A program made the translations under genes and the position numbers. Positions 1 to 64,000 of a stretch of DNA of 64,000 nt are shown piece by piece. The stretch comes from Flavobacterium sp. I-STPP5a (GTDB lineage: Bacteria > Bacteroidota > Bacteroidia > Flavobacteriales > Flavobacteriaceae), in the NCBI RefSeq assembly GCF_009764685.1, contig NZ_VHLM01000004.1, positions 1 through 64,000 on the forward strand, given 5' to 3'. Below the pieces are notes generated by a model that did not search any database, had not been told where the DNA came from, and saw nothing but the letters and a program-made list of their open reading frames with translations. Positions within the stretch are counted from its first letter, which is position 1, and each line of letters starts with the position of its first letter.

Positions 1-1140
1 TAACCACGACAAACACGAATGTTACGCCAATCACTACAGGAGCAATTTTAGTAGATGCAAACGGAAATGTAACCATTGCAGCGAATACCCCAACGGGAGC
101 TTACACGGTTACCTATACCATCTGTGAATCAGATACGACCACAGGAGTTAATGTAAGCCCATCGAATTGTACTACAGCTACGCTAACGGTAAACGTAGTG
201 GGTCAAATCATTGCCGCAAACGATACTTTAGGCACACCAGCAGCACCATTAGCTTCAGGTACTATAGCAGTAGCAGCAGGAAGTGTTTTAGGAAACGATA
301 CCTTAAATGGAGTTGCCGTAACCACGACAAACACGAATGTTACGCCAATCACTACAGGAGCAATTTTAGTAGATGCAAACGGAAATGTAACCATTGCAGC
401 GAATACCCCAACGGGAGCTTACACGGTTACCTATACCATCTGTGAGTCAGATACGACCACAGGAGTTAATGTAAGCCCATCGAATTGTACTACAGCTACG
501 GTAACCGTAAACGTAGTGGGTCAAATCATAGCAGGAAACGATACTTTAGGCACACCAGCAGCACCATTAGCTTCAGGGACTACACCAGTAGCAGCAGGAA
601 GTGTATTAGGAAACGACACCTTAAATGGAGTTGCCGTAACCACAACAAACACGAATGTTACGCCAATCACTACAGGACCAATTTTAGTAGATGCAAATGG
701 AAATGTAACTATTGCAGCGAATACCCCAACGGGACCTTACACGGTTACCTATACCATCTGTGAATCAGATACGACAACAGGAGTTAATGTAAGCCCATCG
801 AATTGTACTACAGCTACGGTAACCGTAAACGTAGTGGGTCAAATCATTGCAGGAAACGATACCTTAGGAACACCAGCAGCACCATTAGCTTCGGGTACTA
901 CACCAGTAGCGGCAGGAAGTGTATTAGGAAACGACACCTTAAATGGAGTTGCCGTAACTACAACAAATACGAATGTTACGCCAATCACTACAGGACCAAT
1001 TTTAGTAGATGCAAACGGAAATGTAACTATTGCAGCGAATACCCCAACGGGACCTTACACGGTTACTTATACCATCTGTGAGTCAGATACGACCACAGGA
1101 GTTAATGTAAGCCCATCGAATTGTACTACAGCTATTATAA
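1..1140 (+). repeat. 318-bp near-identical tandem repeats
   Basis: Three units begin near 198, 516 and 834 with a fixed 318-base period, and a partial fourth unit occupies 1-197. Each encodes 106 residues running from GQIIA-NDTLGTPAAPLASG to NCTTATVTVNVV. The units differ by only a few bases: the upstream copies have Ala in VDANG-flanking positions where the later two have Pro. Such low divergence implies recent amplification or gene conversion. Confidence 0.92.
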
Positions 1141-3161
1141 CGGTTGTAGTATACAACCCAATCGTAGCTAACGATGATACAATTCCATCTGCAGGAGGAA
1201 ATGTTACAGCAAACGATACTTTAAATGGAGTACCGGTAACTACAGCTAATACTGATGTAACACCAGTAACAAATGGACCATTGAGTATTGATGCCGATGG
1301 AAATTTAACAGTAGCGCCAAATACACCAAATGGTACGTACACCATCACGTATGAAATTTGTGAAGCAGGAGCGGTACCAGTAAATTGTACCACAGCTACG
1401 GTTACTGTTAATTATGTAAATCCATTAATTGCTAGTAATGATACTTTTACTGGAGCAGGAGGGAATGTGTTAGGAAATGATAGTGTAAATGGAGCACCGG
1501 CAACCATGACAAATATTGTTGTGACACCAGTAAATAATGGTCCATTAAGTATAGATGCTTCTGGAAATGTAACATTGGCGCCAAATACACCAAGTGGTAC
1601 CTACATTATCGTTTATGAAATTTGTCAAACAGGAATGACACCTGCAAACTGTACCACAGCTACAGTAACGGTTGTAGTAAACAATATCATTGTTGCCAAT
1701 AACATTACATTTCCACCAACAGGCGGTAATGTAACATTAAATGATACTGTTAATGGCGTACCAGCCACACCATCTAATACCGATGTAACACCAGTAACAA
1801 GTGGTCCATTGAGTATAGATGCTAATGGAAACTTGACAGTAGCTCCTAACACACCATCAGGAACATACACAGTAGTATATGAAATCTGTGAAGTAGGAGC
1901 AACACCATCAAATTGTTCACGAGCTACTGCAACAGTAGTTGTAGCAAACCCAATTTTAGCCAATAACAATACATTCCCATCTACTGGAGGAAATGTAACA
2001 GGTAACGATACGTTAAACGGAGTACCGGTAACTACAGCTAATACTGATGTAACTCCAGTAACAAATGGACCATTGAGTATAGATACAAATGGTAATTTAA
2101 CAGTAGCACCAAATACCCCAAGTGGCACATATACGATAACGTATCAAATCTGTGAAGTAGGTGCAACACCAGCAAATTGCACCACAGCTACCGCAACGGT
2201 GGTGGTAAACAATGTTATTGTAGCCAATAATGATACACTACCAGCCACGGGAGGAAATGTTCTAGCAAATGATACCATTAACGGAGTGCCGGTTACAGCT
2301 GCCAATACCGATGTGACGCCAGTAACAAGTGGTCCATTGAGTATAGATGCTAATGGAAACTTAACCGTAGCGCCAAATACAATAGCAGGAACGTATACCA
2401 TTACGTATCAAGTATGTGAAACGGGCTCTAATCCGTTGAATTGTACCACAGCCACAGTTACAGTTGTTATTGCAGAAACGCCAATGATTGCCATTGTTAA
2501 AACAGCCGTATTCAATGACGAAAATGGAGATGGTTTTGCACAAGCAGGAGAGACCATTACCTACAGTTTTGCGGTAAGCAATACAGGAAACACGCCATTA
2601 AACAATGTAACGGTTACCGATGTTTTACCAGGTTTGATACTATCGGGTAATAGCATATCTTTATTGCCAGTAGGAGCGACAAACAATACAGCCTATCAAG
2701 GAGTGTATCGCTTGAAACAATCCGACATCAATTTAGGAAGCGTAACCAACCAAGCAACCGCAACAGGAGTTACCCCTCTAGGATTAGTAGTAAGTGATTT
2801 ATCAGATGATTCTAGTGCTTTAAGTGATAGACCAACTGTACTTGCTATTCAAGGATGCGTGATCGAAGTGTTTAATGCAGTAGCACCAAATGGAAGCGGA
2901 GATAATAAGGTTTTCCGCATCAGAGGACTTGAGTGTTATAGTGACAACAAGGTAGAGATCTACAACCGTTGGGGAGTTTTAGTATTTGAAAGAACAGCCT
3001 ACAACAATGACGATAGAGCCTTTAGAGGAGTTTCAGAAGGAAGAGTAACATTCAAAGAATCTGAAGAGTTACCAGAGGGAACGTATTATTACATCTTGAG
3101 GTATAAGGACAGCGCTGCCAACAGTTTCGAAAAAGCAGGATACCTATACATCAACAGATAA
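1..3161 (+). CDS. Repetitive T9SS-exported adhesin with gliding-motility-type C-terminal sorting domain (5' end outside window)
   Basis: The reading frame is already open at base 3, so the N-terminus and signal peptide lie upstream. The visible part is about 1050 residues. It begins with 106-residue Thr/Asn-rich repeats (bases 1-1140), followed by five diverged repeats of about 88 residues (1141-2470). Next comes a DUF11-like domain (about 2480-2800; NTGNTPLNNVTVTDVLPG) and a final 95 residues with the signature of the T9SS type B sorting domain: VFNAVAPNGSGDN, IYNRWGVLVFE, GTYYYILRYKD. In this family the C-terminal domain directs export through the type IX system and is then removed, leaving a cell-surface adhesin. 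The PorP/SprF gene starts 39 bases downstream, the usual partner arrangement for type B clients. The repeats are compositionally simple (T, N, V, P). The ligand is unknown. The sorting-domain call is strong; an adhesin role is inferred. Confidence 0.9.
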   Translation, partial: TTTNTNVTPITTGAILVDANGNVTIAANTPTGAYTVTYTICESDTTTGVNVSPSNCTTATLTVNVVGQIIAANDTLGTPAAPLASGTIAVAAGSVLGNDTLNGVAVTTTNTNVTPITTGAILVDANGNVTIAANTPTGAYTVTYTICESDTTTGVNVSPSNCTTATVTVNVVGQIIAGNDTLGTPAAPLASGTTPVAAGSVLGNDTLNGVAVTTTNTNVTPITTGPILVDANGNVTIAANTPTGPYTVTYTICESDTTTGVNVSPSNCTTATVTVNVVGQIIAGNDTLGTPAAPLASGTTPVAAGSVLGNDTLNGVAVTTTNTNVTPITTGPILVDANGNVTIAANTPTGPYTVTYTICESDTTTGVNVSPSNCTTAIITVVVYNPIVANDDTIPSAGGNVTANDTLNGVPVTTANTDVTPVTNGPLSIDADGNLTVAPNTPNGTYTITYEICEAGAVPVNCTTATVTVNYVNPLIASNDTFTGAGGNVLGNDSVNGAPATMTNIVVTPVNNGPLSIDASGNVTLAPNTPSGTYIIVYEICQTGMTPANCTTATVTVVVNNIIVANNITFPPTGGNVTLNDTVNGVPATPSNTDVTPVTSGPLSIDANGNLTVAPNTPSGTYTVVYEICEVGATPSNCSRATATVVVANPILANNNTFPSTGGNVTGNDTLNGVPVTTANTDVTPVTNGPLSIDTNGNLTVAPNTPSGTYTITYQICEVGATPANCTTATATVVVNNVIVANNDTLPATGGNVLANDTINGVPVTAANTDVTPVTSGPLSIDANGNLTVAPNTIAGTYTITYQVCETGSNPLNCTTATVTVVIAETPMIAIVKTAVFNDENGDGFAQAGETITYSFAVSNTGNTPLNNVTVTDVLPGLILSGNSISLLPVGATNNTAYQGVYRLKQSDINLGSVTNQATATGVTPLGLVVSDLSDDSSALSDRPTVLAIQGCVIEVFNAVAPNGSGDNKVFRIRGLECYSDNKVEIYNRWGVLVFERTAYNNDDRAFRGVSEGRVTFKESEELPEGTYYYILRYKDSAANSFEKAGYLYINR
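1141..2470 (+). repeat. Five diverged ~264-bp tandem repeats
   Basis: Each unit encodes about 88 residues following NPIVANDDT - GGNVTANDTLNG - DVTPVTNGPLSID - GNLTVAPNTP - GTYTITYEICE - NCTTATVTV. The unit is a shorter relative of the 106-residue upstream repeat, lacking the segment between ICE and NCTTA. These copies have diverged at DNA level much more than the 318-bp set, so they are older. Confidence 0.85.
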
Positions 3162-3200
3162 TAAAAAAGTAAAGCTCATAAGTTTAAAAATGGAAGCAAT

Positions 3201-4127
3201 ATGAAGACAAAATTAGTAATATTCGTACTCTTACTTTCGGGTATAGTAAATGCCCAGCAAGATGCTCAGTTTACACAGTACATGTACAATTCTATCAATA
3301 TAAATCCAGCCTATGCAGGTTCGCGTCAGTCCATGAACATTTTTGCCTTGCACCGTACCCAGTGGGTTGGGCTACAAGGTGCTCCTGTAACCAATACGGC
3401 CTCGATTAATACTCCAATCAAAGACACCAAACTAGGTCTAGGGGTATCTATAATAAATGATAGGATAGGGCCTTCAGATGAGAACAATCTATCTGTTGAT
3501 TTCTCATACTATATCAATACTTCAGAAGCCTTTAAGCTCTCTTTTGGATTGAAAGCATCAGCAAATCTTTTGAATATCAATTTTGATGAATTGAATCAAT
3601 ACGATCCTAATGACTATAGTTTTGAAAATAATATAGACAACAAGTTTTCACCTAATATTGGAATAGGTCTTTATTTGTATTCTGATAAAAGCTATATCGG
3701 ACTTTCCGTGCCAAATTTACTTGAGACAAAGCATTTTGATAAGTACGCAGGGGTAGGAGCTAGTTCTTACATAGCCAGGGAACGCGTAAACTTCTACTTA
3801 ACAGCAGGTCACGTATTTGATTTAGATTATAATTTAAAGTTCAAACCCGCCATGATGACTAAGATGGTTCAAGGTGCACCATTACAAGTAGATTTATCAG
3901 CTAACTTTTTAATCAATGACAAGTTTACACTAGGGGCCGCCTACCGCTGGAGTGCTGCATTGAGTGGTATGGTAGGATTTCAGGTGTCTGATTCGTGGTT
4001 TATTGGGTATGGATACGATATGGAAACTACACGACTTGCGAATTACAATTCAGGATCACATGAAGTATTTCTTCGTTACGAAATATTCAAAACCTATAAT
4101 AAAATTACATCACCTAGATTCTTTTAA
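3201..4127 (+). CDS. PorP/SprF family type IX secretion outer-membrane protein
   Basis: This 308-residue protein starts with a signal peptide (about 1-18, cleavage after IVNAQ) and the PorP/SprF opening QDAQFTQYMYNSININPAYAG. The rest alternates short hydrophobic stretches and turns as in an outer-membrane beta barrel (about 14 strands in the family). SprF of Flavobacterium johnsoniae is needed for secretion of the SprB adhesin, and paralogues are commonly encoded beside individual type B clients. Here it lies 39 bases after the repetitive adhesin and 14 bases before an OmpA-family gene, so the three are probably co-transcribed and this protein most likely serves that adhesin. The family call is firm. 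The client pairing is inferred from position. Confidence 0.93.
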   Translation: MKTKLVIFVLLLSGIVNAQQDAQFTQYMYNSININPAYAGSRQSMNIFALHRTQWVGLQGAPVTNTASINTPIKDTKLGLGVSIINDRIGPSDENNLSVDFSYYINTSEAFKLSFGLKASANLLNINFDELNQYDPNDYSFENNIDNKFSPNIGIGLYLYSDKSYIGLSVPNLLETKHFDKYAGVGASSYIARERVNFYLTAGHVFDLDYNLKFKPAMMTKMVQGAPLQVDLSANFLINDKFTLGAAYRWSAALSGMVGFQVSDSWFIGYGYDMETTRLANYNSGSHEVFLRYEIFKTYNKITSPRFF

Positions 4128-4141
4128 TTTAATATAACGTT

Positions 4142-6100
4142 ATGAAATTAAGCGCCAAACATTTCGGATGCTGTGTGGTTTTTTTAGTATCAACAGTAAT
4201 GGGGTATACACAAAAAAAAGGAGTGGCAACCGCAGATAAAAACTTCGATAATTATTCTTACGTTGATGCTATAGCTACTTATGAGAAGGTGGCAGAGAAA
4301 GGGTATAAAGACGAGAAAATGTTTCAAAAACTAGGAGACTCCTATTTTTTCATTGCCGATTTGATCAAGGCAGAGAAATGGTATTCTGCACTTTTTGAGA
4401 TGAACGCCACTCAAGAGCCAGAGTACTATTACAGGTATTCCCAATCATTAAAAGCCGTAGGGAATTATGCTAAGGCCGATAAGATGTTAGAGCAATTCAT
4501 AGCAAAATCAGCCGCAGACCAGCGTGGAAAACTCTTTGCTAGTCAGCGTGATTACTTAAAAGACATCAAGGAAAATTCAGGAAAATATGAAATATTTGAT
4601 GCCGGAATCAACTCCCCGTACTCAGATTATGGAAGCGCTTACTACAACAACACCTTACTTTTTGCTTCGGCGCGCGATACAGGCGGAGTAGCTAAAAAAG
4701 TGTTCAAGTGGAACAATGAATCTTTCACTAACTTGTACAGCTCCCAGATAAGTACAGATGGTAGTGTGGGTAAACCAGAGGTGTTTAATAAAAACATCAA
4801 CAGTAGGTTTCATGAGTCTACACCTGTTTTTACCAAAGATGGTCAAACCATGTATTTCACGCGTAATAATTACCTCAACGGGAAAAAGCAAAAAGACAGC
4901 AGACGAGTTATATTATTAAAACTCTACAAAGCCACAAACCAAGACGGAAAATGGGTCAATGTACAAGAGCTACCTTTTAACAGTAATGAGTACAGTGTAG
5001 CGCATCCAGCTTTGAGTGTAGACGAGAAAACCTTGTATTTTGCATCAGACATGCCAGGTACCAAGGGCTTATCAGATCTTTTTAAAGTAAGCATCAATGC
5101 TAATGGCGCCTACGGGACACCAGAGAACTTAGGATTACCTATCAACACAGAGTCAAGAGAAACCTTTCCGTATATCTCAGCAGACAATAAAATGTACTTT
5201 GCTAGTGATGGCCATCCAGGACTAGGCGGGTTAGATGTGTTTGTGATGGATTTGTCCTCAAAAACTCCCGGTAGTACTATAAAAAACTTAGGAACACCTA
5301 TAAACAGTACCCAAGATGATTTTTCATTTGTGATTGATGCAGAGGATAAAAAAGGATTTGTAACCTCTAATAGAGCGGGTGGATTAGGATCTGATGACAT
5401 TTATAGATTCAATAAATTTCCTGTTCCTGTTTGTAAGCAAGCACTTCAAGGAGTAATTAAGGATCAAGATACAGGTTTAGTTTTGGCCAATGCCAAGGTA
5501 AGTTTGTTTGACGCGAATTTTAATTTGATTAAAGAAATCACCACGCCATTATCAGGGGCCTACAGCTTTGAGGTAGAATGTGAGAAAACGTATTACTTAC
5601 GTGGAGAAAAACAAGATTACGAAACCAAAGAGAACAAGATTGTAATAGCAAAAGTATCTGGAGCAACACAAGGTCCATTGGCCCTAGAGCCAAGAAAAAA
5701 AGCTATTGAAGTAGGTACAGACTTAGCTAAGACCTTGGATATTCCAATACTTTATTTTGATTTAGACAAGTCATTTATTCGAAAAGATGCGGCATTTGAG
5801 CTTGAAAAAGTATTAGCAGTGATGCAACAATATCCAAAGATGACCATCGATATTAGATCCCACACCGATTGCAGACAAACCGCAGCATACAACCAAGCAC
5901 TATCTGATAGAAGAGCTAAATCAACGAAAGCCTGGTTGATCAAAAACGGAATAGCTGCAAATAGATTAACCGCCAAAGGATACGGAGAATCACAACTTGT
6001 AAACGATTGTGGATGTGAGCCAACGAACAAATCAAACTGTACAGAGGCACAACACCAAGCCAATAGAAGAAGTGAGTTTATTATTGTATCTATGCAATAA
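4142..6100 (+). CDS. OmpA-family protein with TPR, PD40 propeller and carboxypeptidase-regulatory-like domain
   Basis: The 652-residue protein has an N-terminal signal peptide (MKLSAKHFGCCVVFLVSTVM). TPR-like helices follow (about 40-140), then a WD40-like/PD40 propeller (about 150-430, with repeated LYFASD, MYFASDG and SNRAGGLGSDDIY blocks). A carboxypeptidase-regulatory-like beta domain (about 435-510) precedes a C-terminal OmpA peptidoglycan-binding domain (about 535-652; DIRSHTDCR, LSDRRAKSTKAWL, RLTAKGYGES). This architecture is typical of the third gene of adhesin-PorP/SprF-OmpA cassettes in Bacteroidota and resembles PorE-type anchors of the T9SS. It would sit in the periplasm or outer membrane and link the export machinery to peptidoglycan. 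The gene is 14 bases from the PorP/SprF gene and is followed by a strong terminator, so it closes the operon. Confidence 0.9.
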   Translation: MKLSAKHFGCCVVFLVSTVMGYTQKKGVATADKNFDNYSYVDAIATYEKVAEKGYKDEKMFQKLGDSYFFIADLIKAEKWYSALFEMNATQEPEYYYRYSQSLKAVGNYAKADKMLEQFIAKSAADQRGKLFASQRDYLKDIKENSGKYEIFDAGINSPYSDYGSAYYNNTLLFASARDTGGVAKKVFKWNNESFTNLYSSQISTDGSVGKPEVFNKNINSRFHESTPVFTKDGQTMYFTRNNYLNGKKQKDSRRVILLKLYKATNQDGKWVNVQELPFNSNEYSVAHPALSVDEKTLYFASDMPGTKGLSDLFKVSINANGAYGTPENLGLPINTESRETFPYISADNKMYFASDGHPGLGGLDVFVMDLSSKTPGSTIKNLGTPINSTQDDFSFVIDAEDKKGFVTSNRAGGLGSDDIYRFNKFPVPVCKQALQGVIKDQDTGLVLANAKVSLFDANFNLIKEITTPLSGAYSFEVECEKTYYLRGEKQDYETKENKIVIAKVSGATQGPLALEPRKKAIEVGTDLAKTLDIPILYFDLDKSFIRKDAAFELEKVLAVMQQYPKMTIDIRSHTDCRQTAAYNQALSDRRAKSTKAWLIKNGIAANRLTAKGYGESQLVNDCGCEPTNKSNCTEAQHQANRRSEFIIVSMQ

Positions 6101-6123
6101 TTCTTTTTAAAACAATAAAAATC

Positions 6124-6162
6124 AAAAAAGGCTATCCAAGTTATATATGGATAGCCTTTTTT
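6124..6162 (+). terminator. Intrinsic terminator closing the adhesin/T9SS operon
   Basis: Perfect 15-bp stem (AAAAAAGGCTATCCA pairing with TGGATAGCCTTTTTT) around a 9-base loop. The stem ends in a T-run on the plus strand and an A-run on its left arm, so it could also act on the minus strand for the convergent DUF3810 gene. Confidence 0.9.
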
Positions 6163-6238
6163 GTTGGTTATGCAGTATTAGATAAATGAATGATAGAGTA
6201 GGAGTCTATTCTATAATATTAGTAGTTTCTCTCGAATT

Positions 6239-7300
6239 TTATAGCGTATGTGTTTTACTGTAATTCACCATTAAATTCACAAACTTACTATAGCTTTCCA
6301 TGCCGTCTTTTTGTTGATTGATCTTCAAGAATTGGTCATAGAAAGCATGAAAACCTTTGTCAATAAAGGTGTCGTATTGCTTCCAGAACTCTTCGCTTTC
6401 TTTGTAGTTTTTTAAAACACCGGGATGTATGGTTTTTATTAATTGTTTGTAGATACCTTCATTACGTGCTTGCCAATTTCCTAGACAATAGCGTAAAGCC
6501 ATACTGTAGCCAGAATATTGGATGTACTTGTCTTCATTTTCAACACAAGCTAGGAATCCAATGAAATTACATTCACTTTCACTAGCATAACCCATTTGGT
6601 GTGCCATTTCGTGATTTACAGTCATAGGAAAACCATAAAGCGGTACGAGATCATTTACCTGAGCCTCATTTGTAAAAGGATTTAAATAACCTCCAAATCC
6701 CATGTAGGTCAAGGGTAGACTAAATAATGATTTTTTGGTGCTAAGTGTGTTGAATTTAAAAAAAGAATGCTTTTTTGCAATGGCATTATAACCGTTCAAG
6801 CTCTTTTTAAAAATTTGTTCTTGTGTGTACGGAATGGAAACTTTTAAACCTTTATTAGTGGTTATGGCATATTGAAGGGTATTAGTTTTTGAAATAATCA
6901 TTTTTGTAAAAACAAGTAAATCGGTATCCGTGTATTCTTTTTTAATTTTCATTTTTTCAAAAAGCGGTTCACGGTAGTAGTTGAGTGCCCAGAGCACATG
7001 AAACAAAAAGTAAAGTACAGATGTAAAACTCAGGATTCTTAAAAGTGTATTTTTCCACTGGGATCTATAAGTTTTTCGGTTGTTCCAAAACCATCTCAAA
7101 ACGCAAAGAATCAAAATAAAATAAAGACAATCACCAATTGAAAAAGGAATCCTTCCTAAAATTGTGCGCAAGAACTGAGATAATACAGGATACATGCCAT
7201 TGCTGTACCAACGCTCTATTTGTTCAGGATAGAAAGGGGCAATTTGGAGCAATATAATTTGGATGAGGAAAAAACTCGGGAGAAAATATTTTGTTTTCAA
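6239..7300 (-). CDS. DUF3810 membrane protein with HExxH motif
   Basis: 353 residues, convergent with the preceding operon. The N-terminus has three hydrophobic segments (about 5-25, 45-68, 85-105). A soluble C-terminal part carries VNHEMAHQMGYASESE (about residue 230), an HExxH zinc-peptidase signature followed by an acidic segment. This matches the DUF3810 family of Bacteroidota, which I recognise by the membrane-plus-HEMAH layout. The motif suggests a membrane-anchored zinc metallopeptidase, but no substrate is known to me and activity is inferred only. The first ATG just inside the divergent region was kept as start because it precedes the first membrane segment directly. Confidence 0.82.
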   Translation of the reverse strand: MKTKYFLPSFFLIQIILLQIAPFYPEQIERWYSNGMYPVLSQFLRTILGRIPFSIGDCLYFILILCVLRWFWNNRKTYRSQWKNTLLRILSFTSVLYFLFHVLWALNYYREPLFEKMKIKKEYTDTDLLVFTKMIISKTNTLQYAITTNKGLKVSIPYTQEQIFKKSLNGYNAIAKKHSFFKFNTLSTKKSLFSLPLTYMGFGGYLNPFTNEAQVNDLVPLYGFPMTVNHEMAHQMGYASESECNFIGFLACVENEDKYIQYSGYSMALRYCLGNWQARNEGIYKQLIKTIHPGVLKNYKESEEFWKQYDTFIDKGFHAFYDQFLKINQQKDGMESYSKFVNLMVNYSKTHTL

Positions 7301-7366
7301 GATAAAAAATTTGAGTTGTAAATATAATTACAATATTAATTAGTGCCTATTGGAATTTAAACTTTG

Positions 7367-7374
7367 TAACTTTG
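7367..7374 (+). promoter_or_regulatory. Bacteroidota -7 box (TAACTTTG) of pepD
   Basis: Exact match to the TAnnTTTG consensus, 31 bases before the pepD ATG. It excludes the upstream in-frame TTG at 7372, which overlaps the box. No convincing -33 TTG at standard spacing was seen. Confidence 0.6.
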
Positions 7375-7404
7375 TATTGTAAAATTAAAACATCAATTAC
7401 CAAT

Positions 7405-8868
7405 ATGAGTCAAGAAATAAGAAATCTAGAGCCAAAAGCACTTTGGAATAAGTTTGCGGATTTAAATGCAGTGCCAAGGCCTTCTAAAAAAGAGGATCGT
7501 GTGATTGCTTTCATGAAAAATTTTGGCGAAAGCCTGGGACTTGAAACTTTTGAAGATGAAATTCGAAATGTAATCATAAGAAAACCGGCTACTCCAGGGA
7601 TGGAAAACCGTAAAGCAATTGTGCTTCAAGGACATTTAGATATGGTGCATCAAAAAAATGGAGAAACTGTTTTTGATTTTGATACACAAGGAATAGACAT
7701 GTATGTTGATGGTGACTGGGTTCGTGCTCAAGGTACTACTTTAGGTGCTGACAACGGTTTGGGAGTTGCTGCTATCATGGCTGTTTTAGAAAGTAAAGAT
7801 ATTCCTCATCCAGCTATTGAGGCCTTGTTTACTATAGATGAAGAAACAGGAATGACTGGAGCTCTTAACCTAAAAGGTGGTGTTTTACAGGGACAAATCT
7901 TACTGAATTTAGATACTGAAGAAGATGATGAAATTGATATTGGTTGTGCTGGTGGAATAGATGTTACAGCTACTGCAGAATATGATGAAGAGGAAACTCC
8001 TGAAGGTTCTGTGGGGTATACCATTACCGTGAAAGGCTTGCAAGGAGGACATTCTGGTATGGATATTCATAAAGGTTTGGGCAATGCCAATAAAATAATG
8101 AACCGTTTATTGTTTGATGGTTTTGATAATTTTGGGTTGCAAATCTCCGAAATAAAAGGAGGAAGTTTACGCAATGCAATTCCAAGAGAAAGTGTAGCGA
8201 AAGTAATCATTGCCGAGGTGTATGACGAAGCGTTTGTGTTTGACATGCAGCAAATTGTAAACGAAATAAAAACCGAACTAAAAACTACAGAGCCTAATCT
8301 AGAAGTTGTTTTTGAAAAATTAGAAACAACACCTGCTAAGGTTATGCCTTCAATTGCTCAGTTTTATTTTGTGAGAGCTATGTATACTGCTCATAATGGA
8401 GTGTACAGCATGAGTGCTGATTTTGAAAATCTAGTTGAAACGTCAAATAATATAGCAAAGGTAGTTTTAGGTGATGGGCAACTTTCGGTTCAATGTTTAA
8501 CACGATCTTCTGTAGAGACTTCAAAATTTGATTTGGCAAATGGGTTGCGTTCTGCATTTGAATTAATGGGTTGTGAAGTTGAATTTTCAGGTTCTTATCC
8601 TGGATGGACTCCAAATTCTAAATCGGAAATTTTAGATGTTTTAGTTCCTCTTTATGAAAAGCAAAACGGTGAAAAACCAAGAGTGGTTGCCTGTCATGCA
8701 GGACTTGAATGCGGTATTTTAGGAACAAATTATCCTGAGATGGATATGATTTCTTTTGGTCCAACAATTCATGGTGCACATTCACCTGATGAGAGAGCTA
8801 GTATTTCATCATCACAAAAATTCTGGAAATTTTTTGTAGAAATTTTAGCAAATATTCCAGTTAAATAA
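7405..8868 (+). CDS. pepD: Aminoacyl-histidine dipeptidase (peptidase D, M20 family)
   Basis: 487 residues from the ATG at 7405. PepD hydrolyses Xaa-His dipeptides such as carnosine in the cytoplasm with a two-zinc centre. Visible signatures are the metal-binding blocks VLQGHLDMVHQK (about residue 80), GADNGLGVA, the acidic EE pair in FTIDEETGMTGALNL, LNLDTEEDDEI with the IGCAGG that follows, GGHSGMDIH, and the C-terminal HAGLECGIL and GPTIHGAHSPDE, all typical of PepD/PepV-type M20C enzymes. Length is as expected (about 485). It is monocistronic, with a TAnnTTTG box upstream and a hairpin between it and the convergent 36-residue gene. Confidence 0.95.
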   Translation: MSQEIRNLEPKALWNKFADLNAVPRPSKKEDRVIAFMKNFGESLGLETFEDEIRNVIIRKPATPGMENRKAIVLQGHLDMVHQKNGETVFDFDTQGIDMYVDGDWVRAQGTTLGADNGLGVAAIMAVLESKDIPHPAIEALFTIDEETGMTGALNLKGGVLQGQILLNLDTEEDDEIDIGCAGGIDVTATAEYDEEETPEGSVGYTITVKGLQGGHSGMDIHKGLGNANKIMNRLLFDGFDNFGLQISEIKGGSLRNAIPRESVAKVIIAEVYDEAFVFDMQQIVNEIKTELKTTEPNLEVVFEKLETTPAKVMPSIAQFYFVRAMYTAHNGVYSMSADFENLVETSNNIAKVVLGDGQLSVQCLTRSSVETSKFDLANGLRSAFELMGCEVEFSGSYPGWTPNSKSEILDVLVPLYEKQNGEKPRVVACHAGLECGILGTNYPEMDMISFGPTIHGAHSPDERASISSSQKFWKFFVEILANIPVK

Positions 8869-8883
8869 TCTTAGTAATCAGGA

Positions 8884-8927
8884 ACAGTCTCAGTATTCAG
8901 TTTCAAAGAACTGCAAACTGAGACTGT
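8884..8927. repeat. Two-stage hairpin between convergent genes
   Basis: Outer stem ACAGTCTCAG / CTGAGACTGT (10 bp) and inner stem CAGTT / AACTG around loop TCAAAG, with a symmetric 4-base internal loop. There is no T-run on either side, so it is not a classic intrinsic terminator. It lies between pepD and the convergent small gene and may act as a terminator or mRNA 3' stabiliser. Confidence 0.55.
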
Positions 8928-8937
8928 AAACTGAGTA

Positions 8938-9048
8938 TTAATCTCTTTTAGGAGCATTTTTCTTTTCTCTTTTTTCTTCTTTCTTTTCTTTAGCGGTTTT
9001 TAAAGGCTCTTTTTTCGCAGTCTTTTTCGCATCCTGACTTTTTGCCAT
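8938..9048 (-). CDS. 36-residue Lys-rich small protein
   Basis: An intact short frame from ATG (complement of 9046-9048) to TAA (complement of 8938-8940). The product begins MAKSQDAKKTAKKEPL and is mostly Lys, Glu and Arg, with Ala, Thr and Pro. A TAnnTTTG box is not evident. It is highly charged with no hydrophobic core, so it is probably disordered; short proteins of this kind occur in Flavobacterium genomes and may bind nucleic acid, but that is a guess. The frame uses no rare start and is flanked by structured non-coding DNA on its 3' side, which supports a real gene. I cannot name a family. Confidence 0.6.
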   Translation of the reverse strand: MAKSQDAKKTAKKEPLKTAKEKKEEKREKKNAPKRD

Positions 9049-9118
9049 GATAATATATTTAGTGGTTAATGTTCAATTTAGTAAATGTATGTATTATTTT
9101 GATTTATTACCTATTTAA

Positions 9119-9152
9119 TTAAAAAATCCCCAATTTTTTTGAATTGAGGATT
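9119..9152 (-). terminator. Intrinsic terminator of the minus-strand CarboxypepD_reg gene
   Basis: On the minus strand AATCCTCAATT pairs with AATTGGGGATT (one G:U) around a 6-base loop and runs into T6. It lies 30 bases past the stop codon of the gene ending at 9182. Confidence 0.75.
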
Positions 9153-9181
9153 GATTGTTTTTACCTAAGAAATGTTGAAAT

Positions 9182-9949
9182 TTATTTTTTCTTCAAGATC
9201 TTATATTCTTCATAACAGCCACTAATAGCATCCATTATTTGTAGATCATTAGCCGTTTTAATAAAGGAGTCCGAGTAATTACAACGTTGTAAAATTTCAG
9301 GAATTTCATCTTTGTCAATGCCTAAAAGTACAGCAATAGTTTCTCTATCATATTTTGATTCTAATAATTTTCGTACCGTGTCATCCTTTTTCATTTCTTT
9401 TAACTTCTTCAGCTCTTTTGGATTTTTACCAAAAAAATTATAGAGCATATCAGCTGGATTGAATATGGAACCCAAAACTTTTCCAAAAGCATTTGGAGAG
9501 TACTGACCAGCTTCATAACCTTGGGTAAGACCAGAAATGCTATAACGGTAATTTTCTTTTACGGGAATTATTTTGGTATCTACCTCAAGATACCCCGTCA
9601 AATTAAAAGGTCTTATGATAACCTCTTCTAGCGCAATGGCTTTCTCTGTAAGTTGAATTTTTGTACTTCGGTTTTTGATCCAGTCATTTGTGACGCGCAC
9701 ACGCAAAGATTGGAAACCTAAACTCGTTATGTGCAATGTATCATTAACTTGAACATCAATCTCAAAATGTCCGCTTTCATCAGTTGTGGCACCACGCACT
9801 TTGTTGATGTTGATGATATTTACACTTGATAAAGGTTGTTTAGTTGTATTGCTAAGAATAATTCCATCTACTTTTTGAGAAGGTTCTTTGACTTGAGCTT
9901 GAGCTGTAATTGAGAATACAGTAAATAAAAAAACTACAAAATATTTCAT
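9182..9949 (-). CDS. Secreted carboxypeptidase-regulatory-like domain protein
   Basis: 255 residues with a clean signal peptide (about 1-19, cleaved after ITAQAQ). An N-terminal CarboxypepD_reg-like beta-sandwich (about 25-105; VDGIILSNTTKQPLSSVNI, GATTDESGHFEIDV, TSLGFQSLRVRV) is followed by an alpha-helical charged C-terminal half with no family I recognise. The first domain is the same fold that opens SusC proteins, but no TonB plug or barrel follows, so it is not a receptor. It is probably periplasmic or outer-membrane-associated. Its own terminator follows, so it appears monocistronic. Function unknown. Confidence 0.8.
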   Translation of the reverse strand: MKYFVVFLFTVFSITAQAQVKEPSQKVDGIILSNTTKQPLSSVNIININKVRGATTDESGHFEIDVQVNDTLHITSLGFQSLRVRVTNDWIKNRSTKIQLTEKAIALEEVIIRPFNLTGYLEVDTKIIPVKENYRYSISGLTQGYEAGQYSPNAFGKVLGSIFNPADMLYNFFGKNPKELKKLKEMKKDDTVRKLLESKYDRETIAVLLGIDKDEIPEILQRCNYSDSFIKTANDLQIMDAISGCYEEYKILKKK

Positions 9950-10033
9950 ACTTTAATTTAAGACTTTAAAAGTAATAAATCAAGATTAAATATTTTGTAG
10001 TTCCAGTATAATTATAAGAATATTAACTAAACT

Positions 10034-11959
10034 TTAGTCTCTTCTTGGTCTTCTTGGTCTTGGTGCATCACCAAAGCTTTCAGAACGTCTAGGTACTCTA
10101 TCAGATGATCCTTCAGTTCTAGGTCGATCAGATGAAAAACCACCTTCTCTTCTTGGAGCTGCTCCTCTGTCACTTCTAAATCCACCTTCTCTTGGTGCTG
10201 AACTTCTATCGCTTCTAAATCCGCCAGAACCTTCTCTTCTTGGAGCAAAACTTCCTTCTCTTCTAGGAGCTGAACTTCTTCCGCCGCCAAAACCTCCACC
10301 AGAACTTCTTCCGTTGTGGTCACGTCTTCCGCCACCGTCATTTTTAGAAATCTCAACATTGATTCTACGTCCTTCTAATTGAACGTTATTCAATATTTCC
10401 ATTACTTTATCAGTATGCTCAGGATCAGTATTAAAGAAAGAGAATCCTTCTTTTACGTCTACTTTGAAAACGTCATCACGACCTAAGTCTAATGTCTCTT
10501 TCAAGTAATCTTTAAGTGACATCCAATCAAAGTTGTCTCTAGAACCAATGTTTACAAAATAACGAGTTGCTCCGCCATTATTGTTTTCTCTTGGAGCACC
10601 ATCTCTATCATCACTTCTTTCGCGTCTTTCACCTGATTGAGTTGAAATATCTCTGTTTTTCTTGTAGTAATTGATAAAACGGTTGAATTCTACCGATACC
10701 ATTTTCTTGATTAACTCTTCTTTTGTTAAGCCTTCAAGTACACTATTAATTGCAGGAAGGTAAGTATCAATTTCGTGATCAACCTCAGTATCTTTAATTT
10801 TGTTAGCTAGGTGTAGTAATTGAATCTCGCAAATTTCTATTCCAGATGGAATTGATTTTTCTGCAAATTTTTGCTTGATGATTCTTTCAATAGATGAAAT
10901 TTTACGCAATTCGCTTTTAGTAACAATTACAATCGATGTTCCTAAACGACCTGCACGACCAGTACGACCAGAACGGTGGTTGTATGTTTCAATTTCGTCA
11001 GGTAATTGGTAGTTTACTACGTGAGTAATGTTGTCTACGTCAATACCACGAGCAGCTACATCAGTAGCAACCAGCATTTGTATTTGACGACCACGGAAAG
11101 ATTTCATAACTCCATCACGTTGTGCTTGTGATAAATCACCGTGTAATGCAGCAGCACTGTATCCGTCTTCAATTAATTTTTCGGCTACAGCTTGTGTATC
11201 TCTTTTGGTACGACAAAAAACTACAGAGAAAATATCTGGGTTAGAATCTGCCAAACGTTTCAAAGCTTCGTAACGGTCACGTGCATTTACAAGGTAAAAT
11301 TCGTGAGAAACGGTAGCAGAACCTGAGTTTTTAGCTCCAACAGTAATTTCAATAGGATCAGTCATGAATTGTTTTCCAATACGAGCTACTTCAGCAGGCA
11401 TTGTTGCAGAAAACAACCATGTGTTTTTATCGTCTGGTGTAGTTGAAAGGATGTTTACGATATCTTCGTAGAAACCCATGTTCAACATTTCGTCAGCTTC
11501 GTCAAGAATACAATAGTTAATTCCAGTAATGTTTACTAGACCTCTATTAATCATATCTTGCATTCTTCCTGGAGTTGCTACAATAATTTGTGCCCCTCTC
11601 TTTATGTCTCTTGCTTGTTCTGTGATGCTAGCTCCTCCGTAAACGGCTACCACATTAATACCTTTTTCGTATTTAGAGTAGTTTTTAAGTTCGTTGGTAA
11701 TCTGCAAACACAACTCGCGTGTTGGAGATAAAATTAATGCTTGTGTGTTTCTGTTGTTAGCATCAATTTTTTGGATAACTGGAAAACCAAAAGCTGCCGT
11801 TTTCCCTGTCCCTGTCTGAGCCAACGCCACCATATCTGTATCTTTTTCCAATAATAGGGGAATCGCTTTCTCCTGTACTTCGCTCGGATTTTCAAATCCT
11901 AGATCTAAAACCGCCTTCAGTAACGATTCACTCAATCCTAATTGTTCAAATTTATTCAT
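10034..11959 (-). CDS. DEAD-box ATP-dependent RNA helicase with DbpA-like RNA-binding domain and RG-rich tail
   Basis: 641 residues from MNKFEQLGL; an in-frame ATG eight codons upstream is less likely. Helicase motifs are present in order: Q motif, AQTGTGKT (I), PTRELCLQ (Ia), ATPGRM (Ib), DEAD (II), SATMP (III), ATDVAARGIDV (V) and HRSGRTGRAGRLG (VI). After about residue 480 comes a DbpA-type RNA-binding domain (RYFVNIGSRDNFDW). A tail of about 90 residues rich in Arg, Gly and Ser contains repeated APRREGS/GGFRSDR blocks. CsdA/DeaD-type helicases remodel structured RNA in ribosome assembly and cold adaptation. The repetitive tail would add non-specific RNA binding. It stands alone on the minus strand. 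Confidence 0.95.
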   Translation of the reverse strand: MNKFEQLGLSESLLKAVLDLGFENPSEVQEKAIPLLLEKDTDMVALAQTGTGKTAAFGFPVIQKIDANNRNTQALILSPTRELCLQITNELKNYSKYEKGINVVAVYGGASITEQARDIKRGAQIIVATPGRMQDMINRGLVNITGINYCILDEADEMLNMGFYEDIVNILSTTPDDKNTWLFSATMPAEVARIGKQFMTDPIEITVGAKNSGSATVSHEFYLVNARDRYEALKRLADSNPDIFSVVFCRTKRDTQAVAEKLIEDGYSAAALHGDLSQAQRDGVMKSFRGRQIQMLVATDVAARGIDVDNITHVVNYQLPDEIETYNHRSGRTGRAGRLGTSIVIVTKSELRKISSIERIIKQKFAEKSIPSGIEICEIQLLHLANKIKDTEVDHEIDTYLPAINSVLEGLTKEELIKKMVSVEFNRFINYYKKNRDISTQSGERRERSDDRDGAPRENNNGGATRYFVNIGSRDNFDWMSLKDYLKETLDLGRDDVFKVDVKEGFSFFNTDPEHTDKVMEILNNVQLEGRRINVEISKNDGGGRRDHNGRSSGGGFGGGRSSAPRREGSFAPRREGSGGFRSDRSSAPREGGFRSDRGAAPRREGGFSSDRPRTEGSSDRVPRRSESFGDAPRPRRPRRD

Positions 11960-12150
11960 ATGTATTTTTAAAATAGGGTGCAAAATTACTCTAAATTATT
12001 CATATAAACTAATGCTATTTCAAGATTTAATGATTTATTATAATTTGATTATCAGAAAGTTATGATTATATGTTTAATTTGGGGTTGTTTTTGATACAAA
12101 AATTATAGCTTAGCAACTATATTTTTTAAGTAAAATTTCATTGTTTTTGC

Positions 12151-12729
12151 TTAACTTTTTTTGTTGAGATGCGCTAGTAGTTGTTTTGTTGCCTTACCTC
12201 GATGGCTTATTTCATTTTTTAGTTCTAAAGGTAGTTGAGCAAAAGTTTCGATATATCCCTCTGGTTGGAATATGGGATCGTAACCAAATCCTTGATTACC
12301 AATTTTTTCTAGCGTAATTTCTCCTTTGGCAATGCCAGTAAATAAATGTTGTTCACCGTTTATATTTAAAGCAATTACGGTTTTAAATTGTGCGGCTCTA
12401 GTTTGTTTATCTGCTAAATTTTTTAGCAATAGATCCATATTGTCTTCAGGATTACGCTGTTCACCGGCATATCTGGCGCTGTACACTCCGGGCGCTCCAT
12501 CAAGCGCTAGTACCTCAAGACCTGTATCATCTGCGAAACAGTCGTAGCCGTATTTTTGAGTTACATAGTTTGCTTTTAAAATAGCATTTCCTTCTATTGT
12601 AAGTGCTGTTTCTGGAATTTCTTCATGGCAACCTATAGTTTCAAGGCTCAATATCGATACGCTATCTGGAAGCATGCTTTGAAGTTCTATGATCTTATTT
12701 TTGTTATTGGATGCAAAAACTATTTTCAT
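12151..12729 (-). CDS. rdgB: RdgB/HAM1 non-canonical purine NTP pyrophosphatase
   Basis: 192 residues, the family's usual size. It hydrolyses ITP, dITP and XTP to monophosphates, keeping deaminated purines out of nucleic acid. Family marks are the N-terminal FASNNKNKIIELQSML, FADDTGLEVLALDGAPGVYSAR cut by family-typical turns, NQGFGYDPIFQPEGY and the C-terminal SHRGKA. Metal- and base-binding residues appear intact. It is cytoplasmic and not obviously co-transcribed with its neighbours. Confidence 0.96.
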   Translation of the reverse strand: MKIVFASNNKNKIIELQSMLPDSVSILSLETIGCHEEIPETALTIEGNAILKANYVTQKYGYDCFADDTGLEVLALDGAPGVYSARYAGEQRNPEDNMDLLLKNLADKQTRAAQFKTVIALNINGEQHLFTGIAKGEITLEKIGNQGFGYDPIFQPEGYIETFAQLPLELKNEISHRGKATKQLLAHLNKKS

Positions 12730-12980
12730 GATTTTAGTTGAGAATTTTAAATATACTTTTTTAATTAGAAACTCGATTTAAATTTTCTGGGAAATACAAA
12801 TCAGATAATTCGGTACAGATAAGTATTCTGGCAAATATCTTATTTTCCTAGCTATTTTTGATGCTTTGTGTATATTTCAAAGAAAATAGAACTTTGATAT
12901 TATTTAGGTTTTAAGTTTAATATTTTTTTTATTTTTATGATTTGATTGTATATTGTTTAAATAAGTTAGGAATTTGTTGT

Positions 12981-13006
12981 ACCCGCATTTGAAGATGCGG
13001 TTTTTA
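12981..13006 (+). terminator. Plus-strand terminator-like hairpin with no plus-strand gene upstream
   Basis: CCGCAT / ATGCGG stem around TTGAAG followed by T5 on the plus strand only. The 280-base stretch 12730-13009 contains no ORF I can support. The hairpin could end a short plus-strand RNA, or mark the 3' edge of the minus-strand NYN gene. Confidence 0.5.
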
Positions 13007-13009
13007 ATT

Positions 13010-13774
13010 TCAACTAAATCGCAATCTTACATAAACGTGTTTGATTCCTTTTTTATCTGAGTCGCGCTCATCTATTTCAAGAATATCTGTTAAGGATTTC
13101 AACATCGGAGTTAGTTTTGAAAAACCATAATTCCTTGGATCAAACTCGGGTTTCTTTTTTACAATTAAATTTCCAACATCACCTAGAAACGCCCATCCGC
13201 TATCATCACCAATATCTTCAATGGTAGATTCAATTAATTCTATAGTTTGCAGGTCTACTTTATTTAAGCTTTTAGGAGATGGTTTTTTAGGATCAGTTGC
13301 TGTTCTTTTTGGTTCTTTCTTTTTGATTGCTCCGTCCAAGACTTCAATGTATACAAATCGGTCACAGGCTACAATAAATGAATTAGGTGTTTTTTGTTCG
13401 CCAATTCCTATGACCTTCATTCCGGATTCTCGCAATCGAATGGCAAGTCTTGTAAAATCAGAGTCGCTGGATACAATACAAAAGCCATCTACTTTATCAG
13501 AATAGAGTAAATCCATGGCATCAATAATCATGGCTGAATCTGAGGAATTTTTGCCTACCGTATAACTGTATTGTTGTATAGGAGTAATGGCATGTTCTAA
13601 TAATACACTTTTCCAACCGCTAGCATTTGGTTTTGTCCAATCGGCATAGATGCGTTTTGTAGTAGGCGTGCCAAACTTAGCAATCTCTTCCATCATTCCT
13701 TTTACATTACTGTAGGGAACGTTGTCAGCATCAATAAGTACTGCTAGTTTTAATTCCTTTGTATTGTTAGACAT
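13010..13774 (-). CDS. NYN-domain (LabA/DUF88) putative RNase with C-terminal OST-HTH-like domain
   Basis: 254 residues. The N-terminal 150 residues are a PIN-like NYN nuclease domain: LAVLIDADNVPYSNV with the first acidic pair, KNSSDSAMIIDAMDLLY, and DGFCIVSSDSDFTRLAIRL with the later acidic residues, all four catalytic-type aspartates in place. A Lys/Pro linker (about 155-175) leads to a winged-helix segment (about 178-250; GWAFLGDVGNLIVKKKPEF, RNYGFSKLTPMLKS), which fits an OST-HTH/LOTUS RNA-binding domain. The pair is known in bacteria and suggests an RNA-processing enzyme. The substrate is unknown, and the nuclease role is inferred from motif integrity. Confidence 0.85.
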   Translation of the reverse strand: MSNNTKELKLAVLIDADNVPYSNVKGMMEEIAKFGTPTTKRIYADWTKPNASGWKSVLLEHAITPIQQYSYTVGKNSSDSAMIIDAMDLLYSDKVDGFCIVSSDSDFTRLAIRLRESGMKVIGIGEQKTPNSFIVACDRFVYIEVLDGAIKKKEPKRTATDPKKPSPKSLNKVDLQTIELIESTIEDIGDDSGWAFLGDVGNLIVKKKPEFDPRNYGFSKLTPMLKSLTDILEIDERDSDKKGIKHVYVRLRFS

Positions 13775-13995
13775 AAATTTAAATTTATTTTAGTAAGTCA
13801 AATATACAAAGTTTATTGTGTTATGGTTGGAATGTTTAGTATTTGATTTGTTCAAAAATGCACTATAAAAAGGGATTCTTAGAATTTTAGTATCATTATG
13901 TTTGAATTTTGGCGTTTGAAATATCTTAATTTACGTAGGATTAGATTGCTTGAAAAATAAATTTACTTTCAAGTCCTTTATAAAATTTAAATAAT

Positions 13996-14003
13996 TATTT
14001 TTG
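13996..14003 (+). promoter_or_regulatory. -7 box (TATTTTTG) upstream of the spt-like gene
   Basis: Exact TAnnTTTG match, 36 bases before the ATG at 14040. It overlaps the in-frame TTG at 14001, which is therefore not the translation start. Confidence 0.6.
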
Positions 14004-14039
14004 CAACTTCTTAAAATTAAAATTATTACTTTACATATT

Positions 14040-15302
14040 ATGGTAAAAGATTTATTCGAAAGAATTCAAAACAATAAAGGTCCTTTAGGGAAATGGGCTT
14101 CACAAGCTGAAGGGTATTTTGTTTTTCCAAAATTAGAAGGTGAGTTGGGACCAAGAATGCAGTTTGGAGGTAAAAATATTTTGAATTGGAGTTTGAATGA
14201 CTATTTAGGTCTAGCCAATCATCCTGAAGTTCGTCAGGCTGATACAGATGCCGCTGCACAGTATGGAGCAGCATATCCTATGGGAGCTAGAATGATGAGT
14301 GGTCACACTAAATATCATGAGCAGTTAGAGAATGAGTTAGCCTCTTTTGTTATGAAAGAATCAGCTTACTTGTTGAATTTTGGATACCAAGGAATTATGT
14401 CCACTATTGATGCATTAGTAACGCGTAATGACATAATTGTATATGACGTAGATGCACATGCATGTATTATAGATGGAGTACGTTTGCACAGTGGAAAAAG
14501 ATATACTTACAAGCACAATGATCTTGAAAGTATGGAGAAAAACCTGCAACGTGCTACAAAAATGGCTACTGAAACAGGTGGTGGGATTTTGTTTATTACC
14601 GAAGGTGTTTTTGGTATGCGAGGACAACAAGGTAAATTGAAAGAAATTGTTGCTTTAAAAGAAAAGTACAATTTCCGTTTGCTAGTTGATGATGCACACG
14701 GTTTTGGAACCTTAGGTAAAACAGGAGCTGGAGCAGGTGAGGAGCAAGGTTGTCAAGATGGTATTGATGTATACTTCTCTACATTTGCAAAATCTATGGC
14801 TAATATTGGTGCTTTTGTGGCAGCTGATAAAGACGTTATTGATTATTTAAAATACAATTTACGTTCTCAAATGTTTGCCAAAGCATTGCCAATGATTCAA
14901 ACTATTGGTTCTTTAAAAAGATTGGAATTGTTGCGTAACAACCCAGGATTGAAAGATAAACTTTGGGAAAACGTAAACGCATTACAAAACGGATTAAAAG
15001 AGAGAAACTTTAACATTGGTGATACTAATACTTGTGTTACTCCAGTTTATCTTGAAGGAAGTGTGCCAGAAGCAATGGTGATGGTAAATGACCTAAGAGA
15101 AAATTATGGTATCTTTTTAAGTATTGTAATCTATCCTGTAATTCCAAAAGGAATTATTTTATTGCGTATGATACCTACAACTACACATACTATTGATGAT
15201 GTTAATGAAACATTGACAGCATTTGAAGCTATTCGTGAAAAACTAGAAAATGGTACTTATAAAGAGATTGCAAGTAGAACTACTGTTGATTTAGACGCTT
15301 AA
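14040..15302 (+). CDS. Serine palmitoyltransferase-like PLP-dependent alpha-oxoamine synthase
   Basis: 420 residues, fold-type I aminotransferase of the AONS/KBL/SPT family. The start MVKDLFERIQ is favoured over the upstream TTG. Visible are LNWSLNDYLGLANHPEV, GARMMSGHTKYHEQLE, the cofactor-stacking His region DVDAHACIIDGVRLH, the Asp clamp LLVDDAHGFGTLG, and the Schiff-base lysine in TFAKSMANIGAF (about residue 245). Bacteroidota members of this type condense serine with a fatty acyl-CoA or acyl-ACP to 3-ketosphinganine, the first step of sphingolipid synthesis. 8-amino-7-oxononanoate synthase (BioF) and glycine C-acetyltransferase are alternatives. No biotin or threonine genes are nearby, and a GNAT acyltransferase candidate for the next step lies just past the IS, which favours SPT. 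It ended in an intrinsic terminator now split by the IS. Confidence 0.83.
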   Translation: MVKDLFERIQNNKGPLGKWASQAEGYFVFPKLEGELGPRMQFGGKNILNWSLNDYLGLANHPEVRQADTDAAAQYGAAYPMGARMMSGHTKYHEQLENELASFVMKESAYLLNFGYQGIMSTIDALVTRNDIIVYDVDAHACIIDGVRLHSGKRYTYKHNDLESMEKNLQRATKMATETGGGILFITEGVFGMRGQQGKLKEIVALKEKYNFRLLVDDAHGFGTLGKTGAGAGEEQGCQDGIDVYFSTFAKSMANIGAFVAADKDVIDYLKYNLRSQMFAKALPMIQTIGSLKRLELLRNNPGLKDKLWENVNALQNGLKERNFNIGDTNTCVTPVYLEGSVPEAMVMVNDLRENYGIFLSIVIYPVIPKGIILLRMIPTTTHTIDDVNETLTAFEAIREKLENGTYKEIASRTTVDLDA

Positions 15303-15321
15303 AATCTTATTCTAAAATTAT

Positions 15322-15337
15322 AAAAACCATCTGTTAC
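15322..15337 (+). terminator. Left arm of spt terminator, separated by IS insertion
   Basis: AAAAACCATCTGTT (15322-15335) is the exact complement of AACAGATGGTTTTT at 16790-16803. Bases 15335-15337 (TAC) are the left copy of the target duplication. Confidence 0.85.
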
Positions 15338-15371
15338 TAGACTGCACCCAAAAGTTTAGACAAATTTATAA

Positions 15372-16205
15372 TTAATTTTGATAATAATGAGCCCGATATT
15401 GTGTCGGGCTCATTCCCTTTAAATTCAGTTTTATTCTTTCATTATTGTAATATTTGATATACTCTTTAATTTCGTTTTTCAAATGATTGATGTCTTTGAA
15501 TTTCATAATATAAAACAGTTCTGATTTTAATATTCCAAAGAAGTTTTCAATAATTGCATTATCTAAACAGTTCCCTTTTCGAGACATACTTTGTATTAAT
15601 CCTTTTTCTTTCAAAAGCATTTGATATTGTTTCATTTGATACTGCCAGCCTTGGTCTGAGTGCAATATTAGATTAGAATTATTAGGTATACATTTAAAAG
15701 ACTTTTTAAGCATATTGCTTATTTGATTAAAATTGGGTCTTTCCGATAATTCATAACTTATTATTTCTCCGTTAAATAAATCAATAATAGGCGAGAGATA
15801 CAATTTATTGCCTGAGACATTAAACTCCGTTATATCGGTTGCCCACTTTTGGTTGGGTGCTGTTGCCTTAAAATTTCGCTGTAATATATTAGGAGCTATC
15901 TTCCCTTGTTCTCCCTTATATGATTTATATTTTTTTAATCGTATTAAACTTTTTAATCCTAGAACCTTCATTAATCGCAATACCGTTTTGTGATTAATTA
16001 CAATTCCTTTTTGTTTGATTGCCAAAGTAATACGGCGATATCCCAATCGACCTTTATGGTAGTTGTAAATCTGCTTAATCAATTCTTTAATGTCTTTGTA
16101 TTTGTCGATTAATTGACTTCTTTTTTCATGGTAATAATAACTACTTCTAACCATTTTCATACAATTGAGAAGAACCTCTAAATCATATTTATGCCTTAAT
16201 TCCAT
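15372..16205 (-). CDS. IS3-family transposase OrfB (DDE integrase core)
   Basis: 277 residues. An N-terminal HTH_21-like segment (about 40-100; YNYHKGRLGYRRITLAI) precedes an rve integrase core with all three catalytic acids: D in KWATDITEFNV, D in LHSDQGWQYQ and E in NAIIENFFGILKSE, spaced as a DD(35)E triad. Its ATG overlaps the orfA stop as TAATG. The frame is also open upstream of this ATG back to the slippery heptamer at 16262-16268, so the functional transposase is most likely the OrfAB fusion made by -1 frameshifting. No internal stop or frameshift was seen. Confidence 0.95.
   Translation of the reverse strand: MELRHKYDLEVLLNCMKMVRSSYYYHEKRSQLIDKYKDIKELIKQIYNYHKGRLGYRRITLAIKQKGIVINHKTVLRLMKVLGLKSLIRLKKYKSYKGEQGKIAPNILQRNFKATAPNQKWATDITEFNVSGNKLYLSPIIDLFNGEIISYELSERPNFNQISNMLKKSFKCIPNNSNLILHSDQGWQYQMKQYQMLLKEKGLIQSMSRKGNCLDNAIIENFFGILKSELFYIMKFKDINHLKNEIKEYIKYYNNERIKLNLKGMSPTQYRAHYYQN
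15386..15414. repeat. 11-bp perfect hairpin inside the 3' end of IS orfB
   Basis: AATGAGCCCGA / TCGGGCTCATT with a 7-base loop, overlapping the last codons of orfB, about 50 bases inside the IS left end. There is no T-run on either strand. Confidence 0.7.
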
Positions 16206-16738
16206 TATGGTTTGAGCCTTTTGTTTTGATTGGCTTGTTCGGCTTGAATTAAGGCATTGAACTTTTTTAAAATTTCGTTCTCTGCTCGCAAATATTCTAG
16301 TTCCTTTAAAAGTTCTTCTTCTCTGGTTAATGGTTTGTCTGTTTTTCGTTGTTTTCTCTTAAAATTCATAGATGCTGGTCTTCCTTTGGATTTAGGTTGT
16401 AAACCTACCGAACCTTCTTTTGCATATTCCCTTTGCCAACGTCTTATTATCGAACTTGTGGGAATATTAAATGTTAAACAGGCTTGATTCAAAGATAATG
16501 ACTTACTTTCAATACTATGTAGAACTTTTAACTTAAAACGTATACTATAACTTGCGTTTTTTTGGACAGGCAAAAGACCTTCGTTTCCAAATTTAAGATG
16601 CCACCTAATCCAATCTTTAAGGCTAGTTATGCTTACATCATTCTCTTTAGCGATGACACTTAGTGATTGACGATTTTTTAAAACTTCATTTACACAGCGA
16701 AGTTTAAATTCATAATTGTAACTGACTTTTCTTTCCAT
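16205..16738 (-). CDS. IS3-family OrfA (helix-turn-helix DNA-binding protein)
   Basis: 177 residues with two HTH_28/HTH_Tnp-type motifs: the first about 8-55 (YEFKLRCVNEVLKNRQSLSVI through LKDWIRW), the second about 65-110 (KLKVLHSIESKSLSLNQACL). A Lys/Arg-rich linker and a leucine-rich coiled segment (REEELLKELEYLRAENEILKK is the core) follow. This is the size and layout of IS150 OrfA, which binds the terminal repeats and down-regulates transposition. The leucine-rich segment mediates multimerisation in the family. It ends in the slippery region that feeds ribosomes into orfB. Confidence 0.93.
   Translation of the reverse strand: MERKVSYNYEFKLRCVNEVLKNRQSLSVIAKENDVSITSLKDWIRWHLKFGNEGLLPVQKNASYSIRFKLKVLHSIESKSLSLNQACLTFNIPTSSIIRRWQREYAKEGSVGLQPKSKGRPASMNFKRKQRKTDKPLTREEELLKELEYLRAENEILKKFNALIQAEQANQNKRLKP
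16262..16268 (-). promoter_or_regulatory. Programmed -1 frameshift heptamer A AAA AAG
   Basis: In orfA phase the codons are TTA AAA AAG, giving the canonical slippery A_AAA_AAG. After a -1 slip the frame reads GTT CAA TGC and stays open into orfB. This is the same heptamer used by IS3-family elements such as IS150 and IS911. Confidence 0.85.
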
Positions 16739-16781
16739 AAAAATACCCCCAGATAATGTCTAATTATTTGGGGGCAGTTCA

Positions 16782-16806
16782 TACTTTTAAACAGATGGTT
16801 TTTTTA
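16782..16806 (+). terminator. Right arm of the split terminator
   Basis: TAC (16782-16784) is the second target copy. AACAGATGGTTTTT (16790-16803) with further T residues completes the hairpin whose left arm is at 15322-15335. The ancestral hairpin had a 14-bp perfect stem and an ACTTTTA-type loop. Confidence 0.85.
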
Positions 16807-16817
16807 TGGGTTAATGT

Positions 16818-17936
16818 TTACAATTCAGCTCTAAAAGTACAACGCTTTTTGTGTACTTGAGGGTCAAAATGTTTCCACAGATTTTGAATGGCAACATTAT
16901 CTGCAAGTTCAGGAGTTCTAAAACAGTTTAGAATCCCTTTTTCTTTAAAAGTCTCATAACATTCCTTGAATAAAATTGCGGTTACAGCTTTGTTTTGGTA
17001 TTCGGGTAGTACACCAATAAGGTAAAAAATCACATTTTTACTTTGTTTTCTAGCCTTGAGCATGTGCAAGAACCCAAACGGAAACAACTTCCCTTTGGAT
17101 TTTTGTAAAGCCTCAGCAAAATCAGGCATTACGATACTAAAAGCGACAATGTTATGATCTTTGTCTTCTACAAACTTTATAAATTCAGGATTGATGAAGC
17201 TAATGTATTTTTTCTTGAAATACTCTTTTTGTGTATCAGAAATAGCTACAAAAGAGGATAGGGAAGCGTAGGATTTATTGAATAAATCAAACATTTTATC
17301 CACGTGCGGCATTACCTCTTTTGTGGTTTTAAAGTTCAACGGACTCAATTGATATCTTTTTTTAACCAAATCATTTGCCTTTTCAAAAAACTCAAGTTTT
17401 ACATTTTCAAAAGGGAATTTACTTTCTAAATATTCTTTCTCAACTTTAAAGCCTAGTTCTCTAAAATGGTTTGCGTAATAAGGATGGTTGTACCACGTGA
17501 TCATGGTGCTAATTTCATTAAAACCCTCAGTCATAACCCCAACTTTGTCAAGATTTGAAAATCCCATAGGTCCCTCTGCATGATCTAGATTGTTTTTTTT
17601 GCCTAGTTCGTAAACTTTTTCTAACAGAGCTTTTGTCACCTCAATGTCATCAATTACATCAAACCAGCCAAAACGAACTTTTAATTTCTGTTGGTTTTTT
17701 ACTTCGCTCCAATTTATGATTGCTGTAATTCGGCCAACGATTTCATTGTTTTTTTTGGCAACATAAAAATAGGCTTCCGCATTTTCAAAAGCTGGATTCT
17801 TTGTTTTGTCAAATGTTTCGAGCTCATCCGCAATAAGCGGTGGAACCCAGTAAGGATTGTTTTTGTAAAGGGAAAAAGGAAATTTAATAAACGCTGTTAA
17901 TTCTTTTTTTGATACGGCTTCGTGTATTGTAATCAT
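16818..17936 (-). CDS. GNAT-type N-acyltransferase; candidate bacterial ceramide synthase
   Basis: 372 residues, start MITIHEAVSKKEL. The N-terminal KFPFSLYKNNPYWVPPL, YFYVAKKNNEIVGRITAI and the C-terminal FYLIGVLPEYQNKAVTAI followed by a helix are acyl-CoA N-acyltransferase features: two GNAT half-folds with the acyl-CoA strand and loop. The length suits double-domain GNAT proteins better than small acetyltransferases. Proteins with this FP-LYK-P-WVPPL opening include, to my recollection, the GNAT-type ceramide synthase described in Caulobacter. Convergence with a serine-palmitoyltransferase-like gene supports N-acylation of a sphingoid base. That function is inference; the GNAT fold is the safe call. 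It follows an outer-membrane protein gene by 22 bases and is probably co-transcribed with it. Confidence 0.8.
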   Translation of the reverse strand: MITIHEAVSKKELTAFIKFPFSLYKNNPYWVPPLIADELETFDKTKNPAFENAEAYFYVAKKNNEIVGRITAIINWSEVKNQQKLKVRFGWFDVIDDIEVTKALLEKVYELGKKNNLDHAEGPMGFSNLDKVGVMTEGFNEISTMITWYNHPYYANHFRELGFKVEKEYLESKFPFENVKLEFFEKANDLVKKRYQLSPLNFKTTKEVMPHVDKMFDLFNKSYASLSSFVAISDTQKEYFKKKYISFINPEFIKFVEDKDHNIVAFSIVMPDFAEALQKSKGKLFPFGFLHMLKARKQSKNVIFYLIGVLPEYQNKAVTAILFKECYETFKEKGILNCFRTPELADNVAIQNLWKHFDPQVHKKRCTFRAEL

Positions 17937-17958
17937 GTTGTGTTTTAGAATGTTTTTA

Positions 17959-18918
17959 TTATCCTTTTTTAATTTTTTTGGCTACTTTCTTAGCTTTAGC
18001 GTCTTTTTTATCAGGTTTTACATCAATGCGAACTTCTTTGTATTTGCCATCATATCGCCATGCAAAACCGATTCCGCCAAATAAAGCCGAAGGAGTCTCT
18101 TTTAAACTAGTACCTATTGATGCGTCTACTTGCATATTTTTGTTGAGTAAATAAGCTGCTCCACCTCTCACAATGGCATCTGCATATAAGTCGCTTTTTA
18201 TGCCTTGATTTTCTACAAAACCAGACCATTTGTTGTTAAAACCACGTGTAAGTGTAACGGCATAACCATAGCTAGGGAAATCTGTACCAATATAATCTGC
18301 TGTGAAATTTGAAACTAAAACCCATCTGCCGTCACCCAGATTGTTTTGAGTAATCAATATTGCTTTTGGTGAGAATTGCGCTGGATATCTACTTGCGGTT
18401 GGGTTTCTGTTTGAAAATGCATACGGATTATTCTCTGCCGAATAATTTACACCTACAAAACCAGATACGGCAGGAATTAGCTGTCGCCAGTAAAATGAAT
18501 GGTTCGCTTTCCAGCTGTAAAGGTTTACTTTTTTCTTATAATTTTTATTTGGGTCATATACTAAATATTTTGCTCCTAGTACAAGTTGTTTAAAATCAGC
18601 AATAGCCGTTTTGCTGAATAAAGAGGTATACGTTTCATTTTGATATTGAATGTCAGCTATCAACTCTAAACGCTCCAGAAACAAACCCCAGCGCAATGTG
18701 GCATCAATACCAAAACCATTTGCTTCATACTCCAATAAATTGTGTTTTTGATTGATCCCGTAAACTCCTGTTTCAACCTGAATAACTGATTTACCCACGG
18801 CAAATGCAGACATGGTTTCTCCGGGTCTATTAGAGTTTATTTCATCGGTATACTGTGCATATTGAATACTTGGAATTGTAAAAAGAGCCGCTACAAGTAA
18901 TGATTTAAATGTTCGCAT
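17959..18918 (-). CDS. Outer-membrane beta-barrel protein (MetA-pathway/phenol-degradation transporter-like)
   Basis: 319 residues from MRTFKSLL. The in-frame extension 13 codons upstream is charged and would bury the signal peptide, so it was rejected. The signal peptide (about 1-20, ending IQYAQ) is followed by NSNRPGETMSAFAVGKSVIQ, the opening of the putative MetA-pathway transporter family, then repeated amphipathic strands (about 12). The C-terminus is a Lys-rich tail (KKDAKAKKVAKKIKKG) that is unusual for a barrel, since a terminal aromatic is expected. It is upstream of and 22 bases from the GNAT gene, so it may serve lipid transport or surface display for the same pathway, but nothing in the sequence proves this. 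Confidence 0.75.
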   Translation of the reverse strand: MRTFKSLLVAALFTIPSIQYAQYTDEINSNRPGETMSAFAVGKSVIQVETGVYGINQKHNLLEYEANGFGIDATLRWGLFLERLELIADIQYQNETYTSLFSKTAIADFKQLVLGAKYLVYDPNKNYKKKVNLYSWKANHSFYWRQLIPAVSGFVGVNYSAENNPYAFSNRNPTASRYPAQFSPKAILITQNNLGDGRWVLVSNFTADYIGTDFPSYGYAVTLTRGFNNKWSGFVENQGIKSDLYADAIVRGGAAYLLNKNMQVDASIGTSLKETPSALFGGIGFAWRYDGKYKEVRIDVKPDKKDAKAKKVAKKIKKG

Positions 18919-18995
18919 GATTGTTTTTTTTGTTTTTGGTCTAACATAGCTTTTCAAAAGTACTATAATTTATCATTTAATTAAGAATGATATCT

Positions 18996-19003
18996 TAATT
19001 TTG
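18996..19003 (+). promoter_or_regulatory. -7 box (TAATTTTG) of the DUF4834-yfhO operon
   Basis: Exact TAnnTTTG match, 49 bases before the ATG at 19052. It overlaps the in-frame TTG at 19001, arguing against that longer start. Confidence 0.55.
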
Positions 19004-19051
19004 TCCCCAAATATAGTTCTGAATTTATTATTTTTGGAAAAAATTACCTTT

Positions 19052-19336
19052 ATGCAAACAGCTTCTTTTAAAAGTGTTTTAAATACAATTTTATTTATCA
19101 TTGCATTTTACTACATATTCAAATTTTTAGCAAAACTATTTTTGCCATTAATTTTAAAAAAGGTAGTAGAAAAAGCAGGTCAAAACATGCAGCAACAGCA
19201 GTATCAGCAAAAATCTTGGAACAATACGCAGCAACAGCCACAACAAGATGAAATAATTTATAACACAGAGAACGTAAAAAAACCTCGCGAAACTAAAAAA
19301 GTAGGGGATTACGTGGACTATGAAGAAATAGATTAA
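19052..19336 (+). CDS. DUF4834-type small membrane protein
   Basis: 94 residues from MQTASFKSVL. One hydrophobic helix (about 7-35; ILFIIAFYYIFKFLAKLFL) is followed by a Gln-rich linker (QQQQYQQ, TQQQPQQD) and a conserved acidic end (VGDYVDYEEID). This is the DUF4834 layout found in Flavobacteriia, often just upstream of a YfhO gene as here (53 bases). It is an inner-membrane protein with a disordered cytoplasmic tail. Role unknown. The upstream TTG extension was rejected because it overlaps a promoter box. Confidence 0.75.
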   Translation: MQTASFKSVLNTILFIIAFYYIFKFLAKLFLPLILKKVVEKAGQNMQQQQYQQKSWNNTQQQPQQDEIIYNTENVKKPRETKKVGDYVDYEEID

Positions 19337-19389
19337 AACGTTATGCTTGAACCACATCAATACATTTATTAAATCCAATACAATATAAA

Positions 19390-21807
19390 TTGAAAATAAT
19401 TAATAAGTTTTACCCACACGCTCTTGCCATTTTTGGTTTTGTCCTTGTTTCCTTGATTTACTTTTATCCAGTTTTGCAAGGAAAACAAATTTTCCAATCG
19501 GATATTGTTCAATATACAGGCATGGCCAAGGAGCAAAACGATTTTAGAGCCGCAAATGATGTAGAACCGTATTGGACTAATTCAGCCTTTGGAGGTATGC
19601 CTACGTATCAATTAGGTGCCAAGTATTCGCATGATTATATTGGTGCTCTGGATGATACATTGCGATTTTTACCTCGTCCTGCTGATTATTTATTTCTTTA
19701 CTTTTTAGGTTTTTATGCATTATTATTAGTGCTGAAAATAGATCCTCTAAAGGCCTTCTTCGGAGCCTTGGCTTTTGGATTTTCCACTTATTTGATTGTT
19801 ATTTTGGGAGTAGGGCATAATGCAAAAGCACATGCAATTGGGTACATGCCACTTGTTGTGGCTGGATTTATTTTGGTTTTCCAAAAAAAATACGTGTTGG
19901 GTGGTTTGATCACACTTTTTGCGACAGCATTAGAGATCAATGCGAATCACTTTCAAATGACGTATTACCTCTTGATTTTCCTTTTAATACTTTCTGGGTA
20001 TTTTATATACAAACACATAAAGGATAAAGAATATAAGACGTTACTATATTCTTTTGGAGCTTTAGCAGTAGCTGGTATTTTTGCGCTTGGTGCCAATGCA
20101 ACGAACTTGTTGGCTACTTCTGAATATACTAATTTCAGTATCAGAGGGAAAAGTGAGCTTACCTTTAACCCTGATGGAACTAAAAACCAGACTACTTCAT
20201 CTATGTCTAAAGATTATATTACCGAATATAGTTATGGTGTAATGGAAAGCTTTAACCTTATTGCACCGCGTCTTTTTGGAGGTTCAAATAATGAAAAAGT
20301 AGGCAAGGATAGTCACATGTTTGAATTCATGATAGGACAAGGAGTTCCAGAGGATCAAGCAACTGATTTTGTCTCAGGAATGCCTACTTATTGGGGAGAT
20401 CAACCCATCGTGGCAGCACCGGCTTACATAGGAATTGTAGTTTTCTTTTTGGCAGTAATGGCTTTGTTTTTAGACCAAAGAAAAATTAAATACGTTTTCT
20501 TAACAGGTGCATTTGTTTCCTTACTGCTTTCTTGGGGAAAAAATTTCCCTTTAGTAACTGATTTTTTTATTGAGTATATTCCGTTGTATGATAAGTTTAG
20601 AGCAGTGTCCTCTAATCAGGTAGTTTTAGAAATGTGCTTTCCAGTACTTGCAATAATGGGATTGCAATCGTATTTCAAATCAGATAAAAAAGCACAGTGG
20701 AAATCCTTGTATGAAACAACAATTCTTTCTCTAGGTATACTTCTTATTTTGTTTTTAAGTAAAAGCATGTTTAGTTTTTCTGGTGGTACCGATGCGTATT
20801 TTCAAGAAAGCTATGGTCCTGACTTTGTCAACGCTTTGAAGGAAGATAGAATGAGCTTGTTTAGTGCAGATTTGCTTCGCTCTGCTTTCTTTATAATATT
20901 GGTAGCTGGAGTTTTATGGCTGTCTTTAAAGGAGAGATTTGCTCAAAATACTGCTATCGTAATTGTAGGTTTATTGATGGTTTCTGACTTGTTTTTTGTT
21001 GCTAAAAATTATGTTTCAGGTAAAGATTTTGTGAGTAAATATCAAGTAGAAGCTCCTTTCCAAGAATCTCCATCGGATGCAGAAATTTTAAAAGATACTT
21101 CAAATTATAGAGTATTTGAGGTAGGAGATATTATGGGTGCTAGAGCCTCTTATTTTCATAAATCTATTGGTGGTTACAGTGCTGTGAGACCAAGAAGGAT
21201 GCAGCAATTAATGGATTATCAAATTGTAAAAAATAATATCGAAGTTCTTAATATGCTTAATGTGAAGTATTTGATACAAAAAGATAAAGAAGGTAAAGAA
21301 TTTCCGGTTGCGAACCCCGATGCAAATGGTAATGCATGGTTTATTAGTCAGGTGAAACAAGTAAATTCTCCCGATGCCGAAATGAAAGCTTTGGATAAAT
21401 TAGATTCTAAAAATACGGTTGTCATTAATACAAAGGAGTTTCAAGTAAAAAATACGGCTTTCGCCAAAGATAGCGCGGCTACAATATCTGTAGTTACGTA
21501 TAAACCAAATTACATCAAGTATACTGCTACCAATAAAAATGAAGGCTTCGCCGTATTCTCTGAAGCTTATTATGGTAATGGGTGGATTGCTTACATTGAC
21601 GATAAAAAAGTAGATCATTTGAGAGTTGATTATCTTTTAAGAGGATTGCCGATACCTGCAGGAAAACATAAAATCGAATTTAAGTTTGAGCCTCAAGTTG
21701 TAAAAACGGGTAGTACGATTACGCTGATAAGTGCAGTTGGAATATTGTTACTGCTGATTGGGGGAATTTATTACGAAAAAAAGAAGAACCCGAAGAACGT
21801 TGATTAA
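19390..21807 (+). CDS. YfhO family multi-pass membrane protein
   Basis: 805 residues starting at TTG (MKIINKFYPH); no ATG lies before the first membrane segment. About 12-13 transmembrane helices are evident, with a large extracytoplasmic loop after the first pair (QGKQIFQSDIVQYTGMAKEQ) and a C-terminal soluble domain before a last helix (ILLLLIGGIYYEKKK). GT-C-like acidic loops (DIVQ, YWTNSAFGGMPTYQLG) suit a lipid-linked glycosyltransferase. YfhO of Bacillus glycosylates lipoteichoic acid; in Bacteroidota the acceptor is unknown. Glycosyltransferase and flippase genes follow within 61 and 38 bases, so it is likely part of a surface-glycan operon. Confidence 0.88.
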   Translation: MKIINKFYPHALAIFGFVLVSLIYFYPVLQGKQIFQSDIVQYTGMAKEQNDFRAANDVEPYWTNSAFGGMPTYQLGAKYSHDYIGALDDTLRFLPRPADYLFLYFLGFYALLLVLKIDPLKAFFGALAFGFSTYLIVILGVGHNAKAHAIGYMPLVVAGFILVFQKKYVLGGLITLFATALEINANHFQMTYYLLIFLLILSGYFIYKHIKDKEYKTLLYSFGALAVAGIFALGANATNLLATSEYTNFSIRGKSELTFNPDGTKNQTTSSMSKDYITEYSYGVMESFNLIAPRLFGGSNNEKVGKDSHMFEFMIGQGVPEDQATDFVSGMPTYWGDQPIVAAPAYIGIVVFFLAVMALFLDQRKIKYVFLTGAFVSLLLSWGKNFPLVTDFFIEYIPLYDKFRAVSSNQVVLEMCFPVLAIMGLQSYFKSDKKAQWKSLYETTILSLGILLILFLSKSMFSFSGGTDAYFQESYGPDFVNALKEDRMSLFSADLLRSAFFIILVAGVLWLSLKERFAQNTAIVIVGLLMVSDLFFVAKNYVSGKDFVSKYQVEAPFQESPSDAEILKDTSNYRVFEVGDIMGARASYFHKSIGGYSAVRPRRMQQLMDYQIVKNNIEVLNMLNVKYLIQKDKEGKEFPVANPDANGNAWFISQVKQVNSPDAEMKALDKLDSKNTVVINTKEFQVKNTAFAKDSAATISVVTYKPNYIKYTATNKNEGFAVFSEAYYGNGWIAYIDDKKVDHLRVDYLLRGLPIPAGKHKIEFKFEPQVVKTGSTITLISAVGILLLLIGGIYYEKKKNPKNVD

Positions 21808-21868
21808 TTAATGTTGTTTTATATTTTCGGAGTAGTTGTCAGGAATATTTTAATTCAACAGGAATAAA

Positions 21869-23158
21869 TTGAAAAATAATAAAGTTTTAATAATTACCTA
21901 TTATTGGCCACCGGCGGGAGGACCAGGAGTGCAGCGTTGGCTTAAGTTTGTAAAGTATTTACCAGATTTTGGCGTTCAGCCTATTGTTTATATTCCAGAG
22001 AATCCTACCTATCCTATTGTGGATCAAAATCTTGTAAGTGAGGTGTCTGATCAAGTAATTATTATCAAGCATAGGATTTTTGAGCCTTATCAATTGGCCT
22101 CTTTTTTATCCAAGAATAAAACTCAAAAAATGAATTCCGGGATTATTCCTAATCAAAAAAAGCAATCTTTTCTTGATAAAACTTTACTTTGGATTAGAGG
22201 GAATCTTTTTATTCCTGATGCCCGCGTTTTTTGGGTAAAACCATCAGTATCATTTTTAGAAAAATACATTCTAGAAAATGATATTGATACCATTATTACT
22301 TCGGGTCCGCCACACAGTTTGCATCTTATTGGATTAGAATTAAAACAAAAACTAAATTTAAAATGGTTTGCTGATTTTAGAGATCCGTGGACTACAATAG
22401 GCTATCATAAATCCTTACGGTTATCAAGTTTTGCCGCCAAGAAACATAAAGCTTTGGAGCATCAGGTTTTGAATACAGCCGATACGGTTATTGTAACGAG
22501 TAAAACTACTAAAACGGAATTTCAAGCGATTACAAATAAACCAATTTCGGTAATTACTAATGGTTATGATACAGAGCAAGTTGAAAAACAAGTATTGGAT
22601 TCTAAATTCTCACTGGCACACATTGGTTCTTTTCTTTCTGAGAGAAATCCAAAGATGTTATGGGAAGTGCTGCTGGAACTGCTAGAGGAAATCCCTAGTT
22701 TTAAATTGAATTTAGAAATAAAACTAATAGGAGCGGTCAGTCAGGAGGTTTTAGATACCATTTCTCAATTTGAACTTCATTCCTACGTGAATAATTTAGG
22801 TTATGTTTCGCATGCTGAGGCTATTGCGCATCAAAGAAAGTCACAGGTTTTGCTGCTAATCGAAATCAACTCTGAAGACACTAAAAGCATTATCCCTGGT
22901 AAACTTTTTGAATATATGGTTTCCAATAGGCCAATTATAGCAATTGGGCCTCAAGATTCTGATTTTGCTGAAATTATCACCAATACCAACACAGGTGTAT
23001 TTTTTGATTATTCTGAGAAAATGAAACTTAAAAGAGTAATTTTGGAATTTTATAATCAATTTTTAGAAGGAAGGTTGCAATCCAATGGAGTTGGTTTACA
23101 AAGCTATTCTAGAAAAAACCTTACCAAAGAATTAGTTCAATTGCTTAACAAAATATAG
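21869..23158 (+). CDS. Glycosyltransferase, GT-B fold (GT4-like)
   Basis: 429 residues starting at TTG (MKNNKVLIITYYWPPAGGPG); no earlier ATG is available. The N-terminal Rossmann half has the glycine-rich GGPGVQRWLK loop and TSGPPHSLHLIGL. The linker carries WFADFRDPWTTIGY, and the second half has LAHIGSFLSERNP and PGKLFEYMVSNRPIIAIG, the nucleotide-sugar-binding E-x7-E-type region (E of KLFEY). This is the family often annotated as group 1 glycosyltransferase in flavobacterial surface-polysaccharide loci. It lies between YfhO and a Wzx-type flippase in one strand run. The donor sugar is unknown. Confidence 0.88.
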   Translation: MKNNKVLIITYYWPPAGGPGVQRWLKFVKYLPDFGVQPIVYIPENPTYPIVDQNLVSEVSDQVIIIKHRIFEPYQLASFLSKNKTQKMNSGIIPNQKKQSFLDKTLLWIRGNLFIPDARVFWVKPSVSFLEKYILENDIDTIITSGPPHSLHLIGLELKQKLNLKWFADFRDPWTTIGYHKSLRLSSFAAKKHKALEHQVLNTADTVIVTSKTTKTEFQAITNKPISVITNGYDTEQVEKQVLDSKFSLAHIGSFLSERNPKMLWEVLLELLEEIPSFKLNLEIKLIGAVSQEVLDTISQFELHSYVNNLGYVSHAEAIAHQRKSQVLLLIEINSEDTKSIIPGKLFEYMVSNRPIIAIGPQDSDFAEIITNTNTGVFFDYSEKMKLKRVILEFYNQFLEGRLQSNGVGLQSYSRKNLTKELVQLLNKI

Positions 23159-23196
23159 TAAAGTAAAGCCTGTTTGTGTTTTACAATCAATAAATA

Positions 23197-24663
23197 ATGG
23201 GAATCGTATTAAATCAATCATTAAAGAATACCATAATTACCTATGTAGGTTTCGGAATTGGTGGGATAAACACTATTTATTTGTATCCTGTTTTTCTTGG
23301 GGCAACTTTTTATGGTTTAACTAATTACGTAACTTCTTGTGCAAATGTTATTATGCCCTTATTTGCCATTGGGATGCAAAATACCTTGGTGAAATTTTAT
23401 TCTCAATATAAAACTGAAGAGGAAAAATGCCGTTTTTTATCCTTTACTGTTTTATTTCCTTTATTATTAATAATTCCAATGTTGTTGATTGGGCTTTTCT
23501 TTTACGATGAAATTTTATTCTTTTTGTCCAAAAAGAACGCAATAGTCAAAAATTATATCTGGTTGATACCATTTATTGGGTTGTGTATGGCGTATTTCGA
23601 GATTTTTTATGCTTGGGCAAGAGTTCACATGCACTCCGTTTTTGGTAATTTTATTAAAGAAGTAGGTTTGCGATTGTTTTCGTTATTTCTACTGATAGGA
23701 GTTTATTACAAATGGCTCACGGTTGAAGGATTTGTTTACGCAACAGCTGGATTGTATTTTTTGGCATTTCTAGTCACCATGTTCTATGCATTTAGCATAC
23801 AAAAACCCACTTTTCAGTTTACAATACCCGTAAACACGAAAGAAATATTAACATATACTTTTTATATTATATTGTCAGGTAGTGTTGCTAATTTACTTTT
23901 GGATGGAGATAAAATGATTCTTAATCAATATATGCATATTGAGAATATTGCCTTTTATTCTGTTGCAACCTATATTGCGTTAGTAATTTCTGTTCCAAGT
24001 AGAGCGATGCATCAAATAGTGTATCCTATCACTGCACGACTAATGCACGAAAATAAGCAAGAAGAGTTAAATGATCTTTACAAGAAAACTTCGATTAATC
24101 TTCAGGTAGTTGGTGGTTTGGTTATGTTGGGTATTTTTGTTAATATCAATCAATTGTATGACATGGTTCCCAAGGAGTACAGCGGAGGTATTTTGGTGGT
24201 TTTTATGATTGGGATTTCTAAATATTTTGATTTGATATTGGGGAATAATAATGCGATAATTTTTAATACGAAATATTACCGAACAGTTTTGTTTTTGGGC
24301 GTAGGTTTAGTAGCATTAACCATAGGGTTGAATATGATTTTCATCCCAATATATGGTATTATGGGTTCTGCTTTTGCTACTTTATTATCGATTACAATAT
24401 ACAGTTTGGCGAAGTTGCTTTTTGTTGTCAAACGATTGCATTTATATCCTTTTACAAAGCAAACTTTACATTCGTTATTAATTACATTTTTGTTATTCCT
24501 TATGTTTTATTTTTGGGAATTTCCTTTTAATCCTATTATAAATATTTTATTGAAATCAATCTTGATTACAATTTTATATGTGTATGTTAATTACAAATTT
24601 GTTGTCTCTATTGAGATTAACGAAGCTATAAATGTTGTTCTTAGGAAAATTAAGATTTTATAG
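23197..24663 (+). CDS. Wzx-type lipopolysaccharide/oligosaccharide flippase
   Basis: 488 residues with about 14 hydrophobic helices, MATE/MOP superfamily. The N-terminus is VLNQSLKNTIITYVGFGIG, with GATFYGLTNYV in the next loop and the mid-protein GDKMILNQYM and SRAMHQIVYPITARLMHE characteristic of Wzx-like polysaccharide exporters. It would flip lipid-linked glycans across the inner membrane. It follows the glycosyltransferase by 38 bases, so it probably handles that pathway's product. Length is typical. Confidence 0.9.
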   Translation: MGIVLNQSLKNTIITYVGFGIGGINTIYLYPVFLGATFYGLTNYVTSCANVIMPLFAIGMQNTLVKFYSQYKTEEEKCRFLSFTVLFPLLLIIPMLLIGLFFYDEILFFLSKKNAIVKNYIWLIPFIGLCMAYFEIFYAWARVHMHSVFGNFIKEVGLRLFSLFLLIGVYYKWLTVEGFVYATAGLYFLAFLVTMFYAFSIQKPTFQFTIPVNTKEILTYTFYIILSGSVANLLLDGDKMILNQYMHIENIAFYSVATYIALVISVPSRAMHQIVYPITARLMHENKQEELNDLYKKTSINLQVVGGLVMLGIFVNINQLYDMVPKEYSGGILVVFMIGISKYFDLILGNNNAIIFNTKYYRTVLFLGVGLVALTIGLNMIFIPIYGIMGSAFATLLSITIYSLAKLLFVVKRLHLYPFTKQTLHSLLITFLLFLMFYFWEFPFNPIINILLKSILITILYVYVNYKFVVSIEINEAINVVLRKIKIL

Positions 24664-24813
24664 TTAGGCAATATAGATGTAAATGGCGTTATTTAAATTG
24701 TTTTTAGTCTATTTCTTGTAATTAAATTTTCTTGCTGTTTTCCGTTTGAATTTTGATCAAAAATAATTGAAATATCACTAAAAGTGGGTATTGCTGTTGA
24801 GTGATTAAGGTGG

Positions 24814-24821
24814 TAATTTTG
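24814..24821 (+). promoter_or_regulatory. -7 box (TAATTTTG)
   Basis: TAnnTTTG match 46 bases before the ATG at 24867, in the 203-base gap after the flippase gene. The rest of that gap shows nothing recognisable. Confidence 0.5.
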
Positions 24822-24866
24822 TCGTGCGTTATAAAATTATATAATAGTACACAAGCACTCATTTAA

Positions 24867-25175
24867 ATGGTAAATACTACTTCACAAGCAGAAAACACGG
24901 ACGCTAACTTAGTTAAATTTTCAACCCTATTGAAAGGAAAAACTAAAGAAGGATTTGTAGTTGTAGAACGCAATGATAAACTCCCTTACGCGGTGTTGTT
25001 AAAAAAGAAAAAAAAGGTAAACCACATCTATAATTTTGCCATATTTTGTGCCACTCTGGGACTGTGGTCTTTCGCATGGATTTACATTACCCAAGTATCA
25101 TCAAAAGCGAAAAAGATTTTAATTGCAATAGATGAAGACGGAAATCCATTTGAAGAAAAATGCTATATGGGATAA
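24867..25175 (+). CDS. Hypothetical 102-residue protein with one hydrophobic segment
   Basis: The ATG at 24867 opens a frame with a polar N-terminal half (KFSTLLKGKTKEGFVVVERN), a lysine run (LKKKKKVNH), a hydrophobic stretch (about 57-75; IYNFAIFCATLGLWSFAWIY) and a charged tail ending NPFEEKCYMG. A single-span inner-membrane protein is likely. No family recognised. It has its own -7 box, and the following outer-membrane gene has another, so they may be transcribed separately. Confidence 0.7.
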   Translation: MVNTTSQAENTDANLVKFSTLLKGKTKEGFVVVERNDKLPYAVLLKKKKKVNHIYNFAIFCATLGLWSFAWIYITQVSSKAKKILIAIDEDGNPFEEKCYMG

Positions 25176-25192
25176 TTTTTCTTATTTTTGAA

Positions 25193-25200
25193 ATCAATAT
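25193..25200 (+). promoter_or_regulatory. -7 box (TATTTTTG)
   Basis: TAnnTTTG match 23 bases before the ATG at 25223. It gives a short leader and rules out the longer in-frame start at 25160. Confidence 0.5.
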
Positions 25201-25222
25201 TCAAATATTTAAAAGACTTATT

Positions 25223-26020
25223 ATGAAATGTAAATTACTTATCCTAGCAGCTTTTCTGCTAAACATTAGTATTGCTGTTGCACAATCTCCTGGAGAAATT
25301 GACAATCAAGAATCGATTACTATTAATGATGATGTAGTTTCGCCAAAAAAGAACAACGTCAAAATCAGTTTAACAAGTTTAATTTTTGGGAACTATCAAT
25401 TCCAGTACGAAAGAAGTTTAACCAAGCATATTGGTGTTGTTGTAGGGTACAGTTTTATTCCAAAAGCGGCTGTACCATTTAGAACACAATTAAATGACTT
25501 AACAGCAGATAGTGAAGATACTCAAGGTATTTTTGAAAATGCAGAACTGGGTTACAAAGCTTTTACTCCTGAGGTTAGATTTTATTTAGGAAAAGGATAC
25601 GGGAAAGGTTTTTATTTAGCACCTTTCTATAGAAATGTAAGGTATGATATTACTAATGTAAATTTTACTTTCAGTAGTGATATTGTAGGTTTTACACAAC
25701 AAAATCTTTCAATGGGAGGAAAATTGACCGCTAATTCTTTTGGATTACAGCTTGGAGCACAATTTAATTTAGGGAAACACATCATCCTTGATTGGTGGAT
25801 TGTAGGTCCTCATTATGGTACTTCTAAGGGTGATTTTGTAGGGATAACTGATAGAAACTTAACAACATTTGAACAGCAAGAGTTGAAAAAAGAACTGGAT
25901 AACATTGAACTTCCATTATCTGATATGAAAACAGAAGTTAATGCTCGTGGCGCTAAGATTAGTGTGAGTGGCCCATGGGGTGGTGTAAGAAGCGGAATTA
26001 GCTTAGGATACCGATTCTAA
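25223..26020 (+). CDS. Outer-membrane beta-barrel protein (DUF3575-like)
   Basis: 265 residues from MKCKLLILAAF. The signal peptide (about 1-20, ending IAVAQ) is followed by a short Asp/Asn-rich linker, then barrel strands (VKISLTSLIFGNYQFQYER, IGVVVGYSFIPK, GYKAFTPEVRFYLG, KGFYLAPFYRN, FGLQLGAQFNLG) and a terminal GISLGYRF ending in an aromatic, the outer-membrane insertion signal. The family resembles DUF3575 proteins of Bacteroidota. Function unknown. A strong terminator follows, shared with uvrA. Confidence 0.8.
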   Translation: MKCKLLILAAFLLNISIAVAQSPGEIDNQESITINDDVVSPKKNNVKISLTSLIFGNYQFQYERSLTKHIGVVVGYSFIPKAAVPFRTQLNDLTADSEDTQGIFENAELGYKAFTPEVRFYLGKGYGKGFYLAPFYRNVRYDITNVNFTFSSDIVGFTQQNLSMGGKLTANSFGLQLGAQFNLGKHIILDWWIVGPHYGTSKGDFVGITDRNLTTFEQQELKKELDNIELPLSDMKTEVNARGAKISVSGPWGGVRSGISLGYRF

Positions 26021-26040
26021 ATAACATAGAACAAATATTT

Positions 26041-26077
26041 AAAGCCGATATACTTGAAAAAGAATATCGGCTTTTTT
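26041..26077 (+). terminator. Bidirectional intrinsic terminator
   Basis: AAAGCCGATAT / ATATCGGCTTT stem (11 bp) with T6 on the plus strand and A-rich sequence opposite. It sits between the convergent outer-membrane gene and uvrA. Confidence 0.88.
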
Positions 26078-26078
26078 A

Positions 26079-28877
26079 TTATTTTAGAACTGCTTTTAAA
26101 TACGTTCCAGTAATTGATTCTTTATTTTTCACCACCTGCTCTGGAGTACCAACCGCTAATAGTTTCCCGCCATTTTCTCCACCTTCAGGACCAAGATCAA
26201 TTAACCAGTCGGCACATTTTATTAAGTCAAGATTGTGCTCAATTACTATTATAGAATGTCCTTTCTCAATTAAAGCATCAAAAGATGCCAATAGTTTCTT
26301 GATATCATGAAAATGTAAGCCAGTTGTAGGTTCATCAAAAACAAATAAAGCTTTGTCTTTTGTGGCTCCTTTTACTAAAAATGATGCCAGTTTTATACGT
26401 TGTGCTTCTCCGCCAGAAAGGGTAGAGGATGATTGTCCTAGTTGTACATAACCCAAACCTACATCTTGCAGCGGTTGCAATTTTTGAGTTATTTTAGTTT
26501 GTTTCTGAGCTGTAAAAAAAGCAATTGCATCATCAATGGTCAAGGTTAGAATTTCATGAATGTTTTTCCCTTCAAAAGCTACCTCTAAAACTTCTTTTTT
26601 AAATCGTTTGCCATGGCAGGTTTCACAGGGCAATTGCACATCAGCCATGAATACCATCTCTACGTTGATAGATCCTTCTCCTTTGCAGGTTTCGCAGCGC
26701 CCACCATCAACATTAAATGAAAAATGTTTTGCTTGGTATCCTCTAACTTTTGAAAGTTTTTCTTTGGCATACAATTCCCGAATGTCGTCATATGCTTTGA
26801 TATACGTTACCGGATTTGATCTTGAACTTCTACCTATGGGATTTTGATCTACATATTCGATATGTTTTATTTGCGAAAAAGAACCTGATATTTCTGAGAA
26901 TTGACCTGCTTTTTCACCAATATTTTCTAGCTTTTTTTGCATAGCTGGAAAAAGAATTTTCTTTACCAGTGTACTTTTTCCACTACCTGAAACGCCAGTA
27001 ATCACCGTTAAGACATCTAGCGGGAATGTAACATCAATATTTTGTAAGTTATTTTCACGCGCTCCTTTGATTTCTATGAAGTTCTTAAACTGTCGGCGTT
27101 TTTTTGGTACCGAAATTTCTAAATCACCATTCAAATATTTTGCAGTAAGTGATGTAGATTTTAAGATCTCTTCAAATGTTCCTTGAGCCACTAAATTTCC
27201 ACCAAGACTACCAGCTTCTGGGCCAATGTCAATGATCATATCTGCTGCTTTCATGATGTCCTCGTCATGCTCTACAACAATTACAGTATTACCTAAGTCG
27301 CGTAAAGAAAGCAGAACGTTTATTAATCTTTCAGTATCTTTTGGGTGTAAACCTATGCTTGGCTCATCCAAGATATACATAGATCCAACCAGGCTACTGC
27401 CAAGTGAAGTAGCTAAGTTAATACGTTGTGATTCACCACCAGACAGTGTCGCTGAGTTTCTATTGAGTGTTAAGTAATCAAGACCTACCTCGGTTAAAAA
27501 AGACAATCTGTTGTTGATTTCAATTAGCAATCTATTTGCTATTTGTTTTTCATAAGAATTTAATTCTAATTTTTTGAAAAAAGTAACCAAGTGTTTTATT
27601 GGTAAATCAACCAAATCAGAAACTGTTTTTTGATTAATTTTAACATAGGAAGCTTCTACGCGCAATCTTTTTCCTTTACATGCAGTACATTTTGTCTTGC
27701 CTCTATAGCGAGAAAGCATTACTCTATTTTGGATTTTATAGTTTTTTTCTTCAAGCTCTTTAAAAAAATCATCTAAGCCTTGAAAATAGCCATTTCCTGT
27801 CCAAAGAACTTCTTTTTGTTCTTCAGTAAGTTGATAAAAAGGTTTGTGAATGGGAAAATCAAATTTATAAGCTTTGTTAACTAACTCGTCACGATACCAA
27901 CTCATACTATCACCACGCCATGGAAAAATAGCATTTTCAAAAACAGATAAAGTGGTGTTGGGTACTACAAGCTCAGCATCTATTCCAATAATGTTTCCGT
28001 AGCCTTCGCACACTGGGCAGGCGCCATAAGGATTGTTGAAACTAAATAAATGAACATTTGGTTCTAAAAAAGTGATGCCATCCAGTTCAAAATTATTTGA
28101 AAAAGTATGTTTGATATGGGTGTTTAATTCTTGTAAGTAGCAAACGCCTTTCCCTTCAAAAAAAGCAGTTTGAACCGCATCGGCAAGGCGGTTGTAAAAT
28201 TCTTCCTCAACTTCGGGATCTTGGTTAACCACAATACGATCCACTATTAAATAAATTTCTTTATCGTTTATAGCTTCAGGAACAGCATCCAGCCTAATCA
28301 TTTCATTGTTCACCAATATTCTAGCAAAACCCTGTTGCAAAAGAACATTAAGCTTGTCATGTAGTTTGCGTCCAGGTTCTAAATGAATGGGTGCTAATAA
28401 CAGCCATTTACTGTTTTGTTCTAGCTTTTTCACTGCATTTACTACATCAGTTACTGTGTTTTTTTTGACTTCAACACCAGAAACTGGGGAATATGTGCGT
28501 CCTATTCTTGCAAAAAGTAATTTGATATAGTCGTAAATTTCAGTAGAGGTGCCCACTGTAGAACGGGCATTTGTAGTGTTGACCTTTTGTTCAATGGCAA
28601 TAGCTGGAGCAATACCTTTAATATATTCTACCTTTGGTTTATCGAGTCTGCCAAGAAATTGACGTGCATAAGATGATAAGCTTTCTACATACCTGCGCTG
28701 TCCCTCGGCGTACAAAGTATCAAATGCTAAGCTAGATTTTCCAGATCCTGAAAGACCTGTAATAACCACTAGTTTATTTCTAGGTATAGCAACATCCACG
28801 TTTTTTAAATTGTGTACTTGCGCTCCTTTTATAATGATATTTTTCTTTGGGTCTAATTTAGAAAGGTCAACTTGCAT
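26079..28877 (-). CDS. uvrA: Excinuclease ABC subunit A
   Basis: 932 residues from MQVDLSKLDP; the ten-codon upstream extension is hydrophobic and not conserved in the family. UvrA is the damage-recognition ATPase of nucleotide excision repair and acts with UvrB and UvrC. Two ABC modules are visible, each with Walker A (GLSGSGKSSLAFDT near residue 40; GVSGSGKSTLVKKI near 640), signature LSGGE (twice) and Walker B (YILDEPSIGLH; FVFDEPTTGLH). Zinc-finger cysteines occur as CPVCEGYGN, CTACKGKRL, CETCKGEGS and CETCHGKRF. Length is typical. It is transcribed alone. Confidence 0.98.
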   Translation of the reverse strand: MQVDLSKLDPKKNIIIKGAQVHNLKNVDVAIPRNKLVVITGLSGSGKSSLAFDTLYAEGQRRYVESLSSYARQFLGRLDKPKVEYIKGIAPAIAIEQKVNTTNARSTVGTSTEIYDYIKLLFARIGRTYSPVSGVEVKKNTVTDVVNAVKKLEQNSKWLLLAPIHLEPGRKLHDKLNVLLQQGFARILVNNEMIRLDAVPEAINDKEIYLIVDRIVVNQDPEVEEEFYNRLADAVQTAFFEGKGVCYLQELNTHIKHTFSNNFELDGITFLEPNVHLFSFNNPYGACPVCEGYGNIIGIDAELVVPNTTLSVFENAIFPWRGDSMSWYRDELVNKAYKFDFPIHKPFYQLTEEQKEVLWTGNGYFQGLDDFFKELEEKNYKIQNRVMLSRYRGKTKCTACKGKRLRVEASYVKINQKTVSDLVDLPIKHLVTFFKKLELNSYEKQIANRLLIEINNRLSFLTEVGLDYLTLNRNSATLSGGESQRINLATSLGSSLVGSMYILDEPSIGLHPKDTERLINVLLSLRDLGNTVIVVEHDEDIMKAADMIIDIGPEAGSLGGNLVAQGTFEEILKSTSLTAKYLNGDLEISVPKKRRQFKNFIEIKGARENNLQNIDVTFPLDVLTVITGVSGSGKSTLVKKILFPAMQKKLENIGEKAGQFSEISGSFSQIKHIEYVDQNPIGRSSRSNPVTYIKAYDDIRELYAKEKLSKVRGYQAKHFSFNVDGGRCETCKGEGSINVEMVFMADVQLPCETCHGKRFKKEVLEVAFEGKNIHEILTLTIDDAIAFFTAQKQTKITQKLQPLQDVGLGYVQLGQSSSTLSGGEAQRIKLASFLVKGATKDKALFVFDEPTTGLHFHDIKKLLASFDALIEKGHSIIVIEHNLDLIKCADWLIDLGPEGGENGGKLLAVGTPEQVVKNKESITGTYLKAVLK

Positions 28878-29032
28878 AAAAATGATAATTTTTACAAAAG
28901 TAATCAATTTTGAACAGAGATTTCAGGATGAACAACTCACAAATAATGATTAAAACGGAGTTTTAAAAGTCATTTTTAGCCTTGTATGGTATTTATGTTT
29001 TCCATCCGATAAATAAGTACTATTTTTAGATT

Positions 29033-29040
29033 TATTTTTG
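29033..29040 (+). promoter_or_regulatory. -7 box (TATTTTTG) of the PUL regulator gene
   Basis: Exact TAnnTTTG match. It overlaps the in-frame TTG at 29038, so translation more likely starts at the TTG at 29062. Confidence 0.55.
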
Positions 29041-29061
29041 ATAAAACAAACTGAAGAACCA

Positions 29062-31863
29062 TTGAAAACAAAGTTATACCTTATTCTTTTTTTATGCTGT
29101 TTTTGTGCCTTTTCACAAGAGTTACCTCCTATAGTAAAATATAGCTCTGCTACATATGGTGCTGGAAATCAAAACTGGATGATTACTCAAGATAAAAAGC
29201 AATTTATTTTTGTAGCCAATAATGATGGTCTACTGGAATTTAACGGAGCTAATTGGGAATTGTATCCTTCTCCAAACGAAACTATTATACGATCTGTAAA
29301 AGTTGTAGGCGATAAAATTTTTTCGGGTGCTTATATGGAATTTGGAATTTGGAAACGGTTGAATAATGGTAAACTAAAATACAATTCCTTAAGTCAGAAA
29401 ATAAAAAACAAGATACTTGATGATGAACAGTTTTGGAATATTTTAGATTTCGAACAATGGGTTGTTTTTCAATCTTTAAATAGAATGTATATTTATGATA
29501 CTAAAGCAGACACTTTTAAAATAATTAGTCCAAAAAACAATATCACAAAGTCTTTTCGTACTAAAGATGCAATTTATTTTCAAATTGCAAACGAAGGTCT
29601 TTTTGAAATAGAAAGTGGCACCTATCGTCTTGTAAGTAATGATAAAATTGTATTGCAAAATAAGTTGGTTAATATTTTTGCTGATGCTGATGGACTCCTT
29701 TTACAAACGCAACAAAATGGTTTTTTTAAACTGGCAGATAAACGCCTGAAAAAATTTGAAACAGATGTAGACAATGAGTTTGCATCTGGAAATATTTATT
29801 GTAGCCAAAAATTAAGTGATGGTAGCTTTGCTTTGGGAACTATTTCAAATGGTGTTTTTATACTTGATTCAGCAGGTAAATTGAAATTTCATATTACACA
29901 AAATAAAGGTTTGAGTAATAATACTGTTTTATCACTCTATGAAGATGTGGATCAAAATGTATGGTTGGGCCTTGACAATGGTATCAATTGTATCAATTTG
30001 CGTTCACCCATACAAAATTATAGTGATGATACAGGAATATTGGGCACCGTTTATACCTCTTTAAAATGTAACGGAAATTTATATGTAGGAACAAATCAAG
30101 GATTGTTTTTTAAAAAGGATTCTGTACAGGAGGAATTTCGTTTTGTGAGTGGTACTAAAGGTCAAGTTTGGTCTTTATTTGAACATGATGGTACGCTTTT
30201 TTGTGGTCATGATTCAGGTACATTTATTGTTGAGAATGGGATGGCTAAGAATATTTTTTCGGCATCTGGAACTTGGAAATTTGAGGCGTCTCCAAAAGAC
30301 AAGGCACTTCTTTTACAAGGAAATTATTACGGTATTTCAGTTTTAGAAAAAAGAAATAATCAATGGATTTTTAGGAATAAAATTAAAGGTTTTGATTACT
30401 CTTCTAAGTATTTTGAGATTTCAAAAAATTCAGATGTGTACGTAAGTCATGAATATAAAGGGATTTACAGACTAGAACTTGATAAAGATCTATTGAAAGT
30501 AAAACAAGTACAGGCATATAAAACCCCTCAAAAAGGGAAAAATGCAAGTTTAACTACCTTTAATAATAATATTTATTACGCTAATAAAGCCGGTATTTTT
30601 AAACTTAATCAAAATTCAAAACAATTTGTAAAAGACAAAGTTTTGAGTGCTGTTTTTGAAAAAGATGAATATACTTCAGGAAAATTAATTGTTGATAATT
30701 CAAATAGAATTTGGTTGTTTTCAAAAAATTACATTCATTATTTTTCGCTGAGTAAGTTTAGCAATCAACTTGTTCAAAATGTAATTCCCATACCAGCAGC
30801 TTTGACAAACTCTATGTTGGGGTATGAAAATATAACTCAAATATCTCAATCTAATTATTTAATAGGAACAACGGATGGATATTATGTTTTGAATTTAAAA
30901 GAATTGGGTTTAAAGAATTATAACGTTTCATTTTCTGGAATAACCACCAACAAGCAAAATGAATCGTTTCAAAACCAAAGTATCTTGAACGAAGGAAGTT
31001 TTGATCATGATGATAATAACATTACTTTTTTTTATGCCGTACCAGAGTTTAATAAATATATAAATGTAGAATTTCAATATTTGCTGGAAGGATTTCAGGA
31101 CGAATGGAGTGAATGGAGCGCTAAGCCCACAGTGAGCTTTAAAAATCTTCCTCCAGGAAATTACACCTTAAAAGTTAGAGCAAAATACGCTAATTCCACT
31201 TTAGATAGTACCATATCCTATTCGTTTAGGATAAACAAACCTTGGTATTTTACGCATGTTGCGCTTTTGATTTATTTAATATTAGTAGTGTTTTTAGCAA
31301 GATTTATACACAAAGCCTACAAACGTTATTATGAACAATTGGAAAAAAAATTAATAGAAGAGAATAATCTCTTGCTTGAAATAAAAGAGTTGGAGAACGA
31401 GCAAGAGGTTATGCGAATAAAAAACGAACAACTTTCTCAAGTAGTTGATTCAAAAAATAAAGAATTGGCTGCATCTACCATGAGTTTAAATAGTAAAAAT
31501 GAGTTGTTGGCTTTTATCAAAGAGGATTTGAAAAAAACAACTGACGATGGGAATAAAAGTATAAAATCTGTTATATCTACCATAAATAAAAATATAAGTC
31601 AAGGTGACAGTTGGAATATATTTAAAGAAGCATTTGACAGTACTGATAAAGATTTCTTGAAAAAAATGAAAACAGCACATCCTTCTTTAACTCCTAATGA
31701 TTTAAGATTATGCGCTTATTTACGACTCAATCTATCTTCAAAAGAAGTTGCTCCTTTATTGAACATATCGGTTCGAAGTGTAGAGATAAAACGATATCGT
31801 TTGCGTAAAAAAATGGAATTATCTCATGAGCAAGGACTTGTAGAGTACATTTTAGCTGTATAG
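29062..31863 (+). CDS. Membrane-spanning PUL regulator: sensor propeller, Y_Y_Y domain and LuxR-type HTH
   Basis: About 933 residues from TTG 29062, which places a signal peptide (KTKLYLILFLCCFCAFS) at the very N-terminus. A periplasmic two-component-type beta propeller follows (to about residue 610, repeats such as NVWLGLDNGINC and NLYVGTNQGLFF). Next are a Y_Y_Y domain (VEFQYLLEGFQDEWSEW, LPPGNYTLKVRAKY), one transmembrane helix (ALLIYLILVVFLARFIH), a long coiled coil, and a C-terminal LuxR-like HTH (DLRLCAYLRLNLSSKEVAPL, ISVRSVEIKRYRLRKKM). No kinase or receiver domain is present. Such proteins sense an oligosaccharide in the periplasm and control transcription directly. It immediately precedes a SusC/SusD beta-glucan locus, so it is very probably that locus's regulator. 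Confidence 0.9.
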   Translation: MKTKLYLILFLCCFCAFSQELPPIVKYSSATYGAGNQNWMITQDKKQFIFVANNDGLLEFNGANWELYPSPNETIIRSVKVVGDKIFSGAYMEFGIWKRLNNGKLKYNSLSQKIKNKILDDEQFWNILDFEQWVVFQSLNRMYIYDTKADTFKIISPKNNITKSFRTKDAIYFQIANEGLFEIESGTYRLVSNDKIVLQNKLVNIFADADGLLLQTQQNGFFKLADKRLKKFETDVDNEFASGNIYCSQKLSDGSFALGTISNGVFILDSAGKLKFHITQNKGLSNNTVLSLYEDVDQNVWLGLDNGINCINLRSPIQNYSDDTGILGTVYTSLKCNGNLYVGTNQGLFFKKDSVQEEFRFVSGTKGQVWSLFEHDGTLFCGHDSGTFIVENGMAKNIFSASGTWKFEASPKDKALLLQGNYYGISVLEKRNNQWIFRNKIKGFDYSSKYFEISKNSDVYVSHEYKGIYRLELDKDLLKVKQVQAYKTPQKGKNASLTTFNNNIYYANKAGIFKLNQNSKQFVKDKVLSAVFEKDEYTSGKLIVDNSNRIWLFSKNYIHYFSLSKFSNQLVQNVIPIPAALTNSMLGYENITQISQSNYLIGTTDGYYVLNLKELGLKNYNVSFSGITTNKQNESFQNQSILNEGSFDHDDNNITFFYAVPEFNKYINVEFQYLLEGFQDEWSEWSAKPTVSFKNLPPGNYTLKVRAKYANSTLDSTISYSFRINKPWYFTHVALLIYLILVVFLARFIHKAYKRYYEQLEKKLIEENNLLLEIKELENEQEVMRIKNEQLSQVVDSKNKELAASTMSLNSKNELLAFIKEDLKKTTDDGNKSIKSVISTINKNISQGDSWNIFKEAFDSTDKDFLKKMKTAHPSLTPNDLRLCAYLRLNLSSKEVAPLLNISVRSVEIKRYRLRKKMELSHEQGLVEYILAV

Positions 31864-31905
31864 GTTGCAGCTTTTTGGGTCAAAAAAACTATACATTACC
31901 ACAAC

Positions 31906-31933
31906 ATTAACGTTGTCGTTGATTTTTTTTTTT
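31906..31933 (+). terminator. Terminator of the regulator gene
   Basis: ATTAACG / CGTTGAT stem (one T:G pair) with TTGT loop running directly into about eleven T. It separates the regulator from the SusC gene. The rest of 31934-32102 is AT-rich, and I see no clear -7 box there. Confidence 0.55.
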
Positions 31934-32102
31934 GGATTTAAGATTTTATTAAGATTTAGATTTTACAGTAAATTAGGAGCTAAATTGAGAAATCATCATT
32001 AATATTAGGTTTTTTTTGTGTTGTATGTTTTTTGTTGAGGTTGTAATTTACTAATTAGCAGTCTTTAAGTGTTAATTTTATAATTCACGAAAAACATAAA
32101 TT

Positions 32103-35100
32103 ATGAAGTCAAACTATCTATTAATCTTATTTCTATTCATAACCACTGTAGGTTTCTCTCAAGGGTTTGTCGTAGGAGGAGTTGTCAAAGAGGCAAGTTC
32201 TGGTTTACCAATACCAGGGGTAAATATTCAAGTAAAAAATTCTTCATCAGGAACCACAACAGATTTTGATGGTCGTTTTTATGTAAAAGGCGTTTCCCCT
32301 AATTCCGTTTTAATATTTTCTTTCGTAGGTTTTAAAAGTGTAGAATATAAGGTTACACAAGCCACACAAAACCTTTCTATTGTTTTAAAAGAAGATACAA
32401 ATACATTAGATGAAATTGTTGTCATTGGTTACGGATCACAAAAAAAGCGAGAAGTAACAGGAGCCGTTTCTGTTGTTGATAGCAAAACGCTTGAGGTCTT
32501 AAAACCAGTTAGAGTAGAGCAAGCGTTGCAAGGAACCGTGTCTGGAGTAAATGTTACTTCTACATCTGGAGCACCTGGCGCAGCATTAGATATAAGAATT
32601 AGAGGTATTGCTACCAATGGAGAAAATAGACCTACTACTATTATAGATGGTTATGTGGGAGAGTTAGGATTATTAAATCCAAATGATATTGAAACCATCA
32701 CCGTACTAAAAGATGCACAGGCCGCAATTTATGGTACTATTGGTGCCAATGGTATTATCTTAATAACCACTAAATCCGGTAAGAAAAATTCAAAATCCAA
32801 AATAAGTTATAACGCTTATACTGGTTTTCAAGAAACTTCAAGAAAGTTACCCATGCTGAATGCAACCGAGTATGCTTTGTTACTTAACGAAAGTTATGCT
32901 AATGGTGGTAACGCAATTCCTTTTCCAAATGTATCAGGTTTGGGTAAAGGTACTGACTGGCAGAATGAAATTTTTAGTACTTCAGTTCCAATAATCAATC
33001 ATGATATTTCTTTCTCTGGAGGATCTGATAAAATAACCTATGCAGTAAGTGGTTCTCACATTGATCAAGAAGGGATCATTGGAGAAAAAAAATCAGGCTT
33101 TTTAAGAAATACTGCAAGAATTGCACTTGGTGCTGATGTTACGGACAGATTGAAGTTAAAAACCAATGTTATTTATACTTATTTTACTAGAAATACACTT
33201 AATGAAGATGGTTTGGGTTCAGTGTTATTTAATGCATTGAATATGCCGTCTACGCTAAAACCGTATGATGCTACTGGTGATTTTACATTGGCAGGCACAG
33301 GGCTTGGTAACGAAATAATAAATCCTTTAGCTCAAATTGCAAATACCTATAACGATTATAACTTCAAGAAGTTAAATGGAAATTTTGGGTTAGATTATAA
33401 ACTATTTAAAGATTTTGTGATTACGAGTTCTATTGGATTTAATTCATCTAATAGTGAGTCTAAAACTTTTGCAAAGCAAATTAGTTATGGCGGAAAAGTT
33501 TTTGATGTACTAAGAAGTAGTGTTACTCAAAGTAGCATAAACGATAACAATTATTCTTTCGATATTTACGGTACTTACACAAAAAAAATTGCTGAGGATC
33601 ATAATATTGCGGCAACAATAGGAAACACCATTTTTAAAGAATATGGCAATGGTTTGTTTGCCACAGGTTTTGATGTTCCTTATAATTCTTGGAAATTTGC
33701 TGATATTGCTTTGACTAGAGGAGTAGCAGCGGTTGTAACAAACAGTTCTTATAATTATGATGAACGACGACTTTCTTATTTTGCAAGAGGTCAGTATGAT
33801 TATAAAGGGAAGTATCTTTTCTCGGCAATGATTCGTCGTGATGCTTCGACAAAATTTGGACCTGGTAATAAGGTGGGGTACTTCCCGTCATTCACTGCAG
33901 GTTGGGTGCTGTCTGACGAGAGTTTCTTTGGACAAGATAAGTTTGTTAATTTCATGAAATTTAGAGGAAGCTATGGAACTTTAGGAAACGATCAAATTCC
34001 TAATAATGGTTACATTTCACAGTTAAATGGTGAAGCTACTTATGTATTTAGTGATGTTTTAGTAAATGGTTTTGCCGTAGGACAAATTCCAAACGCTAAT
34101 TTAAAATGGGAGGAAGCCCGCAAGTTTGACGTAGGAGTAGACTTGAGATTTCTCCAAAATAAAATGTCATTTGTAGCGGATTATTTTATTGATACTCGTA
34201 CCGATTTATTAATCCCTTTTATTCCAGTTTCTGGTATTAATGGTGCTGCTGCACCTGGATCTAAACCACCTACAATAAATGCTGGTACAGTAAGAAATAC
34301 GGGTTTAGAACTTGCTCTAGATTATAAAAATAAGTTTTCAGATTCCTTTTCGTTAAGTGTGGGTTACAATGTCACTTTCCTGAAAAACGAAGTGCTAGAG
34401 GTAAACAATGGCATTGGTTATATTGAGGGAGGATCCTTTGGAGTTGGTCAACAACCACCATCAAGAATGGAAGTAGGCAGACCAATTGGATATTTCTACG
34501 GCTATAAAACAGATGGAATTTTTCAAAATCAAGCCGAAGTAAATGCGCATCCATCTCAATTATCATTAGGAGCAGAAGCAAGTCCAGGTGATTTAAGGTT
34601 TGTAGATGTAAATGGTGATGGTGTTTTAAATGCAAGTGATAGAACAAATATTGGTGATCCAATTCCTGCAGCTACAATGGGTTTTAATGTTCAAATGAAC
34701 TACAGAAATTTTGATTTTGCCATGTATACTTTTGCCTCTGTAGGCAATGATATGGTTCGGAATTATGAGCGAAATCTAACAGATGTTAACAGGCTCAATT
34801 ACGTATTAGACCGATGGACTGGTGAAGGAAGTACAAATTCAACTCCTAGAGTTACAACAAGTGCAACAGGAAACTCTAATTTTTCAAGCTTTTTTGTAGA
34901 GGACGCTTCGTATGCAAGGATCCAAAACATACAATTAGGATATGCAGTTGATACAAAGTTTATTGAAAAAACTGGTCTTTCAAAAGTTAGGTTGTATGCG
35001 GGTGTCAACAACTTGTACACTTTTACAAAGTACAAAGGTTTTGATCCTGGCGCGTCTAATGGAGAGCCAATAGGTGGCGCGATAGACAAGGGTTTTTATC

Positions 35101-35144
35101 CTATTCCAAGAACTTACCTGTTAGGTTTGAACATTAATTTTTAA
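32103..35144 (+). CDS. SusC/RagA family TonB-linked outer-membrane glycan importer
   Basis: 1013 residues. The signal peptide (about 1-19, ending TVGFSQ) is followed by a CarboxypepD_reg-like domain (about 23-100; GVVKEASSGLPIPGVNIQVK), the SusC plug mark LDEIVVIGYGSQKKREVTG (about 115), a TonB plug (about 120-230; IRIRGIATNG, TVLKDAQAAIYGTIGANG) and a barrel ending YLLGLNINF with a C-terminal aromatic. With the SusD-type lipoprotein encoded 11 bases downstream, it imports oligosaccharides across the outer membrane using TonB energy. The neighbouring GH16 and GH3 genes indicate a beta-glucan substrate. It is the first gene of the locus after the regulator. Confidence 0.97.
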   Translation: MKSNYLLILFLFITTVGFSQGFVVGGVVKEASSGLPIPGVNIQVKNSSSGTTTDFDGRFYVKGVSPNSVLIFSFVGFKSVEYKVTQATQNLSIVLKEDTNTLDEIVVIGYGSQKKREVTGAVSVVDSKTLEVLKPVRVEQALQGTVSGVNVTSTSGAPGAALDIRIRGIATNGENRPTTIIDGYVGELGLLNPNDIETITVLKDAQAAIYGTIGANGIILITTKSGKKNSKSKISYNAYTGFQETSRKLPMLNATEYALLLNESYANGGNAIPFPNVSGLGKGTDWQNEIFSTSVPIINHDISFSGGSDKITYAVSGSHIDQEGIIGEKKSGFLRNTARIALGADVTDRLKLKTNVIYTYFTRNTLNEDGLGSVLFNALNMPSTLKPYDATGDFTLAGTGLGNEIINPLAQIANTYNDYNFKKLNGNFGLDYKLFKDFVITSSIGFNSSNSESKTFAKQISYGGKVFDVLRSSVTQSSINDNNYSFDIYGTYTKKIAEDHNIAATIGNTIFKEYGNGLFATGFDVPYNSWKFADIALTRGVAAVVTNSSYNYDERRLSYFARGQYDYKGKYLFSAMIRRDASTKFGPGNKVGYFPSFTAGWVLSDESFFGQDKFVNFMKFRGSYGTLGNDQIPNNGYISQLNGEATYVFSDVLVNGFAVGQIPNANLKWEEARKFDVGVDLRFLQNKMSFVADYFIDTRTDLLIPFIPVSGINGAAAPGSKPPTINAGTVRNTGLELALDYKNKFSDSFSLSVGYNVTFLKNEVLEVNNGIGYIEGGSFGVGQQPPSRMEVGRPIGYFYGYKTDGIFQNQAEVNAHPSQLSLGAEASPGDLRFVDVNGDGVLNASDRTNIGDPIPAATMGFNVQMNYRNFDFAMYTFASVGNDMVRNYERNLTDVNRLNYVLDRWTGEGSTNSTPRVTTSATGNSNFSSFFVEDASYARIQNIQLGYAVDTKFIEKTGLSKVRLYAGVNNLYTFTKYKGFDPGASNGEPIGGAIDKGFYPIPRTYLLGLNINF

Positions 35145-35155
35145 TCTGAATTAAA

Positions 35156-36631
35156 ATGAAAAAATATCTTTTTAGTACCGTAATGATAGCAGCTATAGCC
35201 ACGGCTATCATTTCATGTAGCGATGAGTTCGTAGACAGACCTGTTGAATATTCTATTGATTCTGAAAATTATTTCAACTCAAAAGAAGACTATGACAAAG
35301 CATTGATTGCTGCATATGATTTATTACAGTCTAGTTATATGAATGTTTTAGTTGGTGAAATAGCCTCAGACAACACTTTAGCAGGAGGTGAAAATGCATC
35401 AAATGAGCCAGGTATTCAGCAAATTGATGATATGATTCATACGCCAGTTAACAAGCAATTAAAAAACCTTTGGGATTGGATGTTTGCAGGTGTACAAAGA
35501 GCAAACTATATTTTAGAATTTAAAAATAAAACTGATTTTCAAGGAAAAAACCAAATTATTGCTGAAGCTCGATTTCTTAGAGCGTACTATCATTTTGAAT
35601 TAGTAAAATGGTTTGGTGGTATCCCTATGAAAGGAGACTTAAGGTTTGTTCCAGGCGATGAGAAAAAAACTCCTCGTTCTTCAAAAGCAGAAGTTTATTC
35701 ATCTATAGAAGCCGATTTAATTTTTGCCTCTGAAAATTTAGCACCAACAACCACTCAAAAAGGAAGAGCAACGCGCGGAGCTGCACTTGCTTTATTAGGA
35801 AAAGCTTATTTGTACCAAAATAAGTTTGCGCAAGCAGCACCTATTTTTGATAGAGTTATAACATCTGGAAATTACTCGTTAGTTTCAAATTACAATTCGA
35901 TATTTGAGAATGAAGGTGAGAACGGACCAGAATCTGTTTTTGAAGTACAATATACAGATGTTGAGGGTGCCAATTTTGAATGTCTTCAATGTAGTGAAGG
36001 GAATGTTGCCGTAGGTTTTAGTGGTCCTCGTAGTTATAGTGGAGATTTATTTACTTCTGGATATAGCTTTAATGTTCCTACCCAAAAAATTGTTAATGCT
36101 TTCGAAGCCGGTGACAATCGTAAAGCAGTTGCTATCCTAGATATCGAGGCTTGGGCAACCAGTACAGGAGCAACTTTTGGAAAAGGATACGAGCATACTG
36201 GTTTTTTTAACAGAAAGTACATACCTAGAAAAAGAAGCACAACTGCTCAAAATGATTTAAACTTGACAAATCCTAACAACTACCGTGCTATTCGATATGC
36301 CGATGTATTATTAATGGCAGCAGAGGCTTTCAACCGCGGTGGAATAGACGATGTAAAAGCAAGAGGATACCTAAATTTAGTTCGCAGACGTGCTTTTGGG
36401 GACTTGAATCATGACATCGCCTCTTCTGGCGCAGCTTTAACAGATTTTATTTTAGCCGAAAGAAGAGTAGAATTAGCAGGAGAGGGACATCGTTTCTTTG
36501 ATTTAGTTCGTACTGGTAAGGCAGCGCAAGAAATTCCTGGTTTTACGGCTAATAAACACGAACTATTTCCTGTCCCTATCGAGGAAATTCAATTTTCTAA
36601 TGGGAATTGGAAACAAAATCAAGGGTATTAA
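35156..36631 (+). CDS. SusD/RagB family glycan-binding surface lipoprotein
   Basis: 491 residues with a lipoprotein signal peptide (MKKYLFSTVMIAAIATAIIS, lipid-attached Cys about residue 21). The family's TPR-like helices are visible, e.g. YDKALIAAYDLLQSSYMN, AEARFLRAYYHFELVKWFGG and GAALALLGKAYLYQNKFAQA. The C-terminus has DLVRTGKA and ELFPVPIEEIQFS. It forms the lid of the SusC barrel and binds the glycan. It lies 11 bases after susC and 20 bases before the next lipoprotein gene, in the same operon. Confidence 0.97.
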   Translation: MKKYLFSTVMIAAIATAIISCSDEFVDRPVEYSIDSENYFNSKEDYDKALIAAYDLLQSSYMNVLVGEIASDNTLAGGENASNEPGIQQIDDMIHTPVNKQLKNLWDWMFAGVQRANYILEFKNKTDFQGKNQIIAEARFLRAYYHFELVKWFGGIPMKGDLRFVPGDEKKTPRSSKAEVYSSIEADLIFASENLAPTTTQKGRATRGAALALLGKAYLYQNKFAQAAPIFDRVITSGNYSLVSNYNSIFENEGENGPESVFEVQYTDVEGANFECLQCSEGNVAVGFSGPRSYSGDLFTSGYSFNVPTQKIVNAFEAGDNRKAVAILDIEAWATSTGATFGKGYEHTGFFNRKYIPRKRSTTAQNDLNLTNPNNYRAIRYADVLLMAAEAFNRGGIDDVKARGYLNLVRRRAFGDLNHDIASSGAALTDFILAERRVELAGEGHRFFDLVRTGKAAQEIPGFTANKHELFPVPIEEIQFSNGNWKQNQGY

Positions 36632-36651
36632 AAAACTAACATAATTTAGAT

Positions 36652-38247
36652 ATGAAAAAGTTACAATTAATTCTAAGTATTTTCATTCTGACCCTTTCTT
36701 TTGGGTGTACGGAGGAAAATAATGATGTAGATTTAGAAACTATAGGTGCGCCAAAAAACGTGTCGGCACTCACAACCATTACACAAGATAATTCAGGTAA
36801 TGTTACTTTTTTGCCAAAAGGTGAAGGAGTAACTCAATTTGAAATCTTCTTTGGAGATGCCACAGCAAAGTCTGTTATTGTGAATCCTGGCGGGACATAC
36901 ACCCACAAATACCGAGAGGGAGTATTTAAAGCAAAAATCATTGGGATAACTCTCAACGGTAAAAAAACCGAAACCATTCAAGACGTAACGGTCTCTTTTT
37001 TAGCGCCTAGAAACTTAGTGTCGACTGTGGCAATTGGTAGTAATTTAAGCGTAAATGTTTCTGCAGAAGCAGAATTAGAGACTTTTTTTCAAGTTTATTT
37101 TGGTGATGTCCCTAACCAAGTTCCAGTAGATTTCATGCAAGGTCAAGTAATTACGCACACCTACAAAACCCCTGGAACCTACAATGTACGTGTTGTAGCA
37201 TTGAGTGGTGGTGCAGCAACTACTCAAAAAATAACTCCAGTCACGGTTACAAATTTATTTGCTGCTCCAGTTCCTACAATTCCTTCTGCTAATGTTATAT
37301 CTATGTTTAGCGATAGCTACACTAATGTTGCGGTTGACACTTGGAGAACTTCTTGGTCACAAGCAACTTTAGAGGATATTGATATCAGTGGAAACAAAGC
37401 AAAAAAATACAGCGCATTAAATTTTGTGGGTATAGAGGCTACTTCTTCTCCTATAAACGCATCGGCTATGACATTTTTTCATATTGATATTTGGTCATCA
37501 GATGTAACAGAATTCAAAGTAAAACTAGTTGATTTTGGTGCAAACGGAACCTTTGACGGTGGTGATGATAGAGAACACGAAATAACTATTGCCAATCCTA
37601 AAAAAGAGGAATGGGTCAGTTTAGACATTCCATTAAGTAATTTTACAGGATTAACTACACGTTCGCACATTGCACAATTAATTTTAGTAGGAGCTCCAGC
37701 AGGAAGTAATACAGTTTATGTAGACAATGTGTTTTTCTACAACACTGCAGGCTCTGTTACTGCAGCGCCAACACCTACACGTCCTGCATCAAGTGTGATT
37801 TCTATGTTTAGTGATGCATATACAAATGTAGCTGTCGATACTTGGAGAACTTCTTGGTCTAGTGCAACATTAACTGATTTGAGTATAAGCGGAAATGCAA
37901 CTAAAAAATATAGCGCCCTAAATTTTGTGGGTATTGAGGCTACTTCAACTCCTATAAATGCAACGGCTATGACTCACTTTCATACTGATGTTTGGTCTTC
38001 TGATTTTACACAATTCAAGATTAAATTAGTTGATTTTGGTGCCGATGGAGCTTTTAGTGGAGGCGATGATGTTGAACATGAAATAACAGTAAATTCTCCA
38101 GCCCAAGGATCATGGGTTAGTCTTGATATTCCATTGAGTCAATTTACGGGCTTAACAACTAGAGCGCATATAGCACAATTAATTTATGTTGGAGCACCAT
38201 CTGGTAACAATACGGTTTATATTGATAATGTTTACTTTCATAACTAA
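36652..38247 (+). CDS. PUL surface lipoprotein with two PKD-like domains and duplicated C-terminal binding module
   Basis: 531 residues. A lipoprotein signal (MKKLQLILSIFILTLSFGC, Cys about 19) is followed by two PKD-like beta domains (about 35-115 and 120-205; THKYREGVFKAKIIG, THTYKTPGTYNVRVVAL). Two closely similar modules of about 155 residues follow (about 212-363 and 378-531), each with ISMFSD-YTNVAVDTWRTSW, KKYSALNFVGIEATS, LVDFGA and NTVY-DNVFF. The fold looks like a beta-sandwich carbohydrate-binding module, and the position after SusD is the slot of SusE/SusF-type proteins. The conserved Trp and Asp residues suit glucan binding. Binding specificity is inferred from the neighbouring enzymes. 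Confidence 0.85.
   Translation: MKKLQLILSIFILTLSFGCTEENNDVDLETIGAPKNVSALTTITQDNSGNVTFLPKGEGVTQFEIFFGDATAKSVIVNPGGTYTHKYREGVFKAKIIGITLNGKKTETIQDVTVSFLAPRNLVSTVAIGSNLSVNVSAEAELETFFQVYFGDVPNQVPVDFMQGQVITHTYKTPGTYNVRVVALSGGAATTQKITPVTVTNLFAAPVPTIPSANVISMFSDSYTNVAVDTWRTSWSQATLEDIDISGNKAKKYSALNFVGIEATSSPINASAMTFFHIDIWSSDVTEFKVKLVDFGANGTFDGGDDREHEITIANPKKEEWVSLDIPLSNFTGLTTRSHIAQLILVGAPAGSNTVYVDNVFFYNTAGSVTAAPTPTRPASSVISMFSDAYTNVAVDTWRTSWSSATLTDLSISGNATKKYSALNFVGIEATSTPINATAMTHFHTDVWSSDFTQFKIKLVDFGADGAFSGGDDVEHEITVNSPAQGSWVSLDIPLSQFTGLTTRAHIAQLIYVGAPSGNNTVYIDNVYFHN
37280..38247 (+). repeat. Internal gene duplication: two ~470-bp binding modules
   Basis: The segments starting at VISMFSD (about 37295) and again at about 37796 encode modules that are mostly identical in protein sequence, joined by a Thr/Pro-rich linker (TAAPTPTRPASS). 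Wobble positions differ more than residues, suggesting selection to keep both copies. Confidence 0.85.
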
Positions 38248-38323
38248 TTAGGGTTTTAACTTTTAGAACTAGCATTAATAGTTAGTGTGCATTATTACAA
38301 TTTGAATTTTAAAAAATAAGAAA

Positions 38324-39964
38324 ATGAAAAAAATACTAATCAAAATAGTTTCTGTTTTTATCCTGCTTTTAATGGTGAATTGTCAGGAGGATAATCTAGG
38401 ATTTGGAGCCATAGATGCCCCCTCAAATCTAAAAGTGACTGCTGAAATTATTGGAAAATCAGCCGCATTTCCAAATGGAGATGGATCAGGAAAAGTAAAA
38501 TTTGTAAGTACCGCCGAAAACGCAATTTCATATAAATACGTTTTTAGTGATGGAACAAGCAAAAATCAACCAAGCGGAATTCTTGAATATCCATTTGCTA
38601 CTCCTGGCACCAACACATACACTGTAACCATCTTAGCATCAGGTGCCGGAGGAGTTACTTCTAGCACCACAATAGAGGTTACTGTGTTTAGTAACTTTAA
38701 GGATGAAGTTGCTGTTCAATTGTTAACTGGCGGATCTAGTAAAAAATGGTATTGGGCACAAAGTGAACCAGAGCATTTGGGCGTAGGTCCTAATGTGGCT
38801 TGGTCTGATCCTACTTTTGGAACACAAAATTACTATCCCTCTTTTTATAGGGCTGCAGCCAATGAAAAAGCTGCGACTTGCTTGTATAAAAGTGTAATGA
38901 CTTTCTCTAAAGTGGGACAGCAAATGAAATTTGAATTGGATAACAAAGGACAAACGTATTATAATGCAGCTCTTAAGGGCGTTAGTGAAGATGCATGTTT
39001 TGACTTGGTTACTGCAGGATTAAAAATAGTTACTCTTAGTAAATCAGATTCTTTTGTTTCTAAAAATCCAGGAGCTAGCACCCAAACTAGGGGAACCGTT
39101 TTAAATATTGCTGATGGAGGTTTTATGGGGTATTTTGTAGGTTCAAGTTCTTATGAAATACTTTCTTTAACGGATAACAGAATGAGAGTAAGAGTAATTC
39201 AAGCAGGAAATCCGTTTTTAGCATGGTATCATACCTTTACAACTACACCTCCTGCTGGAGCAGTTACACCACCATCTGCAAATTACAATGTATTGAAATT
39301 TAGCGATGAATTTAATACTGACGGAGCACCAGATCCTACTAAATGGGGTTATGACTTAGGTGCAGGAGGTTGGGGTAATAATGAATCTCAGTCTTATACA
39401 AGTGCTAGTGATAATGTAGTTGTAACCGGTGGCAACTTAAAAATTACTGCTAAAAAAGTGGGTTCAGGTTATACATCGGCTCGATTGAAGTCTGAAAATA
39501 AATTTGAATTTACTTATGGTAAGGTTGAGGTGAGAGCTAAATTAACAACTGGGGCAGGTACTTGGCCAGCAATATGGATGTTGGGAGAAAATTATGCTAC
39601 TAATGCTTGGCCAGCCTGCGGAGAAATTGATATCATGGAATTCAAAGGAAGTCAACCTACAACTATTTACGGAACTTTACATTATCCCGGAAATTCAGGA
39701 GGTAATGGTAACGGAGCTTCAACTACAATAGCTAATGCTGCTTCTGAATTTCATATTTACAAAACTATCTGGAGCCCAGAATCAGTTAAAATATATGTTG
39801 ATGATGTTTTGTTTCACACGGTTGCAAATACAAGTGCGTTGCCATTTAACAAAGATTTCTTTTTGATTTTAAATGTTGCAATGGGAGGAACCTTTGGAGG
39901 TGCTATTGATCCAGCCTTTAGTCAGTCCTCAATGGAGATTGATTATGTAAGAGTATATCAATAA
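38324..39964 (+). CDS. GH16 beta-glucanase (laminarinase type) lipoprotein with PKD-like domain
   Basis: 546 residues. Lipoprotein signal with Cys about 20 (VFILLLMVNC). A PKD-like domain (about 35-125) precedes a middle domain of about 180 residues that I do not recognise (QLLTGGSSKKWYWAQSEP onward). The C-terminal GH16 catalytic domain (about 325-546) has FSDEFNTDGAPDPTKWGYD, GGWGNNESQSYT, WPAIWMLG and the catalytic GEIDIMEF (about 433-440), with both glutamates and the aspartate intact. GH16 enzymes with this motif cut beta-1,3 or mixed beta-1,3/1,4 glucans by retention. It is lipid-anchored, probably at the surface, as the initial depolymerase of the locus. A terminator-like hairpin follows before the GH3 gene. 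Confidence 0.93.
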   Translation: MKKILIKIVSVFILLLMVNCQEDNLGFGAIDAPSNLKVTAEIIGKSAAFPNGDGSGKVKFVSTAENAISYKYVFSDGTSKNQPSGILEYPFATPGTNTYTVTILASGAGGVTSSTTIEVTVFSNFKDEVAVQLLTGGSSKKWYWAQSEPEHLGVGPNVAWSDPTFGTQNYYPSFYRAAANEKAATCLYKSVMTFSKVGQQMKFELDNKGQTYYNAALKGVSEDACFDLVTAGLKIVTLSKSDSFVSKNPGASTQTRGTVLNIADGGFMGYFVGSSSYEILSLTDNRMRVRVIQAGNPFLAWYHTFTTTPPAGAVTPPSANYNVLKFSDEFNTDGAPDPTKWGYDLGAGGWGNNESQSYTSASDNVVVTGGNLKITAKKVGSGYTSARLKSENKFEFTYGKVEVRAKLTTGAGTWPAIWMLGENYATNAWPACGEIDIMEFKGSQPTTIYGTLHYPGNSGGNGNGASTTIANAASEFHIYKTIWSPESVKIYVDDVLFHTVANTSALPFNKDFFLILNVAMGGTFGGAIDPAFSQSSMEIDYVRVYQ

Positions 39965-39989
39965 GCACATTTAAATTAGCAATAATAGT

Positions 39990-40020
39990 AAAAGGTAGGT
40001 TTTTTTACCTGCCTTTTGCT
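39990..40020 (+). terminator. Hairpin between GH16 and GH3 genes
   Basis: AAAAGGTAGGT / ACCTGCCTTTT (one T:G pair) around T6, followed by a short T-rich run. It could be a partial terminator that lowers expression of the downstream GH3-GH16 pair relative to the surface genes. Confidence 0.55.
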
Positions 40021-40038
40021 TTAATAAACATATCACAA

Positions 40039-42333
40039 ATGAAGTATTCATTTCTATTTATATTAGGTAGCCTATTTTTTGTAGTTGCTTGTAGTAAAAA
40101 AATCACACAACCATCAACTCCCTTGGCGCGAAAAAACGCTTTAGATATAAAGGTTGATTCTGTACTTCAATTGATGACTCTTGATGAAAAAGTTGGTCAA
40201 CTCAATCAATACAATGGTTTTTGGGACATTACGGGACCCACTCCAAAAGAAGGCCAAGCCGCAAAAAAGTATGAAGACCTCAAAAAAGGCTTAGTAGGTT
40301 CTATGCTTAACGTAAAAGGGGTACAGGATGTTCGCGCTTTGCAAAAAATAGCTGTAGAACAAACCCGTCTCAAAATCCCTTTGCTTTTTGGCTTTGATGT
40401 AATTCACGGGTATAAAACAATTAGCCCTATTCCACTTGCCGAAGCCGCAAGTTGGGATTTACAAGCCATACAAAAATCAGCTGCTATTGCTGCCGAAGAA
40501 GCTTCGGCAGAGGGATTAAATTGGACTTTTGCTCCCATGGTTGATGTGGCTCGTGATGCACGCTGGGGTCGTGTTATGGAAGGAGCTGGTGAAGATCCAT
40601 TCCTTGGAAGTAAGATTGCGGTGGCTCGCGTACAAGGTTTTCAAGGAAATGATTTGGCTGCGACCAATACTATTTTGGCTTGTGCCAAACATTTTGCAGG
40701 TTATGGTTTTGCTGAATCAGGAAGAGATTATAACACGGTAGATGTAAGCGAAAATACGTTGCAAAACATCATTTTCCCTCCTTTTAAAGCTGCTGTTGAT
40801 GCTGGCGTGCGTACTTTTATGAATTCCTTCAATGAATTGAATGGCATACCTGCTACTGGTAATGCGTATTTACAGAGGGATATTCTAAAGAAAGAGTGGA
40901 ATTTTGATGGTTTTGTAGTTTCAGATTGGGGTTCTATTAACGAAATGATAGCTCACGGATATGCCAAAGATAGCAAACATGCTGCCGAAATTGCCATCAA
41001 TGCAGGATCTGATATGGATATGGAATCAAGCGCTTATGTAGACCATTTAGTGGCATTGGTTAAAGAGGGTAAAGTAAAAGAGAGCTTTATTGATGATGCT
41101 GCAAGACGTATATTGAAAGTGAAATTTGAATTGGGACTTTTTGATGATCCCTATAGATATTGTAATGAACAAAGAGAGCAATCCACAGTAGGTAAACCCG
41201 AGTTTCATGAAGGTGTTTTAGACATGGCAAAAAAATCTATTGTGCTTTTAAAAAATGACAATGATATTTTACCATTAAAAAAATCGGGTCAAAAAATAGC
41301 GTTAATTGGTGCTTTAGCAAATGATAAAACAAGTCCATTAGGAAGCTGGCGAATTGCAGCTGAAGACAATACGGCGGTTTCCGTTTTAGAAGGATTGCAA
41401 AAATACTCTGGAAATCAATTGACTTTTTCAAAAGGTGCAGATGTTGCAGTGGGACGCACTCAATTTATTTGGGAAACTAAAATCAACACTACTGATAAAA
41501 CCGGATTTGATGAAGCTATTGCAAATGCAAAACAGGCAGATGTTGTGATTATGGTATTAGGGGAACACGGTTTGCAATCTGGTGAGGGTAGAAGTAGAAC
41601 AGATATTGATTTACCAGGTGTGCAGCAAGAATTACTAGAGGCAGTGTATAAAGTGAATCCTAATATTGTTTTGGTTTTAAATAACGGCAGACCTCTAGCT
41701 ATTCCGTGGGCTGCAGAAAAAATTCCTGCAATTTTAGAGGGATGGCAGTTAGGCACTCAAAGTGGTAACGCTATAGCGCAAGTACTATATGGAGATTACA
41801 ATCCGAGTGGAAAACTACCAATGTCATTCCCGCGCAACGTGGGGCAGCTACCTTTGTATTACAATTATAAAAATACTGGAAGACCTATAATGAATGAATC
41901 TGAAAGTGTTTTTTGGTCTCATTATATTGACGAAAAAAATTCACCTCAATTCCCATTCGGACATGGTTTGAGTTATTCTAAATTTGAATATTCAGGTTTT
42001 GATGTGTCTTCTAATGCTTTCGCAAAAGGTGGATCTATTCGAGTATCGGTCAATGTTAAAAACACAAGTAATGTAATAGGTAAAGAGGTAGTGCAGTTGT
42101 ATATTAGAGATTTGATTGCCAGCGTTACGCGCCCCGTAAAAGAACTTAAAGGTTTTGAATTGATAGAGTTGCAACCTAATGAAACTAAAAAAGTAGTGTT
42201 CACAATCAATGAAAAAACGATTGAGTTTTTTACCGCCAATAGAAAGTGGGAAGCCGAAGCAGGAGACTTTAAAGTCTTTGTTGGAGGTAGTTCTGTAACG
42301 CAATTCGAAAAAGATTTTCAATTTAAAAACTAA
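40039..42333 (+). CDS. GH3 beta-glucosidase (BglX-like)
   Basis: 764 residues with a lipoprotein-type signal (ILGSLFFVVACSKK, Cys about 18). The GH3 N-terminal barrel (about 40-375) has KVGQLNQYNGFW, FGFDVIHGYKT, EGAGEDPFLGS, CAKHFAGYGF and the nucleophile region FDGFVVSDWGSI (Asp about 295). The C-terminal sandwich (about 400-640; GEHGLQSGEGRSRTDIDLPG) and fibronectin-III-like domain (about 660-764) complete the standard BglX architecture. It would release glucose from oligosaccharides imported by SusC/D, presumably in the periplasm. It lies 6 bases upstream of the second GH16 gene. Sequence alone does not distinguish beta-1,3 from beta-1,4 preference. Confidence 0.95.
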   Translation: MKYSFLFILGSLFFVVACSKKITQPSTPLARKNALDIKVDSVLQLMTLDEKVGQLNQYNGFWDITGPTPKEGQAAKKYEDLKKGLVGSMLNVKGVQDVRALQKIAVEQTRLKIPLLFGFDVIHGYKTISPIPLAEAASWDLQAIQKSAAIAAEEASAEGLNWTFAPMVDVARDARWGRVMEGAGEDPFLGSKIAVARVQGFQGNDLAATNTILACAKHFAGYGFAESGRDYNTVDVSENTLQNIIFPPFKAAVDAGVRTFMNSFNELNGIPATGNAYLQRDILKKEWNFDGFVVSDWGSINEMIAHGYAKDSKHAAEIAINAGSDMDMESSAYVDHLVALVKEGKVKESFIDDAARRILKVKFELGLFDDPYRYCNEQREQSTVGKPEFHEGVLDMAKKSIVLLKNDNDILPLKKSGQKIALIGALANDKTSPLGSWRIAAEDNTAVSVLEGLQKYSGNQLTFSKGADVAVGRTQFIWETKINTTDKTGFDEAIANAKQADVVIMVLGEHGLQSGEGRSRTDIDLPGVQQELLEAVYKVNPNIVLVLNNGRPLAIPWAAEKIPAILEGWQLGTQSGNAIAQVLYGDYNPSGKLPMSFPRNVGQLPLYYNYKNTGRPIMNESESVFWSHYIDEKNSPQFPFGHGLSYSKFEYSGFDVSSNAFAKGGSIRVSVNVKNTSNVIGKEVVQLYIRDLIASVTRPVKELKGFELIELQPNETKKVVFTINEKTIEFFTANRKWEAEAGDFKVFVGGSSVTQFEKDFQFKN

Positions 42334-42339
42334 GCATTT

Positions 42340-43098
42340 ATGAAATATATATTGGTTTGTTTTCTAATTTTCACTTGTTCATTCGCACAAGTGGGTACAC
42401 GCAAATTAGTTTGGGAAGAACATTTTGATGAAAAATCATTAAATGAAAAAACTTGGAATATCGAGTTGGGTGACGGTTGCCCAAATTGTGGTTGGGGTAA
42501 TAATGAAAGACAGTTATATACGGCTGATAATCATAAAATTGAAAAAAGTTGTTTGGTAATTACTGCAAAAAAAGAAGCAGACAATAAATACACATCTACT
42601 AGAATTACTACCAAAGGGAAAAAAGAATTTCAATACGGTAGATTTGAAGCAAGAGCTAAACTTCCCGTAGGGCAGGGGGTTTGGCCTGCTTTTTGGATGT
42701 TAGGCTCTAATATTGATCAAGTTGGGTGGCCCATGTGTGGAGAAATTGATATCCTTGAATATGTGGGCAAGGAGCCAGATATGGTTTTTACATCGTTACA
42801 TACTCAAGACAGTCATGGAAATACTATTAACACTAAAAAAACAAAAATAGAGTCTATTGAAGAGGGTTTTCACCTGTATGCTATAGAGTGGACACCGGAT
42901 AAAATTGATTTTTTTGTAGATGCAAAGTTAGTGTATACCTTTCAGCCCGAATCAAAAACCCAAGCTGTTTGGCCATACAATCAGCCTTTTTATTTTATTA
43001 TAAACATGGCTATAGGAGGTGATTTTGGAGGGCCCAAAGTTGATGATGCAATTTTTCCTCAAAAATTTTATATTGATTACATCAAAGTGTATCAATAA
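42340..43098 (+). CDS. Second GH16 beta-glucanase, single-domain
   Basis: 252 residues: signal peptide (about 1-17, LIFTCSFAQ) followed directly by a GH16 domain. Marks include WEEHFDEKSLNEKTW, CGWGNNERQLYT, YGRFEARAKLPVGQGVWPAF and the catalytic GEIDILEYVG (about residues 134-143), intact. It lacks the lipoprotein Cys and accessory domains of the first GH16, so it may act in the periplasm on oligosaccharides. It is the last gene of the locus, 6 bases after the GH3 gene and followed by a strong terminator. Confidence 0.95.
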   Translation: MKYILVCFLIFTCSFAQVGTRKLVWEEHFDEKSLNEKTWNIELGDGCPNCGWGNNERQLYTADNHKIEKSCLVITAKKEADNKYTSTRITTKGKKEFQYGRFEARAKLPVGQGVWPAFWMLGSNIDQVGWPMCGEIDILEYVGKEPDMVFTSLHTQDSHGNTINTKKTKIESIEEGFHLYAIEWTPDKIDFFVDAKLVYTFQPESKTQAVWPYNQPFYFIINMAIGGDFGGPKVDDAIFPQKFYIDYIKVYQ

Positions 43099-43121
43099 TG
43101 AGCAAATTATTTTCAACTCTG

Positions 43122-43163
43122 AACACTAAAGAAAGCCAAGTTTTTGGCTTTTTAGTGTTTTTT
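43122..43163 (+). terminator. Terminator of the beta-glucan PUL
   Basis: AACACTAAA-GAAAGCCAA pairs with TTGGCTTTTTAGTGTT around a short loop and ends in T6. Confidence 0.88.
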
Positions 43164-43235
43164 GTTGATAGTTTAAAATTTCATTGACAATTTCACCACA
43201 TTATAAATTTATTTATATAATTTTTATTCTTTTTT

Positions 43236-43267
43236 TTGCATTTAAATGCAATATTTTGTTAAATTTG
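43236..43267 (+). promoter_or_regulatory. ECF sigma gene promoter with a perfect 16-bp palindrome over the -33 element
   Basis: TTGCATTTAAATGCAA (43236-43251) is its own reverse complement. Its first TTG is 21 bases from TAAATTTG (43260-43267), a consensus-spaced Bacteroidota promoter. The palindrome therefore covers the -33 region and is a likely operator for a dimeric regulator. The ATG of the sigma gene is about 95 bases downstream. Confidence 0.7.
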
Positions 43268-43362
43268 AATTAAAATTAACCACGAAAAAACCAAAGCCTA
43301 TTCTATAAAAATACTTTTTTGAGAAATCATACCCCAATTTATTAAATTAAAAAAGTACTATT

Positions 43363-43947
43363 ATGGTTAATATACAACTCAACGATGCGCTTTTAGTAAA
43401 AGAATATGTGTCTGGAAACGAGGATGCATTAGCAAAACTAATTAAAAGGCACGAGTCTAAAATCTACGGTTTTATTTACTCTAAAATTCCCGATAGAGAT
43501 ATCACGAATGATATTTTTCAAGATACTTTTATTAAAGTAATCAATACTTTGAAATCTAATTCTTATAATGAGGAAGGCAAGTTTTTGCCATGGGTAATGC
43601 GAATTGCTCACAATTTGATTGTAGATCATTTTAGAAAATCAAAAAAAATGCCTTTGTATAGAGAAACGGAGGAGTTTTCTATTTTTTCAATCATGTCTGA
43701 TGATTCACTATCTATTGAAAATAAAATAATCGCAGATCAAGTACAAATTGATATAAAAAAAATTATTGAAGAGCTACCCGCTGATCAAAAAGAGGTATTA
43801 ATCATGCGCATGTATCAAGATATGAGTTTCAAGGAAATATCAGAAGTTACAGGTGTGAGTATCAATACTGCGCTAGGAAGAATGCGTTATGCTTTACTTA
43901 ATTTGAGAAAAGTTATAGACAAACATCAAATTGTTTTGACTACGTAA
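43363..43947 (+). CDS. ECF-type RNA polymerase sigma-70 factor
   Basis: 194 residues. The sigma2 region (about 25-95) has IKRHESKIYGFIYSKI, DIFQDTFIKVI and LPWVMRIAHNLIVDHFRKS. The sigma4 HTH (about 130-185) has IEELPADQKEVLIMRMYQDM, FKEISEVTGVSINTALGRMR. No anti-sigma (FecR-type) or TonB receptor gene is adjacent, unlike the common SusC-linked ECF sets of this phylum. The only linked frame is a 47-residue ORF 51 bases downstream. The upstream palindrome suggests control by another regulator rather than simple autoregulation. Confidence 0.94.
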   Translation: MVNIQLNDALLVKEYVSGNEDALAKLIKRHESKIYGFIYSKIPDRDITNDIFQDTFIKVINTLKSNSYNEEGKFLPWVMRIAHNLIVDHFRKSKKMPLYRETEEFSIFSIMSDDSLSIENKIIADQVQIDIKKIIEELPADQKEVLIMRMYQDMSFKEISEVTGVSINTALGRMRYALLNLRKVIDKHQIVLTT

Positions 43948-43998
43948 TACTATACCTTTAATTCTTACGTTATAATTTAAAATAAAAGCGTGGAATTT

Positions 43999-44142
43999 AT
44001 GGCAAAATTATACTCAAAAAAGGCAAATGCATTACCTTTAATGAAACCTAAAAAAGAAATAATTTCTTTTTTGCTTAGTTATTCAAAAGCTCTTACGGTC
44101 ATTAAGATAGACAATAGATGCTATGAAATTGTATCTAATTAA
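43999..44142 (+). CDS. Small 47-residue protein downstream of the sigma factor
   Basis: An intact frame from ATG 43999 to TAA 44142. The product has a basic N-terminus and the core MKPKKEIISFLLSYSKALTV, followed by ENR-like polar residues and CYEIVSN. Short proteins with the pattern KPKKE-I-FLL-YSKAL occur repeatedly in Flavobacterium genomes as I remember them, which supports coding. The ORF is followed by a perfect terminator, consistent with transcription together with the sigma gene. Function unknown; it might form a small helical partner, but there is no evidence for that. Confidence 0.65.
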   Translation: MAKLYSKKANALPLMKPKKEIISFLLSYSKALTVIKIDNRCYEIVSN

Positions 44143-44164
44143 TTGTAGATTTAATGTAAGTTTT

Positions 44165-44203
44165 AAAAAGTAAAACCACTAATTTATAGTGGTTTTACTT
44201 TTT
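44165..44203. terminator. Bidirectional terminator overlapping the nth stop codon
   Basis: AAAAAGTAAAACCACTA / TAGTGGTTTTACTTTTT, a perfect 17-bp stem with a 5-base loop. The complement of the nth stop codon (44184-44186) lies in the loop, so the right arm is also the last coding segment of nth. Confidence 0.92.
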
Positions 44204-44846
44204 TTTGATATTCGTTGATTACCTTTTTTCTGCCAATAGTTTTGGTGATAATATCTTTTTCTAAATCCCAACCTCTCGCGGGTGAATATTCTCTTCCGTA
44301 CCAAATAATTTGAAGGTGCAGGTCGTTCCATATATCTTCTGGGAATATACGTTTCGCATCTTTTTCTGTTTGAACAACATTTTTACCATTCGTTAAATTC
44401 CAGCGGTACATTAATCTGTGAATGTGCGTATCTACAGGAAATGCAGGTACTCCAAAAGCTTGAGACATGACCACACTAGCCGTTTTATGGCCCACAGCAG
44501 GAAGTTCTTCTAGAAATTCAAAACTTTGTGGGACTTCGCCGTTATGTTTTTCTATTAGAATTTGTGATAATCCGTGTATTCCTTTGGATTTCATTGGCGA
44601 TAAGCCGCAGGGTCTTATGATTTCTTTAATCTCTTCTACACTCATTTTTACCATATCATACGGATTATCTGCTTTGGCAAAAAGTATTGGGGTTATTTGA
44701 TTTACCCGTACATCAGTACATTGAGCAGATAATAAAACAGCTATCAATAAGGTATAAGGATCTTTATGATCTAGTGGTATGGGAATTGTAGGGTACAATT
44801 CTTTTAACGTATTTATAACAAAAGTTACGCGTTCCTGTTTGGTCAT
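44184..44846 (-). CDS. nth: Endonuclease III-type DNA glycosylase, lacking the Fe-S cluster cysteines
   Basis: 220 residues. Endonuclease III removes oxidised pyrimidines and cleaves the abasic site. The HhH-GPD fold is clear: LLIAVLLSAQCTDVRVN, the helix-hairpin-helix EELPAVGHKTASVV with the catalytic Lys, and FPVDTHIHRLMYRW with the catalytic Asp. The C-terminal 4Fe-4S loop of Escherichia coli Nth (C-x6-C-x2-C-x5-C) is replaced by YSPARGWDLEKDIITKTIG with no cysteine. The length is otherwise normal. It ends inside a bidirectional terminator and is transcribed alone. Confidence 0.93.
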   Translation of the reverse strand: MTKQERVTFVINTLKELYPTIPIPLDHKDPYTLLIAVLLSAQCTDVRVNQITPILFAKADNPYDMVKMSVEEIKEIIRPCGLSPMKSKGIHGLSQILIEKHNGEVPQSFEFLEELPAVGHKTASVVMSQAFGVPAFPVDTHIHRLMYRWNLTNGKNVVQTEKDAKRIFPEDIWNDLHLQIIWYGREYSPARGWDLEKDIITKTIGRKKVINEYQKKVKPL

Positions 44847-44852
44847 TATTCC

Positions 44853-44860
44853 TAAATTTG
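44853..44860 (+). promoter_or_regulatory. -7 box (TAAATTTG) upstream of bcp
   Basis: TAnnTTTG match 71 bases before the bcp ATG, in the divergent gap between nth and bcp. Confidence 0.45.
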
Positions 44861-44930
44861 GATTGTAAAGAAAATCATTTCTAATTGTAAATGCAACTTA
44901 CAAACCATTTCACTATTAAATATTATTACA

Positions 44931-45383
44931 ATGACAACATTAACTAAAGGGGATAAAGCTCCAGATTTTATAGGTTTAGATCAAGACGGTAAAAAACATC
45001 AATTAGCAGATTATGCGGGTAAAAAGCTAGTTGTTTTTTTCTATCCAAAAGCAAATACTCCTGGATGTACAGCTGAAGCTTGTGATTTGAGAGATAATTT
45101 TGAACGCTTTCAATCTAATAATTACGCATTATTAGGAGTGAGTGCCGATAGTGCAAAGGCTCAAGCTAAGTTTAAAGATAAATATGAATTTCCTTTCCCT
45201 TTACTTGCTGATGAAGATAAATCAGTTATTCAAGCTTTTGGAGTTTGGGGACCAAAAAAGTTTATGGGTAAAGAATACGATGGAATTCACAGAACTACTT
45301 TTGTTATTAATGATGAAGGTTTTATTGATGAGGTTATAGCTGATGTGAAAACCAAAGTACATGCTGCTCAAATCTTAAAATAA
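44931..45383 (+). CDS. bcp: Thioredoxin-dependent thiol peroxidase (Bcp, peroxiredoxin Q)
   Basis: 150 residues, AhpC/TSA fold. KLVVFFYPKANTPGCTAEAC contains the peroxidatic Cys (about 46) and, five residues on, the resolving Cys of the alpha2-type PrxQ subgroup. KGDKAPDFIGLDQDG and FGVWGPKKFMGKEYDGIHR are also family features. It reduces hydroperoxides in the cytoplasm at thioredoxin's expense. It is divergent from nth, so two DNA-damage or oxidative-stress genes share an intergenic region. Confidence 0.96.
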   Translation: MTTLTKGDKAPDFIGLDQDGKKHQLADYAGKKLVVFFYPKANTPGCTAEACDLRDNFERFQSNNYALLGVSADSAKAQAKFKDKYEFPFPLLADEDKSVIQAFGVWGPKKFMGKEYDGIHRTTFVINDEGFIDEVIADVKTKVHAAQILK

Positions 45384-45416
45384 TACAATTTAGGATTTAC
45401 ATAATTTCATCAAAAT

Positions 45417-45461
45417 AAAAAATCCAGTATTCAAGATTGTATTCTTGTGTACTGGATTTTA
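45417..45461. terminator. Terminator between bcp and the convergent unknown gene
   Basis: AAAATCCAGTA / TACTGGATTTT stem, 11 bp, with a 20-base loop. Confidence 0.7.
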
Positions 45462-45485
45462 TATTTAGAGCTAAAATTAATTGCT

Positions 45486-46937
45486 TTAGTTTAGGACTTT
45501 TTGAGGAGTATAACCAAATAATTGGTGCTCTTTAATGATTTCAGCAATACCTGACGGCAACATACTTTCCCATCCTGGTTTACCGTGGTTGATCATGTTG
45601 AGTACTTCACGAGAAAACACATTTAAGATTGTAGGATCATAATCATCAATATCAACTACTTTCCCATTGAATTTAAAGAATTTGTAAAGTTCTTTCATTC
45701 GTGGATGTACCTTCAAATTGTCAGAGTTAATTATTTCACCGTTTTCTCCTATCATTGGATACAAGAAAACTTTCATATCGCGATAGAATAATTTCCCAAA
45801 AGCTTCAAGAATTCCTCCGCTTAAATGGCGATAGTATTTTTCGTCAAAAATATCAATTAAGTTATTAACTCCCAATGCTAGACCCATTCGAGCCTTAGTA
45901 TAATTAGCAAAGTATTCTACAACTTTATAATATTCTTGGAAATTAGAGATCATAACGGTTTGTCCTAGTGAACATAAAAGCTCAGCTCTATCCATAAAAT
46001 CCCTTTCGTTGATCTCCCCGTCAGAACGTAAATTAGATAATGTGATTTCAAAAACAACTAGTGTGTTATTCTTGTCAACTTTGTTTTCATTCAAAAACAT
46101 CTTTAAGGACTTTTCATACATGTCCATATTTACCTTGGTCACAGGACGAAAACTTCCTCTAAAAGCAAGTATGTTTTTCTTGTATAAAATGGCTGCGGGA
46201 AGGATGTTTTTGCCATCAGGGTTAAACATCACGGCATCTGTCATGCCATTTTTCACAAGTTGTAAACTCATCAATCTGTTGTCTACATCCGCAAATCGAG
46301 GTCCAGAGAAATTTATGGTATCAATTTCAAGTTGGTCTTTATCAAGGTGATCGTATAAATAACGAAGTAATCTTTTAGGATCATTGTATTTATAAAAAGC
46401 TCCGTAAATTAAGTTTACACCTAAAATCCCTAAGGTTTCTTGTTGTAATCTTACATCGGTTTCTTTAAAACGAATGTGAAGTATAATTTCATTGTAATCT
46501 TCATCAGGTTCAATTTGGTAGCTAATTCCTACCCATCCATGGCCTTTAAATTGTTTGGCAAAATCTATTGTAGCAACGGTATTTGCATAACTAAAAAACA
46601 TTTTATTAGGATGTTTTTCTCGGCTCAATCTTTTTTCTATCAGGTTTACTTCATGCGAAAGCATTTTTTTTAACCTGCTCTCTGTTACGTACCTACCATC
46701 TGATTCTACACCGTAAACGGCATCACTAAAGTCTTTATCATAAGCAGACATGGCTTTTGCAATTGTTCCAGATGAACCACCAGATCTAAAAAAATGTCTT
46801 ACAGTTTCCTGTCCAGCTCCAATTTCAGCAAATGTCCCATAAATATTTTCGTTCAAATTGATACGAAGCGCTTTGTCTTTTATTGATGGGATTTGTTCGA
46901 TGATTTTATCACCTTTTAATTTTATCTCTGTATCCAT
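45486..46937 (-). CDS. Conserved protein of unknown function, 483 residues
   Basis: A soluble protein with no signal peptide or membrane helix. Recognisable blocks are YGTFAEIGAGQETVRHFF, SGTIAKAMSAYDKDFSDAVYG, KMFFSYANTVATIDFAK, HGWVGISYQIEP, ETLGILGVNLIYGAFY and VMFNPDGKNILPAAILYKK. I remember near-identical proteins throughout Bacteroidota and in some Proteobacteria, often mislabelled as TonB-dependent receptor or nicotinate-nucleotide adenylyltransferase. Neither label fits: there is no signal peptide, barrel or HxGH nucleotidyltransferase motif. The high conservation points to a core cytoplasmic role. Function not known to me. It is followed by a terminator and transcribed alone. Confidence 0.85.
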   Translation of the reverse strand: MDTEIKLKGDKIIEQIPSIKDKALRINLNENIYGTFAEIGAGQETVRHFFRSGGSSGTIAKAMSAYDKDFSDAVYGVESDGRYVTESRLKKMLSHEVNLIEKRLSREKHPNKMFFSYANTVATIDFAKQFKGHGWVGISYQIEPDEDYNEIILHIRFKETDVRLQQETLGILGVNLIYGAFYKYNDPKRLLRYLYDHLDKDQLEIDTINFSGPRFADVDNRLMSLQLVKNGMTDAVMFNPDGKNILPAAILYKKNILAFRGSFRPVTKVNMDMYEKSLKMFLNENKVDKNNTLVVFEITLSNLRSDGEINERDFMDRAELLCSLGQTVMISNFQEYYKVVEYFANYTKARMGLALGVNNLIDIFDEKYYRHLSGGILEAFGKLFYRDMKVFLYPMIGENGEIINSDNLKVHPRMKELYKFFKFNGKVVDIDDYDPTILNVFSREVLNMINHGKPGWESMLPSGIAEIIKEHQLFGYTPQKVLN

Positions 46938-47002
46938 TTTTTTTAATTCCTAATATGATACAAAGTTAATGAAATAGGTTATTATAGAAAGATAATTAAC
47001 CC

Positions 47003-47010
47003 TATTTTTG
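47003..47010 (+). promoter_or_regulatory. -7 box (TATTTTTG) of the MBL-fold gene
   Basis: Exact TAnnTTTG match 19 bases before the TTG start at 47029, implying a very short leader. It overlaps the alternative TTG at 47008. Confidence 0.6.
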
Positions 47011-47028
47011 CAAATAAAATCTATTGAA

Positions 47029-47793
47029 TTGAAAGTATATTTTTTAGGAACGGGCACCTCTCAAGGCATTCCTGTTATTGGGAGTAGCCATCCCGTGTGT
47101 AAGAGTGCTGATTTTAAAGACAAAAGGTTGCGAGTATCAGTTTGGATATCGTGGGATGACTATTCCTATGTTATTGATTGTGGTCCTGATTTTAGGCAGC
47201 AAATGCTAGTATCTAATTGTCAAAAAGTAGATGCTATTTTGTTTACTCACGAGCATGCAGATCATACCTCGGGGCTTGATGATATTAGGCCTTTTAATTT
47301 TAAACAAGGAGAGATTCCTATTTATGCTCATACACGAGTGATTAATAATCTTAAGGAGCGTTTTGCGTATGTTTTTGAAACCATCAATAAATACCCAGGA
47401 GCACCTTCTGTAAAAACGATAGAGGTCATCAATAACCAGCCGTTTGAACTGGGTGAAAAAATGATCGTTCCTGTTGATGTACTTCATGGGAGTTTGCAGG
47501 TTTTTGGTTATCGAATTGATGATTTTGCCTACTTAACAGATGTGAAAACAATCAATAACGAGGAGGTTTTAAAATTGAAAAATTTGAAAGTTTTAGTGAT
47601 CAATGCCTTGCGAGAAGAGCCGCATGATACACATTTCAATTTGAAAGAAGCTTTAGATTTCATAAATTTGGTGCAACCAGAAAAAGCATATCTCACACAC
47701 ATTAGTCATGTATTGGGCTTTCATGAAGAGGTAGAAAAACAACTTCCTGAGAACGTGTATCTTGCCTATGACAATTTGGAAATTATAATTTAA
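47029..47793 (+). CDS. MBL-fold metallo-hydrolase (PhnP-like)
   Basis: 254 residues from TTG 47029 (MKVYFLGTGTSQGIPVIGS, the exact family start). The metallo-beta-lactamase fold carries the zinc motif FTHEHADHTSGLDDIRPF (HxHxDH), and the later ligands DVLHGSLQVFGYRI (His), AYLTDVKTI (Asp) and YLTHISHVLGFHEE (His). A cyclic-nucleotide phosphodiesterase or phosphoribosyl cyclic phosphodiesterase activity is typical of PhnP relatives, but without phn genes the substrate is open. It lies 11 bases before the next gene and is probably co-transcribed with it. Confidence 0.9.
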   Translation: MKVYFLGTGTSQGIPVIGSSHPVCKSADFKDKRLRVSVWISWDDYSYVIDCGPDFRQQMLVSNCQKVDAILFTHEHADHTSGLDDIRPFNFKQGEIPIYAHTRVINNLKERFAYVFETINKYPGAPSVKTIEVINNQPFELGEKMIVPVDVLHGSLQVFGYRIDDFAYLTDVKTINNEEVLKLKNLKVLVINALREEPHDTHFNLKEALDFINLVQPEKAYLTHISHVLGFHEEVEKQLPENVYLAYDNLEIII

Positions 47794-47804
47794 TTAAACT
47801 AAAA

Positions 47805-48305
47805 ATGAAAAAATCATTCTTATTGTATTTGACTATTCTCGCAGTTTTGTCTACTATTTTTACGTACATGTTTTTGAGCAAAGAGGTTGCATTTGAACAA
47901 AAACGTTACGATAAAACCACTAAAAAATTGAGAGATAGCATTGCATTATTGTCAAATGAGTTGCAAAGTGCTAATTACTTTTCATTAGAAAAAAATGAAA
48001 ATGCACAAAATTATTTTGAATCTGGGTCGAATGATAAAATGATTCAATATGAAAAATTAATTCCTTTTGTCACTGAAAAACTTTTGGATTTTAATGCCAA
48101 CCCAAAAGGGAATCCTTATACAGGTCAAGATCAAATAGGGGCAAATAAGTTTATCATTAACAAAGTGAAAATTTTAAATCACAGATGGATTATTGCTGAT
48201 TATAGCGATGGAGAAATGTGGGGAGAAGTTCTGCTGAAATACTTTGTGAATGATGATGAAAGTATTTCATTCGAAGTAAATCAATCATTCATATATCAGA
48301 AATAA
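47805..48305 (+). CDS. Hypothetical membrane-anchored protein, 166 residues
   Basis: An N-terminal hydrophobic helix (about 4-25; FLLYLTILAVLSTIFTYMFL) is followed by a charged, partly coiled segment (EQKRYDKTTKKLRDSIALLS) and a compact C-terminal domain (about 75-166) with WIIADYSDGEMWGEVLLKYF. Homologues occur in Flavobacteriia, sometimes labelled hydrolase without evidence. It is probably a periplasmic-facing single-pass protein. It is 11 bases after the MBL gene and ends in a perfect terminator. Confidence 0.75.
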   Translation: MKKSFLLYLTILAVLSTIFTYMFLSKEVAFEQKRYDKTTKKLRDSIALLSNELQSANYFSLEKNENAQNYFESGSNDKMIQYEKLIPFVTEKLLDFNANPKGNPYTGQDQIGANKFIINKVKILNHRWIIADYSDGEMWGEVLLKYFVNDDESISFEVNQSFIYQK

Positions 48306-48346
48306 AAAAAAGTCGCAGTTGAAATAAATTTAACTGCGACTTTTTT
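48305..48346. terminator. Bidirectional terminator
   Basis: AAAAAAGTCGCAGTT / AACTGCGACTTTTTT, perfect 15-bp stem with an 11-base loop between convergent operons. Confidence 0.92.
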
Positions 48347-48348
48347 AT

Positions 48349-48996
48349 TTAATTTTCAAGTAACCAATTCTTGAAATCATAAAAGTTTTGTGGCGCTACA
48401 CCATGTCCCACCGGATATTCTTTGTAAGTGGTGTTGATTCCCAAATCTTCCATTGCTGATGGTGTTTTTCTTGCCCAATCAATAGGTATTACTTGATCAA
48501 CGGTTCCATGTGATGCAAATATTTTTAAAGTATCAAAATTGTTTTTTTGATAACCGTCTTTAATAATCTCTGCATTGAAATACCCGCTCATGGCAACGAT
48601 TTTTTGCACTTTTTCAGGGTAAGATAAGGCAACAGCATAGCTTAAAATAGCTCCTTGGCTAAAGCCAATTAAGGCAATATTTTGCGCATCAATGGGGTAA
48701 GTTGCGGTTAATTCATCTATAAATTGAACAATAACATCTCTAGATATTCTGGCTTGATCGTGATCTGAAAATTTATTCTCATCAGCATCAAAGTTGATGG
48801 CGTACCAAGCGTAGCTTCCGTATTGCATGTCATACGGAGCTCTAGCCGAAATTACATAATACTGCTCCGGAAGTTCTTCGGCAAATGAAAATAAATCAGC
48901 TTCATTACTTCCATAACCATGTAGGAGTAACAAAAGTGGGTTTTTGTCTAAAATTATTTTGGGTTCTCTTATTTTGTATTCAAGTGATAATGCCAT
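48349..48996 (-). CDS. Alpha/beta hydrolase, phospholipase/carboxylesterase family
   Basis: 215 residues from MALSLEYKIRE. The 41-codon upstream extension overlaps the DUF4870 gene and is not hydrolase-like, so the shorter start is used. The fold signatures are LLLLLHGYGSNEADLF (oxyanion loop), IALIGFSQGAILSYAVALSY (nucleophile elbow GFSQG), FASHGTVDQVIPIDWAR (Asp) and EYPVGHGVAPQNFYDF (His), so the Ser-Asp-His triad is complete. This is a small cytoplasmic esterase with unknown substrate. It is the last gene of the BatA-dihydroorotase-DUF4870 run, 5 bases after DUF4870. Confidence 0.9.
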   Translation of the reverse strand: MALSLEYKIREPKIILDKNPLLLLLHGYGSNEADLFSFAEELPEQYYVISARAPYDMQYGSYAWYAINFDADENKFSDHDQARISRDVIVQFIDELTATYPIDAQNIALIGFSQGAILSYAVALSYPEKVQKIVAMSGYFNAEIIKDGYQKNNFDTLKIFASHGTVDQVIPIDWARKTPSAMEDLGINTTYKEYPVGHGVAPQNFYDFKNWLLEN

Positions 48997-49001
48997 TGTG
49001 T

Positions 49002-49331
49002 TTAAGATATATTTGAAAGCCATTTTTGATAATATGTACCTAACAGAGGTACCGGTCTTGTTTCTCCTTTTATTGCGCTTGTAATTCCGTATGACCACAA
49101 TACAAATGTAAAGATCCACATGGGCGCTGAGATCATTAAACTATCAAAGTTACTTATGATCAAACCGAGTGAAATAAAAGTTAGTGTGATTCCTAATCCT
49201 TGCCTGATATGAAATGATGCAAATTCATTTTTATCTTCGGAATTCATGGACATGGCTATAAAAACGCCAATTCCTAAAATGTAGCTTGTAATTGCGGCTG
49301 TCTTACCAGATTCTATATTTGATGTATTCAT
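49002..49331 (-). CDS. DUF4870/Tic20-like membrane protein
   Basis: 109 residues with three to four hydrophobic helices (about 12-30, 45-65, 70-92). FASFHIRQGLGITLTFISLG is the conserved amphipathic loop and helix of the DUF4870 family, with the closing GETRPVPLLGTYYQKWL. Small inner-membrane protein of unknown role. It is 3 bases downstream of the dihydroorotase homologue and 5 bases upstream of the esterase, so clearly operonic. Confidence 0.85.
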   Translation of the reverse strand: MNTSNIESGKTAAITSYILGIGVFIAMSMNSEDKNEFASFHIRQGLGITLTFISLGLIISNFDSLMISAPMWIFTFVLWSYGITSAIKGETRPVPLLGTYYQKWLSNIS

Positions 49332-49334
49332 CTT

Positions 49335-50588
49335 CTACGCTAAAATTAATTGGTCTTGATTGATAATTCCGTACACTTTTCCTTGTATTTCAGTCCCCAG
49401 AAAAGCTGAATTTTTTGATTTTGATAAAATAGATGATTTGCTAAAAACACTTTTAAAATCAGGGTTGAAAAGTGTGAGGTTAGCCCTAGCACCATTTGCA
49501 ATAATTTCTTCGGTTATACCAAAGGTTTTTTTACCAGAAGTTAATTTTTCAACAACTACTTCAAGTGGTAAAACGGTCATTAGAGCACTAAAACAACTTT
49601 CAAGGCCAATAGTACCATTTTTTGCTCCATCAAATTCCATTTTTTTATGTTCAATATCTATCGGATTATGATCGGTAGTAATCATATCTATTGTTCCATC
49701 AAGGACTCCATTGAGTAAAGCTTGACGGTCGCTTTCGGTTCGTAATGGAGGTGTAACTTTAAATCTGGTGTCAAATTCTTGTAGTTTTTCGTCAGTGAGT
49801 ACTAAGTGGTGTACAGCAACACTACAACTGACCTGAAGGCCTTTTGATTTAGCGGCCTTAACTAATGCTATAGATTTTTCAGTAGATAAAGTAGGTAGGT
49901 GTAATTTTCCTCCTGTGTACTCTAGTAAATATAAATTTCTAGCAGTGTGAATTTCTTCGGCTAGATTTGGTATGCCTTTTAACCCAAGTTGAGTTGATAC
50001 AATTCCTTCATTTGCAACTCCATTACCTTTAATATGTTCATCCTGTGAAAAAGCAATTATCAATCCATCAAAGTCTTGAACGTATTGCAATGCAATTTTT
50101 AGTAAATTGGCATTTTCTGTACTTTTATTATAATCACCAAAGGCTACTGCACCAGCATTTTTCATATCGTATAATTCGGCAATATCTTTTCCTGCGCTTT
50201 CTTTTGTCATAGCACCTATGGGATAGAGTTGCGTTGCAGTCTGCGTTGCTTTGCTTTTTACAAAATGTATTTGGGATTGATTGTCAATTACAGGATAGGA
50301 GTTAGGTTGTAATGCAATGCTTGTAAATCCGCTTTTTGCCGCTACTTGTAGCCCGTTAAGTATGGTTTCTCGATCCTCAAATCCAGGTTCTCCAAGAGAG
50401 ACACTGCTGTCAAACCAGCCTTGTGAGAGATGTAAATTATCTAGTTTAATTTCTTGAATTTTATCTGGATTTTCAAGATTAGTTCCTATTTCTTGAATGT
50501 ATCCATCTACAATTAAAAGATCTGAAATGGTGTTATGAAATGAACTTTTTGGGTCAATAATTTTTGCATCTCGGATAATTAATTTCAT
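49335..50588 (-). CDS. Dihydroorotase homologue lacking metal ligands (pseudo-dihydroorotase)
   Basis: 417 residues from MKLIIRDAKIID. The amidohydrolase layout of class I dihydroorotase is complete: GWFDSSVSLGEPGFEDRETI, GFTSIALQPNSYPVIDN, TEKSIALVKAAKSKGLQ and ITTDHNPIDIEHKKMEFDGA. The metal-binding D-x-H-x-H of active enzymes is DSSVS here, so both histidines are lost, while Asp of TTDH remains. Similar histidine-free copies occur in Bacteroidota alongside an active PyrC, as far as I recall. It may be structural (for example an aspartate transcarbamoylase partner) or have a changed function. It lies 16 bases after the BatA gene and 3 bases before DUF4870. Confidence 0.85.
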   Translation of the reverse strand: MKLIIRDAKIIDPKSSFHNTISDLLIVDGYIQEIGTNLENPDKIQEIKLDNLHLSQGWFDSSVSLGEPGFEDRETILNGLQVAAKSGFTSIALQPNSYPVIDNQSQIHFVKSKATQTATQLYPIGAMTKESAGKDIAELYDMKNAGAVAFGDYNKSTENANLLKIALQYVQDFDGLIIAFSQDEHIKGNGVANEGIVSTQLGLKGIPNLAEEIHTARNLYLLEYTGGKLHLPTLSTEKSIALVKAAKSKGLQVSCSVAVHHLVLTDEKLQEFDTRFKVTPPLRTESDRQALLNGVLDGTIDMITTDHNPIDIEHKKMEFDGAKNGTIGLESCFSALMTVLPLEVVVEKLTSGKKTFGITEEIIANGARANLTLFNPDFKSVFSKSSILSKSKNSAFLGTEIQGKVYGIINQDQLILA

Positions 50589-50604
50589 ATTTAAGGAACT
50601 TTTT

Positions 50605-52536
50605 TTATGATTTGACAAATTTGAGAATTACCATTTCTAAGAGTAGAAATAGTAGTGCAAATATAACAAACCATTTCCAAATTTGGTTATCGGTTCGGTT
50701 TGTTTGTAAAGCATTAAAGAATGATGTAATAGATGATTCTTGGTTCAAATCAGCTAGTACGTTATCATTGTTTTTAATTAAATCACTCTCTGATCTTGCG
50801 TAGTTGAAACTGAGATTTTCGATCCATTCTTTTTTGGAGAAAACACTAAAATTTCCAGCTTGTTTTGGGTAATCATTAAAAGTCATTTTAACCTTAGTGC
50901 TCAAGATTTGTTGAATTGGAATAAATTGCTCTTCGGTTCCTTTAATGGTTACAATAGCGTCTTTTTGTAAAGCTGCATCTGTAATGTGAGGTAAATTACT
51001 TCCTATGGTATAGGCAATAACTCCGTTATTTTGGTTGTTAATCACCATTTTATAAAAAGTAGGTACAATCAATGGTGACTGCTGAAAATTAGAATTTTCA
51101 ACATTTAAAGGTGCTGCAAATACGGCTACTGTAGCTACTGAGTTTGTTATGGAGGTGAGAAATGGACTCTGGTCTTCATAAGATAATGCTGCTGGACTCG
51201 AATTGCTTAAACGATAATATATTTTGGTCTTCGGATATTGAAAATTGGTTATTTTTGATTCGAATACATTATTGAATATGGGATGATTAAAGTTGATTTT
51301 AGTAATTTGCTTTTCCGTTTGTTCTAAAGGACTGTATGAAAGTGAACCAAAATTTTTGAAAAATGAATTGTACGTTTCGATTGAACTTTCTGATGACGGT
51401 ATTACAACAACGTGTCCGCCCTTTGACACAAACGATTTTAAAGTAGTTGCTAAGGCTTGAGGTATTTCATTCAATTCATTTAAAACAATAGCATCCTGCT
51501 GCTCTATACTGTTGTAATCCAGTGTGCTTAAAGAATAGTTTTTATACACAAATTCATCAGGAGTGTAAATTCGGGTTAAGAAATTACTTTTTAATGGATC
51601 TCCTACACTAATTACATTTGCTTTTTTATTTTTTGAAATGCTAAAATAAAGGATGTTGTCATAAGCAAGACCATTGTCTTGAATAGATATATATCCATGA
51701 AATGATTTTTTCGGGATGGTAAAAGTGATATTTTTTTTCTTGCTATCTAGGTCAACAGTAGTTTTTGCAATTAATTTATTGTTGTCAAAAATAGAAATGG
51801 GAACACCAGGGAATTTATCGCCATAACCAGTGACTTGCACCGTAATTTCATAAAAATTTTCGACCGTTTTACTTATGAACACGCTATCTACAGATGCGTT
51901 GTTTTTTTGTTCCGCTTCAGAAAGTATGAATAGAGGATTCATATTTTGATCGCTAGTTTTTACCTGTTTTTCGGTTATTGATAATCCGTCTGTAAGGACT
52001 ACAACATCTTTGTTATATGGGGATTTATGAGCTTTTACCTTTGCTAAAATATTATCTAGATTGAATGCCTCAGAACTGTATTTTAAATTTTGTAAATTAC
52101 TTCGAACTGATTTTATATCGGTGTTCCAAAAGTTTTCGGAATTTGTTAATAATGAAAATGTAATGTTTTCTGGAGTTTCCTCAAGCAGTTCTTGAACAGC
52201 TCTTTTTAATAGTTCGCCTTTCTTTCCTTTAGCCTGCATGCTGTAGGAATTATCTAGAATAATAAATAGTTCATTGTTTTTATTTTTACTGTCTTTTGAG
52301 GAAAAAAAAGGCTGAGCAAAAGCAATGATAATACATGTCAATAGTAACAATCTGCAGGTTAAAAGAAGCCATTTTTTTATTTTAGAGCTTTTTCTAGTTT
52401 GAATGGTGAGTGCCTTTAAAAACCGAACATTTGTAAAGAATTCGGTTTTAAACTTTCGCAATTGAAAAAGATGAACCAATATTGGTATAAGTAAAAGGAA
52501 TAAAAAATATAAAACTTCAGGGTGCTTAAAATGCAT
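50605..52536 (-). CDS. BatA-domain VWA-like membrane protein
   Basis: 643 residues from MHFKHPEVLYFLF; the 16-codon upstream extension is not family-like. The N-terminal BatA domain has two membrane helices (about 5-25 and 57-80) with LLLIPILVHLFQLRKFKTEF between them. A von Willebrand A-like domain (about 90-210; LFIILDNSYSMQAKGKKGEL) keeps a partial MIDAS (DNSYS). A long periplasmic beta-rich region and a final C-terminal helix (WFVIFALLFLLLEMVILKFV) follow. BatA-type proteins belong to the aerotolerance gene sets of Bacteroidota and usually act with MoxR ATPases; none is in this window. First gene of a four-gene operon. Confidence 0.87.
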   Translation of the reverse strand: MHFKHPEVLYFLFLLLIPILVHLFQLRKFKTEFFTNVRFLKALTIQTRKSSKIKKWLLLTCRLLLLTCIIIAFAQPFFSSKDSKNKNNELFIILDNSYSMQAKGKKGELLKRAVQELLEETPENITFSLLTNSENFWNTDIKSVRSNLQNLKYSSEAFNLDNILAKVKAHKSPYNKDVVVLTDGLSITEKQVKTSDQNMNPLFILSEAEQKNNASVDSVFISKTVENFYEITVQVTGYGDKFPGVPISIFDNNKLIAKTTVDLDSKKKNITFTIPKKSFHGYISIQDNGLAYDNILYFSISKNKKANVISVGDPLKSNFLTRIYTPDEFVYKNYSLSTLDYNSIEQQDAIVLNELNEIPQALATTLKSFVSKGGHVVVIPSSESSIETYNSFFKNFGSLSYSPLEQTEKQITKINFNHPIFNNVFESKITNFQYPKTKIYYRLSNSSPAALSYEDQSPFLTSITNSVATVAVFAAPLNVENSNFQQSPLIVPTFYKMVINNQNNGVIAYTIGSNLPHITDAALQKDAIVTIKGTEEQFIPIQQILSTKVKMTFNDYPKQAGNFSVFSKKEWIENLSFNYARSESDLIKNNDNVLADLNQESSITSFFNALQTNRTDNQIWKWFVIFALLFLLLEMVILKFVKS

Positions 52537-52664
52537 ACTGTGATGGTATTGACTAGAATGTGTTAAAACTCCAATGGATTTCATTGGATTATAATGGAAT
52601 CAAAAATACAAATTTGTTGACAGTTTATCAGCACGTTTCGTAAATTTTGGATAATAAATAATTT

Positions 52665-52672
52665 TACATTTG
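52665..52672 (+). promoter_or_regulatory. -7 box (TACATTTG) of the lactonase-type gene
   Basis: TAnnTTTG match 46 bases before the ATG at 52718, in the divergent gap from the BatA operon. Confidence 0.5.
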
Positions 52673-52717
52673 CGTGCATTTAATCTTTATTTTAGCCTAA
52701 ATGGAAATATTTACACT

Positions 52718-53833
52718 ATGAAAAAATCTTTAGTTTTCTTGATACTCCTTGTTTTTAGTGTTACGGTCAAAGCACAGAATAAAAAAATCAATTTATTAAT
52801 TGGAACTTATACTCAAAATTGCGACAGTAAAGGCATTTATGTTTATGACTTTGATACTTCAAATGGAGATTTCATTTACAAAAACGCAACAGATAAGACA
52901 GTTAATCCAAGTTTTTTTACAGTGTCCAGTCAAAATAAATTTGTGTATTCTGTGAATGAATTTGGAAAAGAAAGTACAATTAGTGCTTTTAATTACAATG
53001 CTTCCAGTGGTGCTATTCAGTTTTTAAATAAGCAAAGTGCTATGGGTGCTGATCCGTGCTATATTATTAACGATAACAAAAACGTCATTGTAGCAAATTA
53101 TTCTGGAGGTTCGATCAGTGTTTTAGAAAAAAATAGTGACGGTACGCTCCAAAAAGCCAAACAAGTCATTCAACACTACGGAAAAGGTTTGAATCCCAAA
53201 CGCCAAGAAGCACCTCATGTGCACATGGTCTCTTTTTCACCGGATAAAAAATTTGTTTTGGCTAATGACATGGGAACTGATAAAATATATTCCTACAGTT
53301 ATGATCCACTTTTAAAAACTGATGTACTTCAAATAAAAGATAGCATCTCCGTAACAGCAGGAAGTGGACCACGGCATTTAACTTTTAGTAAAAATGGCAA
53401 ATTAGTTTACGTTCTGCAAGAGCTTAGTGGTATGATTACAGTGTACAGTTATAAAGAGGGTAAACTAGTTAAAAGAGATGAAACGACTATTTTAGCAGCA
53501 GGTTTTAAGGGAGATTTTACAGCTGCAGATATTCATTTTTCTCCTGATGGAAAGTTTTTATATGCTACTAATCGTGGTGAAGCCAATACTATTTCAATTT
53601 TTAAAGCCAATGCTAATGGGACACTCCAATTAGTGGAGCACGTTTCAACATTAGGAAAAGGACCACGTAATTTTGCAATAGATCCTACAGGTGCTTTTTT
53701 ATTAGTTGCACATCAATATTCAAATGATGTAATTATTTTTAAAAGAAATATAAAAACGGGAACGCTAACCAATACAGGTAAAAAAATAGAATTGTGTGCG
53801 CCTGTTTGTCTTGTTTTTACAGATAATAAGTAA
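52718..53833 (+). CDS. Secreted lactonase-family seven-bladed beta-propeller protein
   Basis: 371 residues from MKKSLVFLILLVF; the upstream extension overlaps a promoter box. Signal peptide about 1-19 (VTVKAQ). The propeller repeats of the 6-phosphogluconolactonase (Lactonase/PF10282) family are clear: LLIGTYTQNCDSKGIYVYDF, NPSFFTVSSQNKFVYSVNEF, GADPCYIINDNKNVIVANYS, APHVHMVSFSPDKKFVLAND, GSGPRHLTFSKNGKLVYVLQ and FTAADIHFSPDGKFLYATNR. The cytoplasmic Pgl homologue lacks a signal peptide, so this exported version may act on another lactone or not be a lactonase. Monocistronic, ending in a terminator. Confidence 0.88.
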   Translation: MKKSLVFLILLVFSVTVKAQNKKINLLIGTYTQNCDSKGIYVYDFDTSNGDFIYKNATDKTVNPSFFTVSSQNKFVYSVNEFGKESTISAFNYNASSGAIQFLNKQSAMGADPCYIINDNKNVIVANYSGGSISVLEKNSDGTLQKAKQVIQHYGKGLNPKRQEAPHVHMVSFSPDKKFVLANDMGTDKIYSYSYDPLLKTDVLQIKDSISVTAGSGPRHLTFSKNGKLVYVLQELSGMITVYSYKEGKLVKRDETTILAAGFKGDFTAADIHFSPDGKFLYATNRGEANTISIFKANANGTLQLVEHVSTLGKGPRNFAIDPTGAFLLVAHQYSNDVIIFKRNIKTGTLTNTGKKIELCAPVCLVFTDNK

Positions 53834-53845
53834 ATGTATTATACT

Positions 53846-53873
53846 AAAAAGGGCTGTTGTAGCAGCCCTTTTT
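53846..53873. terminator. Terminator between the propeller gene and the convergent helicase
   Basis: AAAAAGGGCTG / GCAGCCCTTTTT stem with a short loop, and T- and A-runs on both sides. Confidence 0.85.
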
Positions 53874-53880
53874 AAGTAAT

Positions 53881-55230
53881 TTATTTTTTATCTTTTCGTT
53901 TTTTATCTCTGGTCTTTAACATGTTTCTATTAACAGATCCGTGAGTTTTTTTCTTAGTAACTCCTGGACCTCCTAAGTTCACCTTTTTGTTTTTCTTACT
54001 TTTTTCTTGAAAAGCACCATCACCGGCTAGTTTTTGTTTTTTCATCAAAAACTTGATGGGTTGTCTTTCTTTCTCAGGCTCAATTAATTTTGAGGATACT
54101 TCAACTGTTTCTGGGAATTCTTCAATAGTAAGCTCCATATCCATCAGGAGTTCTATCTCAATTTTAAACTCCTCTTCGCGTGGAGCTATTAAACTGATTG
54201 CAGTACCTGTAGCATCTGCACGACCAGTTCTACCTATTCTGTGCATGTACAATTCCGGCAATTCGGGGATTTCAAAATTGACCACATGTGTTATATTTGA
54301 GATATCTAAACCTCTAGCCATAATATCTGTGGTAATCAAACCTCTTAAGTTTCCTTCTTGAAAAGAGGCCATGGTGCTCAAACGATAATTTTGTGATTTA
54401 TTAGAGTGAATGACACCAAACTGTCCATCAAAATCTTCTTCTATGCGATCGTGCAGTAAATCGGATATTTTCTTGTTGTTTACAAAAACAAGAACGCGAC
54501 TCATATCTGGTGTGGTAGATAATAAGTGTTTTAATAAATTAACTTTCGTGTTAAAATTAGGAACGTTGTAGGTGATTTGTGTAATGTTTTCTAACGGAGT
54601 TCCTGACGCAGATAGTGTAACTTCTTCGGGATAATCAAAGAAATCATTCAAAATAGCATCTACTTCATCAGTCATTGTGGCTGAAAAAAGAATGTTCTGA
54701 CGTTTCTTTGGCATCATTGCCAAAATAGCGGTCAGTTGGGTTCTAAAACCTAAATTAAGCATTTCATCAAACTCATCAATTACGAGTTTTTGCATTTCCT
54801 CAAATCGGATTACGTTATCCAATGTTAAGTCCATTATTCGGCCGGGTGTTCCAACTAATATGTCGCAACCTTGGTAAACAGTTGTTTTTTGTGTATTGAT
54901 GTTTACACCACCAAAAATACCAATAGTTCGAACCGACATGTATTTTGTCAATTTCTCAACCTCTTCCACTACTTGCACTACAAGTTCGCGCGTAGGTACT
55001 AGGATCACTATTTTAGGAGTATGGCCAGGAGTAAATTTGTATAATTTGAGTAAAGGAAGTAGGTAAGCAAATGTTTTACCAGTTCCCGTTTGCGCAATTC
55101 CCATCATATCTCTACCAGACATGATTACTGAGAACGTTTTTGCTTGAATAGGGGTAGGTGTTGTAAATCCTAAATCATCGATCGCTTTCTGTACGGATTT
55201 AGGAAGATTGAATTGCTCAAAAGTAGTCAT
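53881..55230 (-). CDS. DEAD-box RNA helicase (RhlE-like)
   Basis: 449 residues from MTTFEQFNLPKSV; the upstream 16 codons are not family-like. Motifs: Q motif, AQTGTGKTFAYLLP (I), PTRELVVQV (Ia), VGTPGRIMD (Ib), DEFD (II, DEAD-type variant), FSATMT (III), TTDIMARGLDI (V) and HRIGRTGRADATG (VI). The tail is Lys-rich (KKQKLAGDGAFQEKSKKNKK, ending RDKKRKDKK). No DbpA-like domain is present, in contrast to the helicase at 10034-11959. Motif II reads DEFD rather than DEAD, a tolerated variant in RhlE-like proteins. Role in ribosome assembly or RNA turnover is inferred. Confidence 0.94.
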   Translation of the reverse strand: MTTFEQFNLPKSVQKAIDDLGFTTPTPIQAKTFSVIMSGRDMMGIAQTGTGKTFAYLLPLLKLYKFTPGHTPKIVILVPTRELVVQVVEEVEKLTKYMSVRTIGIFGGVNINTQKTTVYQGCDILVGTPGRIMDLTLDNVIRFEEMQKLVIDEFDEMLNLGFRTQLTAILAMMPKKRQNILFSATMTDEVDAILNDFFDYPEEVTLSASGTPLENITQITYNVPNFNTKVNLLKHLLSTTPDMSRVLVFVNNKKISDLLHDRIEEDFDGQFGVIHSNKSQNYRLSTMASFQEGNLRGLITTDIMARGLDISNITHVVNFEIPELPELYMHRIGRTGRADATGTAISLIAPREEEFKIEIELLMDMELTIEEFPETVEVSSKLIEPEKERQPIKFLMKKQKLAGDGAFQEKSKKNKKVNLGGPGVTKKKTHGSVNRNMLKTRDKKRKDKK

Positions 55231-55339
55231 TTGCTTAAATTTTTTGCAAAGATAGTCTTTTTGAAAGTAATCAAGCAAATGTGTTAATTTACAGTCTTTT
55301 TGATACTGGTAAAGTTATAAATACGTCTTAGAAAACGTT

Positions 55340-55600
55340 TTAAAAACCCTCAAAAACGCCTAGGCCAAATAAGGCAAAATCATACTTTACAGGATCTTGT
55401 GCATCAAATTCGCGAAGTTTAGCGTCTAATTCTGCAAGAGCTTTTCCATCATTTTGTTTTCGAGAAAGCAACTCCAATTTTCTAGCCACATTACCGGAGT
55501 GTACATCTAGCGGGCAAGATAGGGAAGCCGTTGAGATGCTTTTCCAGATGCCCAGATCAACGCCAGTTTTGTCATTTCGAACCATCCACCTTAAATACAT
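55340..55600 (-). pseudogene. C-terminal fragment of a TIGR02757 (DUF2400) gene, cut by the mobile element
   Basis: 86 codons from the first Met, matching the end of TIGR02757 proteins: LRWMVRNDKTGVDLGIWKSI, CPLDVHSGNVARKLELLSRK, KYDFALFGLGVFEGF. Full-length members have about 250 residues, so roughly the first two thirds are missing. Just upstream of the Met the frame hits TAA after about five unrelated codons. The break coincides with the 3' end of a serine recombinase gene, so the rest of the gene probably lies at the other end of the inserted element, beyond 64000. Confidence 0.88.
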
Positions 55601-55625
55601 GTAGAAAAGGGTAATTTAGATGGTA

Positions 55626-57377
55626 TTAATCAAATAATACTAGTTCATTTGGATTTAGGTCAACACTTTCTCCAATCATACCCGAAACAGTAGTATTTCC
55701 TTCATAGCCAGTTAAGTCTTCTTCATTGAATGGTATGCCCTTGCGGTCGTAATTAGCTTTAAGCATTTCTACATCTTCTGCAAGTTGTTCCTTATTTAAT
55801 GCTTTCTCTCGATAATGTGTATGCCAATACCACTTCAAACCTTTCCAGTCTGTGGTAAATGTAGATTCCTCAGAATAATTTCTATATTTAATAACTATAA
55901 AGTAATATCCAGATTTGTTTTGCTTTGAATGATGTATTTTGATGCTCTCAATCAAAGAATGCACCAAACGTTTAATCTCATCAAATTGAATATAATCAGT
56001 ATAAGTTTCTATCAAAGTTTTGGTTCTTGAGATTCTGGTCTCATTTTCCATTTCTAAAACTTTTATTTGGAGGTCTTCAATTTCTAAATTTAATTTAACC
56101 CTTTTTAGTTTTGTTAATTTGTAGTCTTCTTTAAAAGTTTCATCATCCTCCAAGTCTGGGTCTCTTAATAATTTTACTAAGCGTTCAAGCTGTTTATCCA
56201 ACTGAACTAATTCTTTCTTCTTACTATCTAGCTTTTCTCTTAGTGGAATTGATAGATTACTCTTTGGAGCCTCGAGCAATAATTCTTTAAGATTCTTATT
56301 TTTAAATAAATGCTGAATAATAAAATTTTCTAATTTAGGGAGTGAAATAGCCCTACTATCTTGACAGTCTTTATGCGGTGGTCTCTTTCCTTTGCATTTA
56401 TAAGAGTTGTCATTTCCTTTAGGTCTTTTTTTTCCTAACACTTCATTACCGCAATGTCCACATTTTATAATTCCATTTAGTAAATAATGATAATCTGCTC
56501 TTTTACCGACATTTTTAATATTTTTGGGAAGGTTCTCATTTACCTTATCCCATAAATCATCCTCTATGATTTGAACATCAATTTTTACTTCAATTCTTTT
56601 GTTGATATCTTTCTTGTTCCAAATTCTGATACCTTTATAGATAGGGTTTGTCAGCATGTCATAAACCACATTTCCTCTCCATTTTACATTGCTTTTTTCA
56701 AATTCTGTAACATTCTTTGTGAATTCATTTATCCTTTTTATTTTTCCTTTAAATCTATTAAATTTTGTTGGTGCCCCTTCTTCGTTTAGGATATTGGCAA
56801 TCGTATAACTACCAATTCCTTGAAGTGATAAATTGAACATTTTTCGAATGTACTGAGCTTCTTCTTCAAAAATTATAAAATTATTATTTTCATCACGTTG
56901 ATAACCGTAAGGTTTCATTCCATGAGTTTTCCCTTTTAGTGTTTTACTGTAATTCGCTAATTTTACTTTTCTAGAGGTAATTTTAGCATAGTATGAATTG
57001 ACTAATGAAATTAAGTTACTACCTAAAATGCTTTCGTCATTACTAAAATCAAAATCAATTCCGTTTGGATAAAATTTACATTTATGCGCTATGCATTCAG
57101 CGGAAAAAATATTCCATACAGTGGAATTGCGTTCAATTCTAGACTGGTCTATGCAATAAATGTTGGTAATGACACCTTTTTTTAAATCGGACATCATATC
57201 CGCAAGTGCTGGTCTATCTTCAATAGCTAGAGTTCCGCTCATTCCTTCATCTACATAATATCTATATTGCAAACCTAAATGATTAGCCAATTTGAAACCA
57301 CCCTGTTGTTGGGTTTCGATAGAATAATCGGTTCCATCTGCCTTGTTTTTGGATGTACGACAATAAATAGCGAGCAT
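55626..57377 (-). CDS. Large serine recombinase (site-specific integrase)
   Basis: 583 residues. The N-terminal resolvase domain (about 1-140) carries the catalytic YCRTS (Ser about 9) and DEGMSGTLAIEDRPALADMM. The recombinase domain (about 165-270) has KPYGYQRDENNNFIIFEEEA. A zinc ribbon (about 300-340) has CGHCGNEVLGKKRPK with further Cys at KCKGKRPPHKDC. A coiled coil (about 365-440) is followed by a C-terminal region. This is the large-serine-recombinase layout that integrates phages and mobile elements between short att sites with a 2-bp core. Its 3' end adjoins the truncated host gene, the normal position at the element edge. Catalytic and zinc residues are intact, so it may be active. 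Confidence 0.93.
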   Translation of the reverse strand: MLAIYCRTSKNKADGTDYSIETQQQGGFKLANHLGLQYRYYVDEGMSGTLAIEDRPALADMMSDLKKGVITNIYCIDQSRIERNSTVWNIFSAECIAHKCKFYPNGIDFDFSNDESILGSNLISLVNSYYAKITSRKVKLANYSKTLKGKTHGMKPYGYQRDENNNFIIFEEEAQYIRKMFNLSLQGIGSYTIANILNEEGAPTKFNRFKGKIKRINEFTKNVTEFEKSNVKWRGNVVYDMLTNPIYKGIRIWNKKDINKRIEVKIDVQIIEDDLWDKVNENLPKNIKNVGKRADYHYLLNGIIKCGHCGNEVLGKKRPKGNDNSYKCKGKRPPHKDCQDSRAISLPKLENFIIQHLFKNKNLKELLLEAPKSNLSIPLREKLDSKKKELVQLDKQLERLVKLLRDPDLEDDETFKEDYKLTKLKRVKLNLEIEDLQIKVLEMENETRISRTKTLIETYTDYIQFDEIKRLVHSLIESIKIHHSKQNKSGYYFIVIKYRNYSEESTFTTDWKGLKWYWHTHYREKALNKEQLAEDVEMLKANYDRKGIPFNEEDLTGYEGNTTVSGMIGESVDLNPNELVLFD

Positions 57378-57391
57378 AAATATATTTTTTA

Positions 57392-57399
57392 CAAATATA
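57392..57399 (-). promoter_or_regulatory. -7 box (TATATTTG on the minus strand) of the recombinase gene
   Basis: TAnnTTTG match ending 15 bases before the recombinase ATG, so the leader would be very short. The remaining gap to 57497 shows nothing else. Confidence 0.45.
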
Positions 57400-57497
57400 A
57401 CAAATGGTTTAATAAGGGTAATTAAGGTAGTTAAATAAAATTTATCTTATTGTAGTTTTATAGATGCAATGATGTCAAACCTTTCCGTTACATTTTC

Positions 57498-58337
57498 TTA
57501 ATCTTTTGCACTTTCATAATAATCTCCCATCATAGTTTCTAAATCGGTGCTGAATTTTTTACCATGTTTAATTAATCTCAAAGTCGTCCACTTACTTTTA
57601 GCATCCAAATCTAAATTATGCTTTTTAAAAATCTCATTTTTTAGCCAACTTTTAAATTCAACAAATGCTTTTGAATGATTTTCATTATTACTAGCGTAAG
57701 CAAGATTTTCATTATATACACCTTTTAAAAATTTATCAACCTCTTTTTTAATATGTACAACTGGTAGTTCTTTTACCATCATGTCAATAACCAATTCATG
57801 AGGCTTTGGATAATTTAATAAATTGTCAATTGACTCCAAATAATAGCTTAAATCATTTTTTATTTCCACTTGAGGCTGGGCAGACTCTTTGGTTACTTCA
57901 ATAATAACGACAGAGTTTAGAGCTTTTTCTTCATTTTGAGTTGGTGTAGTTTCTTGAAAATTTTCCTTTTTTTCAATAACCGATTCTTCTACTTTTTTGT
58001 CTTTTGAATTGAGATTTCCAAATTCAGAAATAGTATAACTGTAAAGTTTTTTTATTGTTTTTGTGTTCTTTGTGCTTTTGGTTTTTAATTCCGTTTTTCT
58101 TAAATAACCATTATCTTCTAGATTATCTATAGCACTAAAAAAAGTGGGCTTAGTAATACCTAATCTATTGCAATAAAGAGTTTGTGATAAATTGAATTCA
58201 GTATCAGAATCAGACAGTATCATGGTCAATAGTCTAAAAGCGGTTGCTGATAGTCTTGTATCCAATAGTATTGAATGGTGTATGGTGGTAAATTTACCAC
58301 CTTCATTATTTTTACGAATAACTGTTTTGTTTGTCAT
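57498..58337 (-). CDS. Winged-helix DNA-binding protein, possible replication/regulatory protein of the element
   Basis: 279 residues. The N-terminal 100 residues form a helix-turn-helix domain (TTIHHSILLDTRLSATAFRL, FNLSQTLYCNRLGITKPTFF, AIDNLEDNGYLRKTELKTKS). A Lys/Glu-rich low-complexity linker (about 115-170) and a helical C-terminal part (about 175-279; LPVVHIKKEVDKFLKGVYNE) follow. The fold resembles winged-helix replication-initiator or phage replisome-organiser proteins, but no catalytic motif is seen, so a regulatory role is equally possible. It reads away from the structured non-coding region at 58338-59165, which may be its target. No symbol is justified. Confidence 0.65.
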   Translation of the reverse strand: MTNKTVIRKNNEGGKFTTIHHSILLDTRLSATAFRLLTMILSDSDTEFNLSQTLYCNRLGITKPTFFSAIDNLEDNGYLRKTELKTKSTKNTKTIKKLYSYTISEFGNLNSKDKKVEESVIEKKENFQETTPTQNEEKALNSVVIIEVTKESAQPQVEIKNDLSYYLESIDNLLNYPKPHELVIDMMVKELPVVHIKKEVDKFLKGVYNENLAYASNNENHSKAFVEFKSWLKNEIFKKHNLDLDAKSKWTTLRLIKHGKKFSTDLETMMGDYYESAKD

Positions 58338-58614
58338 TATAATTTTATTTCCTCATTGTTATTTTCTCCTCTTGTGTTTGGTGAGGAAAGCTGATGAACA
58401 TGACCCCATCAGCAACCAAAATAATCAATCGTTTAGATTTTAATATATGCTACAAACTAATATCTTTAATCTTACAATAATATTAAACAATTATAATCAA
58501 TTTTAAAAAAAAGTCAATCTTATTTAAAACCATTCATATTATTTTTACATTTATTTCATTGAGAGTAGCTCACAAATCTTGATTTTAGTTGAAATATATT
58601 TTTATTCACAAAAG

Positions 58615-58659
58615 TTGGTATGATTTCTTTACCAATTGTTGGTAATATTTTTATACCAT
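58615..58659. promoter_or_regulatory. Two tandem palindromic operators (TTGGTA-N9-TACCA)
   Basis: TTGGTA-TGATTTCTT-TACCAA (58615-58635) and TTGGTA-ATATTTTTA-TACCAT (58639-58659) share arms and spacing and repeat at a 24-base period. This pattern fits binding by two dimers of a winged-helix or HTH protein. Candidates in the element are the protein at 57498-58337 and the one at 59166-59444. Confidence 0.7.
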
Positions 58660-58679
58660 ATACTATATTAGTAATATAA

Positions 58680-58770
58680 CTCACTCCGTGAGGTGAGAGT
58701 GTGTATATTAAATTATTATGTGTTCTAGTGAGTATCTTCGTTTATACTCCGATACATCACTAACACATAA
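58680..58770. ncRNA. Structured region: short G/C hairpin followed by a long imperfect hairpin
   Basis: CTCAC-TCC-GTGAG (58680-58692), with a competing outer GTGAG at 58693-58697, is followed by the long arms TTATGTGTT-C-TAGTGA-GTATC (58716-58736) and GATACATCACTAACACATAA (58751-58770) around a 14-base loop that can also form GAGTAT/ATACTC. Such pairing in otherwise AT-rich DNA suggests a folded RNA or an origin. Strand cannot be assigned. Confidence 0.5.
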
Positions 58771-58843
58771 AGATAAAGGTTAAGAAAAAACATTTCAACT
58801 AAACTTATTTATAAACCTAATAACTTTAGTAGTTAAGAAAAAC

Positions 58844-59041
58844 CTATCTCAACTCAAAAAAAAGTTTTTCGGAAACTAACATCTCAACTTCCAAAGGAAA
58901 AGGTGAGCGATTACAGCATCCAATCTCAACTTCAAGAAATATAGCCAGCCCATTGTACCTTTTGCTTCTTAATGGGGTAAAAAACACTCCTCTAGTTCCC
59001 CCGCATGCTCCTGTAAACGTTCTATCACAATATATTCCCAA
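58844..59041 (-). CDS. Doubtful 65-residue frame in the structured region
   Basis: The product MGIYCDRTFTGACGGTRGVF... is rich in Cys, Arg and Phe, has no membrane helix and matches no family I know. It lies in the most GC-rich part of the non-coding gap. It could be a real small protein, or a frame across conserved non-coding DNA. Its codon usage differs from neighbouring genes, so I lean to non-coding. Confidence 0.3.
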   Translation of the reverse strand: MGIYCDRTFTGACGGTRGVFFTPLRSKRYNGLAIFLEVEIGCCNRSPFPLEVEMLVSEKLFFELR

Positions 59042-59165
59042 TCATTGATTTCAACCCTTCTAAAGCCCTTTTCAGTCAATAGTCAGTTCATAAATATGAT
59101 AGAGTGTTTACACTTCCTAATTTTTTTGAATTTTAAATCATTGTAGCCAAAAATCACTCAGATAA

Positions 59166-59444
59166 TTAGTTTATTCGAATCAAACTTCCCATCAATTCAC
59201 CTCGTTTATAATAGACCCTATTACCGATGCCAAAGGCAATTATTTTACCTTTTTTAGTCCAATTCCATAAGGTAGTCATATTGATTTTTAACAAAGTGCA
59301 AGCCTCAGCTCTGGTAAGTAATTCATCTGGATTTTCAGTAGGTATATTTTTTACAAATTCTTGTAATTGTTCTTTTACCACTCTTGTGATTAACTCTTCT
59401 AAATCCCTCGGAGTTAAATTTTGTAATAGGATTGCGTTTTCCAT
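59166..59444 (-). CDS. Excisionase-family helix-turn-helix protein
   Basis: 92 residues. An N-terminal helix (TPRDLEELITRVVKEQLQEF) is followed by an HTH_17/MerR-like DNA-binding domain (about 42-85; LLTRAEACTLLKINMTTLWN, KGKIIAFGIGNRVYYKRGEL). This is the small 'helix-turn-helix domain' protein commonly found near integrases in Bacteroidota elements, where it acts as excision factor or regulator. It is transcribed away from the RM operon. Likely DNA targets are the operators at 58615-58659 or the att region. Confidence 0.82.
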   Translation of the reverse strand: MENAILLQNLTPRDLEELITRVVKEQLQEFVKNIPTENPDELLTRAEACTLLKINMTTLWNWTKKGKIIAFGIGNRVYYKRGELMGSLIRIN

Positions 59445-59821
59445 TATATAGATTTATGAATTAATAACAAATTAAAAATTAGTTCAAATATCACCTAAAC
59501 TGGGTATTGCATCCAGCGTAAAAGAATGGTTTCTTTGGCAAGCAAGAAACAAAGCATTAGATAAAAAACCTATGTAAATACATTACAAGATTTATAAATT
59601 GCTTATATTAGGCATTACATTATTGTCTATAAATATGATTGTTAATGCATTAAATAAGATGCCTCGTAATTGCCAAATTTAAATGCTGTCTACTAACTAA
59701 AAAAAATTAATTTTACATCAAGTACAGTTTTGCTTTATAGTAAATTGTACTAAAATCTAAAATACTATAATTTCATTATATCAAAATTATTTGATGGTGA
59801 AAAAAGAATACAAAATACACT
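59445..59821. other. 377-base gap between the excisionase-like gene and hsdM
   Basis: Mostly AT-rich with no clear -7 box for hsdM. The only notable content is the coding-like remnant at 59476-59577. Confidence 0.6.
59476..59577 (+). pseudogene. Remnant of a C-terminal coding segment
   Basis: The frame KLVQISPKLGIASSVKE-WFLWQARNKALDKKPM and its TAA lacks a start codon after an upstream in-frame TAA. The protein-like composition (two Trp, amphipathic helix) suggests a leftover 3' end of a gene displaced when the RM module was acquired. No family identified. Confidence 0.3.
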
Positions 59822-62245
59822 ATGGCAATTAAAAAATCAGAATTATACAGCTCTCTTTGGGCTAGTTGTGATGAATTACGTGGAGGAATGGATGCCTCTC
59901 AATACAAAGATTATGTACTTACAATGCTTTTTGTGAAGTATGTTTCAGATAAGTATGCTGGCAACCCGATGAGTTTAATTGAGATACCCAAAGGAGCTTC
60001 ATTTGAAGACATGGTGGCCTTGAAAGGACAAACCGATATTGGTGACCGAATCAATAAAGAAATATTGAGACCTTTATTTGCGGCCAATGGACTTGAAGGT
60101 TCAATGGAACTAGTAGATTTCAACGATGATGACAAACTAGGAAGCGGAAAAGATAAAGTAGAAACGCTGTCTAAGCTTATTGCTATTTTTGAAAATCCTG
60201 GACTTAACTTTAAAAATAATAGAGCTGAAGATGATGATGTATTGGGTGATGCGTATGAATTTTTGATGCGTCACTTTGCTACAGAATCTGGAAAAAGCAA
60301 AGGACAATTTTACACACCAGCCGAGGTATCTAGAATCTTATCGAAGGTCATTGGTGTTGAGAAAGCAGACAAACCATCTTATACAGCTTACGACCCAACC
60401 TGTGGTTCGGGTTCGCTTTTATTGAAAGTGTCAGATGAATCACCAAATGGACTTACACTTTACGGTCAAGAAAAAGATATAGCCACAAAAGGATTAGCCA
60501 TCATGAACATGTGGTTGCATGGCTATCCCGAAGCATCTATTGCGGGTGGAAACACCATATCAATACCTAGTTTTAAAGAAAATGATGGAAGTTTAAAGCG
60601 ATTCGATTTTGTAGTTGCCAATCCTCCTTTTTCTGTTAAGAATTGGTTGACTGGAATCAACCCAATGGATGATGCCTTCAAGCGTTTTAGAGGGTATGGA
60701 GTGCCACCAGAGAAAAATGGCGATTATGCCTTTTTACTACACATTTTAGCTTCATTAAAAAGCACGGGAAAAGGAGCAGTTATTCTTCCTCATGGTGTTT
60801 TGTTTAGAGGAAATGCCGAAGCCGAAATTCGTAAAAACATCTTGGAACGCAAATGGATAAAAGGAATTATTGGGTTGCCAGCCAACTTGTTCTACGGTAC
60901 AGGTATTCCCGCTTGTATTATTGTGATTGACAAAGAAAATGCTGAAGAGCGTGAAGGCGTTTTTATGATGGACGCCAGCAAAGGATTTACTAAAGATGGT
61001 AACAAGAACCGATTAAGAGAACAGGACATTCACAAAATTGTAGATGCCTTCAACCGCCAGTGGGAAATTGACAAATACTGTCGTTTAGTACCGTATAGCG
61101 AGATTGAAAAAAACGAATACAACTTAAACATTCCTCGTTATATTGACACTCAAGAGGATGAAGACATTCAAGATTTGAATGCACACTTAAATGGTGGAAT
61201 TCCTCAAAAGGACATTGACGCCTTGAAGAAATACTGGGAGATATACCCTAATCTAAGAAAAGATTTGTTTACCCCTATTCGTGAAGGGTACGCCAAATTG
61301 AATGTGGAAAAAAACACCATCAAAAGCACCATTTTTGAGCATGACGATTTTACAAAATACAATACCAAGCTAGACAGTTTGTTTACGGAATACAAAGCAA
61401 CCAATCATGCCCGAATGAATGCTATTGGCGCCGATACCAAGCCCAAAGATTTCATTAAAACCATTGCCGAAGACTTACTAGAGCGATATGCAAATAAACC
61501 TCTAATTGGCCAATATGATGTGTACCAACATTTGCTAGACTACTGGAACGAAACCATGAAAGATGATGTCTATCTATTGGTTGAAGACGGTTGGAAAGCT
61601 ACTGTAAAACGTATTATTGAAAAAAACAAAAAAACAGGCAAAGAAACCGATAAGGGCTGGACTTGCGACCTTATCCCTAAAACATTAGTCATTAACCGAT
61701 TTTTAGCCACTGAACAACAAGCCGTTTGGGATGTTGAAACCGCTTTAGAAAGCCTACAAGCCGAAATAATAACTATTGAAGAAGAACATGCTGGCGAAGA
61801 AGGCCTATTGAGTGAAGCTACCAACGATAAAGGTAGTTTGACTAAAGCTACCATAACCGCATTTGTAAAAGACAACAAGACCAACCCAACAGAAAAAGAA
61901 GCGGTGGCACTGGCCAATAGCTTATTGAAACTATTTAACCGTGATACGGAACTTAAAAAAGAACTAAAAGAGAAAACCACCACTTTAGATGATTTGACCC
62001 TTGCTAAGTTCAAAGCCTTAACCGAAGCTGAAGTAAGAACACTAGTAGTCGATGATAAATGGCTTACCAGCTTACAAACCGTGATACAAACCGAAATTGA
62101 TGCTATCTCACAACGGTTAACCACTAGAGTAAAAGAATTATCAGACCGCTACGAAAATTCTTTAGGAGAATTGGATTGTGAAACAAAATCTTTAGAGGAT
62201 AAAGTTAATATTCATCTTGAAAAAATGGGATTAAGATGGAATTAA
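59822..62245 (+). CDS. hsdM: Type I restriction-modification methyltransferase subunit HsdM (long form)
   Basis: 807 residues. HsdM_N (about 5-140) opens SELYSSLWASCDELRGGMDA and holds YVLTMLFVKYVSDKY. The N6-adenine methyltransferase domain has the AdoMet motif DPTCGSGSLLLK (about 190) and catalytic FVVANPPFSV (about 268). The C-terminal third (about 480-807) is a helical, Glu/Lys-rich extension with coiled-coil potential (ELKKELKEKTTTLDDL), longer than the E. coli-type HsdM of about 530 residues but seen in long-form HsdM proteins of Bacteroidota. It methylates adenine at the target site as M2S. It overlaps hsdS by 10 bases (ATG within its end), so the two are translationally coupled. Confidence 0.96.
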   Translation: MAIKKSELYSSLWASCDELRGGMDASQYKDYVLTMLFVKYVSDKYAGNPMSLIEIPKGASFEDMVALKGQTDIGDRINKEILRPLFAANGLEGSMELVDFNDDDKLGSGKDKVETLSKLIAIFENPGLNFKNNRAEDDDVLGDAYEFLMRHFATESGKSKGQFYTPAEVSRILSKVIGVEKADKPSYTAYDPTCGSGSLLLKVSDESPNGLTLYGQEKDIATKGLAIMNMWLHGYPEASIAGGNTISIPSFKENDGSLKRFDFVVANPPFSVKNWLTGINPMDDAFKRFRGYGVPPEKNGDYAFLLHILASLKSTGKGAVILPHGVLFRGNAEAEIRKNILERKWIKGIIGLPANLFYGTGIPACIIVIDKENAEEREGVFMMDASKGFTKDGNKNRLREQDIHKIVDAFNRQWEIDKYCRLVPYSEIEKNEYNLNIPRYIDTQEDEDIQDLNAHLNGGIPQKDIDALKKYWEIYPNLRKDLFTPIREGYAKLNVEKNTIKSTIFEHDDFTKYNTKLDSLFTEYKATNHARMNAIGADTKPKDFIKTIAEDLLERYANKPLIGQYDVYQHLLDYWNETMKDDVYLLVEDGWKATVKRIIEKNKKTGKETDKGWTCDLIPKTLVINRFLATEQQAVWDVETALESLQAEIITIEEEHAGEEGLLSEATNDKGSLTKATITAFVKDNKTNPTEKEAVALANSLLKLFNRDTELKKELKEKTTTLDDLTLAKFKALTEAEVRTLVVDDKWLTSLQTVIQTEIDAISQRLTTRVKELSDRYENSLGELDCETKSLEDKVNIHLEKMGLRWN

Positions 62246-63462
62246 CACAACAGAAGTACAAAGAAACGGAAGCTGGATTAATTCCAGAAGATTGGACTCT
62301 GGAAAAGATTGAAGATTTTGCTTCAATTACTACTGGAGGAAGTGATACCCAAGACCGTGTTAAAGATGGAGAATATCCTTTTTATGTAAGGTCAAACACA
62401 ATTGAAAGAATCAACAAATATTCTTTTGATGGCGAGGCAATATTAACCTCTGGTGATGGTGTAGGTGTTGGTAAAATATTTCATTATGTTACTGGTAAGT
62501 TTGACTATCATCAAAGAGTTTATAACTTATTCAACTATAGACAAGATGTATACGGTAAGTACCTCTTCTTTCAGTTTTCGACTAACTTTTATAAAAAGGT
62601 TATGTCAATGACTGCTAAATCATCCGTTGATTCTGTTAGAAGAGAAATGATAGCCGACATGAAAATCCCGCTCCCACCAACCCTAGAAGAACAAAAAGCC
62701 ATAGCCGCCGCCTTGAGTGATGTAGATGAATTGATTAGTAATTTAAACCAACTCATCACCAAAAAGAAAGCGATTAAACAAGGTGCCATGCAACAGCTTT
62801 TAACGCCACCGAACAAAGGTGGTAAACGGTTGGCAGGGTTTACTGAGGATTGGGATTTTAGAACCATTGGTGAGCTCTGTAAAACATTTACTAAGCAAAC
62901 AGGGTTCGACTATTCAAATCACATAAAACCAACACTAATTAATAAAAAACAAACGGATTATCTACCGTTTATCCAAAACAAAGATTTTAATGGTCATAAA
63001 GTAAACTTTGATACTGATTACTATATTCCTCAAGATGTAGCTGTACGCTTCCCAATGATTTTATTGAATGAAAGATGTTTGATGATTTCCATTTCAGGCA
63101 GTATAGGAAAAGTTGGAATTTTTAACAATAAAGAAATTGCTTTTATTGGTGGAGCGGTATCAGTAGGAAAGTTTATCAACCCACTCTATTTGGATTGGGT
63201 CATGAATTATCTACATTCAGAAGCTGGACAAAACATGATGTTGAAGGACGTTAAGGCAGGGTCGCATCAAAACCTAATTCTCGATGACATTAGAAAAATG
63301 AAAATTCCCATGCCAAAAATTGAAGAACAAAATGCTGTGTGTCAAATTCTATCAGATATAAATGAAGATATAGATAAATTAGAAACAAAAAAAGCAAAAT
63401 ACCAAGTTATAAAACAAGGCATGATGCAAGAATTATTAACGGGTAAAATTAGGTTGGTGTGA
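62236..63462 (+). CDS. hsdS: Type I restriction-modification specificity subunit HsdS
   Basis: 408 residues with two target-recognition domains (about 1-150 and 210-360), each followed by a conserved coiled-coil spacer: PPTLEEQKAIAAALSDVDEL with KAIKQGAMQQLLTPP, and MPKIEEQNAVCQILSDINED with KQGMMQELLTGKIRLV. The repeated EEQ...L-D and IKQG-MQ-LLT blocks are the HsdS hallmark. The two recognition domains differ, so a bipartite asymmetric target is expected. It starts inside the last codons of hsdM and its stop overlaps the GTG of the DUF262 gene. Intact, no premature stop. Confidence 0.95.
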   Translation: MELTQQKYKETEAGLIPEDWTLEKIEDFASITTGGSDTQDRVKDGEYPFYVRSNTIERINKYSFDGEAILTSGDGVGVGKIFHYVTGKFDYHQRVYNLFNYRQDVYGKYLFFQFSTNFYKKVMSMTAKSSVDSVRREMIADMKIPLPPTLEEQKAIAAALSDVDELISNLNQLITKKKAIKQGAMQQLLTPPNKGGKRLAGFTEDWDFRTIGELCKTFTKQTGFDYSNHIKPTLINKKQTDYLPFIQNKDFNGHKVNFDTDYYIPQDVAVRFPMILLNERCLMISISGSIGKVGIFNNKEIAFIGGAVSVGKFINPLYLDWVMNYLHSEAGQNMMLKDVKAGSHQNLILDDIRKMKIPMPKIEEQNAVCQILSDINEDIDKLETKKAKYQVIKQGMMQELLTGKIRLV

Positions 63463-64000
63463 GTGAAGTAATAGAAGTTCAAATGGATATTGCGGAGCAT
63501 AAAGTTTCGCCAAAGGATTTAAAACCCAGTATCATTACGGTTGCTGATTTGCTCGTAGAGTCTAGGATAACATTTCCTAATTATCAAAGGCCCTACAAGT
63601 GGGAAACTAAGCATGTAAACCAGCTTATCAATGATATTATTACTTTCAATCACAAACCAGCCTATCGCCTCGGTACAGTTGTTATTCATCATGATGAAAA
63701 CGACCTATTAAATATTGTTGATGGGCAGCAACGCACCATTACTTTATTACTTATTACAAAAGCAATTTTAGCAAGGATTGATGCCAAACAAATAGAATTA
63801 AAAAATGAGGAACTAAAAAGGCTACTTAAGGACGTAAAGTCTAAAATGCCACAACCTCAATTTATTAATGAAATCACCATACAAAACATTCAAAGAAATT
63901 ATGCTGAAATTGAACGTCATGTAGCTAATTTTGATGAAGAAATACTGTTTTTTCTTTTCAACAAATGTGAATTTGTTAAATGTATTCTAACCGATATTTC
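63459..64000 (+). CDS. DUF262 (GmrS-like) domain protein, 3' end outside window
   Basis: The frame opens with GTG at 63459, overlapping the hsdS stop (GTGTGA). An alternative ATG lies at 63483. The 180 visible residues contain FPNYQRPYKWETKHVNQLIN, YRLGTVVIHHDENDLLNIVDG with the following QQRTITLLLI, matching the DUF262 block (YQRPY-W and DGQQR-T). DUF262 is the nucleotide-hydrolysing half of GmrSD type IV restriction systems and a frequent component of defence loci. Tight coupling to hsdMS suggests it works with or guards the type I system. Whether a DUF1524/GmrD part or hsdR follows cannot be seen. Confidence 0.88.
   Translation, partial: MSEVIEVQMDIAEHKVSPKDLKPSIITVADLLVESRITFPNYQRPYKWETKHVNQLINDIITFNHKPAYRLGTVVIHHDENDLLNIVDGQQRTITLLLITKAILARIDAKQIELKNEELKRLLKDVKSKMPQPQFINEITIQNIQRNYAEIERHVANFDEEILFFLFNKCEFVKCILTDI

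Follow-up and report, generated by a model that had tools for sequence, protein, structure and literature searches.

A TgvAB-like gene pair as an exchangeable insert between hsdS and hsdR of a mobile type I restriction-modification operon

Does a DUF262 gene that overlaps the specificity gene of a type I restriction-modification operon belong to the type I complex, or to a system of its own? The question is raised by the end of the window, the whole 64,000 nucleotide stretch of DNA analysed here. An earlier note had described there a type I operon with a translationally coupled, GmrS-type DUF262 gene on a mobile element, and had suggested for the DUF262 protein a role in monitoring or extending the type I complex. 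Operon, coupling and element are all found. The proposed role is unsupported, because the protein has its own nuclease partner, because the pair is optional (4 of 22 related slots) and because its inheritance is largely separate from that of the type I genes. The reading preferred here, with a probability of about 0.8, is that a separate two-protein type IV module of the TgvAB type is slotted into the hsdS-hsdR junction.

The gene order is hsdM-hsdS-A-B-hsdR-ygjP, all six genes overlapping head to tail; contig numbering equals window numbering, and genes past 64000 were read on the contig. hsdM (59822..62245, + strand) encodes a type I methyltransferase of 807 aa (Pfam N6_Mtase, 1.4e-100, and HsdM_N, 2.6e-12; PADLOC MTase_I PDLC03027, 1219.8 bits), and hsdS (62236..63462, +) a specificity subunit of 408 aa (Pfam Methylase_S, 1.3e-28). 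The two overlap by 10 nt, and hsdS overlaps the DUF262 gene by 4 nt (GTGA); the note had described overlaps of a few bases. The latter gene, here called A (tgvA-like; 63459..64910, +), starts with GTG, is cut by the window end at 64000 and, by its open reading frame and Pfam, encodes 483 aa with DUF262 and DUF7834 domains. Gene B (tgvB-like; 64897-66855; 652 aa) combines DUF262 (Pfam GmrSD_N, 3.1e-31) with DUF1524 (GmrSD_C, 2.3e-14), and hsdR runs from an ATG at 66848 to 69874: both DUF1524 and hsdR, which the note advised looking for past 64000, are present. The YgjP metallopeptidase gene ygjP (69864-70592) is last, and a DUF2130 gene (70708-71970) is separated from it by a gap. hsdM, hsdS and hsdR are present together and intact, the matches of hsdM to TIGR00497 and of hsdR to TIGR00348 exceeding the cut-off. 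The identical six-gene order occurs in E. coli, with protein identities of 42-60% for A, B, HsdM, HsdR and YgjP, and of 31% for HsdS; the operon is therefore not a chance reading frame. Upstream of it lies a divergent HTH_17 gene (59166..59444, - strand; 92 aa; Pfam HTH_17, 5e-11).

The operon is carried on a serine-recombinase element of about 30.9 kb, inserted in a DUF2400 gene. The large serine recombinase (55626..57377, - strand; 583 aa) matches Pfam Resolvase (4.4e-14), Recombinase (6.2e-16) and Zn_ribbon_recom (7.7e-9). The 3' part of the interrupted gene lies at the left junction (55340..55602, - strand; Pfam DUF2400 positions 145-224), the 5' part at 86541-87137 of the contig (positions 1-148): joined at the common 8-mer ACATGTAT, the flanks restore a single open frame, and the element junctions are 55602/86541. 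A complete DUF2400 gene (85683-86486; positions 1-224 of 225) is carried by the element itself. A 22-bp repeat at 55440/85783, considered as marking the element ends, was rejected, since it stems from the split DUF2400 gene being homologous to the complete one.

At the Pfam cut-off the pair is of GmrSD type, A matching GmrSD_N only and B both GmrSD_N and GmrSD_C; A also matches DUF7834 (PF25202, E 3.1e-72). When proteins from several phyla are aligned (13 A, 12 B), motifs YQRPY (42-46), DGQQR (88-92) and FFxxQN (186-191) are invariant in all A proteins, and residues E562, H563, N587 and N596 in all B proteins, while QR, DGQQR and FxxxN are invariant in both sets. In a wider set of 35 pairs, DGQQR is found in every A (as the pattern D[GS]QQR) and in every B. 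An EHxxP-type nuclease motif is present in 33 of the 35 B proteins; the two lacking it (L064, L067) still match GmrSD_C (1e-4 and 1.4e-7). Beyond DUF262, the predicted structures for relatives of A and B are poor (mean pLDDT 62 and 55). That of one A relative, L040, gave no confident fold for DUF7834; compared with the PDB, it reached E below 0.001 only for DndI chains 9jfl_B and 9jfl_A, with TM-scores of 0.24-0.33.

The nearest architecture is found in the V. cholerae island VPI-2, where hsdM-hsdS-tgvA-tgvB-hsdR was described in 2024 as a type I system that encloses a pair of type IV proteins dependent on modification and acting on phages with sugar-modified hydroxymethylcytosine (PMC11411939); with that publication, the note's description of the locus as a less-described system is outdated. 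Both operons share the gene order and the embedding of the pair between hsdS and hsdR; in both, A comes first, with DUF262 and without DUF1524, and the adjacent B has both domains. All published motifs are present, namely QR, DGQQR and FxxxN in both proteins and the His-Me H..N..N in B, where H563 to N596 spans 33 residues, compared to 31 from H571 to N602 in TgvB (PMC11411939). The window operon differs by the extra overlapping ygjP, by the serine-recombinase element and by a host probably of another phylum; DUF7834, found on A, is not mentioned in the available part of the TgvAB account (PMC11411939). A kinship to TgvAB of V. cholerae (VC1767/VC1766) is suggested by architecture and motifs.

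In the TgvAB-type reading, the type I part would methylate the host and cut unmethylated DNA, while A and B together would detect DNA with phage base modifications to which the type I enzyme would be blind. Nucleotide binding and hydrolysis by the two DUF262 domains would be part of the sensing, cutting would fall to the His-Me (DUF1524) nuclease in B, and the coupling of A-B to hsdS and hsdR would provide joint expression, not a joint complex. Homology and the published TgvAB work suggest that both proteins are needed, that the activity depends on modification and that B cuts; on the same analogy, A-B probably cuts chemically modified phage DNA. If it does act on modification-hiding phages, one operon would cover unmodified and hypermodified phages.

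Other DUF262 systems resemble the pair in part. GrwAB requires both of its DUF262 proteins, one of which carries DUF1524, but its nuclease gene comes first and the partner has extra C-terminal domains (PMC12137116); as the identity of the window pair it was rejected, the gene order being reversed and A having 483 aa. HEC-06 is the best PADLOC model for A (4e-28) and the second best for B (3e-35), but in A the best stretch is limited to the DUF262 start (25-120), and HEC-06 is described as acting singly (PMC11411939). BrxU, Eco94GmrSD, SspE and DndI have the GmrSD-family architecture seen in B, but are single-protein sensor-nucleases (PMC11411939; DndI by PDB/paper listing).

It is possible, if somewhat unlikely, that the target is not modified cytosine but, for example, backbone phosphorothioate or a different base modification carried by phages of this host group; such a module would fit the TgvAB-type reading in all but target. 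PDB sequence matches point in this direction, as A and B match DndI (9jfl) and B also SspE, both phosphorothioate sensors, although the matches span only the N-terminal DUF262 part. GmrSD-family pairs also vary in range, GrwAB hitting 7-deazaguanine phages too (PMC12137116); the TgvAB architecture, however, argues for sugar-modified hydroxymethylcytosine.

The relation to the type I genes was examined in 22 related hsdS-hsdR loci (33 HsdR loci, 11 omitted because the fetched stretch showed no hsdS). The slot is filled by A-B in 4, by other DUF262 genes in 3 and by other cargo in 10, and is empty in 5, "empty" being a slot that lacks any ORF of at least 80 aa on the same strand; HsdR cargo matches on plasmids, hand-picked from 37 records, are outside every count. 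The recurrence of DUF262 between hsdS and hsdR, which the note wished to see surveyed, holds for part of the loci, but not for those with other cargo or none. Random association of DUF262 with type I loci, named there as a refuting outcome, is close to this result. Grw-shaped pairs occupy the slot in L089 and L104. In the closest relative found, L088 (HsdM 85%, HsdR 78%, YgjP 86% identical), the slot is empty, hsdS and hsdR overlapping by 4 nt: nucleotide homology ends at the hsdS stop and restarts exactly at the hsdR ATG. The window operon is another member of the kind described in 2024, here with clear evidence that A-B is an exchangeable part. With an empty-slot relative and cargo swaps at hand, coupling and independence become directly testable.

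The site itself is already in print as a potential recombination hotspot, in a 2025 account of the RptR-regulated type I/DarTG2 island of E. coli (PMC12255303). The scaffold is alike, hsdM-hsdS-[cargo]-hsdR-M48 metallopeptidase, but DarTG2 is the cargo there. In the window, no TAGCTA sites occur in the 523 bp ahead of hsdM, two RptR-like proteins used as tblastn queries find nothing upstream at E 10, and the ORFs of at least 25 aa are just an antisense one of 74 aa and one of 27 aa on the + strand; with no sign of such sites or of an RptR-like gene upstream, RptR regulation was rejected. In C. jejuni type I loci, RloF is likewise a DUF262 gene between hsdS and hsdR, but is described as a single gene (PMC4619093, PMC11411939).

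B directly follows A in 37 out of 38 distinct loci, the remaining one being cut by a contig end. Near-identical copies of L033 and L035 (L034, L036, L040, L086, L087) are excluded from the 38, and weak DUF7834 matches without an A gene (L023, L027, L069, L080, L081), as well as G1062, from the A counts. In 17 loci, distances correlate at 0.97 for A-B and for HsdM-HsdR, at 0.42 for A-HsdR (permutation p 0.0015) and at 0.45 for A-HsdM. By this measure there is some joint inheritance of A with HsdR and HsdM, A-B being inherited largely, not wholly, apart from them. Both in the phylum of the window and in enterobacteria, the two-protein type IV module and the type I scaffold are largely separately inherited parts that come together at a single, precise slot.

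A guard role, as PrrC has in EcoprrI, appears quite improbable: A-B would sit on the type I complex, or watch it, and fire upon its inhibition. The tight overlaps with hsdS and hsdR, the precedent of PrrC, a guard known from inside a type I locus (PMC12707154), the better protection by the whole published cluster than by tgvAB alone (PMC11411939) and the weak but real A-HsdR correlation are all compatible with a guard. Linkage to type I genes, however, is not strict: A-B occurs in fetched stretches where no type I genes were recognised (e.g. L064, L065, L082, L083, L085) and inside or adjacent to unrelated defence genes (L024, L031, L070, L075), which also tells against a monitoring or extending role; the neighbourhoods of A-B include Gabija-, PD-(D/E)XK/UvrD-, DdmD- and KAP-types. 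Lineages of A and HsdR mix, A being 52% identical between L078 and L092 with HsdR at 17%, and HsdR 78% identical between L019 and L026 with A at 24%. In the published system with this layout, protection by the pair persists when the HsdR nuclease is not functional, a catalytic mutant making no difference (PMC11411939). Linkage and distances led to the rejection of a guard or type I subunit as the main reading. The TgvAB-type module has points against it as well: the A-HsdR and A-HsdM correlations, the missing EHxxP-type motif in two B proteins, the weaker protection by published tgvAB alone and the poor structure models.

A long shot is that A-B is a general plug-in sensor-nuclease, fully active only through the DNA-engaging machinery of its host operon (HsdM/HsdS in this one, Gabija-, PD-(D/E)XK/UvrD- or DdmD-type machines in others); embedding down to the start codon would then be functional, beyond promoter sharing. 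Compatible with it, tgvAB alone gave 10- to 100-fold less protection against several phages than did the entire cluster, a loss which its authors ascribe to stoichiometry; the HsdR nuclease is excluded as the cause, and no test of HsdM/HsdS appears in the available part of the account (PMC11411939). The weaker protection leaves scope for HsdM/HsdS help.

Finally, a selfish or decaying passenger without defence role, to which the broken copies in L032 and L070 and the two B proteins without EHxxP-type motif might point, is very improbable, as frames and motif residues are intact in this operon and in the 13 A and 12 B proteins, and A relatives are found in 890 of 72,556 plasmid records. Ten of the 890 were read (L031-L036, L082-L085). 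No A relatives are found among 50,697 phage records; viral contigs gave 24 matches, of which L040-L044 were examined and 19 weaker ones left out, and a scan of genome contigs gave one locus, from Fibrobacteraceae.

Read past 64000, the window operon is complete, on a contig of 165,200 bases (genome of 3.67 Mb, in 86 contigs, probably Bacteroidota by its gene content). It comprises hsdM (59822-62245), hsdS (62236-63462), a tgvA-like gene (A, 63459-64910), a tgvB-like gene (B, 64897-66855), hsdR (ATG at 66848, end at 69874) and ygjP (69864-70592), overlapping head-to-tail at each junction; a DUF2130 gene (70708-71970) comes next. By Pfam, A features GmrSD_N/DUF262 (6.4e-30) and DUF7834 (3.1e-72), B features GmrSD_N (3.1e-31) and GmrSD_C/DUF1524 (2.3e-14), HsdR includes HSDR_N, SWI2_SNF2 and T1R_D3-like domains, and ygjP codes for a YgjP-like metallopeptidase. 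PADLOC's top model for A is HEC-06 (4e-28), matching no more than its DUF262 start; for B it is Orf5 (3.2e-38).

The literature searched on TgvAB, DUF262 with hsdS, rloF and hsdS-hsdR embedding yielded, in the portions available, the TgvAB paper (PMC11411939) and one on the RptR island (PMC12255303); DUF7834 is not mentioned in what was searched. According to the available part of the former, by Vizzarro and colleagues, the V. cholerae VPI-2 island has the order hsdM-hsdS-tgvA-tgvB-hsdR: TgvA (DUF262) and TgvB (DUF262 plus DUF1524) are both required, target phages with sugar-modified hydroxymethylcytosine and act with the HsdR nuclease dispensable. There, 41,142 genomes held 1,341 tgvAB operons and 79 five-gene clusters. 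The motifs mutated in that work are also found in the window pair. All 13 aligned A proteins share YQRPY (42-46), DGQQR (88-92) and FFxxQN (186-191) without change; YQR (29-31), DGQQR (81-85), F196/N200 and the nuclease residues E562-H563, N587 and N596 are invariant among 12 B proteins. H563 and N596 of window B lie 33 residues apart, while the corresponding spacing in TgvB (H571-N602) is 31. In a wider set of 35 pairs, a pattern search found the nucleotide motif in every A and every B protein. The EHxxP-type nuclease motif was missing by pattern from two B proteins (L064, L067), which still weakly match GmrSD_C, and present in the other 33. Judged by architecture and motifs, the window pair, taken in the earlier note for a less-described system, is probably another member of the TgvAB-type systems already described.

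A and B form a single unit. B directly follows A in 37 of 38 distinct A-holding loci, including two where the copy is broken (L032, L070); the 38th (L041) is cut by the contig edge. Across 35 loci their pairwise identities correlate with r 0.96, and with r 0.97 in the subset of 17 also having HsdM and HsdR. In these 17, where A-B lies within or adjoining the hsd genes, the HsdM-HsdR correlation is 0.97, while those for A-HsdR, B-HsdR and A-HsdM are 0.42, 0.42 and 0.45 (permutation p 0.0015 to 0.002). Two loci with HsdR 78% identical share only 24% identity in A (L019/L026); two others, with A 52% identical, share only 17% in HsdR (L078/L092). The pair thus has no fixed link to the type I complex, yet it is not fully independent of HsdM and HsdR, since the correlations are still positive.

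Of the genomes searched with PF25202 (DUF7834), matches above the cut-off came from 5 of 296 in the phylum sample, 4 of 61 in the genus sample, 9 of 395 in the class sample and 11 of 397 in the family sample, and these samples overlap. The positives are 24 distinct genomes, 23 of which hold A; the other (G595) has a single DUF262 gene only. In 11 of the 23 the pair lies between hsd genes (L006, L019, L020, L021, L026, L066, L071, L072, L076, L077, L079): additional genes share the slot in L019, L020 and L026, the pair separates hsdR from hsdM in L077, and it separates hsdM from hsdR in L066, where hsdS was not recognised. Two others (L073, L078) have it next to a same-strand type I operon; in L078 it follows hsdS, and an extra single DUF262 gene (14038-15678) lies between hsdR and hsdM of the same operon. 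Other defence genes surround or flank it in five. In L024 (209-9252) it sits inside a Gabija-type cluster: PDC-M62A and one unassigned gene come before A and B, GajA and a UvrD helicase gene after them, all on one strand, with four of five neighbour pairs overlapping. It lies beside a DdmD-like gene in L070, and follows a KAP NTPase (PifA-like) in L075, an HsdR-like gene plus a UvrD gene in L074 and a type ISP gene in L025. For the last five (L022, L064, L065, L067, L068) no defence neighbour was recognised, with part of the neighbours domain-scanned. In L068 (5737-10492), where the stretch shows no hsd genes, the pair precedes a DUF2130 gene that shares 75% identity with the DUF2130 gene after the window operon. 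An Aliarcobacter plasmid (L031, 5663-14332) carries the pair between PD-(D/E)XK nuclease and UvrD helicase genes, overlapping.

The hsdS-hsdR slot was surveyed by an HsdR search at E 1e-180, so that loci were not picked by A. It matched 7 of 279 genomes in the genus sample and 27 of 257 in the phylum sample, giving 33 distinct loci, all retrieved and tabulated; slot counts rest on the 22 with hsdS upstream of hsdR. A-B fills the slot in four (L006, L020, L021, L092), other DUF262 genes in three (L100; L089 and L104, two each), other cargo in ten, and five are empty (L088, L093, L097, L109, L112). The other cargo is Fic (L091), PD-(D/E)XK/NucS-like (L095, L111), DUF4268 plus GIY-YIG (L094), KilA-N (L098), SLFN/AlbA plus 5'-nucleotidase (L102), AAA (L103, L110), OLD-like AAA (L101) and one unassigned gene (L096). 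The DUF262 pairs of L089 (6321-10584, 601 and 821 aa) and L104 (5158-9535, 611 and 851 aa) are GrwAB-shaped and differ from A-B. Among plasmid relatives, hand-picked and not a sample, the slot holds DarTG (E. coli, L122), TrlF plus an RNA-binding gene (L118), SLATT (L128) or A-B plus Fic (L129), and is empty in L125 and L126.

L088, an empty-slot relative of the window operon (HsdM 85%, HsdR 78%, YgjP 86% identical) whose hsdS and hsdR overlap by ATGA, marks the boundaries: nucleotide homology with the window operon stops at the final base of the hsdS stop and restarts with the A of the hsdR ATG. Among enterobacteria, a Citrobacter IncC plasmid whose cargo differs (L118) matches the E. coli A-B operon L086 at 92% identity from the start codon of hsdR onward; on the other flank, 95% homology ends 16 nt before the L086 hsdS end. 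A Vibrio cidicii plasmid (L119) shows the identical hsdR breakpoint (94%); for the more distant L122 the BLAST match begins 141 nt inside hsdR, and the exact edge is not visible. These breaks at the slot edges indicate that cargo was probably exchanged between conserved arms. The hotspot idea is not new: in the available part of PMC12255303 the slot holds DarTG2, an M48 metallopeptidase gene comes next, and the site is named a potential recombination hotspot. Start-codon-exact exchange and homes of A-B outside restriction-modification operons were not seen in the portions of the published accounts available.

Parts, motifs, slot and exchange are the steps read from sequence. The best reading is that A-B is an independent, modification-dependent two-protein nuclease co-expressed with the type I system: the DUF262 domains would sense DNA modification, B would cut DNA, both proteins would be required, and joint expression with the type I system would give complementary cover. 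The earlier note had instead suggested a DUF262 protein monitoring or extending the type I complex. Such a guard role is disfavoured; it keeps some plausibility because, in the part of PMC11411939 available, the pair alone was 10- to 100-fold less protective and HsdR was the sole type I component inactivated.

Much more constant than any slot cargo is the YgjP-like metallopeptidase: within the HsdR family (L088-L117 and the window operon among its loci), ygjP lies at most 600 bp after hsdR in 30 of 33 loci. Of the remaining three, L090 is cut by a contig edge, hsdR of L112 is split and ygjP comes after its second piece, and L099 is without ygjP. Speculatively, a protease linked to HsdR might tune restriction; for YgjP and restriction the literature searched gave a single, unrelated paper.

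A search of 72,556 plasmid records found relatives of A in 890, of which 854 are Klebsiella and 756 are predicted conjugative. Of three Klebsiella plasmids read, two carry A-B downstream of the SprT/YgjP gene closing the hsd operon, just outside it; in the third (L085, a 32% relative) the stretch read shows no hsd genes. The A gene of L033 was found in 15 of 5,426 E. coli genomes, at 12 chromosomal places and 8 on plasmids. Four E. coli records were read: three hold the six-gene operon (L033, L086, L087), the fourth a truncated hsdR (L034), and tyrosine recombinases lie beside both chromosomal copies. The window operon itself belongs to an element of some 30.9 kb that encodes a large serine recombinase (55626-57377) and interrupts a DUF2400 gene whose 3' part (55340-55602) and 5' part (86541-87137) share the 8-mer ACATGTAT; joining these flanks restores one open frame. 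At its far end the element has a complete DUF2400 gene of its own (85683-86486).
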